From NCBI GenBank assembly GCA_905221605.1, contig CAJNDS010000091.1:203981-267980 (forward strand): a stretch of 64,000 bases of DNA, written 5' to 3'. The notes under the pieces are model-generated. The model saw only the letters and a program-made list of their open reading frames with translations, ran no database searches and had not been told where the DNA came from. Positions 1 through 64,000 of the stretch are shown here, in pieces. This stretch comes from Symbiodinium natans. Lineage: Eukaryota; Sar; Dinophyceae; Suessiales; Symbiodiniaceae. How positions within the stretch are numbered: the stretch's first letter is position 1; the number at the start of each line of letters is the position of its first letter. Made by a program: the position numbers and the translations under genes.

Positions 1-10956: not shown

Positions 10957-12202
10957 CCCCTAAACCCCATGCAACAAGCACAAGGTTCAGGATTTACGAG
11001 AAACCCGAAACTTTAAAAACGAAAGCTCTAGCACCCTTTGCCTCTAAACCCTAAACCCCAAACCCCTTAACCCACCAAACCACGAAACCTTCACCAAAGC
11101 CCAAAGGACACCACGTATCTGCAAAGAACTTTGGAGCCTGGAAACCTCCAAAAAAGAGCAGAAAAGGGGTCTTGGGTTTGGGTTTGAGAGCTTAGGTTTG
11201 AGGGTTTGGGGTCTAGGGGGTGGTTAGGGCTTAGGGTCTGGGGCCTTTTGAGCCCTAAACCCTAAACCCTAAACCCCAAACCCCAAACCCCAGACACACT
11301 CAGCTCAAGACACTGCTCTCTCGCCTCTGCAGATCTCCAGGATGGCGCAGACAGTGGACGGGCCTGGCCAAGAGGGCTCTGGACCTATAAACCCTAAACC
11401 CTACGCCCTAAACCCTATAACCCTATAAATCCTAAACCCTACAAAACCCTAAACCCTAAACAAGTCTATAGGCTAGAGACTTCAGGTTTTTTTTTTTGTT
11501 GTTTTTTTTTTTGGGGGGGGGGCTTAGGGGTTGTAAATGATGCAAGCTTTCAAGCCCAGCTAGTTCCAGCATCCTTTGGGATGTTGGGCTTTCAGGGTTT
11601 ACCGAAACCCTTGGACAGGGAAATGTATACAGATCTGTATATGTATGTATGTATATATACATAGACAGAAAAAAGTTTGTATGCATATTCATAGATATAT
11701 ATATATATATGTATGTATCTACAATATGTACATCTATGCGTATTGTATATGTGTATGTTTACCCTGTTTCAAGCGCGAAGGTTAGCTCGAGGTGGGGTTG
11801 GACAACAAGAAACCTCACGAACCCTCAGCCCGGACTCAACCCTCAACCCGACACCCTCAAACTCCAAACCCTGTGCCCTCACAACCACTCGCCCTAAACC
11901 CTAAACCCCAACTCCTGAACCCTAAACCCTAAACCCTAAACCCTAAACCCCGAAACGCTTCAAACGCAGCCGTGGTACTAGGCGGAAGGGGCAAATCGAG
12001 GCAGTCGGCGAAACACTGCAAGGCATGCTGCCACCTTGCAGCTTCTTGGTTAAGGGGTTTAGGGTTTAGGGTTTAGGGTTTAGGGTTTAGGGTTTAGGGT
12101 TTAGGGTTTACGCCGACCCTGGCGGCGTGTTGGATGGGTTTGAGGAGGTGAAAACCTCCCTCTTTCCCTCCTTACCCCCCCAAAACCGAAGGGGGGGGGG
12201 GG

Positions 12203-12302
12203 NNNNNNNNNNNNNNNNNNNNNNNNNNNNNNNNNNNNNNNNNNNNNNNNNNNNNNNNNNNNNNNNNNNNNNNNNNNNNNNNNNNNNNNNNNNNNNNNNN
12301 NN
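12203..12302. other. Assembly gap (100 N)
   Basis: Exactly 100 N, a conventional placeholder for a gap of unknown size. A run of 12 G precedes it and a run of C follows. Translations across it are meaningless. Confidence 0.99.
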
Positions 12303-12377
12303 CCCCCCCCCCCAACGTTTCACAGAACTTTGGCGAGCAGGCCGGGATGATCTTCGAACCAACATACATACACACAC

Positions 12378-12526
12378 ACACAGATATATAATATATATAT
12401 ATATATAATTAATATTGGTATGTACCCATACAGTGCTTGCTATAGCTTTGTATAATATATATATATATATATTATATTCATCATATATATATATATAGCT
12501 CTATATATGTATGTACACAAATATAC

Positions 12527-12570
<44 letters not shown>

Positions 12571-12600
12571 GTATATATTTATATATATGTAGGTGTGTAT
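12378..12600. repeat. AT-rich TA/TATG microsatellite
   Basis: Long ATATAT and TATGTATA words with short interruptions. Similar blocks occur at 11620-11760, 26945-27295, 27505-27740, 32410-32435 and 46810-46935. ORFs rich in Ile and Tyr over these blocks are artefacts. Confidence 0.93.
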
Positions 12601-12831
12601 ATGCGAGCGGGTTTAGACCTCTCAACTATGCTCCAGCGGGGTCGGCGGCTTGAGCCGGAGGCTCTTAAATTTAGGGTTTAGGGCTAGGGGTTTGGGCACG
12701 AGGGCTTCGGGAGGGACGTGGAGCTTCGGGTTTCGTGAGGGCGGGGTTGCTCTACCTGATGGGCCCATCTTGATACCTCAATGTAGTCATGTCAGGAATA
12801 TGCTACATATCATCTTGAATACCCCTCCCTC

Positions 12832-12862
<31 letters not shown>

Positions 12863-13548
12863 GGGCGGATTCTTCAGGCTTCGGAGTTTTTTTGGGTGCA
12901 GCTGAAGAGCACCCAAACTACCATTTGATAGGCAACCTACGACAAGTAGGTTTGAGTTCAGCCCCTGAACCCGTCGCCAAACTCAACCCTATGTCCTCTC
13001 TAAGCCCACAGCTTGCGCTGTGAACTTATCCCCCGAAACCTGAAACGTTTGGGGTTTAGGGTTTACGGTTTCGGCTTGAGGGGTTGGGGTGTGAGGGTTT
13101 GGGGTTTAGGGCTTTAGGGTTTGGGGGTTTAGGGCTTTAGGGTTTGAAGGTTTAGAGGCCAGCGGCTGGCTAGCCTGGTTGCAGCTGTGGAGGACGTCCT
13201 GGAAGGCCCCTTGGACACTGCCGAGAGTCTCCAGACAGTTGTTTTTTGTTTTTTTTGTTTTTGCGTGTGCCTGTGTGTGTTATTTTCGTGAGGCTATTCA
13301 AACAAATCAAGCTTCGAATGGTTCGAGCTAGTGTATCTAAGATTCTCAGCTACTGCAACCATACTGAGGAAGGGCTTACGCCCAAACCCTTAAGCAACAG
13401 AGCCTAAGAACCCTCAACCCCCCCCCCCCCCCCCCCCCCGCCAAAAAAACAAAAAAACAAAAGCAAGGCTCTAGGCCGCACTCCCGAAATCCTTGACTCA
13501 AAGCTTATAGGGTTTATGGGCTTGGGGTTTATGGGTTTACTACTAGTC

Positions 13549-13655
13549 GCTTAAGAACCCCAAAAGAGAAAGATAATGATCCCCCTAAATTGTCCTTATG
13601 AGGAAGCATACTTTGATGTGTTTATTTTCCTTTGGGGGTGGTGGGGTTCTTAAGC
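13549..13655. mobile_element. MITE-like element, GCTTAAGAACCCC ends
   Basis: Perfect 13-bp inverted repeats GCTTAAGAACCCC (13549-13561) and GGGGTTCTTAAGC (13643-13655) bound 107 bp of AT-rich interior. Only one copy was noticed in the window, so the family status is unproven. Confidence 0.6.
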
Positions 13656-14436
13656 AATGTGTAGTTTGAAGACTTCGGGTTAATGTTAGGGTGTCGGCGA
13701 TTGTATGGGTTTAGGGCTTATAGGCTTGGGTTTACGGGCTTAGGGATTGTAGGCTTAGGGTTTAGGGTTTAGGTTTTTAGGGTTTAGGGTCTAGGGTTCA
13801 GGGTTTGTGGGTTTGGGCCGTGTGGATTTGAGAAGCAGGTCGTCAGCTTGGCCACATCGTTCGGGATGAAGGATTCAGGACAGAGGGTTTAGGGTTTAGG
13901 GTTTAGGTTTAGGGTTTAGGGTTTCGGGTTTAGGGTTTAGGTTTAGGGTTTCCAAAAACCAAATTACAAGTTCACCCCGGGGCGCGCTCCCGCGGTGGTG
14001 GCGAGAGCTGCGACAGGAGCAGCAATGCCTCCGCTATCGTTGCTTTGTGAGATATGGCATGCCCTAAACCCTAAACCCTACACCCTAAACCCTAAACTCT
14101 AAACCCTAAACCCTCAACCCCCAACCCCCAACCCCCAAGCCTCAACCCTCAACCCTCAACCCTAAACCAAACCCTAAACCCTAAACCCTGAACCCTAAAC
14201 CCTCAACCCTCGACCCTAAACCCTAAACCCTAAACCCTTGAGGTGAATCTCAGACAGTCCAATCATAAATTCAGGTTTGGCCCTATAAGCGTTAAAACCG
14301 AAACCCCACGCCCTGAATGTTGAACCTTTCTTTGAGTTTCTTTGAGTGGAGTCTGGGGAGGGGCCCTTTTCGTCAGGCCGCCTGATCCATGAAAGGCATG
14401 AGTTTAGGGTTTCGGCTTTAGGGTGAGGATTGGGTT

Positions 14437-14540
14437 CTTAGTTGCTGAGTTCATAAGCCCCCTCAAAAAGTGTACACTTTCAGTTCTATAGGGGATTATC
14501 GTATCAAAAAGTGGAAAGTGTACTCACTCAGAAAGTAAAG
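14437..14540. mobile_element. Single-unit relative of the 6055-6607 element
   Basis: The left end CTTAGTTGCTGAGT is identical to that of the 6055 element. The interior has one unit (CATAAGCCCCCTC...GTGTACACTTTCAG...TATAGGGGATTAT). The right end ACTCAGAAAGTAAAG is a degraded inverted repeat. It probably shows the element before, or without, tandem expansion. Confidence 0.7.
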
Positions 14541-14731
14541 GACTTAGGGCTTACGGGGTTTAGGGTTTAGGGTTCAGGGTTAAAAGCCGCAAACTTCGTC
14601 GGGGCTTAAGGAGCTTCGGCTTCTTTTTCAGGGAAAAATTCCCCCACGGCCTAAACCGTAAACCCCAAACCCGAGATCCTAAGCTATAAACCCAAACCTT
14701 GTAGGGTTAGGTGTTCAGTGTCTGGGGGCCC

Positions 14732-14851
14732 TGAACCCTAAACCCTGAACCCTGAACCCTGAACCCTGAACCCTGAACCCTAAACCCTAAACCCTAAACC
14801 CTAAACCCTAAACCCTAAACCCTAAACCCTAAACCCTAAACCCTAAACCCT
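14732..14851. repeat. CCCTGAA/CCCTAAA tract
   Basis: About 17 heptamers on the C strand: a block of CCCTGAA units, then a block of CCCTAAA units. The change of variant between blocks is sharp. Confidence 0.93.
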
Positions 14852-14863
14852 GTCCCAGAAGAA

Positions 14864-14950
14864 GGTACCATGGTCCAGTCTCCCGAGCGCGCCAGGCGTC
14901 GGAGAGTCGATTCGTGCGAGGGCGACGCCATGATGGCACCCTCTGCTAGG
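14864..14950 (+). pseudogene. Captured coding-like fragment (29 open codons)
   Basis: Immediately after a CCCTAAA tract, one plus frame reads GTMVQSPERARRRRVDSCEG and stays open to the next repeat boundary. It is protein-like but unidentified, with no stop or splice site. The contents suit an exon piece. Confidence 0.25.
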
Positions 14951-14979
14951 GTTTCCCCTAAGAACTTTGGCGGGCATTT

Positions 14980-15211
14980 AATGTTAACCTCGTATTATTG
15001 AACCCCCTGATATTAAAGTGCGCCAGGGGTCCCGGCCGCAATAATAAAGCCGTGGGAATAAAGTACGCCAAGTCGGGGCTGGTTTTTTTTGGGGGAGTTT
15101 GATTGAAGGGGGGCTCTAAGGAAAGGAATCCTTATTCAAAGGGGCCCTACTCTATTTGGGGGGGTTTGATTGATGGGGGGGGGGGGGGTTTATTATTACG
15201 AGGTCAACATT
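14980..15211. mobile_element. MITE-like element, AATGTTAACCTCGTA ends
   Basis: The left end AATGTTAACCTCGTATTATT pairs with the right end ending TACGAGGTCAACATT, with few mismatches over about 25 bp. TA at both edges would fit a 2-bp target duplication. The 232-bp interior is noncoding with G and T runs. The right edge abuts a TTTAGGG tract. Confidence 0.65.
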
Positions 15212-16263
15212 AGGGTTTAGGGTTTAGGGTTTAGGGTTTAGGGTTTAGGGTTTAGGGTTTAGGGTTTAGGGTTTGGGGAACTCTGTGGAACCCTAAGCCG
15301 TATAGACCCTAGTCTTTAAAGCCCTACAACCTGAACCCCGTGAGCCCTAACCTGCCACCAGCTTCGGTCCGTTGTGAGGTTTGGGGTACCTGAGGCCCTG
15401 AACCCTCAACTCTGCACCCTAACCCTAACCCTAAACCCTAAACCCTAAACCCTAAACCCTAAGCCCTAAACCCTAAACCCTAAACCCCCCAAACTCCACC
15501 TAAGCCCTAGCGACCCCGTCCCGCCAAAAAGTCTCCTGTTGAATTCTCGAGCCAGAAGCCGAGGGTGGTTCGAACATGCATCTCTAGGGTTTAGGGTAAT
15601 TTAGGGTTTAGGGTTTAGGGTTTAGGGTTTAGGGTTTAGGGTTTAGGGTTTAGGGTTTAGGGTTTAGGGTCTCTATAGACACTACAATGAACCCCCTAAC
15701 AAAGGCCTCAATCAATAGAATAGATTTTTGGGGGTCATTGTAATATAGCCATAAGGGGGCATAAGGGAATGACATTAGTACTTATTCCGACCCCTATATT
15801 AAGCCTTGTAAGCTCTTAGGACTTTGAGGTTTTGGGTTTAGGGCTCAAGTTTTAGGGTTGTGGGGTTTCGGTGTGCACTAGATGGTAGCACGCTCAAGTT
15901 CTTCCCATTGATTGTCCCGCAAACTCGAACACAGCCCTAACAGCAATCCTTCGGTGCTGAAGACACAGAGAGGGAGTGACTTATAATTATAGGGCTTGCG
16001 GAAGAGTAAAGGGTCTAGGCTCGGTCTAGGTTTTTAGGGAAGGCCCGAACACCAGCATAGCAGCCCTCTCCTCGTGGTGTGGGTTTCGGGGCCGAATTTC
16101 ATGTGACCAACCTCAATGGCAACGGGGCCGCAGGCCAATTAGGTATCTTGTTGATATGTTTTTGCTACAGGCCAATGCAGAGGGGGTTTAGGTTTGAGAG
16201 TCTAGTGATTGGGGCTTACGGTCGCGTTTCTGGCTGCCCCCCACAAAGGGCTCATACTATGCT

Positions 16264-16554
16264 TAGCTGCACTCAGGAGGGTAGCTATGAATTAAACTTT
16301 TAGCTGCCTTAAGAAGATAAGGGAGAGGGGATGGATTAAGAAGAGCGCCATCTTCTTTGCAACTTGTTTTGTCTCTCCTTCTCCTTTATTCATCTCTCTT
16401 CCATTCTTTTCTTGGCTCTTCCCATTAAAACTGTGTTCCTTTCATCGCTCCTCTCCCCTTCTCTTTCCCTTCTCTTCTCCTGTTCCCCTTTATATGACAA
16501 ACACACAAGAAAGGAAACCCAATAAAATCTAAAGTTACAGTAAAGTACCACAAA
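16264..16554 (+). repeat. GGGTAGCTATAAAT family, copy 2, with insert
   Basis: The left end (AGCTGCACTCAGGAGGGTAG) and right end (TCTAAAGTTACAGTAAAGTA) match 5756-5866, but about 180 bp of strongly pyrimidine-rich sequence (CTTCTCC and CTCTTC words) separates them. Confidence 0.6.
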
Positions 16555-16618
16555 GTATGTATGGGGGCACGGGACGTGACCTGACTTGCGTCTTAGGGTT
16601 CGGGGCTGAGGGTTGAGG

Positions 16619-16915
16619 GTTTGGGTTTAGGGTTTAGGGTTTAGGGTTTAGGGTTTAGGGTTTAGGGTTTAGGGTTTAGGGTTTAGGGTTTAGGGTTTAG
16701 GGTTTAGGGTTTAGGGTTTAGGGTTAGGTTTAGGGTTTAGGGTTTAGGGTTTAGGGTTTAGGGTTTAGGGTTTAGGGTTTAGGGTTTAGGGTTTAGGGTT
16801 TAGGGTTTAGGGTTTAGGGTTTAGGGTGTAGGGTGTAGGGTGTAGGGTGTAGGGTGTAGGGTGTAGGGTGTAGGGTTTAGGGTTTAGGGTTTAGGGTTTA
16901 GGGTTTAGCGTTTAG
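16619..16915. repeat. Longest TTTAGGG tract with TGTAGGG block
   Basis: About 300 bp of TTTAGGG units containing a block of seven TGTAGGG units (about 16828-16876), then a return to TTTAGGG. A single variant amplified in place. Confidence 0.95.
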
Positions 16916-18293
16916 GAGACTGTTGCAGGACCCCTACGATGATTCCATCTGTGAGGTTATTTAGGGTGTAGGGTTTCAGGTACAGTAAGTCGAAGGTTTT
17001 CTGAAGCATGGGTCCTTTTGGGTACCCAGAAAAGGACTGCTCTTGTTGCAACACAGGCACGGTGGACAACCAGGGTCAAGACCCACACAGGTTCCATGAG
17101 CGCAGGGACCCCTCCCTCCCCCTAAACAACTAGGAAGACTCAAGGATCCAGCACCCCAAAGCCTAAAACCTTAAACCCTACACCCCAAACCCCCAAACCC
17201 CAAACCCCCAAACCCCCAAACCCCAACCCCAAACCCCAAACCCTAAACCCGAAAAAGTGACAACAACAAGTGCGGCCCCCAAGCTGCGCAGGTGAGCCAG
17301 GGCAAGCTCCAGCGCCGCCACCTCACTCTGCATGTTTGGGGTTTAGGGTTTAGGGTTGAGGGTTGGGGTTTAAGGTTTAGGGTTTAGGGTGAGAGTCGTC
17401 CACAGAGAGTCTCTGTGGTGCCCAACCCCAGAGTATCATGGAGCGCCTCCGCCCCAGAGTATTTCGTAGAAGTCCCTGAGTTGCCCCCAACTTCCGAGTC
17501 CCAGAGAGTCCGTAGCTGGTGTGGATGGAGTGCCGAACCCTCGAGTGCCCAACCCCAAAGAGCCCGAGCCCAACGCCAGAGTATATGCGGGGACTGCCGG
17601 ACCCCAGGGTATCCCCACGGAGTCCAGGGACACTGTGGGGATACTCAAGGGTGGGATGTGGGTGATGGGCGAGGAGCAGACCGGGCGAGGAGAAAAGTTA
17701 TAGCTTTAAAATCTAACAACCCCACACCGAGGGCGAAGTACCGTTGAATCGTTGGAAGTATTGGCTTCACACTTCGGCAGGCGTGCCGATTGCATCTTCA
17801 ATGGCAAGAAACTATAACAACAAGTACTTGACCAGCAACAGAGCTCTTCTGAAGTAGAGCTTGAACTATTTGAGTAGTTCTCTCCCTTTTGGGGTCCTTG
17901 TTGTACGCGTGCCGTACTCTATATAGGACCCCCCAGAAAGGAACCCTTGTTTACGGAACTATCCATTTGCACAATCACAAAGCAACATGTTCTGTCAGAG
18001 TCTCTCAAAGCATTGCAGGGCTCATGTTGCGGAGAGCTTTCCCTCCTAAACCCCGCGACAGTCCTTCCAAAAACCCTTAGTATCCTTGCCCATCCCTGGT
18101 AGAATACCCTAACTCTAAACCCGAAAACCTGAACCCTAAACCCGTGCTTAGAGGGCTTGAGGTTTTTTTGTGTTATAGGATCAGGGTGCAAGCCTTGACA
18201 ACTTGACGCTCGGAAAGTAGGCAGGGCTCTCCTAAACATAACCCAAGCCCTGGACACAAAGGCGGTTCAGGGTTCAGGGTTAAGAGTGTTGCT

Positions 18294-18415
18294 GGTACTA
18301 GGTTGCCCAGTAACCTAGGATAAAAAAGGGTGCCCTTTTTTGCTTAAAGGGGTTTATAGGGGAACCTAGAGCCCCCAAAACGGGAATAAGGGCACTACTG
18401 GGCATCCTAGGGTAC
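18294..18415. mobile_element. MITE-like element, TACTAGGTTGCCCAGTA ends
   Basis: The left end TACTAGGTTGCCCAGTAACC pairs imperfectly with the right end ACTGGGCATCCTAGGGTA. The interior GGGTGCCCTTTT...AAAGGGGTTTATAGGGG is shared with pieces at 23490-23545, 29400-29490, 29815-29885 and 52429-52580, so the family is dispersed and mostly fragmentary. Confidence 0.65.
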
Positions 18416-19863
18416 TTCTTAGTAGTCAGCAGTCCCCATACACTATGCTTGGGACTAGGGCGCGTGGCTTTGGGAATTGTAGGAGCCTGCAGATGCTTTG
18501 AGCCTGCTCTGTAGACTTTATAAAGCCGAAGCTGTGAACCGCAAACACTAAGACCCTAAACCCTAAGCCCTAAGCCCTAAGCCCTAAGCCCTAAGCCCCA
18601 AACCCTAAACCCTAAACCCTAAACCCTAAACCCTAAACCCTAGACATGGCGGCCCGGGGGCAATCATCCCGAGGTAGCCGAACAGCCGCTGCTGGTGCGT
18701 GTTGGTCAGCAGCCTCATACTATTGGGTTGTGGGTTTTTGGGGTTGATGGGGCTTTGGGTTTTGGGTTTCGGGCGTATCGACTTTAGGAAAAGCCCTCCT
18801 TCCGCCCGCAACCCTCTACGCACAAATCAAAAGGTTTTGGGGGGGCTTTGGCGGGTTAAGAGTGGCTTGGGGGGGGGGGGGGGGGTAGAGGGTTACTGCC
18901 CTAAACCCCTGAACCCCTCAACCCCCAGACAAAGAAACCTAACAAAATCACCAGTGTGGCAACAGCGAGCGAAGGAAAGGGATGTTCGATACTTAGGCCA
19001 ACCTAGGTTGGCCCATCCAGCCCACTGAAACATGTTCCTTCAGGATTTGGGGCTTCAGCTAAGCAAACCAAACCCATCCCACATTTCCCAACGTTTAGGG
19101 TTTATTGGTGTTTGGGGTTTAGGGTTTAGGGTTGCTTCAATCGCCCAGCGCCAGTCGCCACTCGAGCACTGCCTAGCGCAGGCCAACGTGTTCCCCGCGA
19201 AGCGAATCACAGTAGGATGTGCCCTGATTCGGCATAGCGGAGGCGCCTAGAGCTTAGGGTTTAAGGCTTAGGAATAGGGTTTAGGGTGCAGGGCTTAGGG
19301 TTTAGAGTTTAGGGTGCCTGTCTGCAGCGCATAGTCTTTTCGCACACACGTTCGTGCCTCGGCCATTGTGTTCACAACCTAACGAAACGGCATTTCTATA
19401 GCGTTTGGGCTCAGCAGTGTACTTGCCAATCTCAACAAACACACGTGTAAACATGCCTTCTGCCCACCTGCCTCCCGCCCCGATATCCACGTCAACCCTA
19501 CACCCTAAACCCTGTAACCTTAAAGTTTAGCCCCTAAACCCCGCTAGAGAGCCATGCACCGAGGCAACCGGCTCGTAAGGGCAACAACTACAGCTTGGCT
19601 TCAGCACGAGCTTAAAAGCCTAAAAGCCCTAACCAAGTCTGTCGAACTAAAGCTCTACTGCCAACCCAGGAGCTTTAGCAAGACACGTCCTGTAGAGTTT
19701 AGGCTCTAAGTTTAGGGGTTTAGGGTTTAGGGCTTGGGGTTTAGGGTTTTCGAGCATGAAATGAAAATCATGAAATTTCCTCTGGGCGGCTCATCATAGC
19801 AGAATTGCATGCGGCGGGCTGCATCCAGAATGAACTTCTGCGTCTCCTTGCGCTTGGAGAAGG

Positions 19864-20013
19864 TGCTCGGAGGTTCATGGTACTTAGTAACCCAATGATA
19901 GCGGTACTTATAACCCAAGTATGACCCTATTGGGGTACTTAAGGGGCTTATAAGTGGGCTAGAACTATAACTACACTTAGAATTGGGTCATAAGTACCCT
20001 GAACCTCCGAGTA
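19864..20013. mobile_element. MITE-like element, TACTTGGAGG family, copy 2
   Basis: The ends TGCTCGGAGGTTCATGG and TGAACCTCCGAGTA match the family at 4602-4742 and 57570-57684, with a shared G-for-A change in both arms. The interior contains CTTATAAGTGGG and other family words. Confidence 0.75.
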
Positions 20014-20211
20014 CCCTCTAAACCCTCTACACGCAACCTAGAAAACCAAGTTGGGTAAGGGTCTACTGAGTGGCGCTTAAAGCACTTTGAAATTATTTAT
20101 GAATGGTTCCCTTAAAAGGGAAAACTCAAGTAATCCCAAAGCACAACCCAGTCTACATGGTGTGAGAGCAGTGCCAGTCAGAAAATGACACACTCAGCTC
20201 CCTGGCCTTCC

Positions 20212-20285
20212 AGTCCTGAATAGCGGTTATAATAAGCGGTACTGTAATCCCTATCAAGGACTGTTACTTTTAGGGGGAGCATGCC
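20212..20285. repeat. Partial hairpin MITE, GGGATGTTC family
   Basis: The right half (TCAAGGACTGTTACTTTTAGGGGGAGCATGCC) resembles the family at 4955-5051; the left arm is degraded. Too diverged to define its ends. Confidence 0.45.
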
Positions 20286-20790
20286 ATCGCCAAACCCGAA
20301 ACAATTGGCCGTCCTCGGAGGTGTCGAGCTCCACCATTTTGACAAAAGCAGACCTTCTCGCACAAACAAAAGGGTTTAGGGCTCAGGGTCAGTAGGGATG
20401 AGTCTGCATTCTCAGGGCTTAGTAGGACTCAACAGGGATTAGTAGGGTTTAGTAGGGCTTGGTAGTGTTCAAGCTTGTTCCTAGCCTCTACAAGTGGGAT
20501 CCCACGACCTTCCTTTGGGATTAGACTGGCCACGTGCGCGAGATTCATACCACAGAGCCAGGCGCAACGAGGACACCTGGCTCAACGTGCGACACGTTAA
20601 GCCCATCCGAAACTCTAAACTCTAAACCCTGAACCCTAAACCCCCTAAACCTTAGCCCCTAAGAGGGCGGGAAGGGGAGGTCGTAGGAACGAAACAGGCA
20701 GCTCTCGCAGAAGGAGCAAGCGACTTGTGACCTAAGACCGTATCAACCCGAAACACACTTTCAGCCCGATAAGCCCTAATAAAAATACAA

Positions 20791-21215
20791 TAGGGGTCGG
20801 AATCCAATAGTATTCCCTTCTGGTCCCTGCATAATTTTGCCATAATCAACCCCAAAACCCTATTCAAACAGAGTCAGCTTCTTGAGAATGACATCCGCAC
20901 ACATGTGCTTGAACCTGTGTGGGCTCCTGCTGAAGAATGTGCTTGCTGCAAGAAACTTCTTAATTACTCGATTGAACCTAGGAATCTCACACGAAGATGT
21001 CCTAAGCCGCATGACATTCCTGTACAGACTCTGGACCTTTGGTCACAGAAATATGATGCAATGCTTTTGCTGCTGCAGTCCATCTGCAGCAAGTTGTAGA
21101 TCTGTTCAGTGCTCTGAGCTTTTGCTGAGGATGCAGATGACATCTTCTTGAATTATTGACTTCGACAGGCTTTCGCCCGCATACCCCAAAACCCTATTCT
21201 AATTATTCAGGCCCC
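20791..21215 (+). repeat. TAGGGGTCGGAAT family copy split by an insert
   Basis: The left part TAGGGGTCGGAATCCAATAG begins at 20791 and the right part TATTCTAATTATTCAGGCCCC ends near 21215. In the copies at 3473 and 49429 these parts are contiguous, so 20866-21182 is an insertion. The host copy is in the plus orientation. Confidence 0.7.
20866..21182 (+). pseudogene. Insert with 17-bp flanking duplication, probable retrocopy
   Basis: A 317-bp insert lies between two copies of ACCCCAAAACCCTATTC (20849-20865 and 21183-21199). From the first base of the insert one plus frame is open for 77 codons and stops at TAG (21097-21099); about 83 nt of untranslated-like sequence follow. The protein tail includes VWAPAEECACCKKLLN and CPKPHDIPVQTLDLWSQKYD. 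It has no start codon. This is the structure of a 5'-truncated cDNA inserted by target-primed reverse transcription, where duplications of about this length are usual. No poly(A) remains. The parent gene was not recognised. Confidence 0.55.
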
Positions 21216-21306
21216 TTAGCCCTACTCCCTAAACCCTAAGCCCTAAGCCCTAAACCCCAAACCCTAAACCCTAAACCCTCAACCGTAACCACCCCAAACC
21301 CTAAAC

Positions 21307-22337
21307 CTTCAGTTCGCGATGTACTTGCACCCTACTTCTGAGGGCGTCGCAAGGACAAGCAACACAAGAGAAGCAGTAGGAGCACAGAAGGGCCCCCCGA
21401 GTTGACTAGAAAGCCAGCGCCTACTTCTGAGGGCGGCGCAAGAGGACAAACCTAAGAGAAACTCGAAAAAAGAGCCTTGCTGGGACCGATGTGTACGACC
21501 CTTATTATGCCCCTCACATGTTCAAGAGGTCGTTGGCACATGGAATGCTGCAATGGCCAATGATTGTGGGACGTCGTTGGGAGTGGGCCATCAAGGGTCA
21601 AGGAGTGGAGGGGCCACCGGAGTAGCGGGGGTAGCTCGTCTGAGCACTGCCCTTGCGTTTTCTCTGTGTAGAGTGATGCCCAGGGCCTGGTAGAGGCGTT
21701 CGGCTTCCTGGCTCGCCCCATCGCCGCTGCTGGTGCTCAACGCAAGTGCGAGGTCCTTCCAGGCCTTGACGGCCGCAGGCGCCCAGCCTCCCCCACACGC
21801 CTCCACGACGAGTGGGATGAATTGGAAGCCCGAAGCGCTGCACACGGCTTGTGTGTTCTGGTAAGTGCGCTTGCGGGCCTCGTAGTCCTCGACCGGCTTG
21901 CTCCCGTCGTTGGTGACGATTCGGAGGTTGCCCTGTTGGAGACCAGATGTGACGGCAAGGTCGAAGGCCGCCGGCCCGTGGGCCCCCCAGCTTCCGACCC
22001 AGACGTCGGCAGGCCTCCTGCCGCCCGCCCCACGGCCACCATCTTCAGGGGCGCCAGCTTCACAAGGGCGGGGAGGGAGGAGCCCAGGTTTTTCAACCTC
22101 AGGGTTGAGCCCGGCTGCTTGGGCGCGGGCTGCAAGGAGGGACCGGAGCCGATTATGGCGCTTCACGCGATCCCCTCCGCAAGGGCAGACCCGGGCATGG
22201 TCCCCCATACGGTCGTTCACCCCGTCGCACAGGGGGCAGGCTTCATCAGATGCCAAGACTGGGAGGCGCAGGCGCTGACGGAGCATGACCTTGAAGAGAG
22301 CTGGGGAGGCCTGCAGACCAAGAGCCTCTGCAGGTGG
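21307..22337 (-). mobile_element. 5'-truncated non-LTR retrotransposon 3' end
   Basis: On the minus strand the segment starts abruptly at a telomeric tract (22338-22431), runs through the C-terminal part of a LINE-type ORF, and ends in a 3' UTR of about 280 bp next to another repeat-rich area. The UTR holds two copies of CCTACTTCTGAGGGCG plus GCAAG (near 21331 and 21420 on the plus strand), a possible 3'-end recognition feature. Reverse transcriptase is missing, so the copy is dead. Confidence 0.65.
21591..22286 (-). pseudogene. LINE ORF C-terminus: zinc finger plus restriction-like endonuclease
   Basis: The frame reads 231 codons from an internal Met and extends a further 15 or so upstream (ASPALFKV) to the telomeric tract, so the start is truncation and not initiation. 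A zinc-binding motif CPLCDGVNDRMGDHARVCPC (C17, C20, H30, C34) is followed by RVKRHNRL. A PD-(D/E)XK-like pattern comes next: RRPADVW (D94), AFDLAVTS (D109) and YEARKRTY. This order matches the tail of endonuclease-bearing LINEs of the R2/R4 type and dinoflagellate LINEs. The nuclease nicks the target for cDNA priming. The stop follows LLDP. RT is absent. Confidence 0.65.
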
Positions 22338-22431
22338 CCTAAACCCTAAACCCTAAACCCTAAACCCTAAACCCTAAACCCTAAACCCTAAACCCTAAAC
22401 CCTAAACCCTAAACCCTAAACCCTAAACCCT
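22338..22431. repeat. CCCTAAA tract bounding the LINE remnant
   Basis: Thirteen nearly perfect CCCTAAA units. On the LINE's own strand they read TTTAGGG immediately before its truncated 5' end. Confidence 0.95.
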
Positions 22432-24210
22432 ACACTCTGGTAGGAAGGTGCGGTCGACATCATGGGCGCCGGACACAGAGCCAGCAGCCCCCAGGGCCAG
22501 CCTTGGGCTTGGAAAGGGGTGCTTTGTGGGGTAGGGTTTAGGGTTTAGGGTTTAGGGTTTAGGGTTTAGGGTTTAGGGTTTAGGGTTTAGGGTTTAGGGT
22601 TTGAGGGCTTACCGACGGAGTGCTCAAGGTGTGGGAGGTGGGATATTGGGAATGTTGAGGACTGGGGGGCGGCGGGGGGGGGGGGGGGTTGATCTGAAGT
22701 CTGTTCGGAACCCTGGAATCTAAACCCTAAACCCGAACCCCCCCCCCCCTTTTTCGCGGAATGCCCCAAGCTCCTAAACCCCAAAGCTCAATGGGTTGGC
22801 TAGGGCTAAGCGACGCCCAAAAGGGGAATGCTTGCGCCAAGAATGGCATGTTGTCATGTTGAACAAGTGCCATGTACCTCGAGTGTTTTGGGGTTTATAG
22901 GGTTCAGGGTTTAGCGTTCATGGGTACTTTTAAGTAGGGTTCTAACCAGGGTAACTACGGCAAGGTGCTGAGCAAAGGCACTTCTAAAACACAAGCAGGA
23001 GAGGGAAGGGTTTTTAGAAGAAGTTTCCAAGGACCCTCATTTGAAGAACCGATCCGAAGCCCTCGGCCCTAAACCGTAATTTCCTGAATCCCCTAAACCC
23101 CCTAAACCCCCAACCCCACACACACACATACACAAACAAAAACAACAAAAAACAACATACAACACGCATACACAAAACAGAGGCCCAACTGTTAAGTCCG
23201 TGCCCGAAGCGCACGGCCAGCGATGCACAAGCAGCTGCCGGGCATTCCTTCGCGAGGATTTCTGATATTGGCTTAGTTCAGGGTTTAGGGCTTGGACAAA
23301 AGGGCTTAGCGTCCAGCAGCTTTAGGGGCGTAGGAGGCTTTAAGGATGGAGGTACTTTTGGGGGCTGCACCCAAGCCTACACCCTCATAATCCAAACTGC
23401 CTCTGAATTCACCCTAAACCCTCGCCGTCACCAAGAAAAGGGGGCACCGCTGTATGATCCCATAGATGTTCGAAGAGCCACGAGTAACCAGGAATACAAA
23501 AAGGGCGCCCTTTTTTGTTCAAAAGGGTCTAAGGGAACCTGAAACCTAGTGTGAGTGAGTGAGTGAGGGAGTGAGTGAGTGAGTGAGTATCGACCTGCAC
23601 TTACGGTGCGGCCTACCTAACTTCTCAGGGAGGCTCCAGAAGCGTCATCGCCCCCCTCCGTCACAGAGTTCAAGTGGGGGAAAGAACTAGCTAGTGCAGA
23701 CAGTCACAGTGTGGAAAGCTGGGGCACGTATATTCAAACCCAAAGAGACGGGGACACAAAGCCCCTTGACCTAGTCTGCATGTCGTCATGATGCACCGAA
23801 GAATGTCATCATCTAGACTGTGACGGACGCGGCCTTGTGTTGACCTCACTGCTAACAGTCTTGCTGTCATCTTCGAGGCTTCGCCAAAGCTGCAAACCAC
23901 CACAAATGCGGTCGCTGCAACCATGAAGCAAGCTGAGGTGTTGGAATACCGGCCCGACATGCTGCAATTTGATTCGAAGAACAAGTTGCGCCACTAGAGC
24001 AAAACCAAAAAATAACCTAAGGGCAGCATGAGAACCGTGAGCCCTCTCGATGTCAGTGAGCTAATAGTGCATCGTCGAGTTTCGCAAGAAACTGAGGGGA
24101 ACACACTCAAACGTTAGTAACACTGCGGCGCTTTAAGGATTGAGGCCAGCTCGGAGATCCGCCTCTGTGGGCGGCACAAGGGGAGCACTGACGCCCCGGC
24201 TGAGCGTCAC
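22432..24210. other. Mixed repeat and unique sequence, gene status unclear
   Basis: It contains a TTTAGGG tract (22532-22602), a CA-rich block (near 23118) and a GTGA microsatellite (23552-23590). A plus frame ending at a TAG near 23994 reads protein-like (KLQTTTNAVAATMKQAEVLE) after a CTAAC...CAG context that could be an intron end near 23860; an ORF of 97 codons overlaps it on the minus strand. I could not decide which strand, if either, is coding. Confidence 0.35.
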
Positions 24211-24741
24211 TTAACCACAAAAGCCAACGGGCCCGCGAGTCCGCATTAGGCCATGGCCTCCTCGGGGGATGGACTGCGGTGTTTGCCTGCCACCAGAGCG
24301 GGAGTCTGTCCGCCGCACCGCCCTTCCTCTCTGCACCGGGAACACCCGTGCACAGCTATCCTGAGACTGCGGGCCGAAGACACGGCGACGCCTGTCAACC
24401 ACCCCGCCTCACTACGCCGGGTCCGCCCGAACGCAGCATATTACGTTCCGCCGCCAGCGCGGCCCGGCGGCGCTATGTGGCCCTCACATGATGCCCACGG
24501 GCGGCTACCATGGTTTTCCAACTCACCTGCTCAAGCTCCGGCTTCCCTGCAAAATTGCGCTCGTGACTGCTGTGACAGCATGCGGGACAGTGACGAACTT
24601 AGTGAAAGAGTTGCGCAGGTCAAACTTTCACTGCAACTTTCCCGGTAGAACAGAAGCTCCCCAAATCACAGAAGCAATATTTAGGATGTACGTAACCTCA
24701 TGTGTCTTCAAAACGGCTGCGGAATGGGTGTGACTCAAGAA
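24211..24741. other. GC-rich unique sequence with competing ORFs
   Basis: A plus frame of 131 codons begins with ATG in a good context at 24253, and other frames overlap it. Part of 24150-24480 is GC-rich, where long frames arise by chance. No domain, splice site or repeat was recognised. It may belong with the minus-strand ORFs just downstream. Confidence 0.3.
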
Positions 24742-24933
24742 TCACAGTATTCGGGTGACAGAACTAACGCTGAACTGGTGGTCACCAGGTCCTTCCTCCA
24801 TTCTCAGCGTATCTTCTGGCCGCAGGTAATTGAACTGGACTGCAATTTCAATAGCAGTCACATCCATACAGGTCAGCACATGTGGCGTGAACCGCACTTT
24901 GTCCGCTTTGGTACTAGCGGTCTGAGTGCTCAC
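24742..24933 (-). pseudogene. Probable frameshifted continuation of the 25280 ORF
   Basis: The minus frame STQTASTKADKVRFTPHVLT continues to a stop after SSVTRIL. It overlaps the last bases of the upstream frame, which stops at ATG TGA, so a one-base change joins the two. The combined protein would be about 180 residues. The composition is even and protein-like. Alternatives are a short intron or chance. The family was not recognised. Confidence 0.4.
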
Positions 24934-25280
24934 ATGTCACGCGCAATCTGGCCAACCTTCATGACATTCCCGGGCAGGACTCCAACATTGGTTTCAAAGC
25001 TTTGCGTAGTGAATGCGACATTCAGCTGAGCTAAATTCGCAGGATAAAGAGTCGGATCTTGCTTGACATTGGCCAAAGGCTTGTTTTTGTCCTTCTCAAA
25101 ACCCTTCGTCGCTTTGCCTTTGCCCTTGCTGTTGGAGGATGAGGCTTCAGTTTTCTCGGTTTTTGTCCGGTACTCACTGAACCTCTCTTTCACAGACAAC
25201 TTCTGGCGCTTCTTCTGCTGCTCAGAGGATGGGGCAGCAGGTTTCTCATCAGCGGGTGGGTCAGCGCCCTTCTCCGCCAT
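24930..25280 (-). CDS. Unrecognised protein, lysine-rich N-terminus
   Basis: The 116-codon minus-strand frame starts at an ATG in a favourable context (GCCATGGCG). Residues 1-75 are disordered-looking and charged (QQKKRQKLSVKERFSEYRTK, then a Ser/Lys/Gly stretch), and the remainder (QDPTLYPANLAQLNVAFTTQ) looks folded. Telomeric repeats are absent here, which favours genuine gene sequence. It ends at a TGA that overlaps the next frame. It could be the 5' exon of a spliced gene, or the gag-like start of an unidentified element. The basic stretch suggests nucleic-acid binding, but that is only inference. Confidence 0.5.
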   Translation of the reverse strand: MAEKGADPPADEKPAAPSSEQQKKRQKLSVKERFSEYRTKTEKTEASSSNSKGKGKATKGFEKDKNKPLANVKQDPTLYPANLAQLNVAFTTQSFETNVGVLPGNVMKVGQIARDM

Positions 25281-25660
25281 GGCGTCAGAAGAGTCAATGA
25301 GCTTGAACAGCTGGAAAACTGCGCGGGAAAGCAGAATAAGTACGCAAATGCATTCTTCTAAAAATCCATAATAAAATGATTTTTAGACCTGAAACTAGAA
25401 AAACAAGGGAATGGGGGCCTACTCTGGGTCCCAGTAGCCTTAAACCCGAAACCCTAAACCCCAAACCCTAAACCCTAAACCCTGAACCCCAAACAAAAAC
25501 CCCCAAAAAACAAGGGAATGGTGGCCAACTCTGTGTCCTAGCTTCTGATAGGAACCTCTAAAAGTAGGTACCCCCGCATAAAAGTTGGGTAGTATAACTT
25601 GGGGGATTGCACTGGTAGCCCCTTGCAGCTGCTGTATTCGTTGTAGACTAGCCTTTTTGG

Positions 25661-25761
25661 GGTTTAGGGTTTAGGGTTTCGGGTTTAGGGTACCCTAAAC
25701 CCTAAACCCTAAACCCTAAACCCTAACCCCTAAACCCTAAACCCTAAACCCTAAACCCTAA
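25661..25761. repeat. Head-to-head telomeric junction 1
   Basis: TTTAGGG units (25661-25690, one of them TTTCGGG) meet CCCTAAA units (25693-25761) across a TA dinucleotide: GTTTAGGGTACCCTAAAC. This is the orientation produced when two chromosome ends join. Confidence 0.9.
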
Positions 25762-25967
25762 GGCCACTCACTTCGAGAACCGCCCATGTAGCCATGGATC
25801 CAACAGGGAAGCCCACGAGATGACCTGAAGCACAGGCCACAGATGAACCCTAAACTTAACCCGAGCCCTGATTCCGGTTTCGGGTTTAGGGTTTAGGGTT
25901 GAGGGTTTAGGGTTGAGGGTTTAGGGTTTAGGATTTAGGGTTTAAAGGTTTAGGGTTTAGGGTTTAG

Positions 25968-26108
25968 GGTTTCAGGGTTTCAGGGTTTCAGGGTTTCAGG
26001 GTTTCAGGGTTCAGGGTTTCAGGGTTTCAGGGTTTCAGGGTTTCAGGGTTTCAGGGTTTCAGGGTTTCAGGGTTTCAGGGTTTCAGGGTTTCAGGGTCTC
26101 AGGGTCTC
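25968..26108. repeat. TTTCAGGG octamer array
   Basis: About 17 tandem TTTCAGGG octamers, with one TTCAGGG and final TCTCAGGG variants. They follow ordinary TTTAGGG units, a one-base-longer variant amplified in place. Confidence 0.93.
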
Positions 26109-27175
26109 ACGGTCTAGGGTCTAACTTTGTTCATAGGGAAGAAGGGAACGAGAGACAAGTTACCTATTTCCCGGTTGTGCCTGCTAGGGACTGGTAGCTG
26201 GGAGAGGGGAGGGAGGTGACTGCTGTAAAAACTATAGGGGTCCCAAAAATGTTGGATAAGGTGGTTGCTCCGCTTTGTTTGTCTTTTTGAATCGGGGGGC
26301 ATGTGGCCGGGGGGACGGGGAGGGGAGCCTAAACCCTATAAACCCTAAACCCTATCAGGGGTTTTGTTGCAGAGGGGCTGCCTAATTTAAGGCTGGCACA
26401 GGCGGCAGTTGTGGGTTGGCACTGAGACCATGCAGTAGCTTACTGGCTCTTCGTAGGGACCCTGGGAATATACCCTACGCGTTATCTTTAGGGCTTAGGC
26501 TGTAGGCTTTAGGCTTTAGGCTTTAGGCTTTAGGGTGTAGGGTTTAGGGTTAGGCTGAAGGCGCTGCTTCTGCCAAACTCTCTGCTGGTGGTTGACGGTT
26601 TACCTCAGTACCCTCCTCCAAACGCAAAAGCCTTAAACCATCAAACCCCAAAGCCTAAACCATACCCTCATCCCGCTACCCCCCTCTCCCCCTCCCCATG
26701 GCCACCCCTTAGAAGCTGTCTCTCAAGCATGCCGCGTCCGGCATCGTGCTTCCTGCCTGTGGAGCCCTACACCCTGAACCCTGAACCCTAAACCGGAAAC
26801 CCTAAACCCTAAGCTCAATTGCGCCAGGAGATCACTAATGCCGGCATCGCCATGCAAAACCCGGACCCAAAGCCCCCAACATCTGCTAAAGCGCAAGGCT
26901 TCCCTAGAGGCCCGTAAAACTCTCATACAAAACCGTAGATACAACCCTCATATATATATATATACACACATATGTATGTGTATATATATATATGTGTATA
27001 TATAAATATATGTGTATATATATATATATATATAGTAACCCGAAAAAATGTCCATGGAAGTATGCCTTTGTTCATATGTATATGTATATGCGTGTACACA
27101 TAGAAAAACTCACCCTCATATATCACTGTCAATATGTCTATATATATATATAAGGGACACACTCTTTATCTTATA

Positions 27176-27206
<31 letters not shown>

Positions 27207-27738
27207 TTATATGTATATACATATATATATATATATATTATATATTATATATATATATATCATACAAAATATATATATATATATATATACCCCCCCCCCC
27301 CCCCCCTATGAACCCCTTAGCCTACCCTGTGCACAACCTGGCTTGGCACCTCGGCACGCGCCATCGACCGGGAGTCCAGGCGGTCGAGCCTGGGGGGGGG
27401 GGGGGGGGGGGAGTTGCAAGCTTGCCACAGGGGCTGCGAAAGAAAACAAAAATGTTTCAGCAAACGCAAGTAAATCTTAAAAACATGTAATTCTACGCAC
27501 ACACACATATACATATATCATAGACTACAGTTTTGTATTTTATGTATTATTATATTACACATGTTTATATATATATATATATATATGCATATGTGTGTGT
27601 GGCCACTTCTCTGAATTCTGGTCCCTCCTGGGCTCACGATTATCAGGCAGGTCCCAGATGCCGCACAAAAAGAGGCCGCAATTTCGAGAATTGACCATAA
27701 ATATAAATACATATATATATATATATATGTGTGTATTT

Positions 27739-27850
27739 AGGTCTGGGTCTTGGGTCTTGGGTCTTGGGTCTTGGGTCTTGGGTCTTGGGTCTTGGGTCTT
27801 GGGTCTTGGGTCTTAGGTCTTGGGTCTAGGGTCTGGGGTCTAGGGTCTAG
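27739..27850. repeat. TCTTGGG heptamer array
   Basis: About 12 copies of TCTTGGG follow a TATA microsatellite and grade into TCTAGGG and TTTAGGG. The heptamer length is kept while two positions differ from the telomere unit. Confidence 0.93.
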
Positions 27851-28351
27851 AGTCTAGGGTTTAGGGTTTGGAGTTCTAAAGGATTACACAGGAGGGATAT
27901 ATTTTGAGGCAAAGGTTGCAAGTCTTCAAGGCTTTCGGAATGACAGGCATTCAAAGGGTTATCAGGGCTGAGGAAAGTTAAGTTCTTTGGGGGGGGGAAC
28001 TAGGGGTGTTTGGGTTTAGGGTTTAGTGTTTAGGGTTTAGGGATGCAGTGCTAGGTTTCAGAATTTGGGCATATAGCCCCCAATAAACCAAAAAGTCTTT
28101 GACAGGGATTGGGGTTTGGGGTTTAGGGTATTTAGTATCCCCCCCCTTTTTTTCGCATAATGGGGAAACACCCCGACCCAAAACCCTAAACCCTAAACCC
28201 TGAACCCTAAACCCGAAACCCTGAACCCTAAACCCTAAACCCTAAACCCTATACCCTAGGGAGAAACATCCCAAATTGAGGGCTTCAAGCTTCGATCGAT
28301 GTGTCGGGCATGAGTGCCTTTCGTGGCTTGCGGGCTCCGAGGGCTCCAGCA

Positions 28352-28872
28352 GCTTCCGTTTAGGGTTTAGGGTTTAGGGTTTAGGGTTTAGGTTTAGGGT
28401 TTAGGGTTTAGGGTTTAGGGTTTAGGGTTTAGGGTTTGGGGTTTGGGGTTTAGGGTTGAGGGTTTAGGGCTTTAGGGGTTTTAGGGTCTTGGGGTTTTAG
28501 GGTTTTAGGGTTTAGGGTTTAGGGGTTTTAGGGTTTTAGGGTTTTAGGGTTTCAGGGTTTAGGGCTTAGGGTTTGAGGGTTTTAGGGTTCAGGGTTTAGG
28601 GGTTTTAGGGTTTTAGGGCTTTAGGGTTTTAGGGTTTTAGGGTTTTAGTGTTTTAGGGTTTTAGGGTTTGAGGGTTTTAGGGTTTAGGGGTTTTAGGGTT
28701 TTAGGGTTTTAGGGTTTTAGGGTTTTAGGGTTTTAGGGTTTGAGGGTTTAGGGTTTAGGGTTTTAGGGCTTTAGGGTTTTGGGGTTTTAGGGTTTTAGGA
28801 TTTGAGGGTTTCAGGGTTTAGGGTTTAGGGTTCAGGGTTCTAGGGTTTTAGGGGTTTAGGGGTTTAGGGGTT
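28352..28872. repeat. TTTAGGG tract grading into TTTTAGGG octamers
   Basis: Ordinary TTTAGGG units to about 28445 are followed by more than 400 bp dominated by TTTTAGGG octamers with scattered TTTGAGGG, CTTTAGGG and TTTCAGGG forms. At about 520 bp this is the largest telomere-like block in the window. Confidence 0.93.
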
Positions 28873-29966
28873 AGGGTTGCATTTCACCCGGGGTTCCGAC
28901 AAATTACAGACATGTAGGGTAAGTACGGTTTTCATCTTTTTGGGTGGGCACTTGTTAACCTACTTGCAAGCAAGCCCTATACCCTAAAGTCTATGGTTAC
29001 GACTTATTTTAGCGGCTCTTTGTGATCTTCATTCTGAGCCACCACTGCGCGTAGCCGTCCGCCATGCCAATCCTCACTTTGTGCGCTTCCAAACTCCAAA
29101 AACGCCAGTCCCAAACCCTCGACGAAATAGACCCCTGGGCCTAAACCCTAGACCCTAAACCCTAAACCCTAAACCCTAAACCCTAAACCCTAAACCCTAA
29201 AACCCTAAACCCTAAGCCCGAATCCCTGCACCTTAAACCAATGCTTCTTCGGGCTTGTGCCGGGAGCTTCGCCACCTTCAGGATTTTCAGGTTCGGGAAA
29301 GTTTCGAATGTTTCGTGGAAAGTTGTGAGGAGTTTCTTCGTTGGCTGTATAGTTTTTCAAGTTGGATGGGCTTGAGGGTTTAGGGTTTCGTACTTCAAAA
29401 AGTTTAAAGGTCAGCAGGGTGCCCCTTTTGTGCTTAAAGGGGTTTATAGGGGAACCTAGAGCCCCCCCAAAAAAGGGAATAAGGCCCCTAAACCCTAAAC
29501 CCTAGACCCTAGACCCTAGACCCTGAACCCTAAACCCTCAACCCTAAACCCTAAACCAAGCAGCTCACTTTCCCTGGGCCAAGTGTGTTGCAGTGTCGGA
29601 TGCCCCTCGCGACAACCGTCGGCGAAAACGACATCCTTGCCGGGATCAGAGAGTCTCCAGCCCGGAGCCCGAAAACCCTAAACCCTAAACCCTAAACCCT
29701 AAACCCTAAATACTAAACCCTAAACCCAAGACTTTGACAGCCAACCAAGAAACAGCTTCTTTGGTTTAGGGCGGGGACATGGGTGTAGGGTTCAGGTATC
29801 CCTAGAACACTAGACTCAAGAGTAACCTAGGAATACGAAGGGTGCCCTTTGTGGCTGAAGGCTTATACTGGAACCTACAGCCTAAGAAAGGGTTTAGGGT
29901 TTAGGGTTTAGGGTTTAAGGTTTAGGGTTTAGGGTTTAGGGAAATTCCCTATTCCGAATACCTTGT

Positions 29967-30023
29967 GCTCAGCTAGCTGTTCTTGGACTCTGGGTCCAAG
30001 AGTCCAAGAACAGCTAGCTGAGC
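29967..30023. repeat. Perfect 24-bp hairpin
   Basis: Arms GCTCAGCTAGCTGTTCTTGG plus ACTC (29967-29990) and their exact complement (30000-30023) flank a 9-nt loop. TTGT/ACAA extends the stem with a mismatch. It could be a MITE remnant, a small palindrome or a structured RNA element. Confidence 0.85.
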
Positions 30024-30844
30024 AACAAGGCTTAGGGTGAGGGTTTCAGGGTTTATGAGGGATCGCCCTGTGAACCCTGCACCCGAAAACCTATGAACAA
30101 AAAAAGGAGGGAATGCTTCGACTGGGCATCCCTAGAAGAACAGCGTTTCGACGCTAAAACCTAACCCCCTAAGCCCCAAACCCTAAACGCTAAACCCTGA
30201 ACCCCACTTACTTGTCCAGTAACCTGGGGGAATTAAGGGTTAACCTTTGGGATTTTATTGGGATTAGAAGTCCCCAAAAACGTTAAGGGTTACCTAGTCT
30301 ACTGGTAAGCCCAAACCCTAACCCCAGAAAGGAACCCCCTGACTCCAAACCATACACCCACCTTAAATCCTGAACCCGAAACCCTAATCCATAAACCTAA
30401 ACCCCCTGAACCCTAAACCCCCGAAACCCTAAACACCCTAAACCCTAAAACCCCTAACCCCTAAACCCTAAACCCCCTACACCCTAAACCCTAAACCCGA
30501 AACCTTAAACGGAACCCCGAACGCTACGAAACCTTGAGCCCTGAGGATCCTATGAGTGTAAGTCTGAAGCCCTGTGAGCCCCGTGAGTGTAAGTCTGAAC
30601 GCCTAAACCCTAAACCCTAAACCCTAAACCCTAAACCCTAAACCCTGAACCCTACTTGGAGGTTCGTGTGTACTTATACGTAGTGTATAGGTACTATGCT
30701 TATGAACGTATTTAGGGTACTTATACCCCTGCTGTCAAATATGCAGAAACCTTCACGCAAGCCCTAAGCCCTAGACCCTAAACCCTAAACCCGAAACCCT
30801 AAACCCTAAACCCTAAACCCTCAACCCGAAACCCTTATTGAAGG

Positions 30845-30925
30845 GGAAGCGGCAAGGTGATCCCGGAGCTGCGCATCTTCGTCACAGCCGCCCCCCTGGT
30901 GAACAGGCAGATGCGAAGGGGCATG
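30845..30925 (+). pseudogene. Captured coding-like fragment (27 open codons)
   Basis: Between a CCCTAAA tract and a TTTAGGG tract, one plus frame reads GSGKVIPELRIFVTAAPLVN and remains open to the boundary. It alternates hydrophobic and polar residues like real protein. No stop or splice site was seen and the parent gene is unknown. Confidence 0.4.
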
Positions 30926-32403
30926 GGTTTAGGGTTTAGGGTTTAGGGTTTAGGGTTTAGGGTTTAGGGTTTTGGGTTTAGGGTTTTGGGTTTAGGGTTT
31001 TGGGTTTAGGCATCGTTTTTTTGGGAAACCCTCAACCCGAAGCCAAGACCTTTAAATACTTGGTTGCTCTTTAACCCCCCCCCAGTAAAAGTTTAACTTG
31101 TAGCTCTCTGAAAATGAAATTAGCGGAGCCTCAAAACATATAAAGTGATAAAGCTGTAGTAAAGTCCCACCTAGCTTACATGCCGAAACCCCTGATGGCC
31201 CTAAACAACCCTAAAACCATGTAACCTTCAGATAACCCTTGAAACCCACATAGCCCTTGTATGACCTTCCTATACCTCCTATAACCCTGGCATAACCCTT
31301 ACAACCCTCATAACCCAAATATACAACCTTATTGTAACCCTCCTTTAACCCTTACATAACCCTTCTAGCCCTTGTATATCCTTGACATGACCCTCACATA
31401 CCTTTTTTCTAACCCTCCAAAATCCCTTGGACTCCCTCCTGAAACCCTTATATAACCAAACAGAACCCTCCTAAAACCTGTCGCATTTGACACGAGACCC
31501 TTGTATCCCTCCTAAAGCGCTCCTATAACCCTTGTATAATCCTGACCTTCTTCTACCCCTTACAGAACCCTCCGATAGCCTTCATATAACCCCCTCATAA
31601 CCCTCCTGTAACCCTGACATAAACCTCCTTAACCCTCACCCTAAACCCCGAACCCTTACAGCCCCTCGAACCCTCCAGGGGCTCAGCGCCCGCACCTTCT
31701 CGACGCAAGCGCCGGCGAAGGCCTGGCTCCTCTGCCCTGCGCCGGACCAGCCTTTCGTGGGCTTCTTTGGGGTTTAGGGTTTAGGGTTTAGGGTTTAGGG
31801 TTTAGGGCTCTGGCTGAGGGCAGAAGAAGGGATATGGAAGGGATATGGAAGGGATATGTCCGGGGATATATAGAGGTCATGAAGGGCTTCCAAAGTTATA
31901 CAGGGGTTATAGAGTTGCAGGAAACCTTGCCTATTTAGCTGTATGGCACCGCGCATATACCCCCCGCCCACCAAAACCCCATTCTCCACTCATTTGTCCC
32001 AACCATTTTCTCCAACAGCATACCACTTCATCCCCCACCCCCGAGTCAGAAAAATATTATCTCAACAAGTATTATACCATCATCGTTCCGCAACTCGTTC
32101 CAACTTGCCAGACCTTACATTTCCATTTTCAGCCGGCCAGTCTTTTGCCCGCAAGCGTCCAAATCTCCAGCATCCCATTCTTCATCGAGCATGACAACTG
32201 CCCTCACCCCCCAAACCGCACCATTTTCCTCTCAAAATCCCAAGATCCCAACCTAAGTCGCCATCCTAGGAATACTACATACCTCAACCTATCTAAATAG
32301 GCAAGGGGGGCTTTTTGAATTTGGCTCAGGGTTTGGGATTAAGGGTTGTAACTCTGATATGAGGACAAGAATAACAATAATCAAGAAAACACATAGATAA
32401 ATA

Positions 32404-32435
<32 letters not shown>

Positions 32436-33757
32436 CTGCATTAAGATCAATTACAGTCTCGCAATGGGATTAAAGAACATTCAAGCTGATGTCGGTGAAG
32501 TCGTGTCTAAGGACTTTGAGTATGACTTGGTTCGTCTTGTCTTTATCACTCTTGGTTTCTTCCGACAGTTTTCTCCCGAAACCCCCGGTGTGTTGGTGAG
32601 TTTTCCTGCTAAGTGGGCTTCGTATCTCTCGGGAAGTATGCTCAAACGACCACCTTGACAATTAAAGGCACCTTTCTGCGCTGTTTTCTGTCTTTCTTGC
32701 ATTGATCTCATCCTCGTTGATTTCACAGTAGCGTCTGCCATGTTCACGACAGGAGCATGTGTCCCGCCCCAAGGTTTTAAGCACAAGGCACCGAAACCCC
32801 TAAACCCTAAACCTTTCAAACCTCTAAAACTACCCTTAAAGCCCGTTAAACCCTTGAAGCCCGAAACCCCCAAAACCCTCAACCCTCAATCCTCCCAGGG
32901 CTGAGCTAGGAAGCCTTGTGCCTTCAGCGCAATTTCGATGTATTCCTCAGCCCACGTGCGGCTTCGAGGTTAAAGGGGGGGGGGAGGGGGTGGGGCGGGC
33001 TTGGGGTTATCTAGGGGTTTTGGGGTTCAGGGGTTTGGGGCTTTAGTGGGTTTAGGAGTGTAGGTGTATGGCTACGCAAGCTCTTGGATTGGAACGTGCG
33101 GACTTGTGGGACGCCCGACTGCGGACCATGTGCAGAAATCTATGCACACATAAGGGACATATGAGAAAGGTGACTCGAGGCAGGGCTATGCTCAGGGTAT
33201 CAGAAGTACTATTATTCTGGCATTTGCCATTTTGCCGGGTGACTGGACTAGAAGTATCTGACAACGGCAACCCCTAAACCCTACACCGAACCCCTCAACC
33301 CTGAGCACGAATGGTTTAGGGTTTGGGGTTTAGGGTTAGGGTTAGGGTTTAGCGTTTAGGGCTTAATTAGGGCTTAGGGCTTAACGCTTTGGTAAGTCGG
33401 CTTGATCCCTCCAACCGCCAAATGTATCGGGTTTATAGGGTTAAGCTCGATGAGAGAAGGTAGGGTTTAGGGTTCAGGATTTAGTAGGGTTTAGGGTTTA
33501 GGCTTTACGGTTTAGGAGTTTTAGGGTTTAGGGAAAGAAATCATAAAACCGAAGCCCCCGTAACAGAGTAGCTTTGCAATCTTTCGAGTCGAGACTTGGC
33601 AAGGGGATGGAAGCAAGCTGTTCACTGTTCACTGCATATCCACAAACTGGCTGGTCCTTAGTAGGGAATTTTGGGTTTAGGGTTTAGGGTTGAGGGTTGA
33701 GGGTTGAGGGTTGAGGGTTGGGGGTTGGGGGTTGAGGGTTCAGGGTTCAGGGTTTAG

Positions 33758-33798
33758 AGGGCCCTACATATACCCTTTAGTGGACTATGTAGGGCCCT
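33758..33798. repeat. Short perfect hairpin
   Basis: Arms AGGGCCCTACATA (33758-33770) and TATGTAGGGCCCT (33786-33798) are exact complements around a 15-nt loop, between a GGGTTGA variant tract and unique sequence. Confidence 0.8.
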
Positions 33799-35265
33799 CA
33801 TTTCCTCATGCCCAACTAAGAACCAGAGGGCAATCCCAAGGTCCCAACCGCTCTGCCTCAATGCCAGGCGTCATGCTCCGGCAGATCGTGGCAACTCTTC
33901 CGATGCAGCTCCTGGGCACCCTAAACACGAAGCCCTAAGTCCTAAGCCCTAAGCCCTAAACCCTAAACCCTAAACCCTTAAACTTAACCTAACCCTAAAG
34001 ACCAAACAGTGGAACACTCACACCAAGCCACTCAATACTTAGATGCCTTCCTCGCTCCGGGAGCCATGGCAGGAAAACCCATCACGAGTACCTGCAACAC
34101 TAGAAAAACATGGATACCTACCCTACACTTCCGGATGCTTGAATACGGGTTCATACCCCACTCCAAATATACACTTGGCGTCGAAAGCCTCTCAACTATG
34201 TCTATGCTGGACCCTGGGTAACCTGCATCATACAATACCTTGGAGGTTGAGAGCCCTAAACCCTAAACCCTGAACCCTAAACCCTAAACCCTAACCCCTA
34301 AACCCCAAACCCCAAACCCTAAACCCTAAACCCCAAACCCTAAACCCTAAACCCTACACCACCCGAAAGCTGCAGGGACCTTCACCACCTCGGTGGTGGC
34401 GCCGCTCAGGCCGTCCACGAAGCGGCAAGCGCCTAGAGATGCCTACCTCAGAATGCCCCTTAAAAAGCCTTATAGGACCCTAAACCCTAAACTCCAAACC
34501 CCAAACCCTAAACCCTAAACCCCAAACCCTAAACCCCAAACTCTAAACCCTGGCGTGCTGAACTGTCTGGAGAGCACGGTTGGCACGGGCTAAGGTCTTG
34601 GGTTCCCAAATCACTCCCCCCCCCCCCCCCCCCCCGAAGGTTTAGGGTTTAGGGTTTAGGGTTCAGGGTTTAAGGTTTAGGGTTTAGGGTTTCGGGAATA
34701 TCGCGATTATTGACACGGATGTGTAGATGACCATAGCATGTGAGGTTTGAAGGCGCAGGTATAGGGTCTAGGCTGCGCTTATCCCTGAATTCCGATCCCC
34801 AACCATAAGCACTGCAAACCCGACAAGCCCTGGGCGGCGCCCAGATGAGAGGCCCGAAGGCAGCTGTCGGGCTTATAAGTGGGTTGTAAGTACAGCTTTG
34901 ATTGGCTCGAAAGCAGCCTTACCCCTAAACCCTAAGCCCTACACCCCAAAACCCTAAACCCTAAACCCTACACCCCAAAACCCTAAGCCCTAAACTGCAG
35001 CTGTCATAGTGTCCGGTAGTAGAGTTCGAGATCAGGTCGAAAACTTCTCAGGGGTCTGCACGGGTGTTTCCGAAATTCTTTATGGGGTCCTTAGAAGAAG
35101 GGGATCCTAGTATTTGGGGGTCGAAAATAGGGGTCCCTGATTTTCGTAAACTCCCGCCAGGGTTTCATGGTTCAGGATTTTGGGGTTTGGGTTGGAGAAC
35201 TACGTGGTTCAGGGTCACTTGAGAGCTATATGAGGTCTAGGTACACTTTAAGCCCCTACAAGTCC

Positions 35266-35283
35266 TAAACCCTAAACCCTAAA
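35266..35283. repeat. Telomeric target site, left side, with CTAAA duplication
   Basis: Short CCCTAAA tract directly before the 5' LTR. Its last five bases, CTAAA (35279-35283), recur directly after the 3' LTR (43860-43864), a 5-bp target duplication typical of copia integrases. The tract continues at 43860-43891. Confidence 0.9.
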
Positions 35284-35432
35284 TGATAAACCCAACTTTC
35301 TGCAAGGCGTCGACGAGATCCGCCCGCAGGCTTTTGGTCAGAGGAAAACGTGCGCGAGGTCGTGCACAGCAGGCGGGGGCCCCGAGGGTCTTCTTTCGGT
35401 TGGGGTTCGGTTTCGTTCTCTTTGTTTTGTCA
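35284..35432 (+). repeat. 5' LTR (149 bp)
   Basis: It begins TGATAAACCC and ends TTTGTTTTGTCA, with the TG...CA termini of LTRs. It matches 43711-43859 at every base I compared. It is short for a copia LTR and should contain promoter and polyadenylation signals, but no TATA box or AATAAA is obvious. Confidence 0.97.
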
Positions 35433-35433
35433 T

Positions 35434-35446
35434 TGGTAGCGGAGCC
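35434..35446 (+). promoter_or_regulatory. Primer-binding site
   Basis: TGGTAGCGGAGCC lies one base after the 5' LTR. It begins TGG, the complement of tRNA 3' CCA, and resembles the initiator-Met tRNA site used by many copia elements (TGGTA..AGAG). The exact tRNA is not determined. Confidence 0.75.
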
Positions 35447-35557
35447 TAGGCCGCGGTCCTGGGCTAGGCTGGTGGTTCGTTGGTTTGTTTGTCTTGTCTT
35501 CCCTTGTTTGTTCTCGTCTTGTTTCGTGGTGGGAAGTGTAGGCAAAGCCTGTGTGCA

Positions 35558-38500
35558 ATGGCTTCGGATGGCCATGTGCCTACTGCCGGGCAAGACAGTG
35601 CAGCACCAGATCAGCATGCACCCTCTCTTGACACGAATGTGCCTGCGGCAGATCCTAGTCCTCACATGACCGTTGACGGGCGTCAGGGTGATCCTTGGCG
35701 TCATGATGATCCTTGGCGAACTTGGGATCGCTCGCATGGGGCCTGGGGACAGTCTACTTGGCGTAGCGCTGGGTGGTGGACTGGAGATGGCTACTATGGC
35801 GGGCGGCAGTGGTGGTATGATGCCTGGGATGATAGGGATGGTGCTAGGCATCCAAGTGGGGGTCAAGATTCCGGCCATTTTGGCAGGAACGATCAACGTG
35901 ATGCAACAGATCCGCGGGCCCACTACCAAGGTCCTCCTGAGGGACAGGCCGGTCGTCCTGATGACCAGGCCTCCGATGGCTCGGGCAGAGGCTCGGGTGA
36001 ATCTCGTGGGAGTGGTGCCAGCGAGGCACAATCGCCAGGAAGTGGTGGCCGATGTGACTACGGAGACCGAGATGCACAGGGCCCAGATAACAATCGTGTT
36101 CCTGGTCCTGACAGAGAGCGGAGAGGGAGCCTTGGGGAAACCACTTCCGGGACTTCCACGACCACGCCCCCGGTCCCTACTACGACCTCGAAAGAAGGCC
36201 AGGACTTCAAAGGTGGCCTGAGTGAGCGGATGGCTGTGCCGAGCTTTTCGGCAGACAAGACGGGGGATGAGCTTGGCAGCTCAGCCCGCTCGTACCTGAG
36301 GCAGATCGATGCCTGGTGCAAGGTGACGAGAACTCCGGCGTCGCAAAGAGCCCTCTTGCTTTACCAGAATCTTAGCGGAAGAGCGTGGGTGGAGTCTGAA
36401 GAGCTCAGTGTCGAGTTGTTGGCCTCCGAGTACGGCGTGCAGGAGTTTAAGAGATGGATCCAGGAAAGGTACCAGGAGATCGAGGTGTCGAAGATAGCCG
36501 AGGCCTTGACTCAGTTCTTCAAGAAGCTGAGACGTGAAGGAGGTCAGAGTATCCGTGAGTTCAACTCAGCATTCGACCGTGGCCACACCCGCTTATTGGA
36601 GATCGACTGTCGCCTCCCTGAAGTCGCAAAGGCCTGGGCGTACTTGAATGCCCTCGGCCTCACGAGTGCAGAGGAACTTGCCCTCCTTGCTTCCGTGGGC
36701 AATGAGTACAATACGGCAAAGTTGCAGAAGGCAGCAGTCCTCCACGAGAAGTCCTTTAAGCCCCCGTGGTTCGTGAGGCGCAACGGCAACGGCAATCCTG
36801 ATGGGGGCAAAGGAAAACCTGTGCGAGGTGCCTTCTTGACCGAGATTGACGAGGACGACATTGCCGAGGAGGAGACAGAGCACCTGATGACCGAGGAAGA
36901 AGCCTCTGAGATGCACGAGGCGTTCATGGCTCAGGAGTCAGCCAAGGCCCGGTACAGGGAGATCACGAAGGCTCGGGGAGTGGATCCTAGTTTTCTTCGC
37001 AAGGATGGTTCCAGGAACGAAGCCAGCAACAAGGATACTCCTGAGGCCAGGTTGCAGCTTGCCAAAAGTCGCTCGTATTGTGCTGGATGCCGCCGCAGGG
37101 GGCACTGGCACAAAGACCCAGAGCGCCCAATGAATCAGCCTGGAGGCCAGATGACGAAGCCTGGTGGTTCCTCGGGCGCCAAGGACAGCTCCAGGGAGGC
37201 GTTTGTGGTGCAGGTTGCCTATGAGGTCGGCTACATGGGGGGTCAGGGCTTGGTCGCCATCACCGACTCCGCATGCAGTAAATCTGTGGCGGGACAGGCG
37301 TGGCTCCAGAAGTACATGTTGGCTGCCCGGGAAGCGGGCCTTGAGATGCAGTTCATCGACACCCAGGACGACTTCAGGTTCGGGGCCTCCAAGCTTTCCC
37401 GGGCTACCTTCACTGCCACGATTGCGATCTTCGTTGGTGGACGCGGCTTCTTGGTCAGGGCTTCCATCGTCCAGGGAGAGGTCCCCCTTCTCCTGTCAAG
37501 AAACGTCCTGAGCAAGATTGGCATGCTTTATGATGTTGAAGGACACAGCGCCTCGTTTCGTCACCTTGGAGTACAAGATCTCAAGCTCCTCACGACGGAA
37601 AATGGACATCCGGCTATTCCCGTACGAGTGAAAGGGCTCCCGACGTTTGCTCTCCCAACGCCCCAGGAGTGGGCCGGGGACGAAGTGCGACTCCTTCCTT
37701 CCAGCGAGTCTCATGCCGCATACATGACCATGACATGTGAGAGTAGTGAGAGGGCCTCTGCATCAACCTTTGCTACTTCCAGGAGCTGTGAGTCAGCATG
37801 TGTTGCCGATGGAGGTGCCGATCGGAACCTCTCCCAGCCCTTCGAGACTATCTTTTATCCGAAGAAGTTATCGCCCTTTGTCTTCAACTTCTTGAGTGCC
37901 GAGGCTTTGAACACTGATGTTTTCATGCGTTGGTGGAGTGAGACCAAGCTTGCAAAGGACTTCTGGATAGAAACGGCTTCTTCTTTCATACGAATACACG
38001 TCATTCCCCGGAAAGCACTGTTCTCCCCCGATGCATGGCACACAAGTCAGAGCAACGTTCGAGATAAACTCCTCCACAACGTCGGGTCGTTCCGAAGCAC
38101 CACTGCTATAGCATGTCAGTCCTTGCAACTCCTTCCGAGTCGACATGACGCATGGCAGAGTTCACCCGAGTCAGCCCATTCAGCTCTTTGGGTCGGTAGG
38201 ACTGTGTTCCCTCGTACCCCTTTTCAGAGCAGCAGTTCGGAACATGTCGTCGCAGAAGGCCAAGACGCTCTGGAACATGAGTCGGAGCGAGTTGGTAGAA
38301 GAAGCTCATCGGCTGGAAGTGCCGATACACACTACATGGGGCAAGGAAGAGATACGTCAGCTGGTGTCAGAGAAGAGAAAGGAACTACATGGTCCATCCA
38401 GCGTCCCGAGAGGTCGCTCTTCAATGACGATGCCCGAGCTAGTCAAGAAGATGGACGAGCTGCAGATCCCGCTTCCACCGAAGCCCACCCGAGGACTCCT

Positions 38501-41029
38501 TCAGAGGATCATACGAGACTCGACAAGAGATCTGTCGGAACAGATCGTGACGTTCGGGAGGTAGAAGAACTTGCTCTTCAGAGAACTCCCACATTCGTAT
38601 CTTCGCTGGAGTCTTCAGGAAACAGCAGCGCAGGGATCGGGGGCGTCCCACGAGTTGAGGCAGCTAGCCAACTTTGCCCAGAAGGTCCTCAATCCTCAGA
38701 AGGAGACGTACCACGACCCAGAGATGAGTGCTGCAATCCCTTACCAACCGGATCCAGAGGAGACGAGTTCGACCTCAACGAAGTGGTCTTTGGTGACGGG
38801 GACTTCGGAGGCCATGGCAAGCGGGTACAATCAGGGCAAGAACCATGTCCCGACAGCGAAGCAGATGGGAGCCAAGCGCGGCATCGAATCCGAGGAGAGC
38901 AAGATGGCCCAAGACACTCCCCCGGAGGTACGAGAGGAACTCGAGGCACTAACCACCAGGATCGCCCTGCTCAAGGAGAAGCATGGAATGTGATTCTCTC
39001 GTGTGATGTTGACCTCGACAACGACGCTAGTGCCGAAGGGGTCCTAGATGTGTGCGGTATGGAGGCCAATGCTACCGGGGCCCCTGAAACCTTCTATGAG
39101 TGTCGAGAGTCCAGTGCCGAAGAGCTACCTCTTGAAGTCGTTGCACAAGACCTTTTGCGCACCAAGGATTACAGCTTCGAGAGTTGTGAAAAACTGGCCC
39201 GCCGAGTGTGTGAACATGCTAGGAACAGTAGACGAAGGCAAGCTCATGGGGAACAGGGGAGCTCGATTGCTTTTGGGGCCTATAGTCATGGTAACTTCCA
39301 CGGCATCATTAAGAAGACCTTCGACCATGTCTATGTTGTGCGCTACATGAATGCTTTCTTGCGGGCACATGGGGCCAAGGGTACCTGGAGTTCCCTCCAG
39401 ATCAATGTGAACTGTCGTCCTCTTGTACATCGTGATCAGCACAACCATAGCGACACCCTTGCAAGCACCATCTCCTTCGGAAATTTCCGCGGCGGTCGTC
39501 TGTGGATAGAAACGGATCCTGAAGCCCAGGTGCCAGAGATCGGTGTCCCCCACATTATGTCAGATGGCGAAGGGCGTGCTCTTTCAGGACACCTTGTCGA
39601 CACTCGTGCGCTCGTGAAGTTCGATGGTCGTCGTAAACATGGCGTAGAAGAGTGGGAAGGGGATCGTATCAGCATTACTGCTTACACAACACGTGGGGTG
39701 TCGCAACTGGCACGACAAGAACGGGACATGCTGAGAAGTTTTGGTTTCCCCGTTGGGCAGGATACCCCCACGAAGATCACCGTTGAGGACAAATCCTGGA
39801 AAAACGAACACGCCCGGCGACCCAAGAAGAGCATCAGAAGACAGATCATGCGAGGGGCTAGCCGAGCAAGTGCACTGTTGACCTTAAGTATGACGGCAGC
39901 TTCGAGTTACGTCGCCGAGGTAATGCTTCCGAGTTCATCCCCAGACAGACCATCAATCCTGGAAATTGGAGATTTCGCTGCTACCTACACCCTTGCAGGA
40001 AACGGCAGCTCAGTCATAGAACCGGTCTCGTGGGAGGATTTTGTCAACGATTCAGATTGCCAGAGAGTTCTCGAAACCACACATGCCCTACACCCATGTG
40101 TTGTCTGGATTCGAGGTCACGACGAGATCACCGATGCCAAGTCCAACGAAATCGCATCCCAGGTCTTCTCCGCTGCGTTGAATCAGATCCTCTTGGGGGG
40201 TATATTCGTTCTCAGCGGTAACAAAGAACACATGCTGTGGAGAGACCATGCCTTCAACAGCTTGCTTAACATGTATGAGACCCAGTTAGATGTCGACGCT
40301 CAAGGCTTTCAAGTGCTTCGTGTTGCGCAACCTGGAGTTCTGCAGCAAGGGCCTCATTCGGTATATGTCGGAGAGATCGAACAGCAGGATCCCGAAGGCG
40401 AACAACCCCAAGCTGTACCTCCTGAAAGGCTAGATGCCGCAAGGACTAGTAACATCAAGTTTGACGCTCAGGTCCCCAAGCCCGTTCAGGCTTCCCTTGG
40501 TCGACTTCATCAGAACCTCGGCCACACAAGCAACCATGACCTAGCGAGACATTTGAGACTTGCTGGAGCTGAAGAACATGTCATACAAGCATGCAAACAT
40601 CTGCGTTGTCAGGTTTGTGATCGTGCTAAGCAATCAGCTTCAGCGAGGCCTGCGTGTTTGCCATCTTTGTTGGATTTCAACCAGCTCGTGAGCGTCGACG
40701 TTTTCACAGTTTTCGATGCAGCCCAGGTGAAACATTCGTTGCTGTCCGTCATAGACCATGCTACAACGTTCCATCTTGTCGGAGAGCTTGAAGGGCATTC
40801 TGCCGAAGCCTTTGAGCGGAAGTTCACTCAGATGTGGGGATCTGTTTTTGGGGCACCAGGAACAATTGCTGCAGACTTGGAAACTGGTCTACAGGCCGGG
40901 CTGGCGAACTATGCTGAATTCCATGGATGCCGGCTTCGCCCCGCTGCAGGCCAGGCCCATTGGCAGCAAGGACTCATTAGAGCGTCATGGGCTCTGGTAT
41001 CAGGCTATGCTCAGAAAAGTCATAGATGA
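35558..41029 (+). CDS. Gag, protease, dioxygenase-like domain, integrase N-terminal part
   Basis: The start at 35558 is the first ATG of an open frame that extends upstream only through non-ATG codons. Residue numbers count from it. Residues 1-220 are a Gly/Asp/Trp-rich N-terminus (DPW repeats); about 225-405 are Gag capsid-like; 508-523 are a zinc knuckle, CAGCRRRGHWHKDPERP, whose expected last Cys is Arg523. Protease has Asp570 in DSAC. About 1200-1385 are a 2OG-Fe(II) dioxygenase-like domain; about 1462-1600 are methyltransferase-like. Integrase has H1651, H1656, C1684, C1687, then D1714 and D1773. The frame leaves the integrase sequence near 40976-40981. Between about 38220 and 38990 it is open but probably not the ancestral frame. 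Confidence 0.85.
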   Translation: MASDGHVPTAGQDSAAPDQHAPSLDTNVPAADPSPHMTVDGRQGDPWRHDDPWRTWDRSHGAWGQSTWRSAGWWTGDGYYGGRQWWYDAWDDRDGARHPSGGQDSGHFGRNDQRDATDPRAHYQGPPEGQAGRPDDQASDGSGRGSGESRGSGASEAQSPGSGGRCDYGDRDAQGPDNNRVPGPDRERRGSLGETTSGTSTTTPPVPTTTSKEGQDFKGGLSERMAVPSFSADKTGDELGSSARSYLRQIDAWCKVTRTPASQRALLLYQNLSGRAWVESEELSVELLASEYGVQEFKRWIQERYQEIEVSKIAEALTQFFKKLRREGGQSIREFNSAFDRGHTRLLEIDCRLPEVAKAWAYLNALGLTSAEELALLASVGNEYNTAKLQKAAVLHEKSFKPPWFVRRNGNGNPDGGKGKPVRGAFLTEIDEDDIAEEETEHLMTEEEASEMHEAFMAQESAKARYREITKARGVDPSFLRKDGSRNEASNKDTPEARLQLAKSRSYCAGCRRRGHWHKDPERPMNQPGGQMTKPGGSSGAKDSSREAFVVQVAYEVGYMGGQGLVAITDSACSKSVAGQAWLQKYMLAAREAGLEMQFIDTQDDFRFGASKLSRATFTATIAIFVGGRGFLVRASIVQGEVPLLLSRNVLSKIGMLYDVEGHSASFRHLGVQDLKLLTTENGHPAIPVRVKGLPTFALPTPQEWAGDEVRLLPSSESHAAYMTMTCESSERASASTFATSRSCESACVADGGADRNLSQPFETIFYPKKLSPFVFNFLSAEALNTDVFMRWWSETKLAKDFWIETASSFIRIHVIPRKALFSPDAWHTSQSNVRDKLLHNVGSFRSTTAIACQSLQLLPSRHDAWQSSPESAHSALWVGRTVFPRTPFQSSSSEHVVAEGQDALEHESERVGRRSSSAGSADTHYMGQGRDTSAGVREEKGTTWSIQRPERSLFNDDARASQEDGRAADPASTEAHPRTPSEDHTRLDKRSVGTDRDVREVEELALQRTPTFVSSLESSGNSSAGIGGVPRVEAASQLCPEGPQSSEGDVPRPRDECCNPLPTGSRGDEFDLNEVVFGDGDFGGHGKRVQSGQEPCPDSEADGSQARHRIRGEQDGPRHSPGGTRGTRGTNHQDRPAQGEAWNVILSCDVDLDNDASAEGVLDVCGMEANATGAPETFYECRESSAEELPLEVVAQDLLRTKDYSFESCEKLARRVCEHARNSRRRQAHGEQGSSIAFGAYSHGNFHGIIKKTFDHVYVVRYMNAFLRAHGAKGTWSSLQINVNCRPLVHRDQHNHSDTLASTISFGNFRGGRLWIETDPEAQVPEIGVPHIMSDGEGRALSGHLVDTRALVKFDGRRKHGVEEWEGDRISITAYTTRGVSQLARQERDMLRSFGFPVGQDTPTKITVEDKSWKNEHARRPKKSIRRQIMRGASRASALLTLSMTAASSYVAEVMLPSSSPDRPSILEIGDFAATYTLAGNGSSVIEPVSWEDFVNDSDCQRVLETTHALHPCVVWIRGHDEITDAKSNEIASQVFSAALNQILLGGIFVLSGNKEHMLWRDHAFNSLLNMYETQLDVDAQGFQVLRVAQPGVLQQGPHSVYVGEIEQQDPEGEQPQAVPPERLDAARTSNIKFDAQVPKPVQASLGRLHQNLGHTSNHDLARHLRLAGAEEHVIQACKHLRCQVCDRAKQSASARPACLPSLLDFNQLVSVDVFTVFDAAQVKHSLLSVIDHATTFHLVGELEGHSAEAFERKFTQMWGSVFGAPGTIAADLETGLQAGLANYAEFHGCRLRPAAGQAHWQQGLIRASWALVSGYAQKSHR
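37079..37126 (+). other. Gag zinc knuckle lacking its last Cys
   Basis: C508, C511 and H516 fit a CCHC knuckle. In related dinoflagellate copia proteins, as I recall them, the end reads DPEC; here DPER is encoded with CGC at 37124-37126, a single transition from TGC. Packaging of element RNA would be expected to suffer. Confidence 0.6.
38241..38993 (+). pseudogene. Out-of-frame SAP-like and TFGR module of the polyprotein
   Basis: In the +1 frame relative to gag-pol the DNA reads MSRSELVEEAHRLEVPIHTT (from 38277), a SAP-like helix-extended loop, then MTMPELVKKMDELQIPLPPK (from 38424), PKPTRGLLQRIIRD, and TFGR followed by TAG (38562-38564). KNLLFRELPHSYLRW and a coiled-coil-like end (EVREELEALTTRIALLKEK) come next, with a TGA at 38991. 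This arrangement is familiar from dinoflagellate copia polyproteins. The gag-pol frame over the same bases is Ser/Arg/Gly-rich and lacks domain character. So the true module seems to have been thrown out of frame by an indel near the CCCCTTTT at 38217-38224, with a compensating change near 38990. Confidence 0.65.
39158..39715 (+). other. 2OG-Fe(II) dioxygenase-like domain
   Basis: Within the polyprotein the sequence VNCRPLVHRDQHN gives the HxD motif (H1291, D1293), SFGNFRGGRLWIE follows as the expected core strands, and KHGVEEWEGDRISITAY supplies the distal His (H1361) and the 2-oxoglutarate-binding Arg (R1370). The 68-residue D-to-H and 9-residue H-to-R spacings fit double-stranded beta-helix dioxygenases. 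TET/JBP and AlkB proteins in this superfamily oxidise methylated or other bases; the substrate here is unknown. All four key residues are present, so the domain could be active if expressed. Confidence 0.7.
39941..40360 (+). other. Degenerate methyltransferase-like domain (tentative)
   Basis: The order SILEIGDFAATYTLAGNG (near residue 1466), IEPVSWEDF, HPCVVWIRGHDE (near 1518), then NQILLGGIFVLSGNKEHMLW resembles the Rossmann pattern of DNA cytosine methyltransferases: motif I, an acidic strand, the motif IV region, then GGxFVLEN. The catalytic Pro-Cys of motif IV is missing (RGHD instead), as is the usual glycine-rich loop. If the assignment is right, the domain is inactive. Structure prediction would be needed to confirm it. 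Confidence 0.35.
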
Positions 41030-43685
41030 GAAGTCCATCGACGCTAGCGACCTTTACTATGCCTTGCAAGCAGTGAACTCAGCTAAGAACGAGCTGCGCC
41101 GGAGACATGGTTTCTCACCAACCCAAGCTGTGTTCGGAAAAGATCCCAAAATCCCAGGAGAACTGTGCGCTGGCGATGACGAAGAACGATACCTGGAAAT
41201 ACTTTCACATGATCGCCAACGACAACGGGAGATGCATATTCGTGCCTCGGCCAGGATCGCCTTTTACAGAACACAACTTGATTCGAAGCTTCGTCGTGCA
41301 CTTATCCAGCGGGCTCGAGTTAAGCGTGGAGGGTACTGCGTCGGGGAGTTGGTGTGCTTTTTCAGAGTTGACAAAGGAGGGACAAAGTCCAACTTCAAAC
41401 GAGGTAAGTGGCGGGGGCCCGGAACGATCATTGGACATGAAGGTGGTAACTGGTGGGTTTCTTTTGGTGGGCGGTGTCATCTTGTCGCTGAAGAACATCT
41501 CCGTCCTAGCACTTCTGAAGAGCTTGGAGAAATCCTAACCACCAGGATTGCCCGCGATGATCTTGAACGACTTCTTAACCTAGATCCCGATGACCCCGCT
41601 ACGTATGAAGATGAAGATCATGCTGACGACATTGATGCAGACGAAGGACAAGAACAACTTGAGGGTGATGAAATGGATTTTCAGTTCGATCTCGAACCCG
41701 AGGATTTGAAAGATGAACTCACTGCAGAAGATAGGCCTACCAGCGAGCGACGAGGACTCGAAGCTCCTGTACCTCCTCCTGTCCCCAAGAGAGTTAGGAA
41801 GAAAGGGCCTGGAGTCCAGTCGGTTCACATGTTAAAACAATGCCGTACAGCCAGGTCCCTCGAAAAACAATACGAGAAGGAGATCCCCTGGGCAGTAATC
41901 CCACCAGAACAACATAGTGCCTTCCGACAAGCAGAGGAGAAACAGTACGACGAACACATCAAGTATCAGGCCCTGGAGCCTTTGTCGCTCGAAGAAAGTG
42001 CTCGTGTTCGTGAGTGTGTGGACAAAAGTCGTATCCTGTCTTCAAGGTTTGCCTACAAAGACAAGAACTGGTCCCGGCGGAAGCTTGATTCTAGTCTTCC
42101 TTGGAAACCGAAGGCGAGGATCGTCGTGTCTGGACACCGCGATCCAGATATCGGTCTCCTAGACACCGACGCGCCCACCATCAACAGACTATCGGTGCTC
42201 ACCATCATGCAGCTTGTAGCAAGTCGGAGGCAATCTCATGGGTGGGAGGCATCAGCAGGTGACATTACTGCAGCTTTTCTCAACGGAGATGCTCTGGAAA
42301 GGGTCTTGTATCTCAGACAGCCCCGTTCAGGTCTTGCTTCTCTACATCCAGACCAACTGCTACGAATCACCAAAGGTATCTTTGGCCTTCCTGACAGTCC
42401 TCGCAAATGGTGGAGGCGCTTCCGAAAGGACATGTTAGCAGCGCGGCTAAGTGTAGAGGGCGTTGAGTACAAGTTTGTGCAGAATGCGCTTGACCCTTGC
42501 CTTTTTCAGCTTGTTCCGTCCGATAATGAAGCTAGCGAACCGGCAGCGTATGCCGGAGTACATGTCGATGACATCCTGGTTGCTGGCGACAAGAAGATGT
42601 CCGAAGCTATTCGCAATGCCCTCTCGAGCATCTTCTCAGTCGACGACTGGGAGATCAACAGCTTCGACTACATTGGAAGCCACATCGAGGTGAATGACTC
42701 AGGTGTCTTCATCAGTCAAGAGGCGTATGCTGGAGGGCGACTGTTCCAAATCGACATCGGCAAGGAGCAGGAAGATGAAGAGCCTGCTTCTGAAGAACAA
42801 CGAATCGACAACCAGTCTCTCATCGGCGCCCTTTCCTGGCTTGGATCCCAGAGTCGTCCCGATATTCAATGCTCAGTTTCGCTTGCACAACAACTCCAAA
42901 AGAACCCAAGCGTTGCTGACCTGAAGTTCACCAACCAGATAGCGCGACGAGCGTGGGATCACCGAGACAAAGGGATTTGGCTACGACCTTTGAAACTTGA
43001 GAGCCTAGAGTTTTTAGTGTACCACGACTCGGCATGGGCGAATGCAGAGCTCACGGGTGAGGATGGTTTCCGCCTCGAGTACGAGGACCATGTCAGCGGC
43101 GTCATGAAGAATACACCTTTTGACATCAAAGAAAGAAAGGCCAAACGGGCGAATTCCAAGGTCGCCAGCCAGTTCGGAATCCTCATCTTCTTGACCGATG
43201 GAGAGCAGTACTCAGCTGGAGGAGGCATAGGAAGCATCCTTGACTGGAAGAGTTCGGCAAACCCTAGGGTGTGTCGCTCAACGTTCGGGGCTGAAACCAC
43301 AGGCTGTTCCGAGGCCATCGAGATGGGGCAGTATGTGAGATCCTTTGTGCAAACAGTGCTGCGCGGCCGCCTCCAACGTGTACAGGACTTGAGCGGCAGT
43401 CAGCTGAAGTGCATCACGGATTGCAAATCACTATTCGACCATTTGCATCGAGAAGGCATCCCAAGGATCCCTTCAGACAAACGTCTAGCCATAGATCTCG
43501 CTGCGTTGAGGCAATATCTGTGTGAAGAGCAAGCCAATGGCAAACCTCCACTCTTTTGGGTCCCCACCGAGTTCCAACTTGCTGATATCCTTACCAAACC
43601 TAAGTGTGCTGATTCATGGTGGGCGACCGTGTGGGGAGCAGTGAGACTTCCATTTATTTCCAAGGATGCGACGAAGCATCGTTGA
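40980..43685 (+). CDS. Integrase C-terminal part, reverse transcriptase, RNase H
   Basis: This frame begins to match integrase at ERHG (catalytic Glu at 40980-40982), 34 residues after the second Asp if one base is removed. It continues through a GPY/F-like module (GELVCFFR..., KWRGPGTIIG), an acidic linker and reverse transcriptase with KARIVVSG, DITAAFLNG, GIFGLPDSPRKWW and the active site HVDDILVAG (Asp pair at 42567-42572). RNase H residues are Asp in YHDSA (43026), Glu in GAETT (43293), Asp in TDCKS (43419) and Asp in LADILTK (43584). The frame is open upstream to 40758 but that part is a shadow of integrase. It ends at TGA 43683-43685. RT and RNase H look intact. Confidence 0.9.
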   Translation, partial: ERHGLWYQAMLRKVIDEKSIDASDLYYALQAVNSAKNELRRRHGFSPTQAVFGKDPKIPGELCAGDDEERYLEILSHDRQRQREMHIRASARIAFYRTQLDSKLRRALIQRARVKRGGYCVGELVCFFRVDKGGTKSNFKRGKWRGPGTIIGHEGGNWWVSFGGRCHLVAEEHLRPSTSEELGEILTTRIARDDLERLLNLDPDDPATYEDEDHADDIDADEGQEQLEGDEMDFQFDLEPEDLKDELTAEDRPTSERRGLEAPVPPPVPKRVRKKGPGVQSVHMLKQCRTARSLEKQYEKEIPWAVIPPEQHSAFRQAEEKQYDEHIKYQALEPLSLEESARVRECVDKSRILSSRFAYKDKNWSRRKLDSSLPWKPKARIVVSGHRDPDIGLLDTDAPTINRLSVLTIMQLVASRRQSHGWEASAGDITAAFLNGDALERVLYLRQPRSGLASLHPDQLLRITKGIFGLPDSPRKWWRRFRKDMLAARLSVEGVEYKFVQNALDPCLFQLVPSDNEASEPAAYAGVHVDDILVAGDKKMSEAIRNALSSIFSVDDWEINSFDYIGSHIEVNDSGVFISQEAYAGGRLFQIDIGKEQEDEEPASEEQRIDNQSLIGALSWLGSQSRPDIQCSVSLAQQLQKNPSVADLKFTNQIARRAWDHRDKGIWLRPLKLESLEFLVYHDSAWANAELTGEDGFRLEYEDHVSGVMKNTPFDIKERKAKRANSKVASQFGILIFLTDGEQYSAGGGIGSILDWKSSANPRVCRSTFGAETTGCSEAIEMGQYVRSFVQTVLRGRLQRVQDLSGSQLKCITDCKSLFDHLHREGIPRIPSDKRLAIDLAALRQYLCEEQANGKPPLFWVPTEFQLADILTKPKCADSWWATVWGAVRLPFISKDATKHR

Positions 43686-43699
43686 AGGGGGGAAGAGAA
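43684..43699 (+). promoter_or_regulatory. Polypurine tract
   Basis: GAAGGGGGGAAGAGAA immediately follows the gag-pol stop and ends 11 bp before the 3' LTR. It should prime plus-strand DNA synthesis. The gap of about a dozen bases to the LTR is slightly larger than usual. Confidence 0.75.
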
Positions 43700-43710
43700 T
43701 TTTTAAGCAG

Positions 43711-43859
43711 TGATAAACCCAACTTTCTGCAAGGCGTCGACGAGATCCGCCCGCAGGCTTTTGGTCAGAGGAAAACGTGCGCGAGGTCGTGCACAGCAGG
43801 CGGGGGCCCCGAGGGTCTTCTTTCGGTTGGGGTTCGGTTTCGTTCTCTTTGTTTTGTCA
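43711..43859 (+). repeat. 3' LTR (149 bp)
   Basis: Same sequence as 35284-35432, from TGATAAACCC to TTTTGTCA, directly followed by CTAAACCCTAAACCC. Confidence 0.97.
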
Positions 43860-44438
43860 CTAAACCCTAAACCCTAAACCCTAAACCCTAAGAGAGGGTG
43901 AAAGGGACCCTGAGCTGTTGAGATGCCGGGCGCCTGCCGCTGCGGACACGGAGCCAAGCCTGGGCTTCTCAGCTGTAGTAGGGCTTAGGGTTTAGGGTTT
44001 AGGGTTTAGGGTTTATGGTTTAGGGTTTTGGACAAGCAGTATGTGCATGTATATATAGTTTTTATATATCTGCATGTATAAGCTAAAGCTCTTGTGGGGG
44101 GCGGCGGGGGTTTGGGGGTTTGGGAGGTTGACGGTCCTGTTACCCTGAACCCTAAACCCTAAATTGTTGAAGGACATACATCCAATGCTGTTGAGCTGCG
44201 ACTGCCAAACGTGCACTGATCTGTCGGCTGTGCTTCTGTTACCGCTAAGCCTTAAGCCCTAAGCCCTATGCCCTAAAGCCTAAACCCTAAAGCTAAACCC
44301 TAAACCCCAAACCCCAAACCCGAAACCCTGAACCCCTAAATCTCAGCATCAAAGGACCTACTCTTTGGTGGGCCCTAAAAACCCTCTGAAAAGTATGAGA
44401 TCCTCTTAAACCCAGTAGGGGTTTAGGGTTTAGGGTTT

Positions 44439-44543
44439 GGGATTTTCCCCCTTATGCCAACAGTCCTTAGTAGGGAACTTTCATGGGGGGGGGGGGTACT
44501 AGAATCCCTATTAACAGCTGGTACTTTCATGGGGAACATCCCC
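44439..44543. mobile_element. Hairpin MITE, GGGATGTTC family, copy 2
   Basis: The ends GGGATTTTCCCCCTTATGCC and GGGGAACATCCCC match the family. A G homopolymer near 44486 interrupts the middle, and the second arm has AACAGCTGGTACTTTC in place of the usual sequence. Confidence 0.7.
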
Positions 44544-47500
44544 AACCCTAAGCCCTAAACCCTTATTACAGCCGAAACCCTAAACCTCTTAAATTAATGT
44601 TGGTTCAGGGTTTATAGGAATTAAAGGCAACGTATGAAGTTTCAGGGTTTAGGGCTAGGGTTTAGGGCTAGGGTTTAGGGTTTAGTTTAGGGCGTCATCC
44701 CTAAACCACCCAAATCCCAAGCCCTAAACTGCCCTAAACCAGTGGGAGCCATGAGGCGCAATAAGAGCTTCTCGAGCCCGAAGGCCGCGCAGCCTCGGGC
44801 ACTTGAAGGGGTTTAGGGTTTAGGGTTTAGGGTTTAGGGTTTAGGGTTTAGGGGCCTTTATAGTTAGAACAGGGTTTTTGGGGTTAACATAGTATATGTA
44901 CAGAGGGAAAATATGGGAATACTATTAGTAATTATTCCGACCCCTATATTAGGGCTTTCGGGCTTTAGGACTGTGGGGGGACTTGAAGGTGTAGGGCTTT
45001 TGGGTTTAGGACTTTAGGGCTTTTGGGGGTGAGGGTTTGAGGGGCTTGGGGGCGGGGCTTGTTGTTACGGTTTCGGGGCTGAGGCTGTAGGGTGTTTTGC
45101 GTTTAGGTTTCAGGCTGAAGAAGACCAATTTTTGCCTATTTCTGACCCATGAACCTCGAAGTATGTCTGTGGAGACACGGGGATTTTCCGTTCAGGGTAA
45201 AGCTCCCTCAGTATCCTGCACATTAAACCCTCAACCCGAAACCCTAAACCCAACCCTAAACCCTAACCCCATTCTCACACCGGCTTACACAAGGGACAGG
45301 CGACAACCCGCGAAGCACACTAGACCTTCCAAGCATATGCTTAGGGCGCTGGGAAGAGACCAGTGCGCAAAACTGGCACCATAGAAGCCTAAGCCTAAAC
45401 CTCAAAACCCACAAACGGATCAGGGTTATCAGGGTTTAGGGCTTAGGGTTTAGGGTTTAGGCTTTAGGCTTTAGGGCTTATTAGGTGCATTGAGGGCCCA
45501 ACAAAAGTGCCTCATTCTCCCCCACCCCCCCCCCCCCCCCCCGAACATGGGCTGCCTCATCCCGGTCGGGACTTTGGGAGACGACCCGCGTGGGTGCCAT
45601 GCTGCAGCCGAGCCCTATACACCCCCACAACCTCCCAACCTCCTAGACCCCTAGTCCAAACCTCTCCGGTCCAGTTTTGCTTAGATTGATGCACATTTTG
45701 CATTTTGGGGGGGTGGGAGGGGGGTGGGGGGGGGGGCTGGGCTGAGGAAACCTTTTGCCGAAAGTCTCGCCTGGACCGGGTGTAGTCTCTGAAATTAGCG
45801 TGTCGTGTCTGAACCATCTAGTTAGGGTTTAGGGTTTCCCATATTAGGAACCCTAAATCCTAAGCCCCTCTTGGTAGCATTGCACCCTAAGGCCGAAACC
45901 CTAAACCATACAGACCCGGAAGGTGGGACGTAGCTGGTGACGTGTGGTTTAGGGTTTTGTGTTTGGGGTTTGTGGTTTAGGGTGAGGATGGATAGTTTAG
46001 GGAGTTGATTGGCTCTTTGACCCTTCTTCGAGTTCGTAAGTACTTCTCAGCAGGCTTGCATGTTGGGTAGCTATGGTTATAAACCCTAAACCCTAAACCC
46101 TAAACCCTAAACCCCAAACCCCAAACCCTAAACCCTAAACCCTTAGGGTACGTTGTTGCAGGCGGCTCTTCAGAGAAGCCAGAAGAGATGGCTACGTTCG
46201 GGCGTGCAAGAGGAGGTTGCATGGATCAGACCGAAACTGCAACCCTTAAACCCTAAAACCCAACCAGGGATGTGGTACTGCCATGTTTAGGGTTTAGGGT
46301 TTAGGGTGTAGGGTTTAGGGTTTGGCTGGAAGCCTCAGGAAAACGCCCCCAGTTCAGAGTCAAGCCCATGCCTGGAAGAATGTCTTACTTCCAAGCTTCA
46401 GGCACTCGCCCTAATTCCCAAGCCCTGTTGCATATTCTGTTGCATATTGACAGAGGTTACTGCAAGAAGCTTGGGTTTTATCATCCCCAACAGGTTATAG
46501 AGCTTACCTTTTCAGGAAATGTCCGGCAGGGGCCGCATAGGTAGGCATTTCCAGAGCTCCTAGAGACATAACAGGTAGGGCCCTGAAAGTCACATGGCTG
46601 TAGCCCTGAGCCCTACAAGCCCCACACCCGAAAGCCCTAAAATCCTAACCCTAAACCCCTAAACTGAAGCCTAAAGCCCTAAAATCGCTAAGCCCTACAT
46701 CCCCTAAACCCTGAAAGCCTAAACCCCTTATCCCTGAACCCTAAACCCTAAACCCTAAACCCCCCCTGGCCCACGAAGCCCACGAAGCCCGAAGCCCCCT
46801 AACATCAATGGTATATACCATATATGAATATAAATAAATAAATATATATATATATAGAGAGAGAGAGAGCATACACATGTATACATACATACGTACATGC
46901 ATACGTACATACATATATATATATATATATAGATATGCTCAAAGGCCTGTGCCTGAGAATTGAAAACTGCCAAGGACTTGGGTTTTAGGCTTAGGGTTTG
47001 AGGTTTCGGGTATGGGGTTTAGGGTTCCGGGTTTTCATAGAGTAAATACGGAAGGCTAGGGGTTGAGGCTTTAACGTTTGGGCTCATGAATTCGAGGGGC
47101 TTTTGAGGCTTGGAGTACTTGTGCTGAGCCAGCCACTGACACACACACGACCTCACCTAGTTAAACGCTTTCCACCCACTTCGTGCCCAAAACCCGAAAC
47201 CCAGGTCCCTCCCAAAACTTAAACCTCACGTGTGCACACAGAGACACACACACACACACACACACACACACATCCCCCCTAAACCCTAAACCCTAAACCC
47301 TGAACCCTAAACCCTAAACCCCATAACCCTAAACCCTGAACCCTTCAACCTCTCTCGAGCCTGATCGATCTGCGAAACCGTCTCTGCAGCCTTGGCCACA
47401 GCTGCATCTGTGGCCTGGCGCATGGCATTGGGTTCAGGGTTCAGGGTTCAGGGTTCAGGGTTCAGGGTTCAGGGTTCAGGGTTTAGGGTTTAGGGTTTAG

Positions 47501-49428
47501 GGTTTAGGAGTTTGGAGTTTGGGTTTTGGGTTTTGGGTGTTGGGTACTGGGTTTTGGGCGTTGGGCTTTGGATTTTCTGGCTTTGGGCTAAGAGCTAAGG
47601 GTTTAGGGCCGTTTAGGTTTTAGGGTTTGGCGTAACTGTATCGAGGGTTGGGGACAAGAACCGTAAGCCAAAGCCCCAACGCAAGCCCATCCAGGGCCCG
47701 TACCGGCGCACACAAAGCTACCTAGTACAGGATTTCGGGTTTAGGGTTTAGGGTTTTGGGGTTTAGGGTTTAGGGTTTAAGGTTTAGGGTTTAGGGTTTA
47801 GGGGTACCGAAGCTTGCAAGAAGGATGTTCTCGACTACGATCACGAGCATCTTGGACGCATCAAAGCACCTTCCCAGGCAAACCTATGGGAGTTTACGAA
47901 AAGAAGAGAACCCTAGAAGAGACCCTAAATGGTAGGATCCCCTTGCTTAGAAGGACCCCAAGAAGGTACCCCCCCAATATCGTAAACCCCCCATATGCGT
48001 CACAGCTACATGTATCCTGCGGTTTAGGGTTTGGGGTTTAGGGTGTAGGGTTTACGGTTTAGGGTTTTGGGGCTGTGCGGGATGGATGCCTGACCTAAAC
48101 CCGAAAACCCGGTGTACATCTTCAACGGTGCTTCTGATCCGAGCGCCAGGAACAAAGCCCGCAAGCCCTGAAACCCTAAACCTATTGGGTTTAGAGTTTG
48201 GGCTTTAGGGTAACCCCGAACACCAACGGCTGAAAACCCAAACCCAACCCTAAACCCTAAACCCTAAACCCTGAACCCTGAACCCTGAACCCTAAACCCT
48301 AAACCCTAAACCCTAAACCATAAACCCTAAACCCTAAACCCTAAAGCCTAAGAAAGACCGGGCACAGCCAACACTTGTGGCACATCGGCCTGTGACACAC
48401 GGCGCAAGGCCTGCTCTGGCAGGCAAGAGGTTTGGGGGCTTAGAGTTCGGGGTTTAGTCAGCCAAGAGCATCTACTCCTGAAACCCTAAGCCCTAAACCC
48501 TAAGCCATAAACCCACAGTTCAGGTAGCCGAACAACAACAAACACAAGGGTAGTTTCAGATTCAATTAAACCCTGAACCCTGTGATGCTCGGGTCCTTAC
48601 ATGCCTCTTCTCTGCCCCCGTTTCTGCGAAGCCCCTGGACCGTGAACTAGGTGCGATTGGCCCAGTGTAGTACAAGATCCTGCGCAATGTTGCAAGCGCA
48701 GGGTTTTAGGGTCTCAAGGTGGAATCGCCAACCACTTGGAGGTTCTAAGCACGCTTCATACGGTTTTAACCACCGCTGGGTTTTTGGGGGGAGTTTGGGT
48801 ATTTAGGCTTCAGGGTCTAGGGCAGGGCGCATTTGCAGCTCTGGAGATTCGGGCTCGAAGGACGGTACACCCTAAACCGAAAACATCGTTAACCCTAGGA
48901 GCTTGACTGCTCCAGGCTGCTCGGCAAGGCACTCGCTGCTTCGCAGGCGCTTCTTTTGTTCTTCGCATCGTTTACGCGCAATGGTTCGGCAAGCATACAA
49001 ATGAGCCCCCCCCCCCTGTCGATAGTGGCGTCAACATGTCCGGGCTCACGCGCCTGGAACATGAAAGCAGCGCCATCTAGTTGGCCCTCCGACGAATTAC
49101 TAAGTGATAAGATCCGACGAATTACTGATGAGATCCTCTGAAGCCCAGATTATAGACCGCAGGGACAAGCATCCCAAAGGCCGGCCTAGGTATCCAGGAT
49201 CTTGGTTTTTCGGGGCGCTTTAGTAAACAACTGTCATAGCTAAAATTCCCGGGTGCTCTGGGCTGTTCCCTTATACCCGAAACCCGAAACCCTGAACCCT
49301 ACACCCCAAGCCAGAAACCCTAATTCTGAACCCCAAACCCCAAGCCCTAAAGCCCAAACCCTAAACCCCAAACCCTGCAACCCCAGCTCTGCAAAGACTT
49401 TGGCTGCTGTAGCCTGAACCACATACTG

Positions 49429-49527
49429 TAGGGGTCGGAATGACTACTAATAATCTTCCTCTATGGTCCCTCTATCATTATACCATGATGACCCCTAAAG
49501 CCCCTATTCTATTTGTTAAGGCCCCTA
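49429..49527 (+). repeat. TAGGGGTCGGAAT family, intact copy
   Basis: TAGGGGTCGGAATGACTACT to TTTGTTAAGGCCCCTA, 99 bp, the best-preserved copy. Its uninterrupted middle (CCCCTATTCTATTTG) defines where the insert at 20866 broke the other copy. Confidence 0.75.
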
Positions 49528-50232
49528 AACCCTAAACCCAAAACCCAAAACCCAAAACCCAAAACCCAAAACCCAAAACCCAAAACCCTACACTATTGAC
49601 AGGGGGAGGCCCTGACAAATGGCATGGCCCAGGTGCTTCTTGCAATGGGCGATCTCTCTTCAGAGAGCCTCGCCGTGCTGCAGAGCTTTGGAAGACTGAG
49701 CCAGAGACAGCCACACCGTTTGGGGTTCAGGGTCGATTGGGTTTAGGGTTTAGGGTTTAGGGTTTAGGGTTTAGGGTTTAGGGTTTAGGGTTTAGGGTTT
49801 AGGGTTCATCTATCTCAAGGGCTCCAAGTATACGAATGATACCTACATGGGGTCGAAAGTCTGCAAGTAATGAGCTATTCGGAGCCTTAAAATGTAGGGC
49901 TTAGGGTTTAGGGTTTAGGGTTTAGGCTTAGAGTTTGGCTTAGGGGGTTTAGGGGGTAACAGCTGGTCAGGGTGCAGGGCTTGGGGCATAGGGAAACACT
50001 AAACGGCCCTAAACGCTGAACCCTGAACCCTAATCCCCCTAAATCACTGTTTTGGGGTATGAGCGGTTGCATTCTGAACCCCAGACGCCTACCATCCAAA
50101 TCCTAAGCCCCAAACAACCCTAAACCCTCAACCCTGAGAATTATCAGGTCTAAGGTTCAACCTAAACCCTCTTTGGGTTTAGGGTTTAGGGTTTAGGGTT
50201 TAGGGTTTAGGGTTTAGGGTTTAGGGTTTAGG

Positions 50233-51430
50233 CTTCAACCTGAACCCTCTGAACCCCAAAACGAAGCAAACAAGATGGACGACATTGCGTGCCCAGGGTT
50301 GATGGCACTCTGCGGAACGCGTGCAGCCAGCTCAGCCAACAAGGAAGGGCTGCTTTGTCTCGGTGTTTACGGCAGGGTTTAGGGTCAGTTTAGGGCTTAG
50401 GGTCAGGGTTTAGGGAGACTACCCCATGACCAGAACTAAGAGACCTGTCCCCTAAACCCTAAACCCTAAACTGTAAACCCGAAACCCAGAAATGACCAGA
50501 ACTAGGAGACCTGTCCCCTAAACTCTAAACCCTAAACTGTAAACCCAAGCCCTAAACTCGAGACCCTAGACCCTAAACCCTAACCACTAAACCCTAAAGC
50601 CTAAATCCTTAGGATGCTGAAAGGCCTTCCTTCGCTGTCTGGCAAAGACCATCTCTTTGAGACGGGCCCAAACTTCGGCAACTAGCTGGACCTTATCGAC
50701 AAACGTCGTGTTTGGGTTTTAGGCTTTATGCTTTAGGTTTAGGGTTTAGGGTTTAGGGTTTAGGGTTTAGGGTTTAGGCTTTAGGGTTTAGGGTTTAGGA
50801 TTCAACCTGAACCCTCTGAAACCAAAACGAAGCAAACTAGATGGACTACATTGCGTGCCCAGGGTTGATGGCACCCTGCGGAACGCGTGCAGCCAGCTCA
50901 GCCAACAAGGAAGGGCTGCTTTGTCTCGGTGTTTACGGCAGGGTTTTGGGGATTGGGGTTTAGGGAACTACCCCATTTACTGTCGCAATTGCATTTATAA
51001 GGAACCCTAAGGCCTAAACTCTACCCAATCCCTTAACCCGAGCTGTTGGGGGCCTATTTCGGATATTCCTCTCCCCGGGGCAATAAGAATCACCAAGTCT
51101 GTACGCACATGGGCAATTTGTGTAGCAGGGGTACCTTGATTGGGGGTGCCTATAAGCTATCAGGACAATAATATATTGGGGTATATGGAGGGTGCCCAAG
51201 TATTGGGAAATGCCCATTTAGAGTACCCCGAAAGGACTGTCCCCCAAACTCGCAAGCCCTGAAACCTTATAGTTGAAAAACTCGTCTTCAGGATTCCTTC
51301 GGAGGCCTTCCTCTGCTGTCTGGCAAAGACCATCTCTTTGAGACAGGTCCAAACTTCGGGAACTAGATGGACCTTGTCGACGAACGTCGTGTTTGGGCTT
51401 CAGGCTTTATGCCTTTATGCTTTAAGTTTT
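50233..51430. repeat. Imperfect tandem duplication of a two-part block
   Basis: Block A (TTCAACCTGAACCCTCTGAA...GGTGTTTACGGCAGGGTTT...CCCCAT) occurs at about 50233-50428 and 50800-50976. Block B (GGCCTTCC...GCTGTCTGGCAAAGACCATC...CTTTATGCTTTA) occurs at about 50622-50735 and 51308-51425. The order A-B-A-B implies one duplication, with about 300 bp of extra sequence between A and B in the second copy. A 60-bp piece at 50426-50545 is also doubled. Confidence 0.85.
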
Positions 51431-51612
51431 CTGGTTTGGGGTGTCACCCGAAACCCTATTGCACTGCAATATCCCAGCAAGGGATACCCTGTTGGGCACA
51501 TTAGTCCCCAGCAACACCAGAGCGTATTCACTCCTGTGGCTCTTCACCTCGGTGGCCGACGTAGCTACGGGTCGGGTTCCGCGGCTTAGAGTTCTCAATT
51601 TTGATGAAAGAT

Positions 51613-51710
51613 GGGATGTTCCCCCTTATACTAACAGCCCTTAATCGAAAATATGGTAGCCCCTACTGTAATCCCTATGCAGGAGCTGTCAGTATCAGGG
51701 AGAACATCCC
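51613..51710. mobile_element. Hairpin MITE, GGGATGTTC family, copy 3
   Basis: It starts GGGATGTTCCCCCTTATACT and ends CAGGGAGAACATCCC, with an internal CCCCTACTGTAATCCCTATG shared with copy 1 (in reverse order) and the partial copy at 20212. Confidence 0.78.
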
Positions 51711-52143
51711 AAAGTCAAAGCGTTCTGGGTGCTTCTTGTTAGCGATCCTACTGAGTTCTCTGAGAGGAAAAAGCTCACCTTTGGTTTCAAGGGGTGCTAT
51801 GCTCTGCTACAAAGTGAAGTAAGCTTACAGCTTGCTCTATCACTAAGGGGTATCGTAGAGGACGAGGGTTACAACGCTTCAACGGCTTCCCCTCAGCTCT
51901 TGTCGCCCAAAGCCGGCGCGAGGCACCACTGGAGTTAGGGCTTAGGGTTTAGGGTTTATAGAGTTTAGGGTTTAGGGTTTAGGGTTAGAAGCCAGCCAAA
52001 TGTGTGGAGAGAAGCCTCCAGACTCTATAGAACCTACAGAGCCTGCAAACCCGACAAGCCCTACTCAAGGCCTACAAGCCCTCCCTGCGATAAACACCTC
52101 ACAAAGCCTGCAAAGCTTATCAACCCTATAAATAAACCCTAAC

Positions 52144-52341
52144 CCTACACCCTACACCCTACACCCTACACCCTACACCCTACACCCTACACCCTACACC
52201 CTACACCCTACACCCTACACCCTACACCCTACACCCTAAACCCTAAACCCTAAACCCTAAACCAAACCCTAAACCCTAAACCCTAAACCCTAAACCCTAA
52301 ACCCTAAACCCTAAACCCTAAACCCTAAACCCTAAACCCTA
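52144..52341. repeat. ACCCTAC block followed by CCCTAAA tract
   Basis: About 13 CCCTACA units, then about 14 CCCTAAA units with one ACCAAA slip. The sharp boundary indicates block amplification of a variant. Confidence 0.94.
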
Positions 52342-52579
52342 ACAGGAACTTTTCGGGATCCTCGGGAGCCTCTCAGGGACGAGTACTGAGAGCTGCTTCT
52401 GAGGGATGCTCTTCACCCAGACACAAGACCGACCTGGGAATGAAAGAGTGCCCGTTTTTGGTTTAAAGGGGCTTATAAGGGAACCTAGGGAAGAAAGGCC
52501 TACTCCGGGTCCTAGTAACCCTAAACCCTAAAACCCTAAACCCTAAAACAAGGGAACAAGGGCTTACTCCGGCTCCTAG

Positions 52580-52675
52580 GCACATGTAGGCGCCGATGTT
52601 GATCTCGCACTTGCCGGAGGATTCCGCTTGGGACTTCTTCTCGTAATACTTGAAATATCCTTGGACCGTGCCGGG
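52580..52675 (-). pseudogene. Captured coding-like fragment (32 open codons)
   Basis: Between repeat-rich sequences, one minus frame reads PGTVQGYFKYYEKKSQAESS and continues through GKCEINIGAYMC. This is convincing protein-like sequence with no start, stop or splice site. It adjoins the worn GGGTGCCCTTTT-family piece on its left and a CCCTAAA tract on its right. Confidence 0.45.
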
Positions 52676-53307
52676 GCTAACCCTAAACCCTAAAGCCTAA
52701 AACCCCCAACCTCAAACCCTAAACCCTAAACACGAAAAAGGGCTCAGGGTTGAGGGTCTTTGGGAAGAGGACTTAGCAACATCGGGGGCATTCAAGATTC
52801 CCCAAGAGGTGTCGCTCCTAGGAGTTTGAAAGCTTTCGGTCCACAAAGTTGCCTCTTCTCCCAAAAGGGGTTTGTTCGGGTTTGGGGTTAAGGTTAAGGG
52901 ATTAGGGTTTAGGGTTTCGGGCCTGCACGGGGAAGGGAAGGGGAAAGGGGGAGGCACTGAACCCTTAGCCAGTTTATTTTGGGGGGTTTAGGGTTCCTTC
53001 CCAGTAACCTAAAGACAACACGAAGATATAACGGCCTTCTCCTATGTTGACAGAAACGAACCCCTAAAAAGGAACAAGGATACCACTGTGCATCCTAAGA
53101 TATTCCGTATAGTCTAGGGTACCACCCAAAAAAAACCCTAAACCCTGAACCCTTAACCCTGAACCCTGAACCCTAACCCTATTTAAACCCTAAAACATGT
53201 GGCTCAAACTTCACGTCGAGCAGCGATAGGTGCATGCAACAGGCAGCGCCGACACAAGAAGCCACGCCTTGCAAAAAGCTGCACAAAACGTGTGCCCGAA
53301 GGGGTAA

Positions 53308-53451
53308 AAAGGAGGGACCCCTTACAAGGGACCCTTCACCTTATTCCCCTATATACCCCCTATATGTATCTTATTCATTCCCTACATACCCAAGTCGCCC
53401 CCTAATTACTCCCAAATTCCCCCTAAGGTCCCTTATAATGGTCCCTCCTTT
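53308..53451. mobile_element. MITE-like element, AAAGGAGGGACC ends
   Basis: AAAGGAGGGACC (53308-53319) pairs with GGTCCCTCCTTT (53440-53451), and the pairing continues imperfectly inward (CTTACAAGGGACC with GGTCCCTTATAA). TA lies near both edges. The 144-bp interior is C-rich and noncoding. Confidence 0.7.
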
Positions 53452-54454
53452 AGTCCCTTGATGAAATGTCCGGAAGCCCACAAAAAGCATACCTGCCTCG
53501 GCCCTCATTGTGGTACCTATGCTATGGTTGGGAAAGTAGAACATATAGTACAAAAAGAAACTACATACCTACCCCAGGAAACTCACAATTCCATGTCCAT
53601 ACACTCTGAACAGGCACGGTGCGGCGTGAAGGGGTCCGGGCTTATCGAAGGCGAGAACCCTGGCTACCAACAGTCTAGGGTTTAGGGTTTATAGGGTTTA
53701 GCTTGTGTTTGGTTCAGTGGTGTTTATACAAACCCTACACCACAAACACTAAAACTTGTAATGAACCAGGCTGCGCAAAATACTCAGCAGCAAAGGCAAC
53801 AAGCTCAGCTCAGTGTGCCCTGCGCAATACGAGCCTTGGACGATTTCTTACGCTCCCGACCCAAAACCCTGAAACCCTGAAGCCCTGAACTTACCCTGAA
53901 GCCTAAACCCTAAGTCCTAAACGCCAAACCCTGAACCCTACTACCAACCCTATTCTAGCCCCCAAAACATGTGCAGGTCTTAGGCCATCTCAAGAAGTCC
54001 CAGGCGCAACAGACGCAAGGACATGCCTCTGGCTGGCCTGGGATTCTGAGCATCGGTTCTTTGAGGGACTTTTTTGTTCAGGGTTTAGGGTTTAGGGTTC
54101 AGGGTTTAGGGTTTAGGGTTTAAGGTTTAGGGTTTAGGGTTTAGGGTTTAGGGTTTCGGGTTTCGGGTTTCGGGTTTCGGGTTTAGGGTTTAGGGTCTAG
54201 GGTTTAGAAGTTTAGGGTCTAGGGTGTAAAGAAGGGAAGCTCGCTGGTGCTAAAAGCACCAGGGCCGCTCGCTTGCGTTAGCATGTAGTCCCACCCCAAC
54301 CACCCAAACTATTCTCATTTAGGGTTTAGGATTCACCCCCCAAACCCCCCTCAAGGGGGGCTTTCCTGCAATTTTCAGAGAAGAGCAGCCTTAGCGTGGA
54401 CCTGAACGGTCCCAAGTGCACCTGCATTCCTTGGATTTCCTTCGGCTGAATGGC

Positions 54455-55170
54455 TGTCAGCTTGCTGAAGTTGCCGACAACTGCGCAACAACCACTTCCC
54501 CTTCCCCCCCCCCCCCCCCCGAAGACAAGGCCACCATGAAGGTGCCCAAGACACCAGATGGCATGAGTGTGCTCTCGTTCATGGTCTCATATAGCTTGCA
54601 AGGGCCATCAAGGACGGAAGGTTGCTGCTCCGCTCCCACTCGACATGCCTCATAGATGTTCTCAGGCAAGGGGGACATGGTTAGGGACAAGGAGATGCGA
54701 CCGAAACCATCCATGGTCACCTCCAAGCGCAGGCTTCGCAACCAGTGCCGTTCCAGAACTCCGGCCGCTTGGCTACAGCGCATGGTCCACGAAGGAGAAC
54801 CTCCGCTCACGGACAGTCGCCACACGTCATCTAAACGTCCGACGTTGTAACCGTATCCTCCAAACAAGATCATGCTCCCATCTCCCATTCTTGTTGCAGT
54901 ATGATAATATCTCGGACTTGGCCAAGGGGCAGCAGCAATCAACTCTGACCAGATGTACAGGCCGCTTTGACTCCTGAGGCTCAGCGACCACAGGTCACTG
55001 TTGTCTCCGCTGCCCCATCCTCATCAGCATTGAGCTGTTGAGAAGTCTGCGGTGTGGCCAGACCTTCCCTGGCGGCCTGCATTGGGGGCGAGGCTTTCCC
55101 AAAAGCCCGAGCTTCCGCTGTCCACGTGGAACCGCCAGACGTCTGACACATAGGCACTAATGTGGTCTCC
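54455..55170 (-). pseudogene. Kelch-repeat protein relic, downstream part
   Basis: The minus frame begins next to the inserted element and reads DHISAYVSDVWRF, then GRQGRSGHTADFS. It meets two adjacent TGA codons near 55020 where a kelch strand is expected, then resumes in the same frame with GWGSGDNSDLWSLSL, PSPRYYHTATRMGDGSMILF, GGYGYNVGRLDDVWRL and SPSWTM. These are successive kelch blades (PRxxHTA, hydrophobic run, FGG, DDVW). The rest, to a stop near 54455, is a non-kelch tail that crosses a poly(G) run. Kelch propellers bind proteins; no partner domain is present. The TGA pair may reflect a small indel, so pseudogene is preferred over a spliced gene. Confidence 0.65.
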
Positions 55171-55571
55171 TGATTAGTGTGGGGGGGCCCCTCCCCCCCA
55201 AACTAAATCCACCCCCGCAATAGTGTCACAAAAAAAGGGACCCCCCAAACTAATTTTCGGCGCCGGGCCCCCCCCCACCGGCTCCTCTTCAGCTCCTCTT
55301 CGCTCCTCTTCCGTCTCCTCTTCCTCTCCCCTCTCCCTCTCCTCTTAGGTAATTAAGCTCAGGTAAGCTCAGATGAGCTCAGCTCAAGAAAGCTCAGGAA
55401 AGCTCAGGTAAGCTCAGTAATTAAAGCTAAGGGCTCATCTTGTTCTCTTTTTTCTCTCTTCCGAAACCCATGCCCGAAAAACTTTTCATTATTGGAGGGG
55501 AGCAACCGAATTTTTGTCCCCTGAATTGTTTTTTGAAAACTTTTCATTATTGGAGGGGTCCACACTAATCA
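55171..55571. mobile_element. 401-bp inverted-repeat element inside the kelch relic
   Basis: The ends TGATTAGTGTGG and CCACACTAATCA are perfect complements; pairing extends outward by CC/GG and inward to the CCCCTCC region with a gap. Inside, AACTTTTCATTATTGGAGGG occurs twice (about 55479 and 55538) and AGCTCAGGTAAGCTCAG words repeat. No target duplication is visible. Removing exactly this segment rejoins kelch codons in frame. Confidence 0.75.
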
Positions 55572-55572
55572 G

Positions 55573-55618
55573 GATACCACATTATGGGTCCGACCGCCGA
55601 AGATGACCACGGTGTCTT
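55573..55618 (-). pseudogene. Kelch-repeat relic, upstream part
   Basis: On the minus strand a pyrimidine stretch ending CAG (at 55619-55621) precedes a frame reading EDTVVIFGGRTHNVVS, a typical kelch strand with FGG, which runs into the 401-bp element. The CTTTTTTCAG looks like a splice acceptor. Upstream exons were not found; the sequence at 55850-56110 is low-complexity. Confidence 0.55.
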
Positions 55619-55621
55619 CTG

Positions 55622-57267
55622 AAAAAAGCTCACCGTGGGAGCTTTCACGGAGTAAAATGGAGGGGTGCCCAAAACCGTCAATTGCAATACTAAAAAAACT
55701 ACAGGCGGGCACATGCTGGAACTATAAAAGCAGAGGCCCCTGCTTCCGGGAGTAAAACGAAGCAGCAAAGTGGTAGGGGGTAGCACGGGCCTCGGCCGGC
55801 CCCTGCTTCCAACTGGTCGAAGCAAGACAGAAAAACCCATGTCAGAAGGTCGCAGAGGGTCCCGGTCTCAAGGAAATTTTCAGAGGGTTTTAGGAGGTCA
55901 GGCAGGTCCCCAAAACTTGAGCCTTTTTTTGGCAAATCCCCCTGGCCCGGCCAAAGGGGGGGGGGGGGGGGGCTGGAATCTGCCAGCCCGCGACCCCAAA
56001 ACGTCCCGGCGACGCAGGAGAGTCCCAAAAACGTCCCAGAGGTCTGGTGGCAGGAAGGGTCCCAAAAAGATCCCAGAAGGTTCCGGAGAGTTTCAGGGGA
56101 GGGTTCCAAGGAACCCGCTAAAAAAAAAACACCTCAAAGAACCCTCCTGTGAAGACGCCTCGGTCGAAGCCTCGAGCGCCCATGTAAATGGACAGCGGCG
56201 CTCTCGGCAGTTTAGGGTTTAGCATAGGGTTTAGGGTGTAGGGTTTAGGGTATAGGGCTTAGGGTTTAGGGTTTAGAGTATAGGGTTTGGGGTTTAGGGT
56301 TAGGATTTAGGGTTTAGGGCTTAGGGTTTAGGGTTTAGGGATGCATGGGTTTAGGTTCTCGGTGTCGAAAGTCCGTTAAAAGGCTTGAAGCCAAGATGAG
56401 GAGTTGCGGGCAGTAGGGTGCTGTAGGTGTAGGACTTAGGTGCCATAAACCCAAGTACAAGCTGGAAACCGCACCTCGTGAAACCAGTCGGAGCTCTTCC
56501 CGTTGAACTAACGCCTCTATACACCCCAAAAACCAGGCACGACAACCGGAGCAGCCTCATTCGCGCGGTAAATATGGATTTGGAGCCTTCCTCGTGCCCA
56601 AACGTTCAAGAGAAGGTTCCCAGTGTGCTGAAATGGACAACAACCGAGACAGCCTGCTTCGTGCGGTATAAACGGACTTGGACGTGGAGAACTTCTAACA
56701 GACGTGTTTCGGGTCACAAAATCCACGGCAACGCGCCAACACTTCTTGGCCGAAGTCCCCTAATATCCTCAACTATTCGCGCCGTAAATGCTGGCTGAAA
56801 AAGGTTGAAACCCAAAGCGCCTTAACTACCCTAAACCCTACAAACCTAAACCCTAAACCTAAACCCTAAACCCCATGGTCAAGGATGTTCCAAAACTACC
56901 TTCTTCGCGCCGTAAATACGGATGCTCTCTGATGGCTTCAAGTGCTTGAAACTCAAAAAACCCCACAGTTCAGGATGCTCTCTACTGGCTGAAGTTCACA
57001 AAGACCCCAAAATGCCCGTAACCACAGGGCGGTAAACTCTTATAGGAACGCTCCAAGGTTACCTTATAATCGCCGGCGTAGTTAAGAACTTGACGAAAAG
57101 CCAAAACCCTTCGCCCTTAACCGTGCCATAGTTGGGACTTGAAAAGTCAATTCCGTGCAAGCGCGAAATCTCGGATATGAGCTGGGCCCACCCGTGGCCA
57201 TCCGCCACGTTTTAGGATGAAGAGCACGATGGGCCATCCCCTGGGGCTCCAAGTATGCAAATAACAC
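55622..57267. other. Low-complexity and degenerate repeats, no supported gene
   Basis: GGTCCC/GGGACC words repeat through 55850-56110, giving artefactual ORFs of about 140 codons. A G run is at 55951-55973 and a TTTAGGG tract at 56212-56340. From 56540 to 57050 an imperfect unit containing TTCGCGCCGTAAATACGGA recurs about every 100 bp (near 56563, 56661, 56775 and 56900). A possible tRNA-like segment lies at about 56462-56520 on the minus strand but was not accepted. Confidence 0.6.
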
Positions 57268-57517
57268 CTACTTTGGGCTACTTGGGGCCTTAGGGATCTC
57301 CCACACGTAGTAAGGCAACCATGCGGGCAAACTGATCGCAATGCAAATCACCCACTGGTAGATTTTGCGCAGCCGCTTGTGATGGGCGGTTCCTTCTGAC
57401 TGCTCGATCATGCGGTAGTCGCTGGGATTGGTAGCAACAAGCATCGGACTTCACGAGCAGCAGGTCGACGGCGACAAATAAGAGAAAAGAGGACAGTCGC
57501 AAGCATGCCCAGGCCAT
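57268..57517 (-). pseudogene. Membrane-protein fragment with frameshift
   Basis: An ATG at 57517 opens MAWACLRLSSFLLFVAVDLL, a signal-anchor-like helix. About 80 nt on, the protein-like reading moves to another frame: LVATNPSDYRMIEQSEGTAH, then KRLRKIYQWVICIAISLPAW, a second hydrophobic segment, ending at TAG 57268-57270. A single-base indel near 57430-57450 would explain the shift. The family was not recognised; two transmembrane segments are predicted by eye. Confidence 0.45.
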
Positions 57518-57569
57518 TTCGGCCGCGTTCAAATGGTTGCTGCAGGCTCATCAGAAGCGTTCGAGTGGC

Positions 57570-57684
57570 TACTTGGAGGTTCATGGGTACTTACAAACCC
57601 AAGTATAACCGCACTTATAAGCCCCCCAAGTTATAATAAGTGGACGGTTAATTGGGGTTCTAAGTACCCATGAACCTCCAAGTA
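57570..57684. mobile_element. MITE, TACTTGGAGG family, best copy
   Basis: Perfect 24-bp inverted repeats, from TACTTGGAGGTTCATGGG to its complement CCCATGAACCTCCAAGTA, bound 115 bp. If TA is the duplicated target, the element proper starts CTTGGAGG. The perfect arms imply this is the youngest of the three copies. Confidence 0.85.
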
Positions 57685-58230
57685 GTCCAAACCCCATGAT
57701 GCAAGCTCATCTCTCCGATGTCTGCGAACACCTCTAGCCTCTGACTGTGACCCTAAGCCCTAAGCCCTAAGCCCTCAGCCCTAAGCCCTAAGCCCTAAGC
57801 TCTAAGCCCTCAGCCCTAAGCCCTAAGCTTTAAACCCTAAACCCTAAACAGCACGTTCTCCTCGGGACCAGCACTGGTCCCTTATAATAAAGTAAGTACC
57901 CAAAACCCCCCCACCCTGTTCCTGGATGGCGCGGACCCGGCCTGGGACCTTTCTGGGACCCCCCCCTAGGACAGTCTGGGACCCCCCTGGATCATCCCAG
58001 GACCCGAGACCACCTGCCTGGACCTGTAGAAACCTTCTTACGACTCCTGACATTCAGGACGGAGGAAGCGTTGAGAAGTGGACGGTTGTCTGAGTTTAGG
58101 CCTAAACCCTAAAAGGAATAGGTTTGGGTGGCTTTGCCGCCTTGGCCGGCGTGGGGTGGGAGGAACGTGTTAGATGGCCTTCCACAATCGGGCCAAAGCT
58201 GCTCTTCTTCACAGCATCTACGCCTTCTCA

Positions 58231-58505
58231 CCCCTAAACCCTAAACCCTAAACCCTAAACCCTAAACCCTAAACCCTAAACCCTAAACCCTAAACCCTAA
58301 ACCCTAAACCCTAAACCCTAACCCTAAATCGCAAGCTCCGGGCATGCCTCGGATCCAATGACTGCCCCCAGGATGAAGCAAAAGCTGTACCTCAGTTTGT
58401 TGGGTTTAGGGTTTAGGGTTTAGGGTTTAGGGTTTAGGGTTTAGGGTTTAGGGTTTAGGGTTTAGGGTTTAGGGTTTAGGGTTTAGGGTTTAGGGTTTAG
58501 GGTTT
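58231..58505. repeat. Facing CCCTAAA and TTTAGGG tracts
   Basis: About 14 CCCTAAA units (58231-58328) and about 15 TTTAGGG units (58399-58505) flank a 70-bp unique island. This orientation, C-strand then G-strand, is that of a mini-segment with a telomere facing outward at each end. Confidence 0.92.
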
Positions 58506-61500
58506 GAGGGAATTTGGTGCCTTACATACTCCTGATAGGAGGCGATGAGGTGTTCAATTCCCTCCTTCCCTGCTCAAAACCGCTGTGGTGTTGGGTTGTA
58601 GGAACTTCTTAAACCAGGCCTCCCTGGCTGCTAGTGTTTCAACGACCCTTGTCGCGGTGGAGAGGTTTAGGGCTTAGGCTTCAAAGTGCCTAAACCCTAG
58701 GTTCCTAGCCCCCAAAAATACCACCAAAGGTAGGTTCCCTTTATTAGAAAGAATCCCTCTGTTAGGGGACACGTCTTCCCAACGGTCCGTCGTCCGTCCG
58801 TTTAAGGACGAAAGTCATCCCTACCGTGCTGCACTCGGAACTCGTGAAACGCTCCCAAGCCTGATCCAGACGATGATACAGTATTCCAAAGGTTTACGGT
58901 CTGACTAGGGTTTGGCCCTACACCCTACACGCTAAACCCTAAGCCCTAAACCCTAGACCTGAAACTCTCCGAATTCCTGAAACCTCCACTATTCTGGACC
59001 ACCTAGACCGCCCCCAAGTATCCTTCAAGATCCCCTAAGACCCCCAGTAAGGTACGCTTCATTAGGGCCTTATACAGTTTAGGGTTTAGGATTTAGGGTT
59101 TGGGGTCAGGGGGTTCTTGAGGGGTGCAGACCAGGACACCCCTGGCAGATGAGAATGGTCTGCAGGTAGTCCCAGAAACAGCCCTCACCCCAGCAGGAAA
59201 CCGCGTAGCGGTCGCACAGGAACGTGCCGAACCTGGTTTAGCGACGAGGGGGGTCTAGGGTTTAGGGTTTAGGTGTTAGGGTTGAGGGTTCATGTGGATA
59301 TCTATAGGGGAGGCTTGTAATTAGAGCTTGCAGGGTTTCGTAGGGGAATTTTAGGCCTCACAGGGTTTAGGGTTTAGGGTTTAGGGGGCCTCATAGGGGT
59401 GTACAAGTTTTCTGAGCCAAGGGCTTCTGCGGATTTTGGGTCTCACTCGGTATACATGTTTAAACCAGATAAAGTCTCGCTCGGTATGCCTTTTTAAACC
59501 AGAAATAGGGTTTAGGGTTTTGGGTTTAGGGTTTAGGGTGACCTTTTTCAAGCAGAAATAGGGACAGGAAAGAGATGCTCGAAGCTGACACCCTGATGTC
59601 CTGAACCTAAACAACCCGGTTCAGGATAGGGCAGCTGGTAACTTCCAGCGTCCTCAGTCCTCATTGCTGATGGCGTTTCAAAACCCCCGAGAAGTTAGGG
59701 TTTAGGGTTTAGGGTTTAGGGTTTAGGGTTTAGGGCTTAGCCCCCCCAACCCCACCAACAAGAATGGGACCCGAGAGGCTTCAGGCTGATCAGCTGCCAG
59801 AAGAAGTTCACGCCGATCACCTGTCGGGGGCGGGGGGTTTAGGGTTTAGGGTTTAGGGTTTGGGGGGGGGGGGGGGGGAGTGGCAGGCATTTACAGGAGC
59901 TTAAGCTTTAGTTTGCGTGTGTGTGTAGAGTCGTCCTCAACCAGCAGAGTGGTTGTAAGGGGCAGGGTTTAGGGTTCAGGGTTTGGGGTTCACGGGGGCT
60001 GCCTGTAGGCAATGTAACATGGAGGAGGGCGGGGGGGGGGGGCGGGGGAAAGAGCAGGACAGTTACTTGAAATTTCGGGGCGTGTTGGGCTTACCCTATG
60101 AGGGTCCATGTCAATGATACACTTAAGCCCCAAAGTCCTTTGCCTATGTGCTTTGCTAGAAAAGCGCTGAAACCCAAACGCCAAACCATCTACCCTAAAC
60201 CCAAAAAACCCCTAAAGCCCTAAACCCTAAACCCTAAACACCCATACTTTAGGTCAGCCCCCATGGGCCAGAGGCTCTGGGCCTTCCCGAGAAGGTGTGA
60301 CACGACTGCTTCGAAGGGTGCACCCGCCTTGCTCCAGGGAACCGGAGGGCGGTTTAGGGTTTAGGGTTTAAGGCTTAGGGCTTGGGGCTTGGGGCTTAGG
60401 GCTTAGGGCTCAGGGTTAAGGGTTAAGGGTTAAGTGTCAAGGGTTTGGGGTTTCGGGCTCAGGGTTGGGGGCTGAGGGTTGAAGGTTGAGGGCTTGAAAT
60501 GAGGTCTGAGGGTTCGGGCAAGAACAACCAAGCCGTGCGTGTTCGCGTAAGTACTGGATTGAGAGGGACCTATCCGACGGAAACAGCACTACAGGGCATC
60601 TTAGAATCGGAATTGGGGTTGAAGATGTTAGTGTTTTCGGGCTTTAGGGCCTGAAATTTGGGTTTTGCCGGGGTATCCCCTAACTGCAAACGCCAAACCC
60701 TAAACCTTAACCCGAAGCCCTGGCCCTAGACCCAAAACCAAAACCCATACCCTAAACCCAAAACCAAGGCTTGCGGAGTTCAGACGTGGGCAACGGTGGC
60801 TTCTGGAACACATTGGCCTTTGGGGTGTGGTCTCGACCCTGAACTCCAAGCCCGTTTAGGGTTTAGAGTTTGGGGTTTAGGGTTAGGGGAAGTTTTCTGG
60901 AGATGCCGCTCTGAAAATCCAAACTAACGCACAATTCGTGTTGGTGTTGCTTCTGCAGTCATAGGCTAAGGGTGCGAAGGCGCCGCCCGAAACACCAACG
61001 GGTGATGCTTCCTGTGATGTCTTCACGTGATAGAGGACCCGCAGCTTCGGTGCCCAAACCCGAAAGGCTAAACTCTAAAGCCTAAACCCTAAACCCCAAA
61101 CCCCAAATCCTAAACCCTAAACCCTAAACCCTAAACCCTAACTATAAACCCTGAACCCTGAAGCCTAGACCCTCAACCCTAAACCCCTAACCCACAACCC
61201 CCGTTTCCCTGAACCTCCTGCGCGCCCTAAGCCCTAGACCCTGAACCCTAGACCCTCAACCTTACATCCTAGACCCTGAACCTTCTGACAGCTTCCTTAA
61301 ACCCTAAACCCTAATCCCTACACCCTAAGCCCTAAACCCTAAGCCCGAAAAAGTGAACCTTATGACAGCGTCCCCTTTTGTGGAGCCCGGCACGACCAAG
61401 ACTTCCGGACGGGCCTTCACTGTAGAGACGAACCTCAGCGGGTTTAGGGTTTAGGGTTTAGGGTTTAGGGTTTAGGGTTTAGGGTTTAGGGTTTAGGGTT

Positions 61501-61618
61501 TAGGGTTAGGGTTTAGGGTTTAGGGTGTAGACTAGGGATTTCGGAGGGCTTCGGGTGTTGGGGTCTTAGAGTCTAGGGTCCAAGGGCTTCGGGTTTCCAG
61601 GGCTTGGCTCTAGTGGGT

Positions 61619-61671
61619 TTAGGGCTTTAGGGTTTAGGGTTTAAACCCTAAACCCTAAACCCTAAACCCTA
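61619..61671. repeat. Head-to-head telomeric junction 2
   Basis: TTTAGGGTTTAGGGTTTAAA at 61626-61645 passes directly into CCCTAAACCCTAAACCC: the G strand joins the C strand with no filler, sharing TTTAAA. Confidence 0.9.
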
Positions 61672-62852
61672 GGCTTAAGGGCTTGGGATCTTGGGGCTAG
61701 ATGAAGGTGGGGTAAGGGTTTGGATAGCAATGCTGCCACTGCTACTATCTTCTTGCTCCTGCTAAGGAAGTTTCATTGGTGTCGTTCGTATCTATACTTG
61801 TTCGATAGTGGGTTCAAGCGTTTCTGGGTTGTGGTGTGCCTTTCCGTTCTGCGTATTTGGCTCCTGGTTGGTCTTATCTGCCTGGCCGATGCAACAGCAC
61901 TCCAACAATGAAGAACTTCGCATTTCCTGTATGAAGGCTTCAAGCAACCTCGAACGACCTAAACCCCAAAAGCACCCGAAATCCTAAACCCTAAGCCCTA
62001 ATGAGTAAGTCTCTTCACCCCAAAAGCCCTGAACCTTAACCCCAAGCCCTGAAGCCTAAACCCTGCGAACTCTAAACCCTATAAACCCTGCATCCTGCAA
62101 AGCCTGAACTCAAACCCTAGAAACCCTAGAGCCCCCTAGTGGAAATGCTGAACCCCAAAGCCTAAGCCACATACCGATGCTTCCGGGGCGCTCTTCCAAG
62201 CCCACCCCCACCGAAGGTGTGGCGATCAGCAGGAGGTAGGGCTGTTCAGGGGTGTCCGGTTCCAAGGGTTTAGGGCCTCAGGGCCTAAACCCTAAACCCG
62301 AAACCCTAAACCCGAAACCCTAAACTCTAAACCCTGAACCCCCAAAGGTTTCTTGCCGGTTTGGGGGTTTCCGGTTGAAGGTTTGTGTTGCCCTAAACCC
62401 TAAATCCTAAAACCATGGTCTCAGGGTTGGGGCCTTTGGGAACATTGTAGAATTAGGGCAATTCGGGTTCATAAAGTAGGGTTTTCAGGGTTGCTTCTAC
62501 GATTTTATATGGTGTTTACATAGGGTCTGTGGTGTTTAGACTCTCGGGTTTGGGGAGCTTTGGGGTCTAAGGGGTTTGGGCTTTATGTTGGCTTTAGGGC
62601 TTGGGGTAGGTGTGGGCTCACGACGCCTGCCTAGGCACGAACTCTAAACCCTAAACCCTAAGCCCTAAGCCCTAAGCCCTAAGCCCTAAACCCTAAACCC
62701 TGGCTCAGGGTTTCGGTCACAACACTTCATCACGGGTGAAATCACGCCAAGGGAGCCGGAGGATGCAGCTCCCTTGAACCCAAAAAACCCCAACAGGGTT
62801 TAGGGTTTAGGGTTTAGGGTTTTAGGGTTTAGGGTTTAGGGTTTAGGGTTTC

Positions 62853-62945
62853 GGATGTTCCCCCTTATGCTTACAGTCCTTAATCGGGATTCTAGTACCC
62901 GCCATTATAATTCCTATTAATAAGGGCTGTTAGGGGTAACATCCC
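62853..62945. mobile_element. Hairpin MITE, GGGATGTTC family, copy 4
   Basis: It starts GGATGTTCCCCCTTATGCTT and ends GGGCTGTTAGGGGTAACATCC, with the conserved CAGTCCTTAATCGGGATTCT inside. It sits directly after a TTTAGGG tract. Confidence 0.78.
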
Positions 62946-63856
62946 AAAACCCGAAACCCCAAAACCCTGAAAACCTCAACCCCCACGACCACCAGCCCGT
63001 TATAGGGTTTTTAAGGGCCCTAATCTCCAACCTCAACCTTAAACCCTAGACCCTAAACCCCAAACCCCTAAAGAACCCCATAAGCCCGAGAGGCAAAGGG
63101 AATGTGAATGCAGAACTCCGCCGTGCCGATGAGCTTGGATCGCAAAGCCCCACCTTATACAGGGTTTAGGGTTTAGGGTTTAGGGTTTAGGGCTTAGGGT
63201 CTAGGGCTTAGGGTTTAGGGTTTAGGGTTTCGGGCTTAAGGTTTAGGGTGTGGGGTCCTCCGGCCTGTGAAACTTTTCGGGATTTTCTAGGACGCCTCGT
63301 TCACGAGTTCCCTACCAAGAATCAGCAAAGTCTTACCTAGAGGCTCCAATACCCCTTAATTCAGGAAGACTCCTTAAACCACAAACGGAACCATCTTATA
63401 CTTGAAGGAAATCCCTAAACCCTAAACCCTAAACCCTAAACCCTAAACCCCTCAACCAACGGGTATTGGAGTCTGTGGGGGAAATCGCTCAGGGCTTAGG
63501 CTGAGTGTTCAGCAGGGGCTGGGAATGCGCCCTCCAGTTTGCACAACACCATTCGCCCAGAAAACCCAAAGCCTGCACCCTAAGCCCTCAACCCTGCCCT
63601 AAACCCTAAACCCTGAACCCTAAACCCTAAACCTTAAATGCAAACAACGCACCCTGCAACTTGAAATTGCAGAAACTGCCAAAAAAAAACAACCGAAGCT
63701 CCTTCAATCTTGAAATGAAACTCCCCGAAACTTTCCCCGAAGCTTTCTCCGACACTTCCCCGGACCTGAACCCTGAACAAATTCCATCAACCCTGAACCC
63801 TACATGGGGTTTCCGAAAGAAGGAGTACCTCCTTATTCTAAGAGAATCCTGGTATC

Positions 63857-63965
63857 TTGGCTGCACTTAGCAGGGTAGCTATAAATTCAAGTTTTAGCTG
63901 CCTTCTTAAGAAACCCAAAAAACCCAAAAAGGCTGAGGATCTAAAGATACAGTAAAGCACCACAG
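63857..63965 (+). repeat. GGGTAGCTATAAAT family, copy 3
   Basis: TTGGCTGCACTTAGCAGGG to ACAGTAAAGCACCACAG, close in length and sequence to 5756-5866. Confidence 0.75.
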
Positions 63966-64000
63966 TGGTATTTGGCGGGTGGGCTACTTTAGGGATCCTC

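Follow-up and report, generated by a model that had tools for sequence, protein, structure and literature searches.

By its sequence, the element at this locus is a Copia (Ty1/copia) LTR retrotransposon, lying on the forward strand of the window (the whole 64,000-nt stretch of Symbiodinium natans DNA that was analysed). The 5' LTR (35284–35432, TG...CA) is a 149-nt direct repeat, 100% identical to the 149-nt 3' LTR (43711–43859). Immediately 3' of the 5' LTR lies a primer-binding-site-like stretch, TTGGTAGCGGAGCC (35433–35446), which we take to resemble tRNA-Met-type primer-binding sites, and a polypurine-tract-like purine tract, GAAGGGGGGAAGAGAA (43684–43699), is found upstream of the 3' LTR. 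CTAAA flanks the element on both sides; because the flanks themselves are CCCTAAA repeats, the target duplication of roughly 5 bp that marks Copia elements is unprovable. The S. natans genome carries the dinoflagellate spliced leader.

The first open frame (35480–41029, first ATG at 35558) encodes Gag-like and protease-like sequence, a 2OG oxygenase domain and the integrase as far as its core. By eye, we recognized a Gag zinc-knuckle-like CxxC...H motif without the last Cys (37073–37129) and a protease-like active-site motif, TDSACSKSVAG (37256–37294); a Pfam search of the protease-like region (36980–38200) returned nothing at E <= 1. The integrase (40496–40888), also assigned by eye, shows the HHCC zinc motif (40496–40627) and the first catalytic Asp motifs. 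Used as a seed in profile searches, this stretch found the integrase regions of relatives, one of which matches Pfam rve with an E of 7.7e-5, below the rve cut-off. Inside the integrase core, near 40975, the reading frame changes, and a second open frame (40758–43685) encodes the end of the integrase, the reverse transcriptase (RT) and RNase H. The RT (41883–42827), with an HVDD motif, matches Pfam RVT_2 at 52.7 bits against a cut-off of 31.6 (E 6e-14), which bears out the copia-type polyprotein proposed in the initial annotation. RNase H motifs (43020–43601, by eye) end in LADILTKP. The domain order is thus protease, integrase, RT and RNase H, with RT placed by Pfam and the others by eye; in relatives, profiles likewise place RT downstream of integrase.

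The putative TET/JBP-like oxygenase domain (39158–39715) lies, as first described, between the protease-like motif and the integrase zinc motif and core. HRDQHN...FGNFRGGRLW...KHGVEEWEGDR is read in an uninterrupted frame. HRDQHN (39428–39445) would supply the iron ligands H and D and an invariant N, and KHGVEEWEGDR (39635–39667) the third iron ligand H and a 2OG-type Arg. The residue numbers given previously (H1291, D1293, H1361 and an Arg nine residues later) are correct if numbering starts at the ATG at 35558, which itself encodes residue 27 of the frame. In its DNA form the motif has one match in the 64-kb window and none in 100 shuffles; it is not a product of chance. Between oxygenase and integrase, the region 39953–40240 returned nothing from Pfam at E <= 1 and is possibly a worn derivative of the C5-methyltransferase-like domain of some relatives, a weak lead from hhalign (probability 37%, E 3.5e-4).

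The domain is not confined to this element. A search of the S. natans genome gave 1461 first-look candidates (1366–1512 per query, the best 150 of each being scored), and the best 150 of the 1461 all had E <= 1.3e-22 and no internal stop and were spread over many contigs. The oxygenase is encoded within Pol, mostly adjoining the integrase. Residue counts were made after removing L008, whose frame is lost near the end, and L013, which has a stop. When copies at least 90% alike were also removed, H, D, H and R were kept in all 32 non-redundant copies, as was the Asn of HRDQHN, so the conservation among related elements that had been named as a check holds. In a larger set that includes near-identical copies, each of the three iron ligands is present in 56/56 rows and the Arg in 55/56; these rows represent 54 distinct places, as L050 and L058 refetch the places of L035 and L018.

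A double-stranded beta-helix was the other check set beforehand. The AF2 model of the domain is confident (pLDDT 92.4, pTM 0.88), and its residues 8–196 align to enzymes with this fold, TET and AlkB structures first. Of the 1000 chains top-ranked by Foldseek, 999 were compared with the model by VIA-align. Naegleria NgTET1 ranks first (Z 11.6 and 11.5) and ALKBH5 scores 10.8, a gap of less than one Z unit that we count as a tie; TET or AlkB/FTO-family entries make up 45 of the 50 rows of the listing. Together, the predicted fold and the HxD...H/Arg residues support membership of the 2OG-Fe(II) oxygenase superfamily.

Within the superfamily, several comparisons lean towards TET/JBP. At E <= 1, nine of the non-redundant copies match Pfam Tet_JBP (PF12851), the strongest with E 2.6e-6, although its score, 27.2 bits, lies under the curated cut-off of 34.9, which none of the 32 reaches; the window copy alone gives E 0.017. 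The wider-superfamily models 2OG-FeII_Oxy_3 and 2OG-FeII_Oxy match three copies (best 6.6e-6) and one copy, respectively. Like the TET/JBP enzymes compared (NgTET1, human TET2 and Coprinopsis CcTet), the domain has HxD...H...R, it has the HRDxHN string in common with TET2, and NgTET1, in a tie with ALKBH5, ranks first among the structural matches of its predicted fold. Unlike them, it spans about 190 residues, shows 10–19% identity to TET entries in structural alignments, stays under the Pfam cut-off and sits inside a retrotransposon Pol polyprotein. A profile search of the PDB gave a hemagglutinin as top match (E 0.0066), a repeat-type local match, and also lists CcTet; phmmer with the single domain found no match in the PDB.

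Signs of purifying selection on the domain were seen, with dN/dS (w) taken from few pairs. Two pairs near saturation (dS 1.32 and 1.49) gave w of 0.60 and 0.61, which at face value would mean weaker constraint, and five pairs at dS < 0.04 gave w of 0.14–0.47, resting on few changes; neither group was relied on. A search with the RT as query returned 127 matches, of which 122 rows were kept once five had been dropped as second fragments of one element. Across 136 pairs from 17 elements, oxygenase distances follow RT distances only loosely (Spearman 0.25). This correlation does not establish old vertical descent in every lineage, and shuffling of the domain between families is possible.

Altogether, these results suggest that the domain is probably a working 2OG/Fe(II) oxygenase of the TET/JBP kind, captured by dinoflagellate Copia elements and kept because it is useful to them. 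The age and source of the capture, like the catalytic activity, the nucleic-acid substrate, the base and the benefit to the element, are what we infer in this model. Being made inside Pol, mostly beside integrase, the oxygenase would be carried along with the cDNA and the integration complex of the element. Its most likely act would be oxidation of a pyrimidine 5-methyl group (5-methylcytosine, or thymine to hydroxymethyluracil), either in the element's own cDNA or in the surroundings of the insertion site. Through such oxidation, a new copy could evade methylation-based silencing or suit the host's modified chromosomes.

An AlkB-like enzyme would instead demethylate N-methylated bases in RNA or DNA of the element, in repair or m6A/6mA erasure, and so shield genomic RNA or cDNA. 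The structural tie with ALKBH5 is compatible with this, but we consider it unlikely: the 32 copies match 14 Pfam families at E <= 1, and none of these is an AlkB family (ALKBH5, ALKBH2/3, AlkB), 2OG-FeII_Oxy_2, which we take to be Pfam's AlkB model, being absent where Tet_JBP matches nine copies. In addition, the PDB profile listing contains CcTet and no AlkB, and HRDxHN is TET2's string. A protein hydroxylase of the 2OG-FeII_Oxy_3, P4H or EGLN kind, acting for example on Gag, integrase or a host factor, is decidedly improbable; 2OG-FeII_Oxy_3 does match some copies, but Tet_JBP matches more, and PHD2 appears only at row 49 of the 50 dominated by TET and AlkB/FTO-family entries, 2.5 Z units under NgTET1. 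That catalysis was lost and the fold persists as a structural or nucleic-acid-binding Pol module is very improbable, since such a module would have no need of the iron ligands and Arg, and these are kept almost without exception across the 54 places. An artefact (a chance motif, an assembly error or a host gene adjoining a Copia fragment) might be suspected from the generally weak single-sequence matches, of which E 0.017 is an example, but is already refuted by the matches, at least 150 over many contigs; the domain also shares one open frame with Gag-like sequence and integrase, and LTRs flank the element at either end.

We also looked for the domain outside the element. In viral_contigs, neither a stricter motif pattern nor a protein search for relatives gave any match. 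The same pattern matched once in the prokaryote genome_contigs, in a Planctomyces MAG; the matching stretch encodes no relative and was rejected. In phages, tblastn with three copies found no relatives, four Erwinia phage rIIB matches (E 0.7) being rejected as chance, and PHROGs gave no match. Pfam Tet_JBP found nothing in the whole genome; its controls recovered 0/14, so this search is uninformative about a host TET gene.

Element-borne DNA-modifying enzymes are described elsewhere. According to passages of PMC12730594, fungal DNA transposons (Kyakuja, Zisupton, Helitron and others) carry TET/JBP; the same passages remark on the absence of TET/JBP-bearing retrotransposons and suggest a reason. 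As there, a TET/JBP-type oxygenase has multiplied with its element here, but the fungal carriers are DNA transposons and Helitrons, whereas ours is a dinoflagellate LTR retrotransposon whose Pol frame contains the domain. PMC5890265 describes Symbiodinium LINE and DIRS retrotransposons that carry DNMT, states that the Copia elements are without any DNMT domain, and contains no occurrence of TET, dioxygenase or 2OG. Those are likewise dinoflagellate retroelements with a captured DNA-modifying enzyme, there a methyltransferase and here an oxygenase. A diverse Copia set with a conserved TET-like domain fills the gap left by the DNMT-bearing LINE/DIRS elements and the fungal TET/JBP DNA transposons.

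In dinoflagellate nuclear DNA, thymine is partly replaced by hydroxymethyluracil, as stated in portions of PMC3853145 and PMC6680887. A Breviolum hydroxymethyluracil study, in which the word dioxygenase is absent, found most repeats enriched for this base. By analogy with TET enzymes, which oxidize DNA bases, and as the initial annotation had proposed, the present domain may oxidize bases in DNA or RNA and may be linked to hydroxymethyluracil. A stronger version, which we think improbable, is that Copia-borne oxygenases are themselves one source of dinoflagellate hydroxymethyluracil: thymine would be hydroxylated in element DNA and its surroundings, and the host's DNA chemistry would have arisen from, or still be fed by, a retrotransposon-encoded family of perhaps more than 1000 genes in a single genome. 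The Copia-borne domains offer a concrete, expressible candidate for a hydroxymethyluracil-type enzyme, which would make the old hydroxymethyluracil question testable in vitro.

The oxygenase domain at 39158–39715 (plus strand) had been proposed from an HRD motif, an FGNFRGGRLW stretch, a distal histidine and an arginine nine residues later (H1291, D1293 and H1361 among them), and the translated frame reproduced all of these residues with their spacing and numbering. In a chance test on the window sequence, the motif stood above chance expectation. The H, D, H ligands and the arginine were also kept among related elements, a check that the initial annotation had set, being invariant in 32 copies less than 90% alike. 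Twelve columns are invariant across this set, including H91, D93, N96, W116, H161 and R170 (P0001 numbering), and the window copy is 29–45% identical to the other 31. When near-identical copies are included (56 rows, 54 distinct places), the iron ligands are present in 56/56 rows and the arginine in 55/56. Relatives sought by motif pattern in viral and prokaryote collections were not found.

These copies come from the S. natans genome (759 Mb, 2543 contigs), which contains 205 exact copies of the dinoflagellate spliced leader and none of the reversed control, as fits a dinoflagellate. Five domain queries gave 1461, 1512, 1421, 1366 and 1424 first-look candidates; the best 150 per query were scored, and 150 matches were listed every time. 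Among the matches listed, internal stops occurred at two places only, one a TAA (in three listings) and one a TGA (in two). We fetched 48 copies and then 10 more, two of which were repeats.

Pairwise dN/dS was calculated by the Nei–Gojobori method with our own script. The three pairs at dS 0.75–0.83 gave 0.046 and 0.052 (each with 65 synonymous changes, against 15 or 17 non-synonymous ones; one copy is common to both pairs and the partners are near-identical) and 0.111 (69 synonymous, 39 non-synonymous changes). Two pairs at dS 0.10–0.14, sharing one copy, gave 0.061 and 0.062. Values were about 0.6 in two near-saturated pairs and 0.14–0.47 in five very close pairs. The few usable pairs point to purifying selection on the protein.

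The window element is a Copia-type LTR retrotransposon (35284–43859) with two LTRs of 149 nt each, TG...CA, 100% identical, a primer-binding-site-like stretch immediately 3' of the first LTR and a purine tract 5' of the second. Its first open frame (35480–41029, first ATG at 35558) carries a Gag-like region, a protease-like motif, the oxygenase domain, a stretch of unassigned fold and the integrase start; the second (40758–43685) carries the integrase remainder, a reverse transcriptase (RT) matching RVT_2 at E 6e-14, and motifs of RNase H. The reading frame shifts within the integrase core near 40975 (window 40958–41029). Because some sister copies have a single long open frame spanning domain and RT, the change looks particular to the window copy or its assembly. 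The element is embedded in CCCTAAA telomere-like repeats (35255–35283 and 43860–43890), with CTAAA at both sides; CCCTAAA-like arrays in both orientations occur throughout the window.

Linkage was assessed at 122 RT places, which remained of 127 matches once 5 second pieces had been removed. In the 6 kb upstream of the RT, and on its strand, a domain match was present at no fewer than 41 of 47 places with at least 43% RT identity, at least 4/18 with 36–42% and at least 12/57 with 35% or less, these counts being lower bounds because each domain listing gives the best 150 matches. The domain may be absent from more distant Copia lineages. Across 20 ten-kilobase loci, integrase followed the domain in 13, preceded it in one (locus L026) and was not found in six; RT was downstream in 16 and not found in four; direct repeats of 150–302 nt flanked the domain in 8/20. 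In six elements, L026 (contig G000 C469) and those on contigs C37, C558, C1764, C1991 and C2032 of the same genome, the domain starts 0.7–0.8 kb ahead of the RT match. Integrase lies 5' of the domain in L026 and was not located in the other five. The L026 arrangement and this spacing therefore place the domain in at least two positions within Pol.

Two related loci, L011 and L019, carry FGG, PPC and EQP motifs between oxygenase and integrase, which we take to be cytosine-5-methyltransferase-like. The window counterpart (39953–40240) is shorter and worn-looking and aligns weakly (hhalign probability 37%). No methyltransferase match for the stretch was found in Pfam or PDB sequences; its predicted structure was a poor model, with middling structural matches that include DNMTs. 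If true, an element with methyltransferase-like and TET-like domains would be remarkable.

Oxidation of 5-methylpyrimidines is the reading that fits best, with a mechanism suggested by the anatomy. Translated within Pol, mostly adjoining integrase, the domain would be present at the site of cDNA synthesis and integration, where it could oxidise 5-methylpyrimidine in the new copy or nearby DNA, letting the new copy evade silencing or resemble modified host DNA. According to PMC12730594, a survey whose scope is fungi, an equivalent role has been proposed for fungal DNA transposons; the survey also remarks that retrotransposons bearing TET/JBP are absent. In Symbiodinium, DNMTs are borne by other retroelements (PMC5890265); TET, dioxygenase and 2OG do not occur in that paper. 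Dioxygenase does not occur in PMC11071213, where two 'tet' matches are a promoter name. No such domain in dinoflagellate Copia appeared among the top full-text literature matches; an earlier mention is possible, perhaps in studies of how TET/JBP enzymes evolved, as most subscription papers lay outside this scope.

Elsewhere in the window, a tandem array at 6060–6571 has a unit of 63–65 nt (TGCTGAGTTCATAAGCCCCC...), and a single copy 92% identical lies about 8 kb off at 14443–14505. An open frame of 231 aa with an ATG start occupies 21591–22286 on the minus strand.
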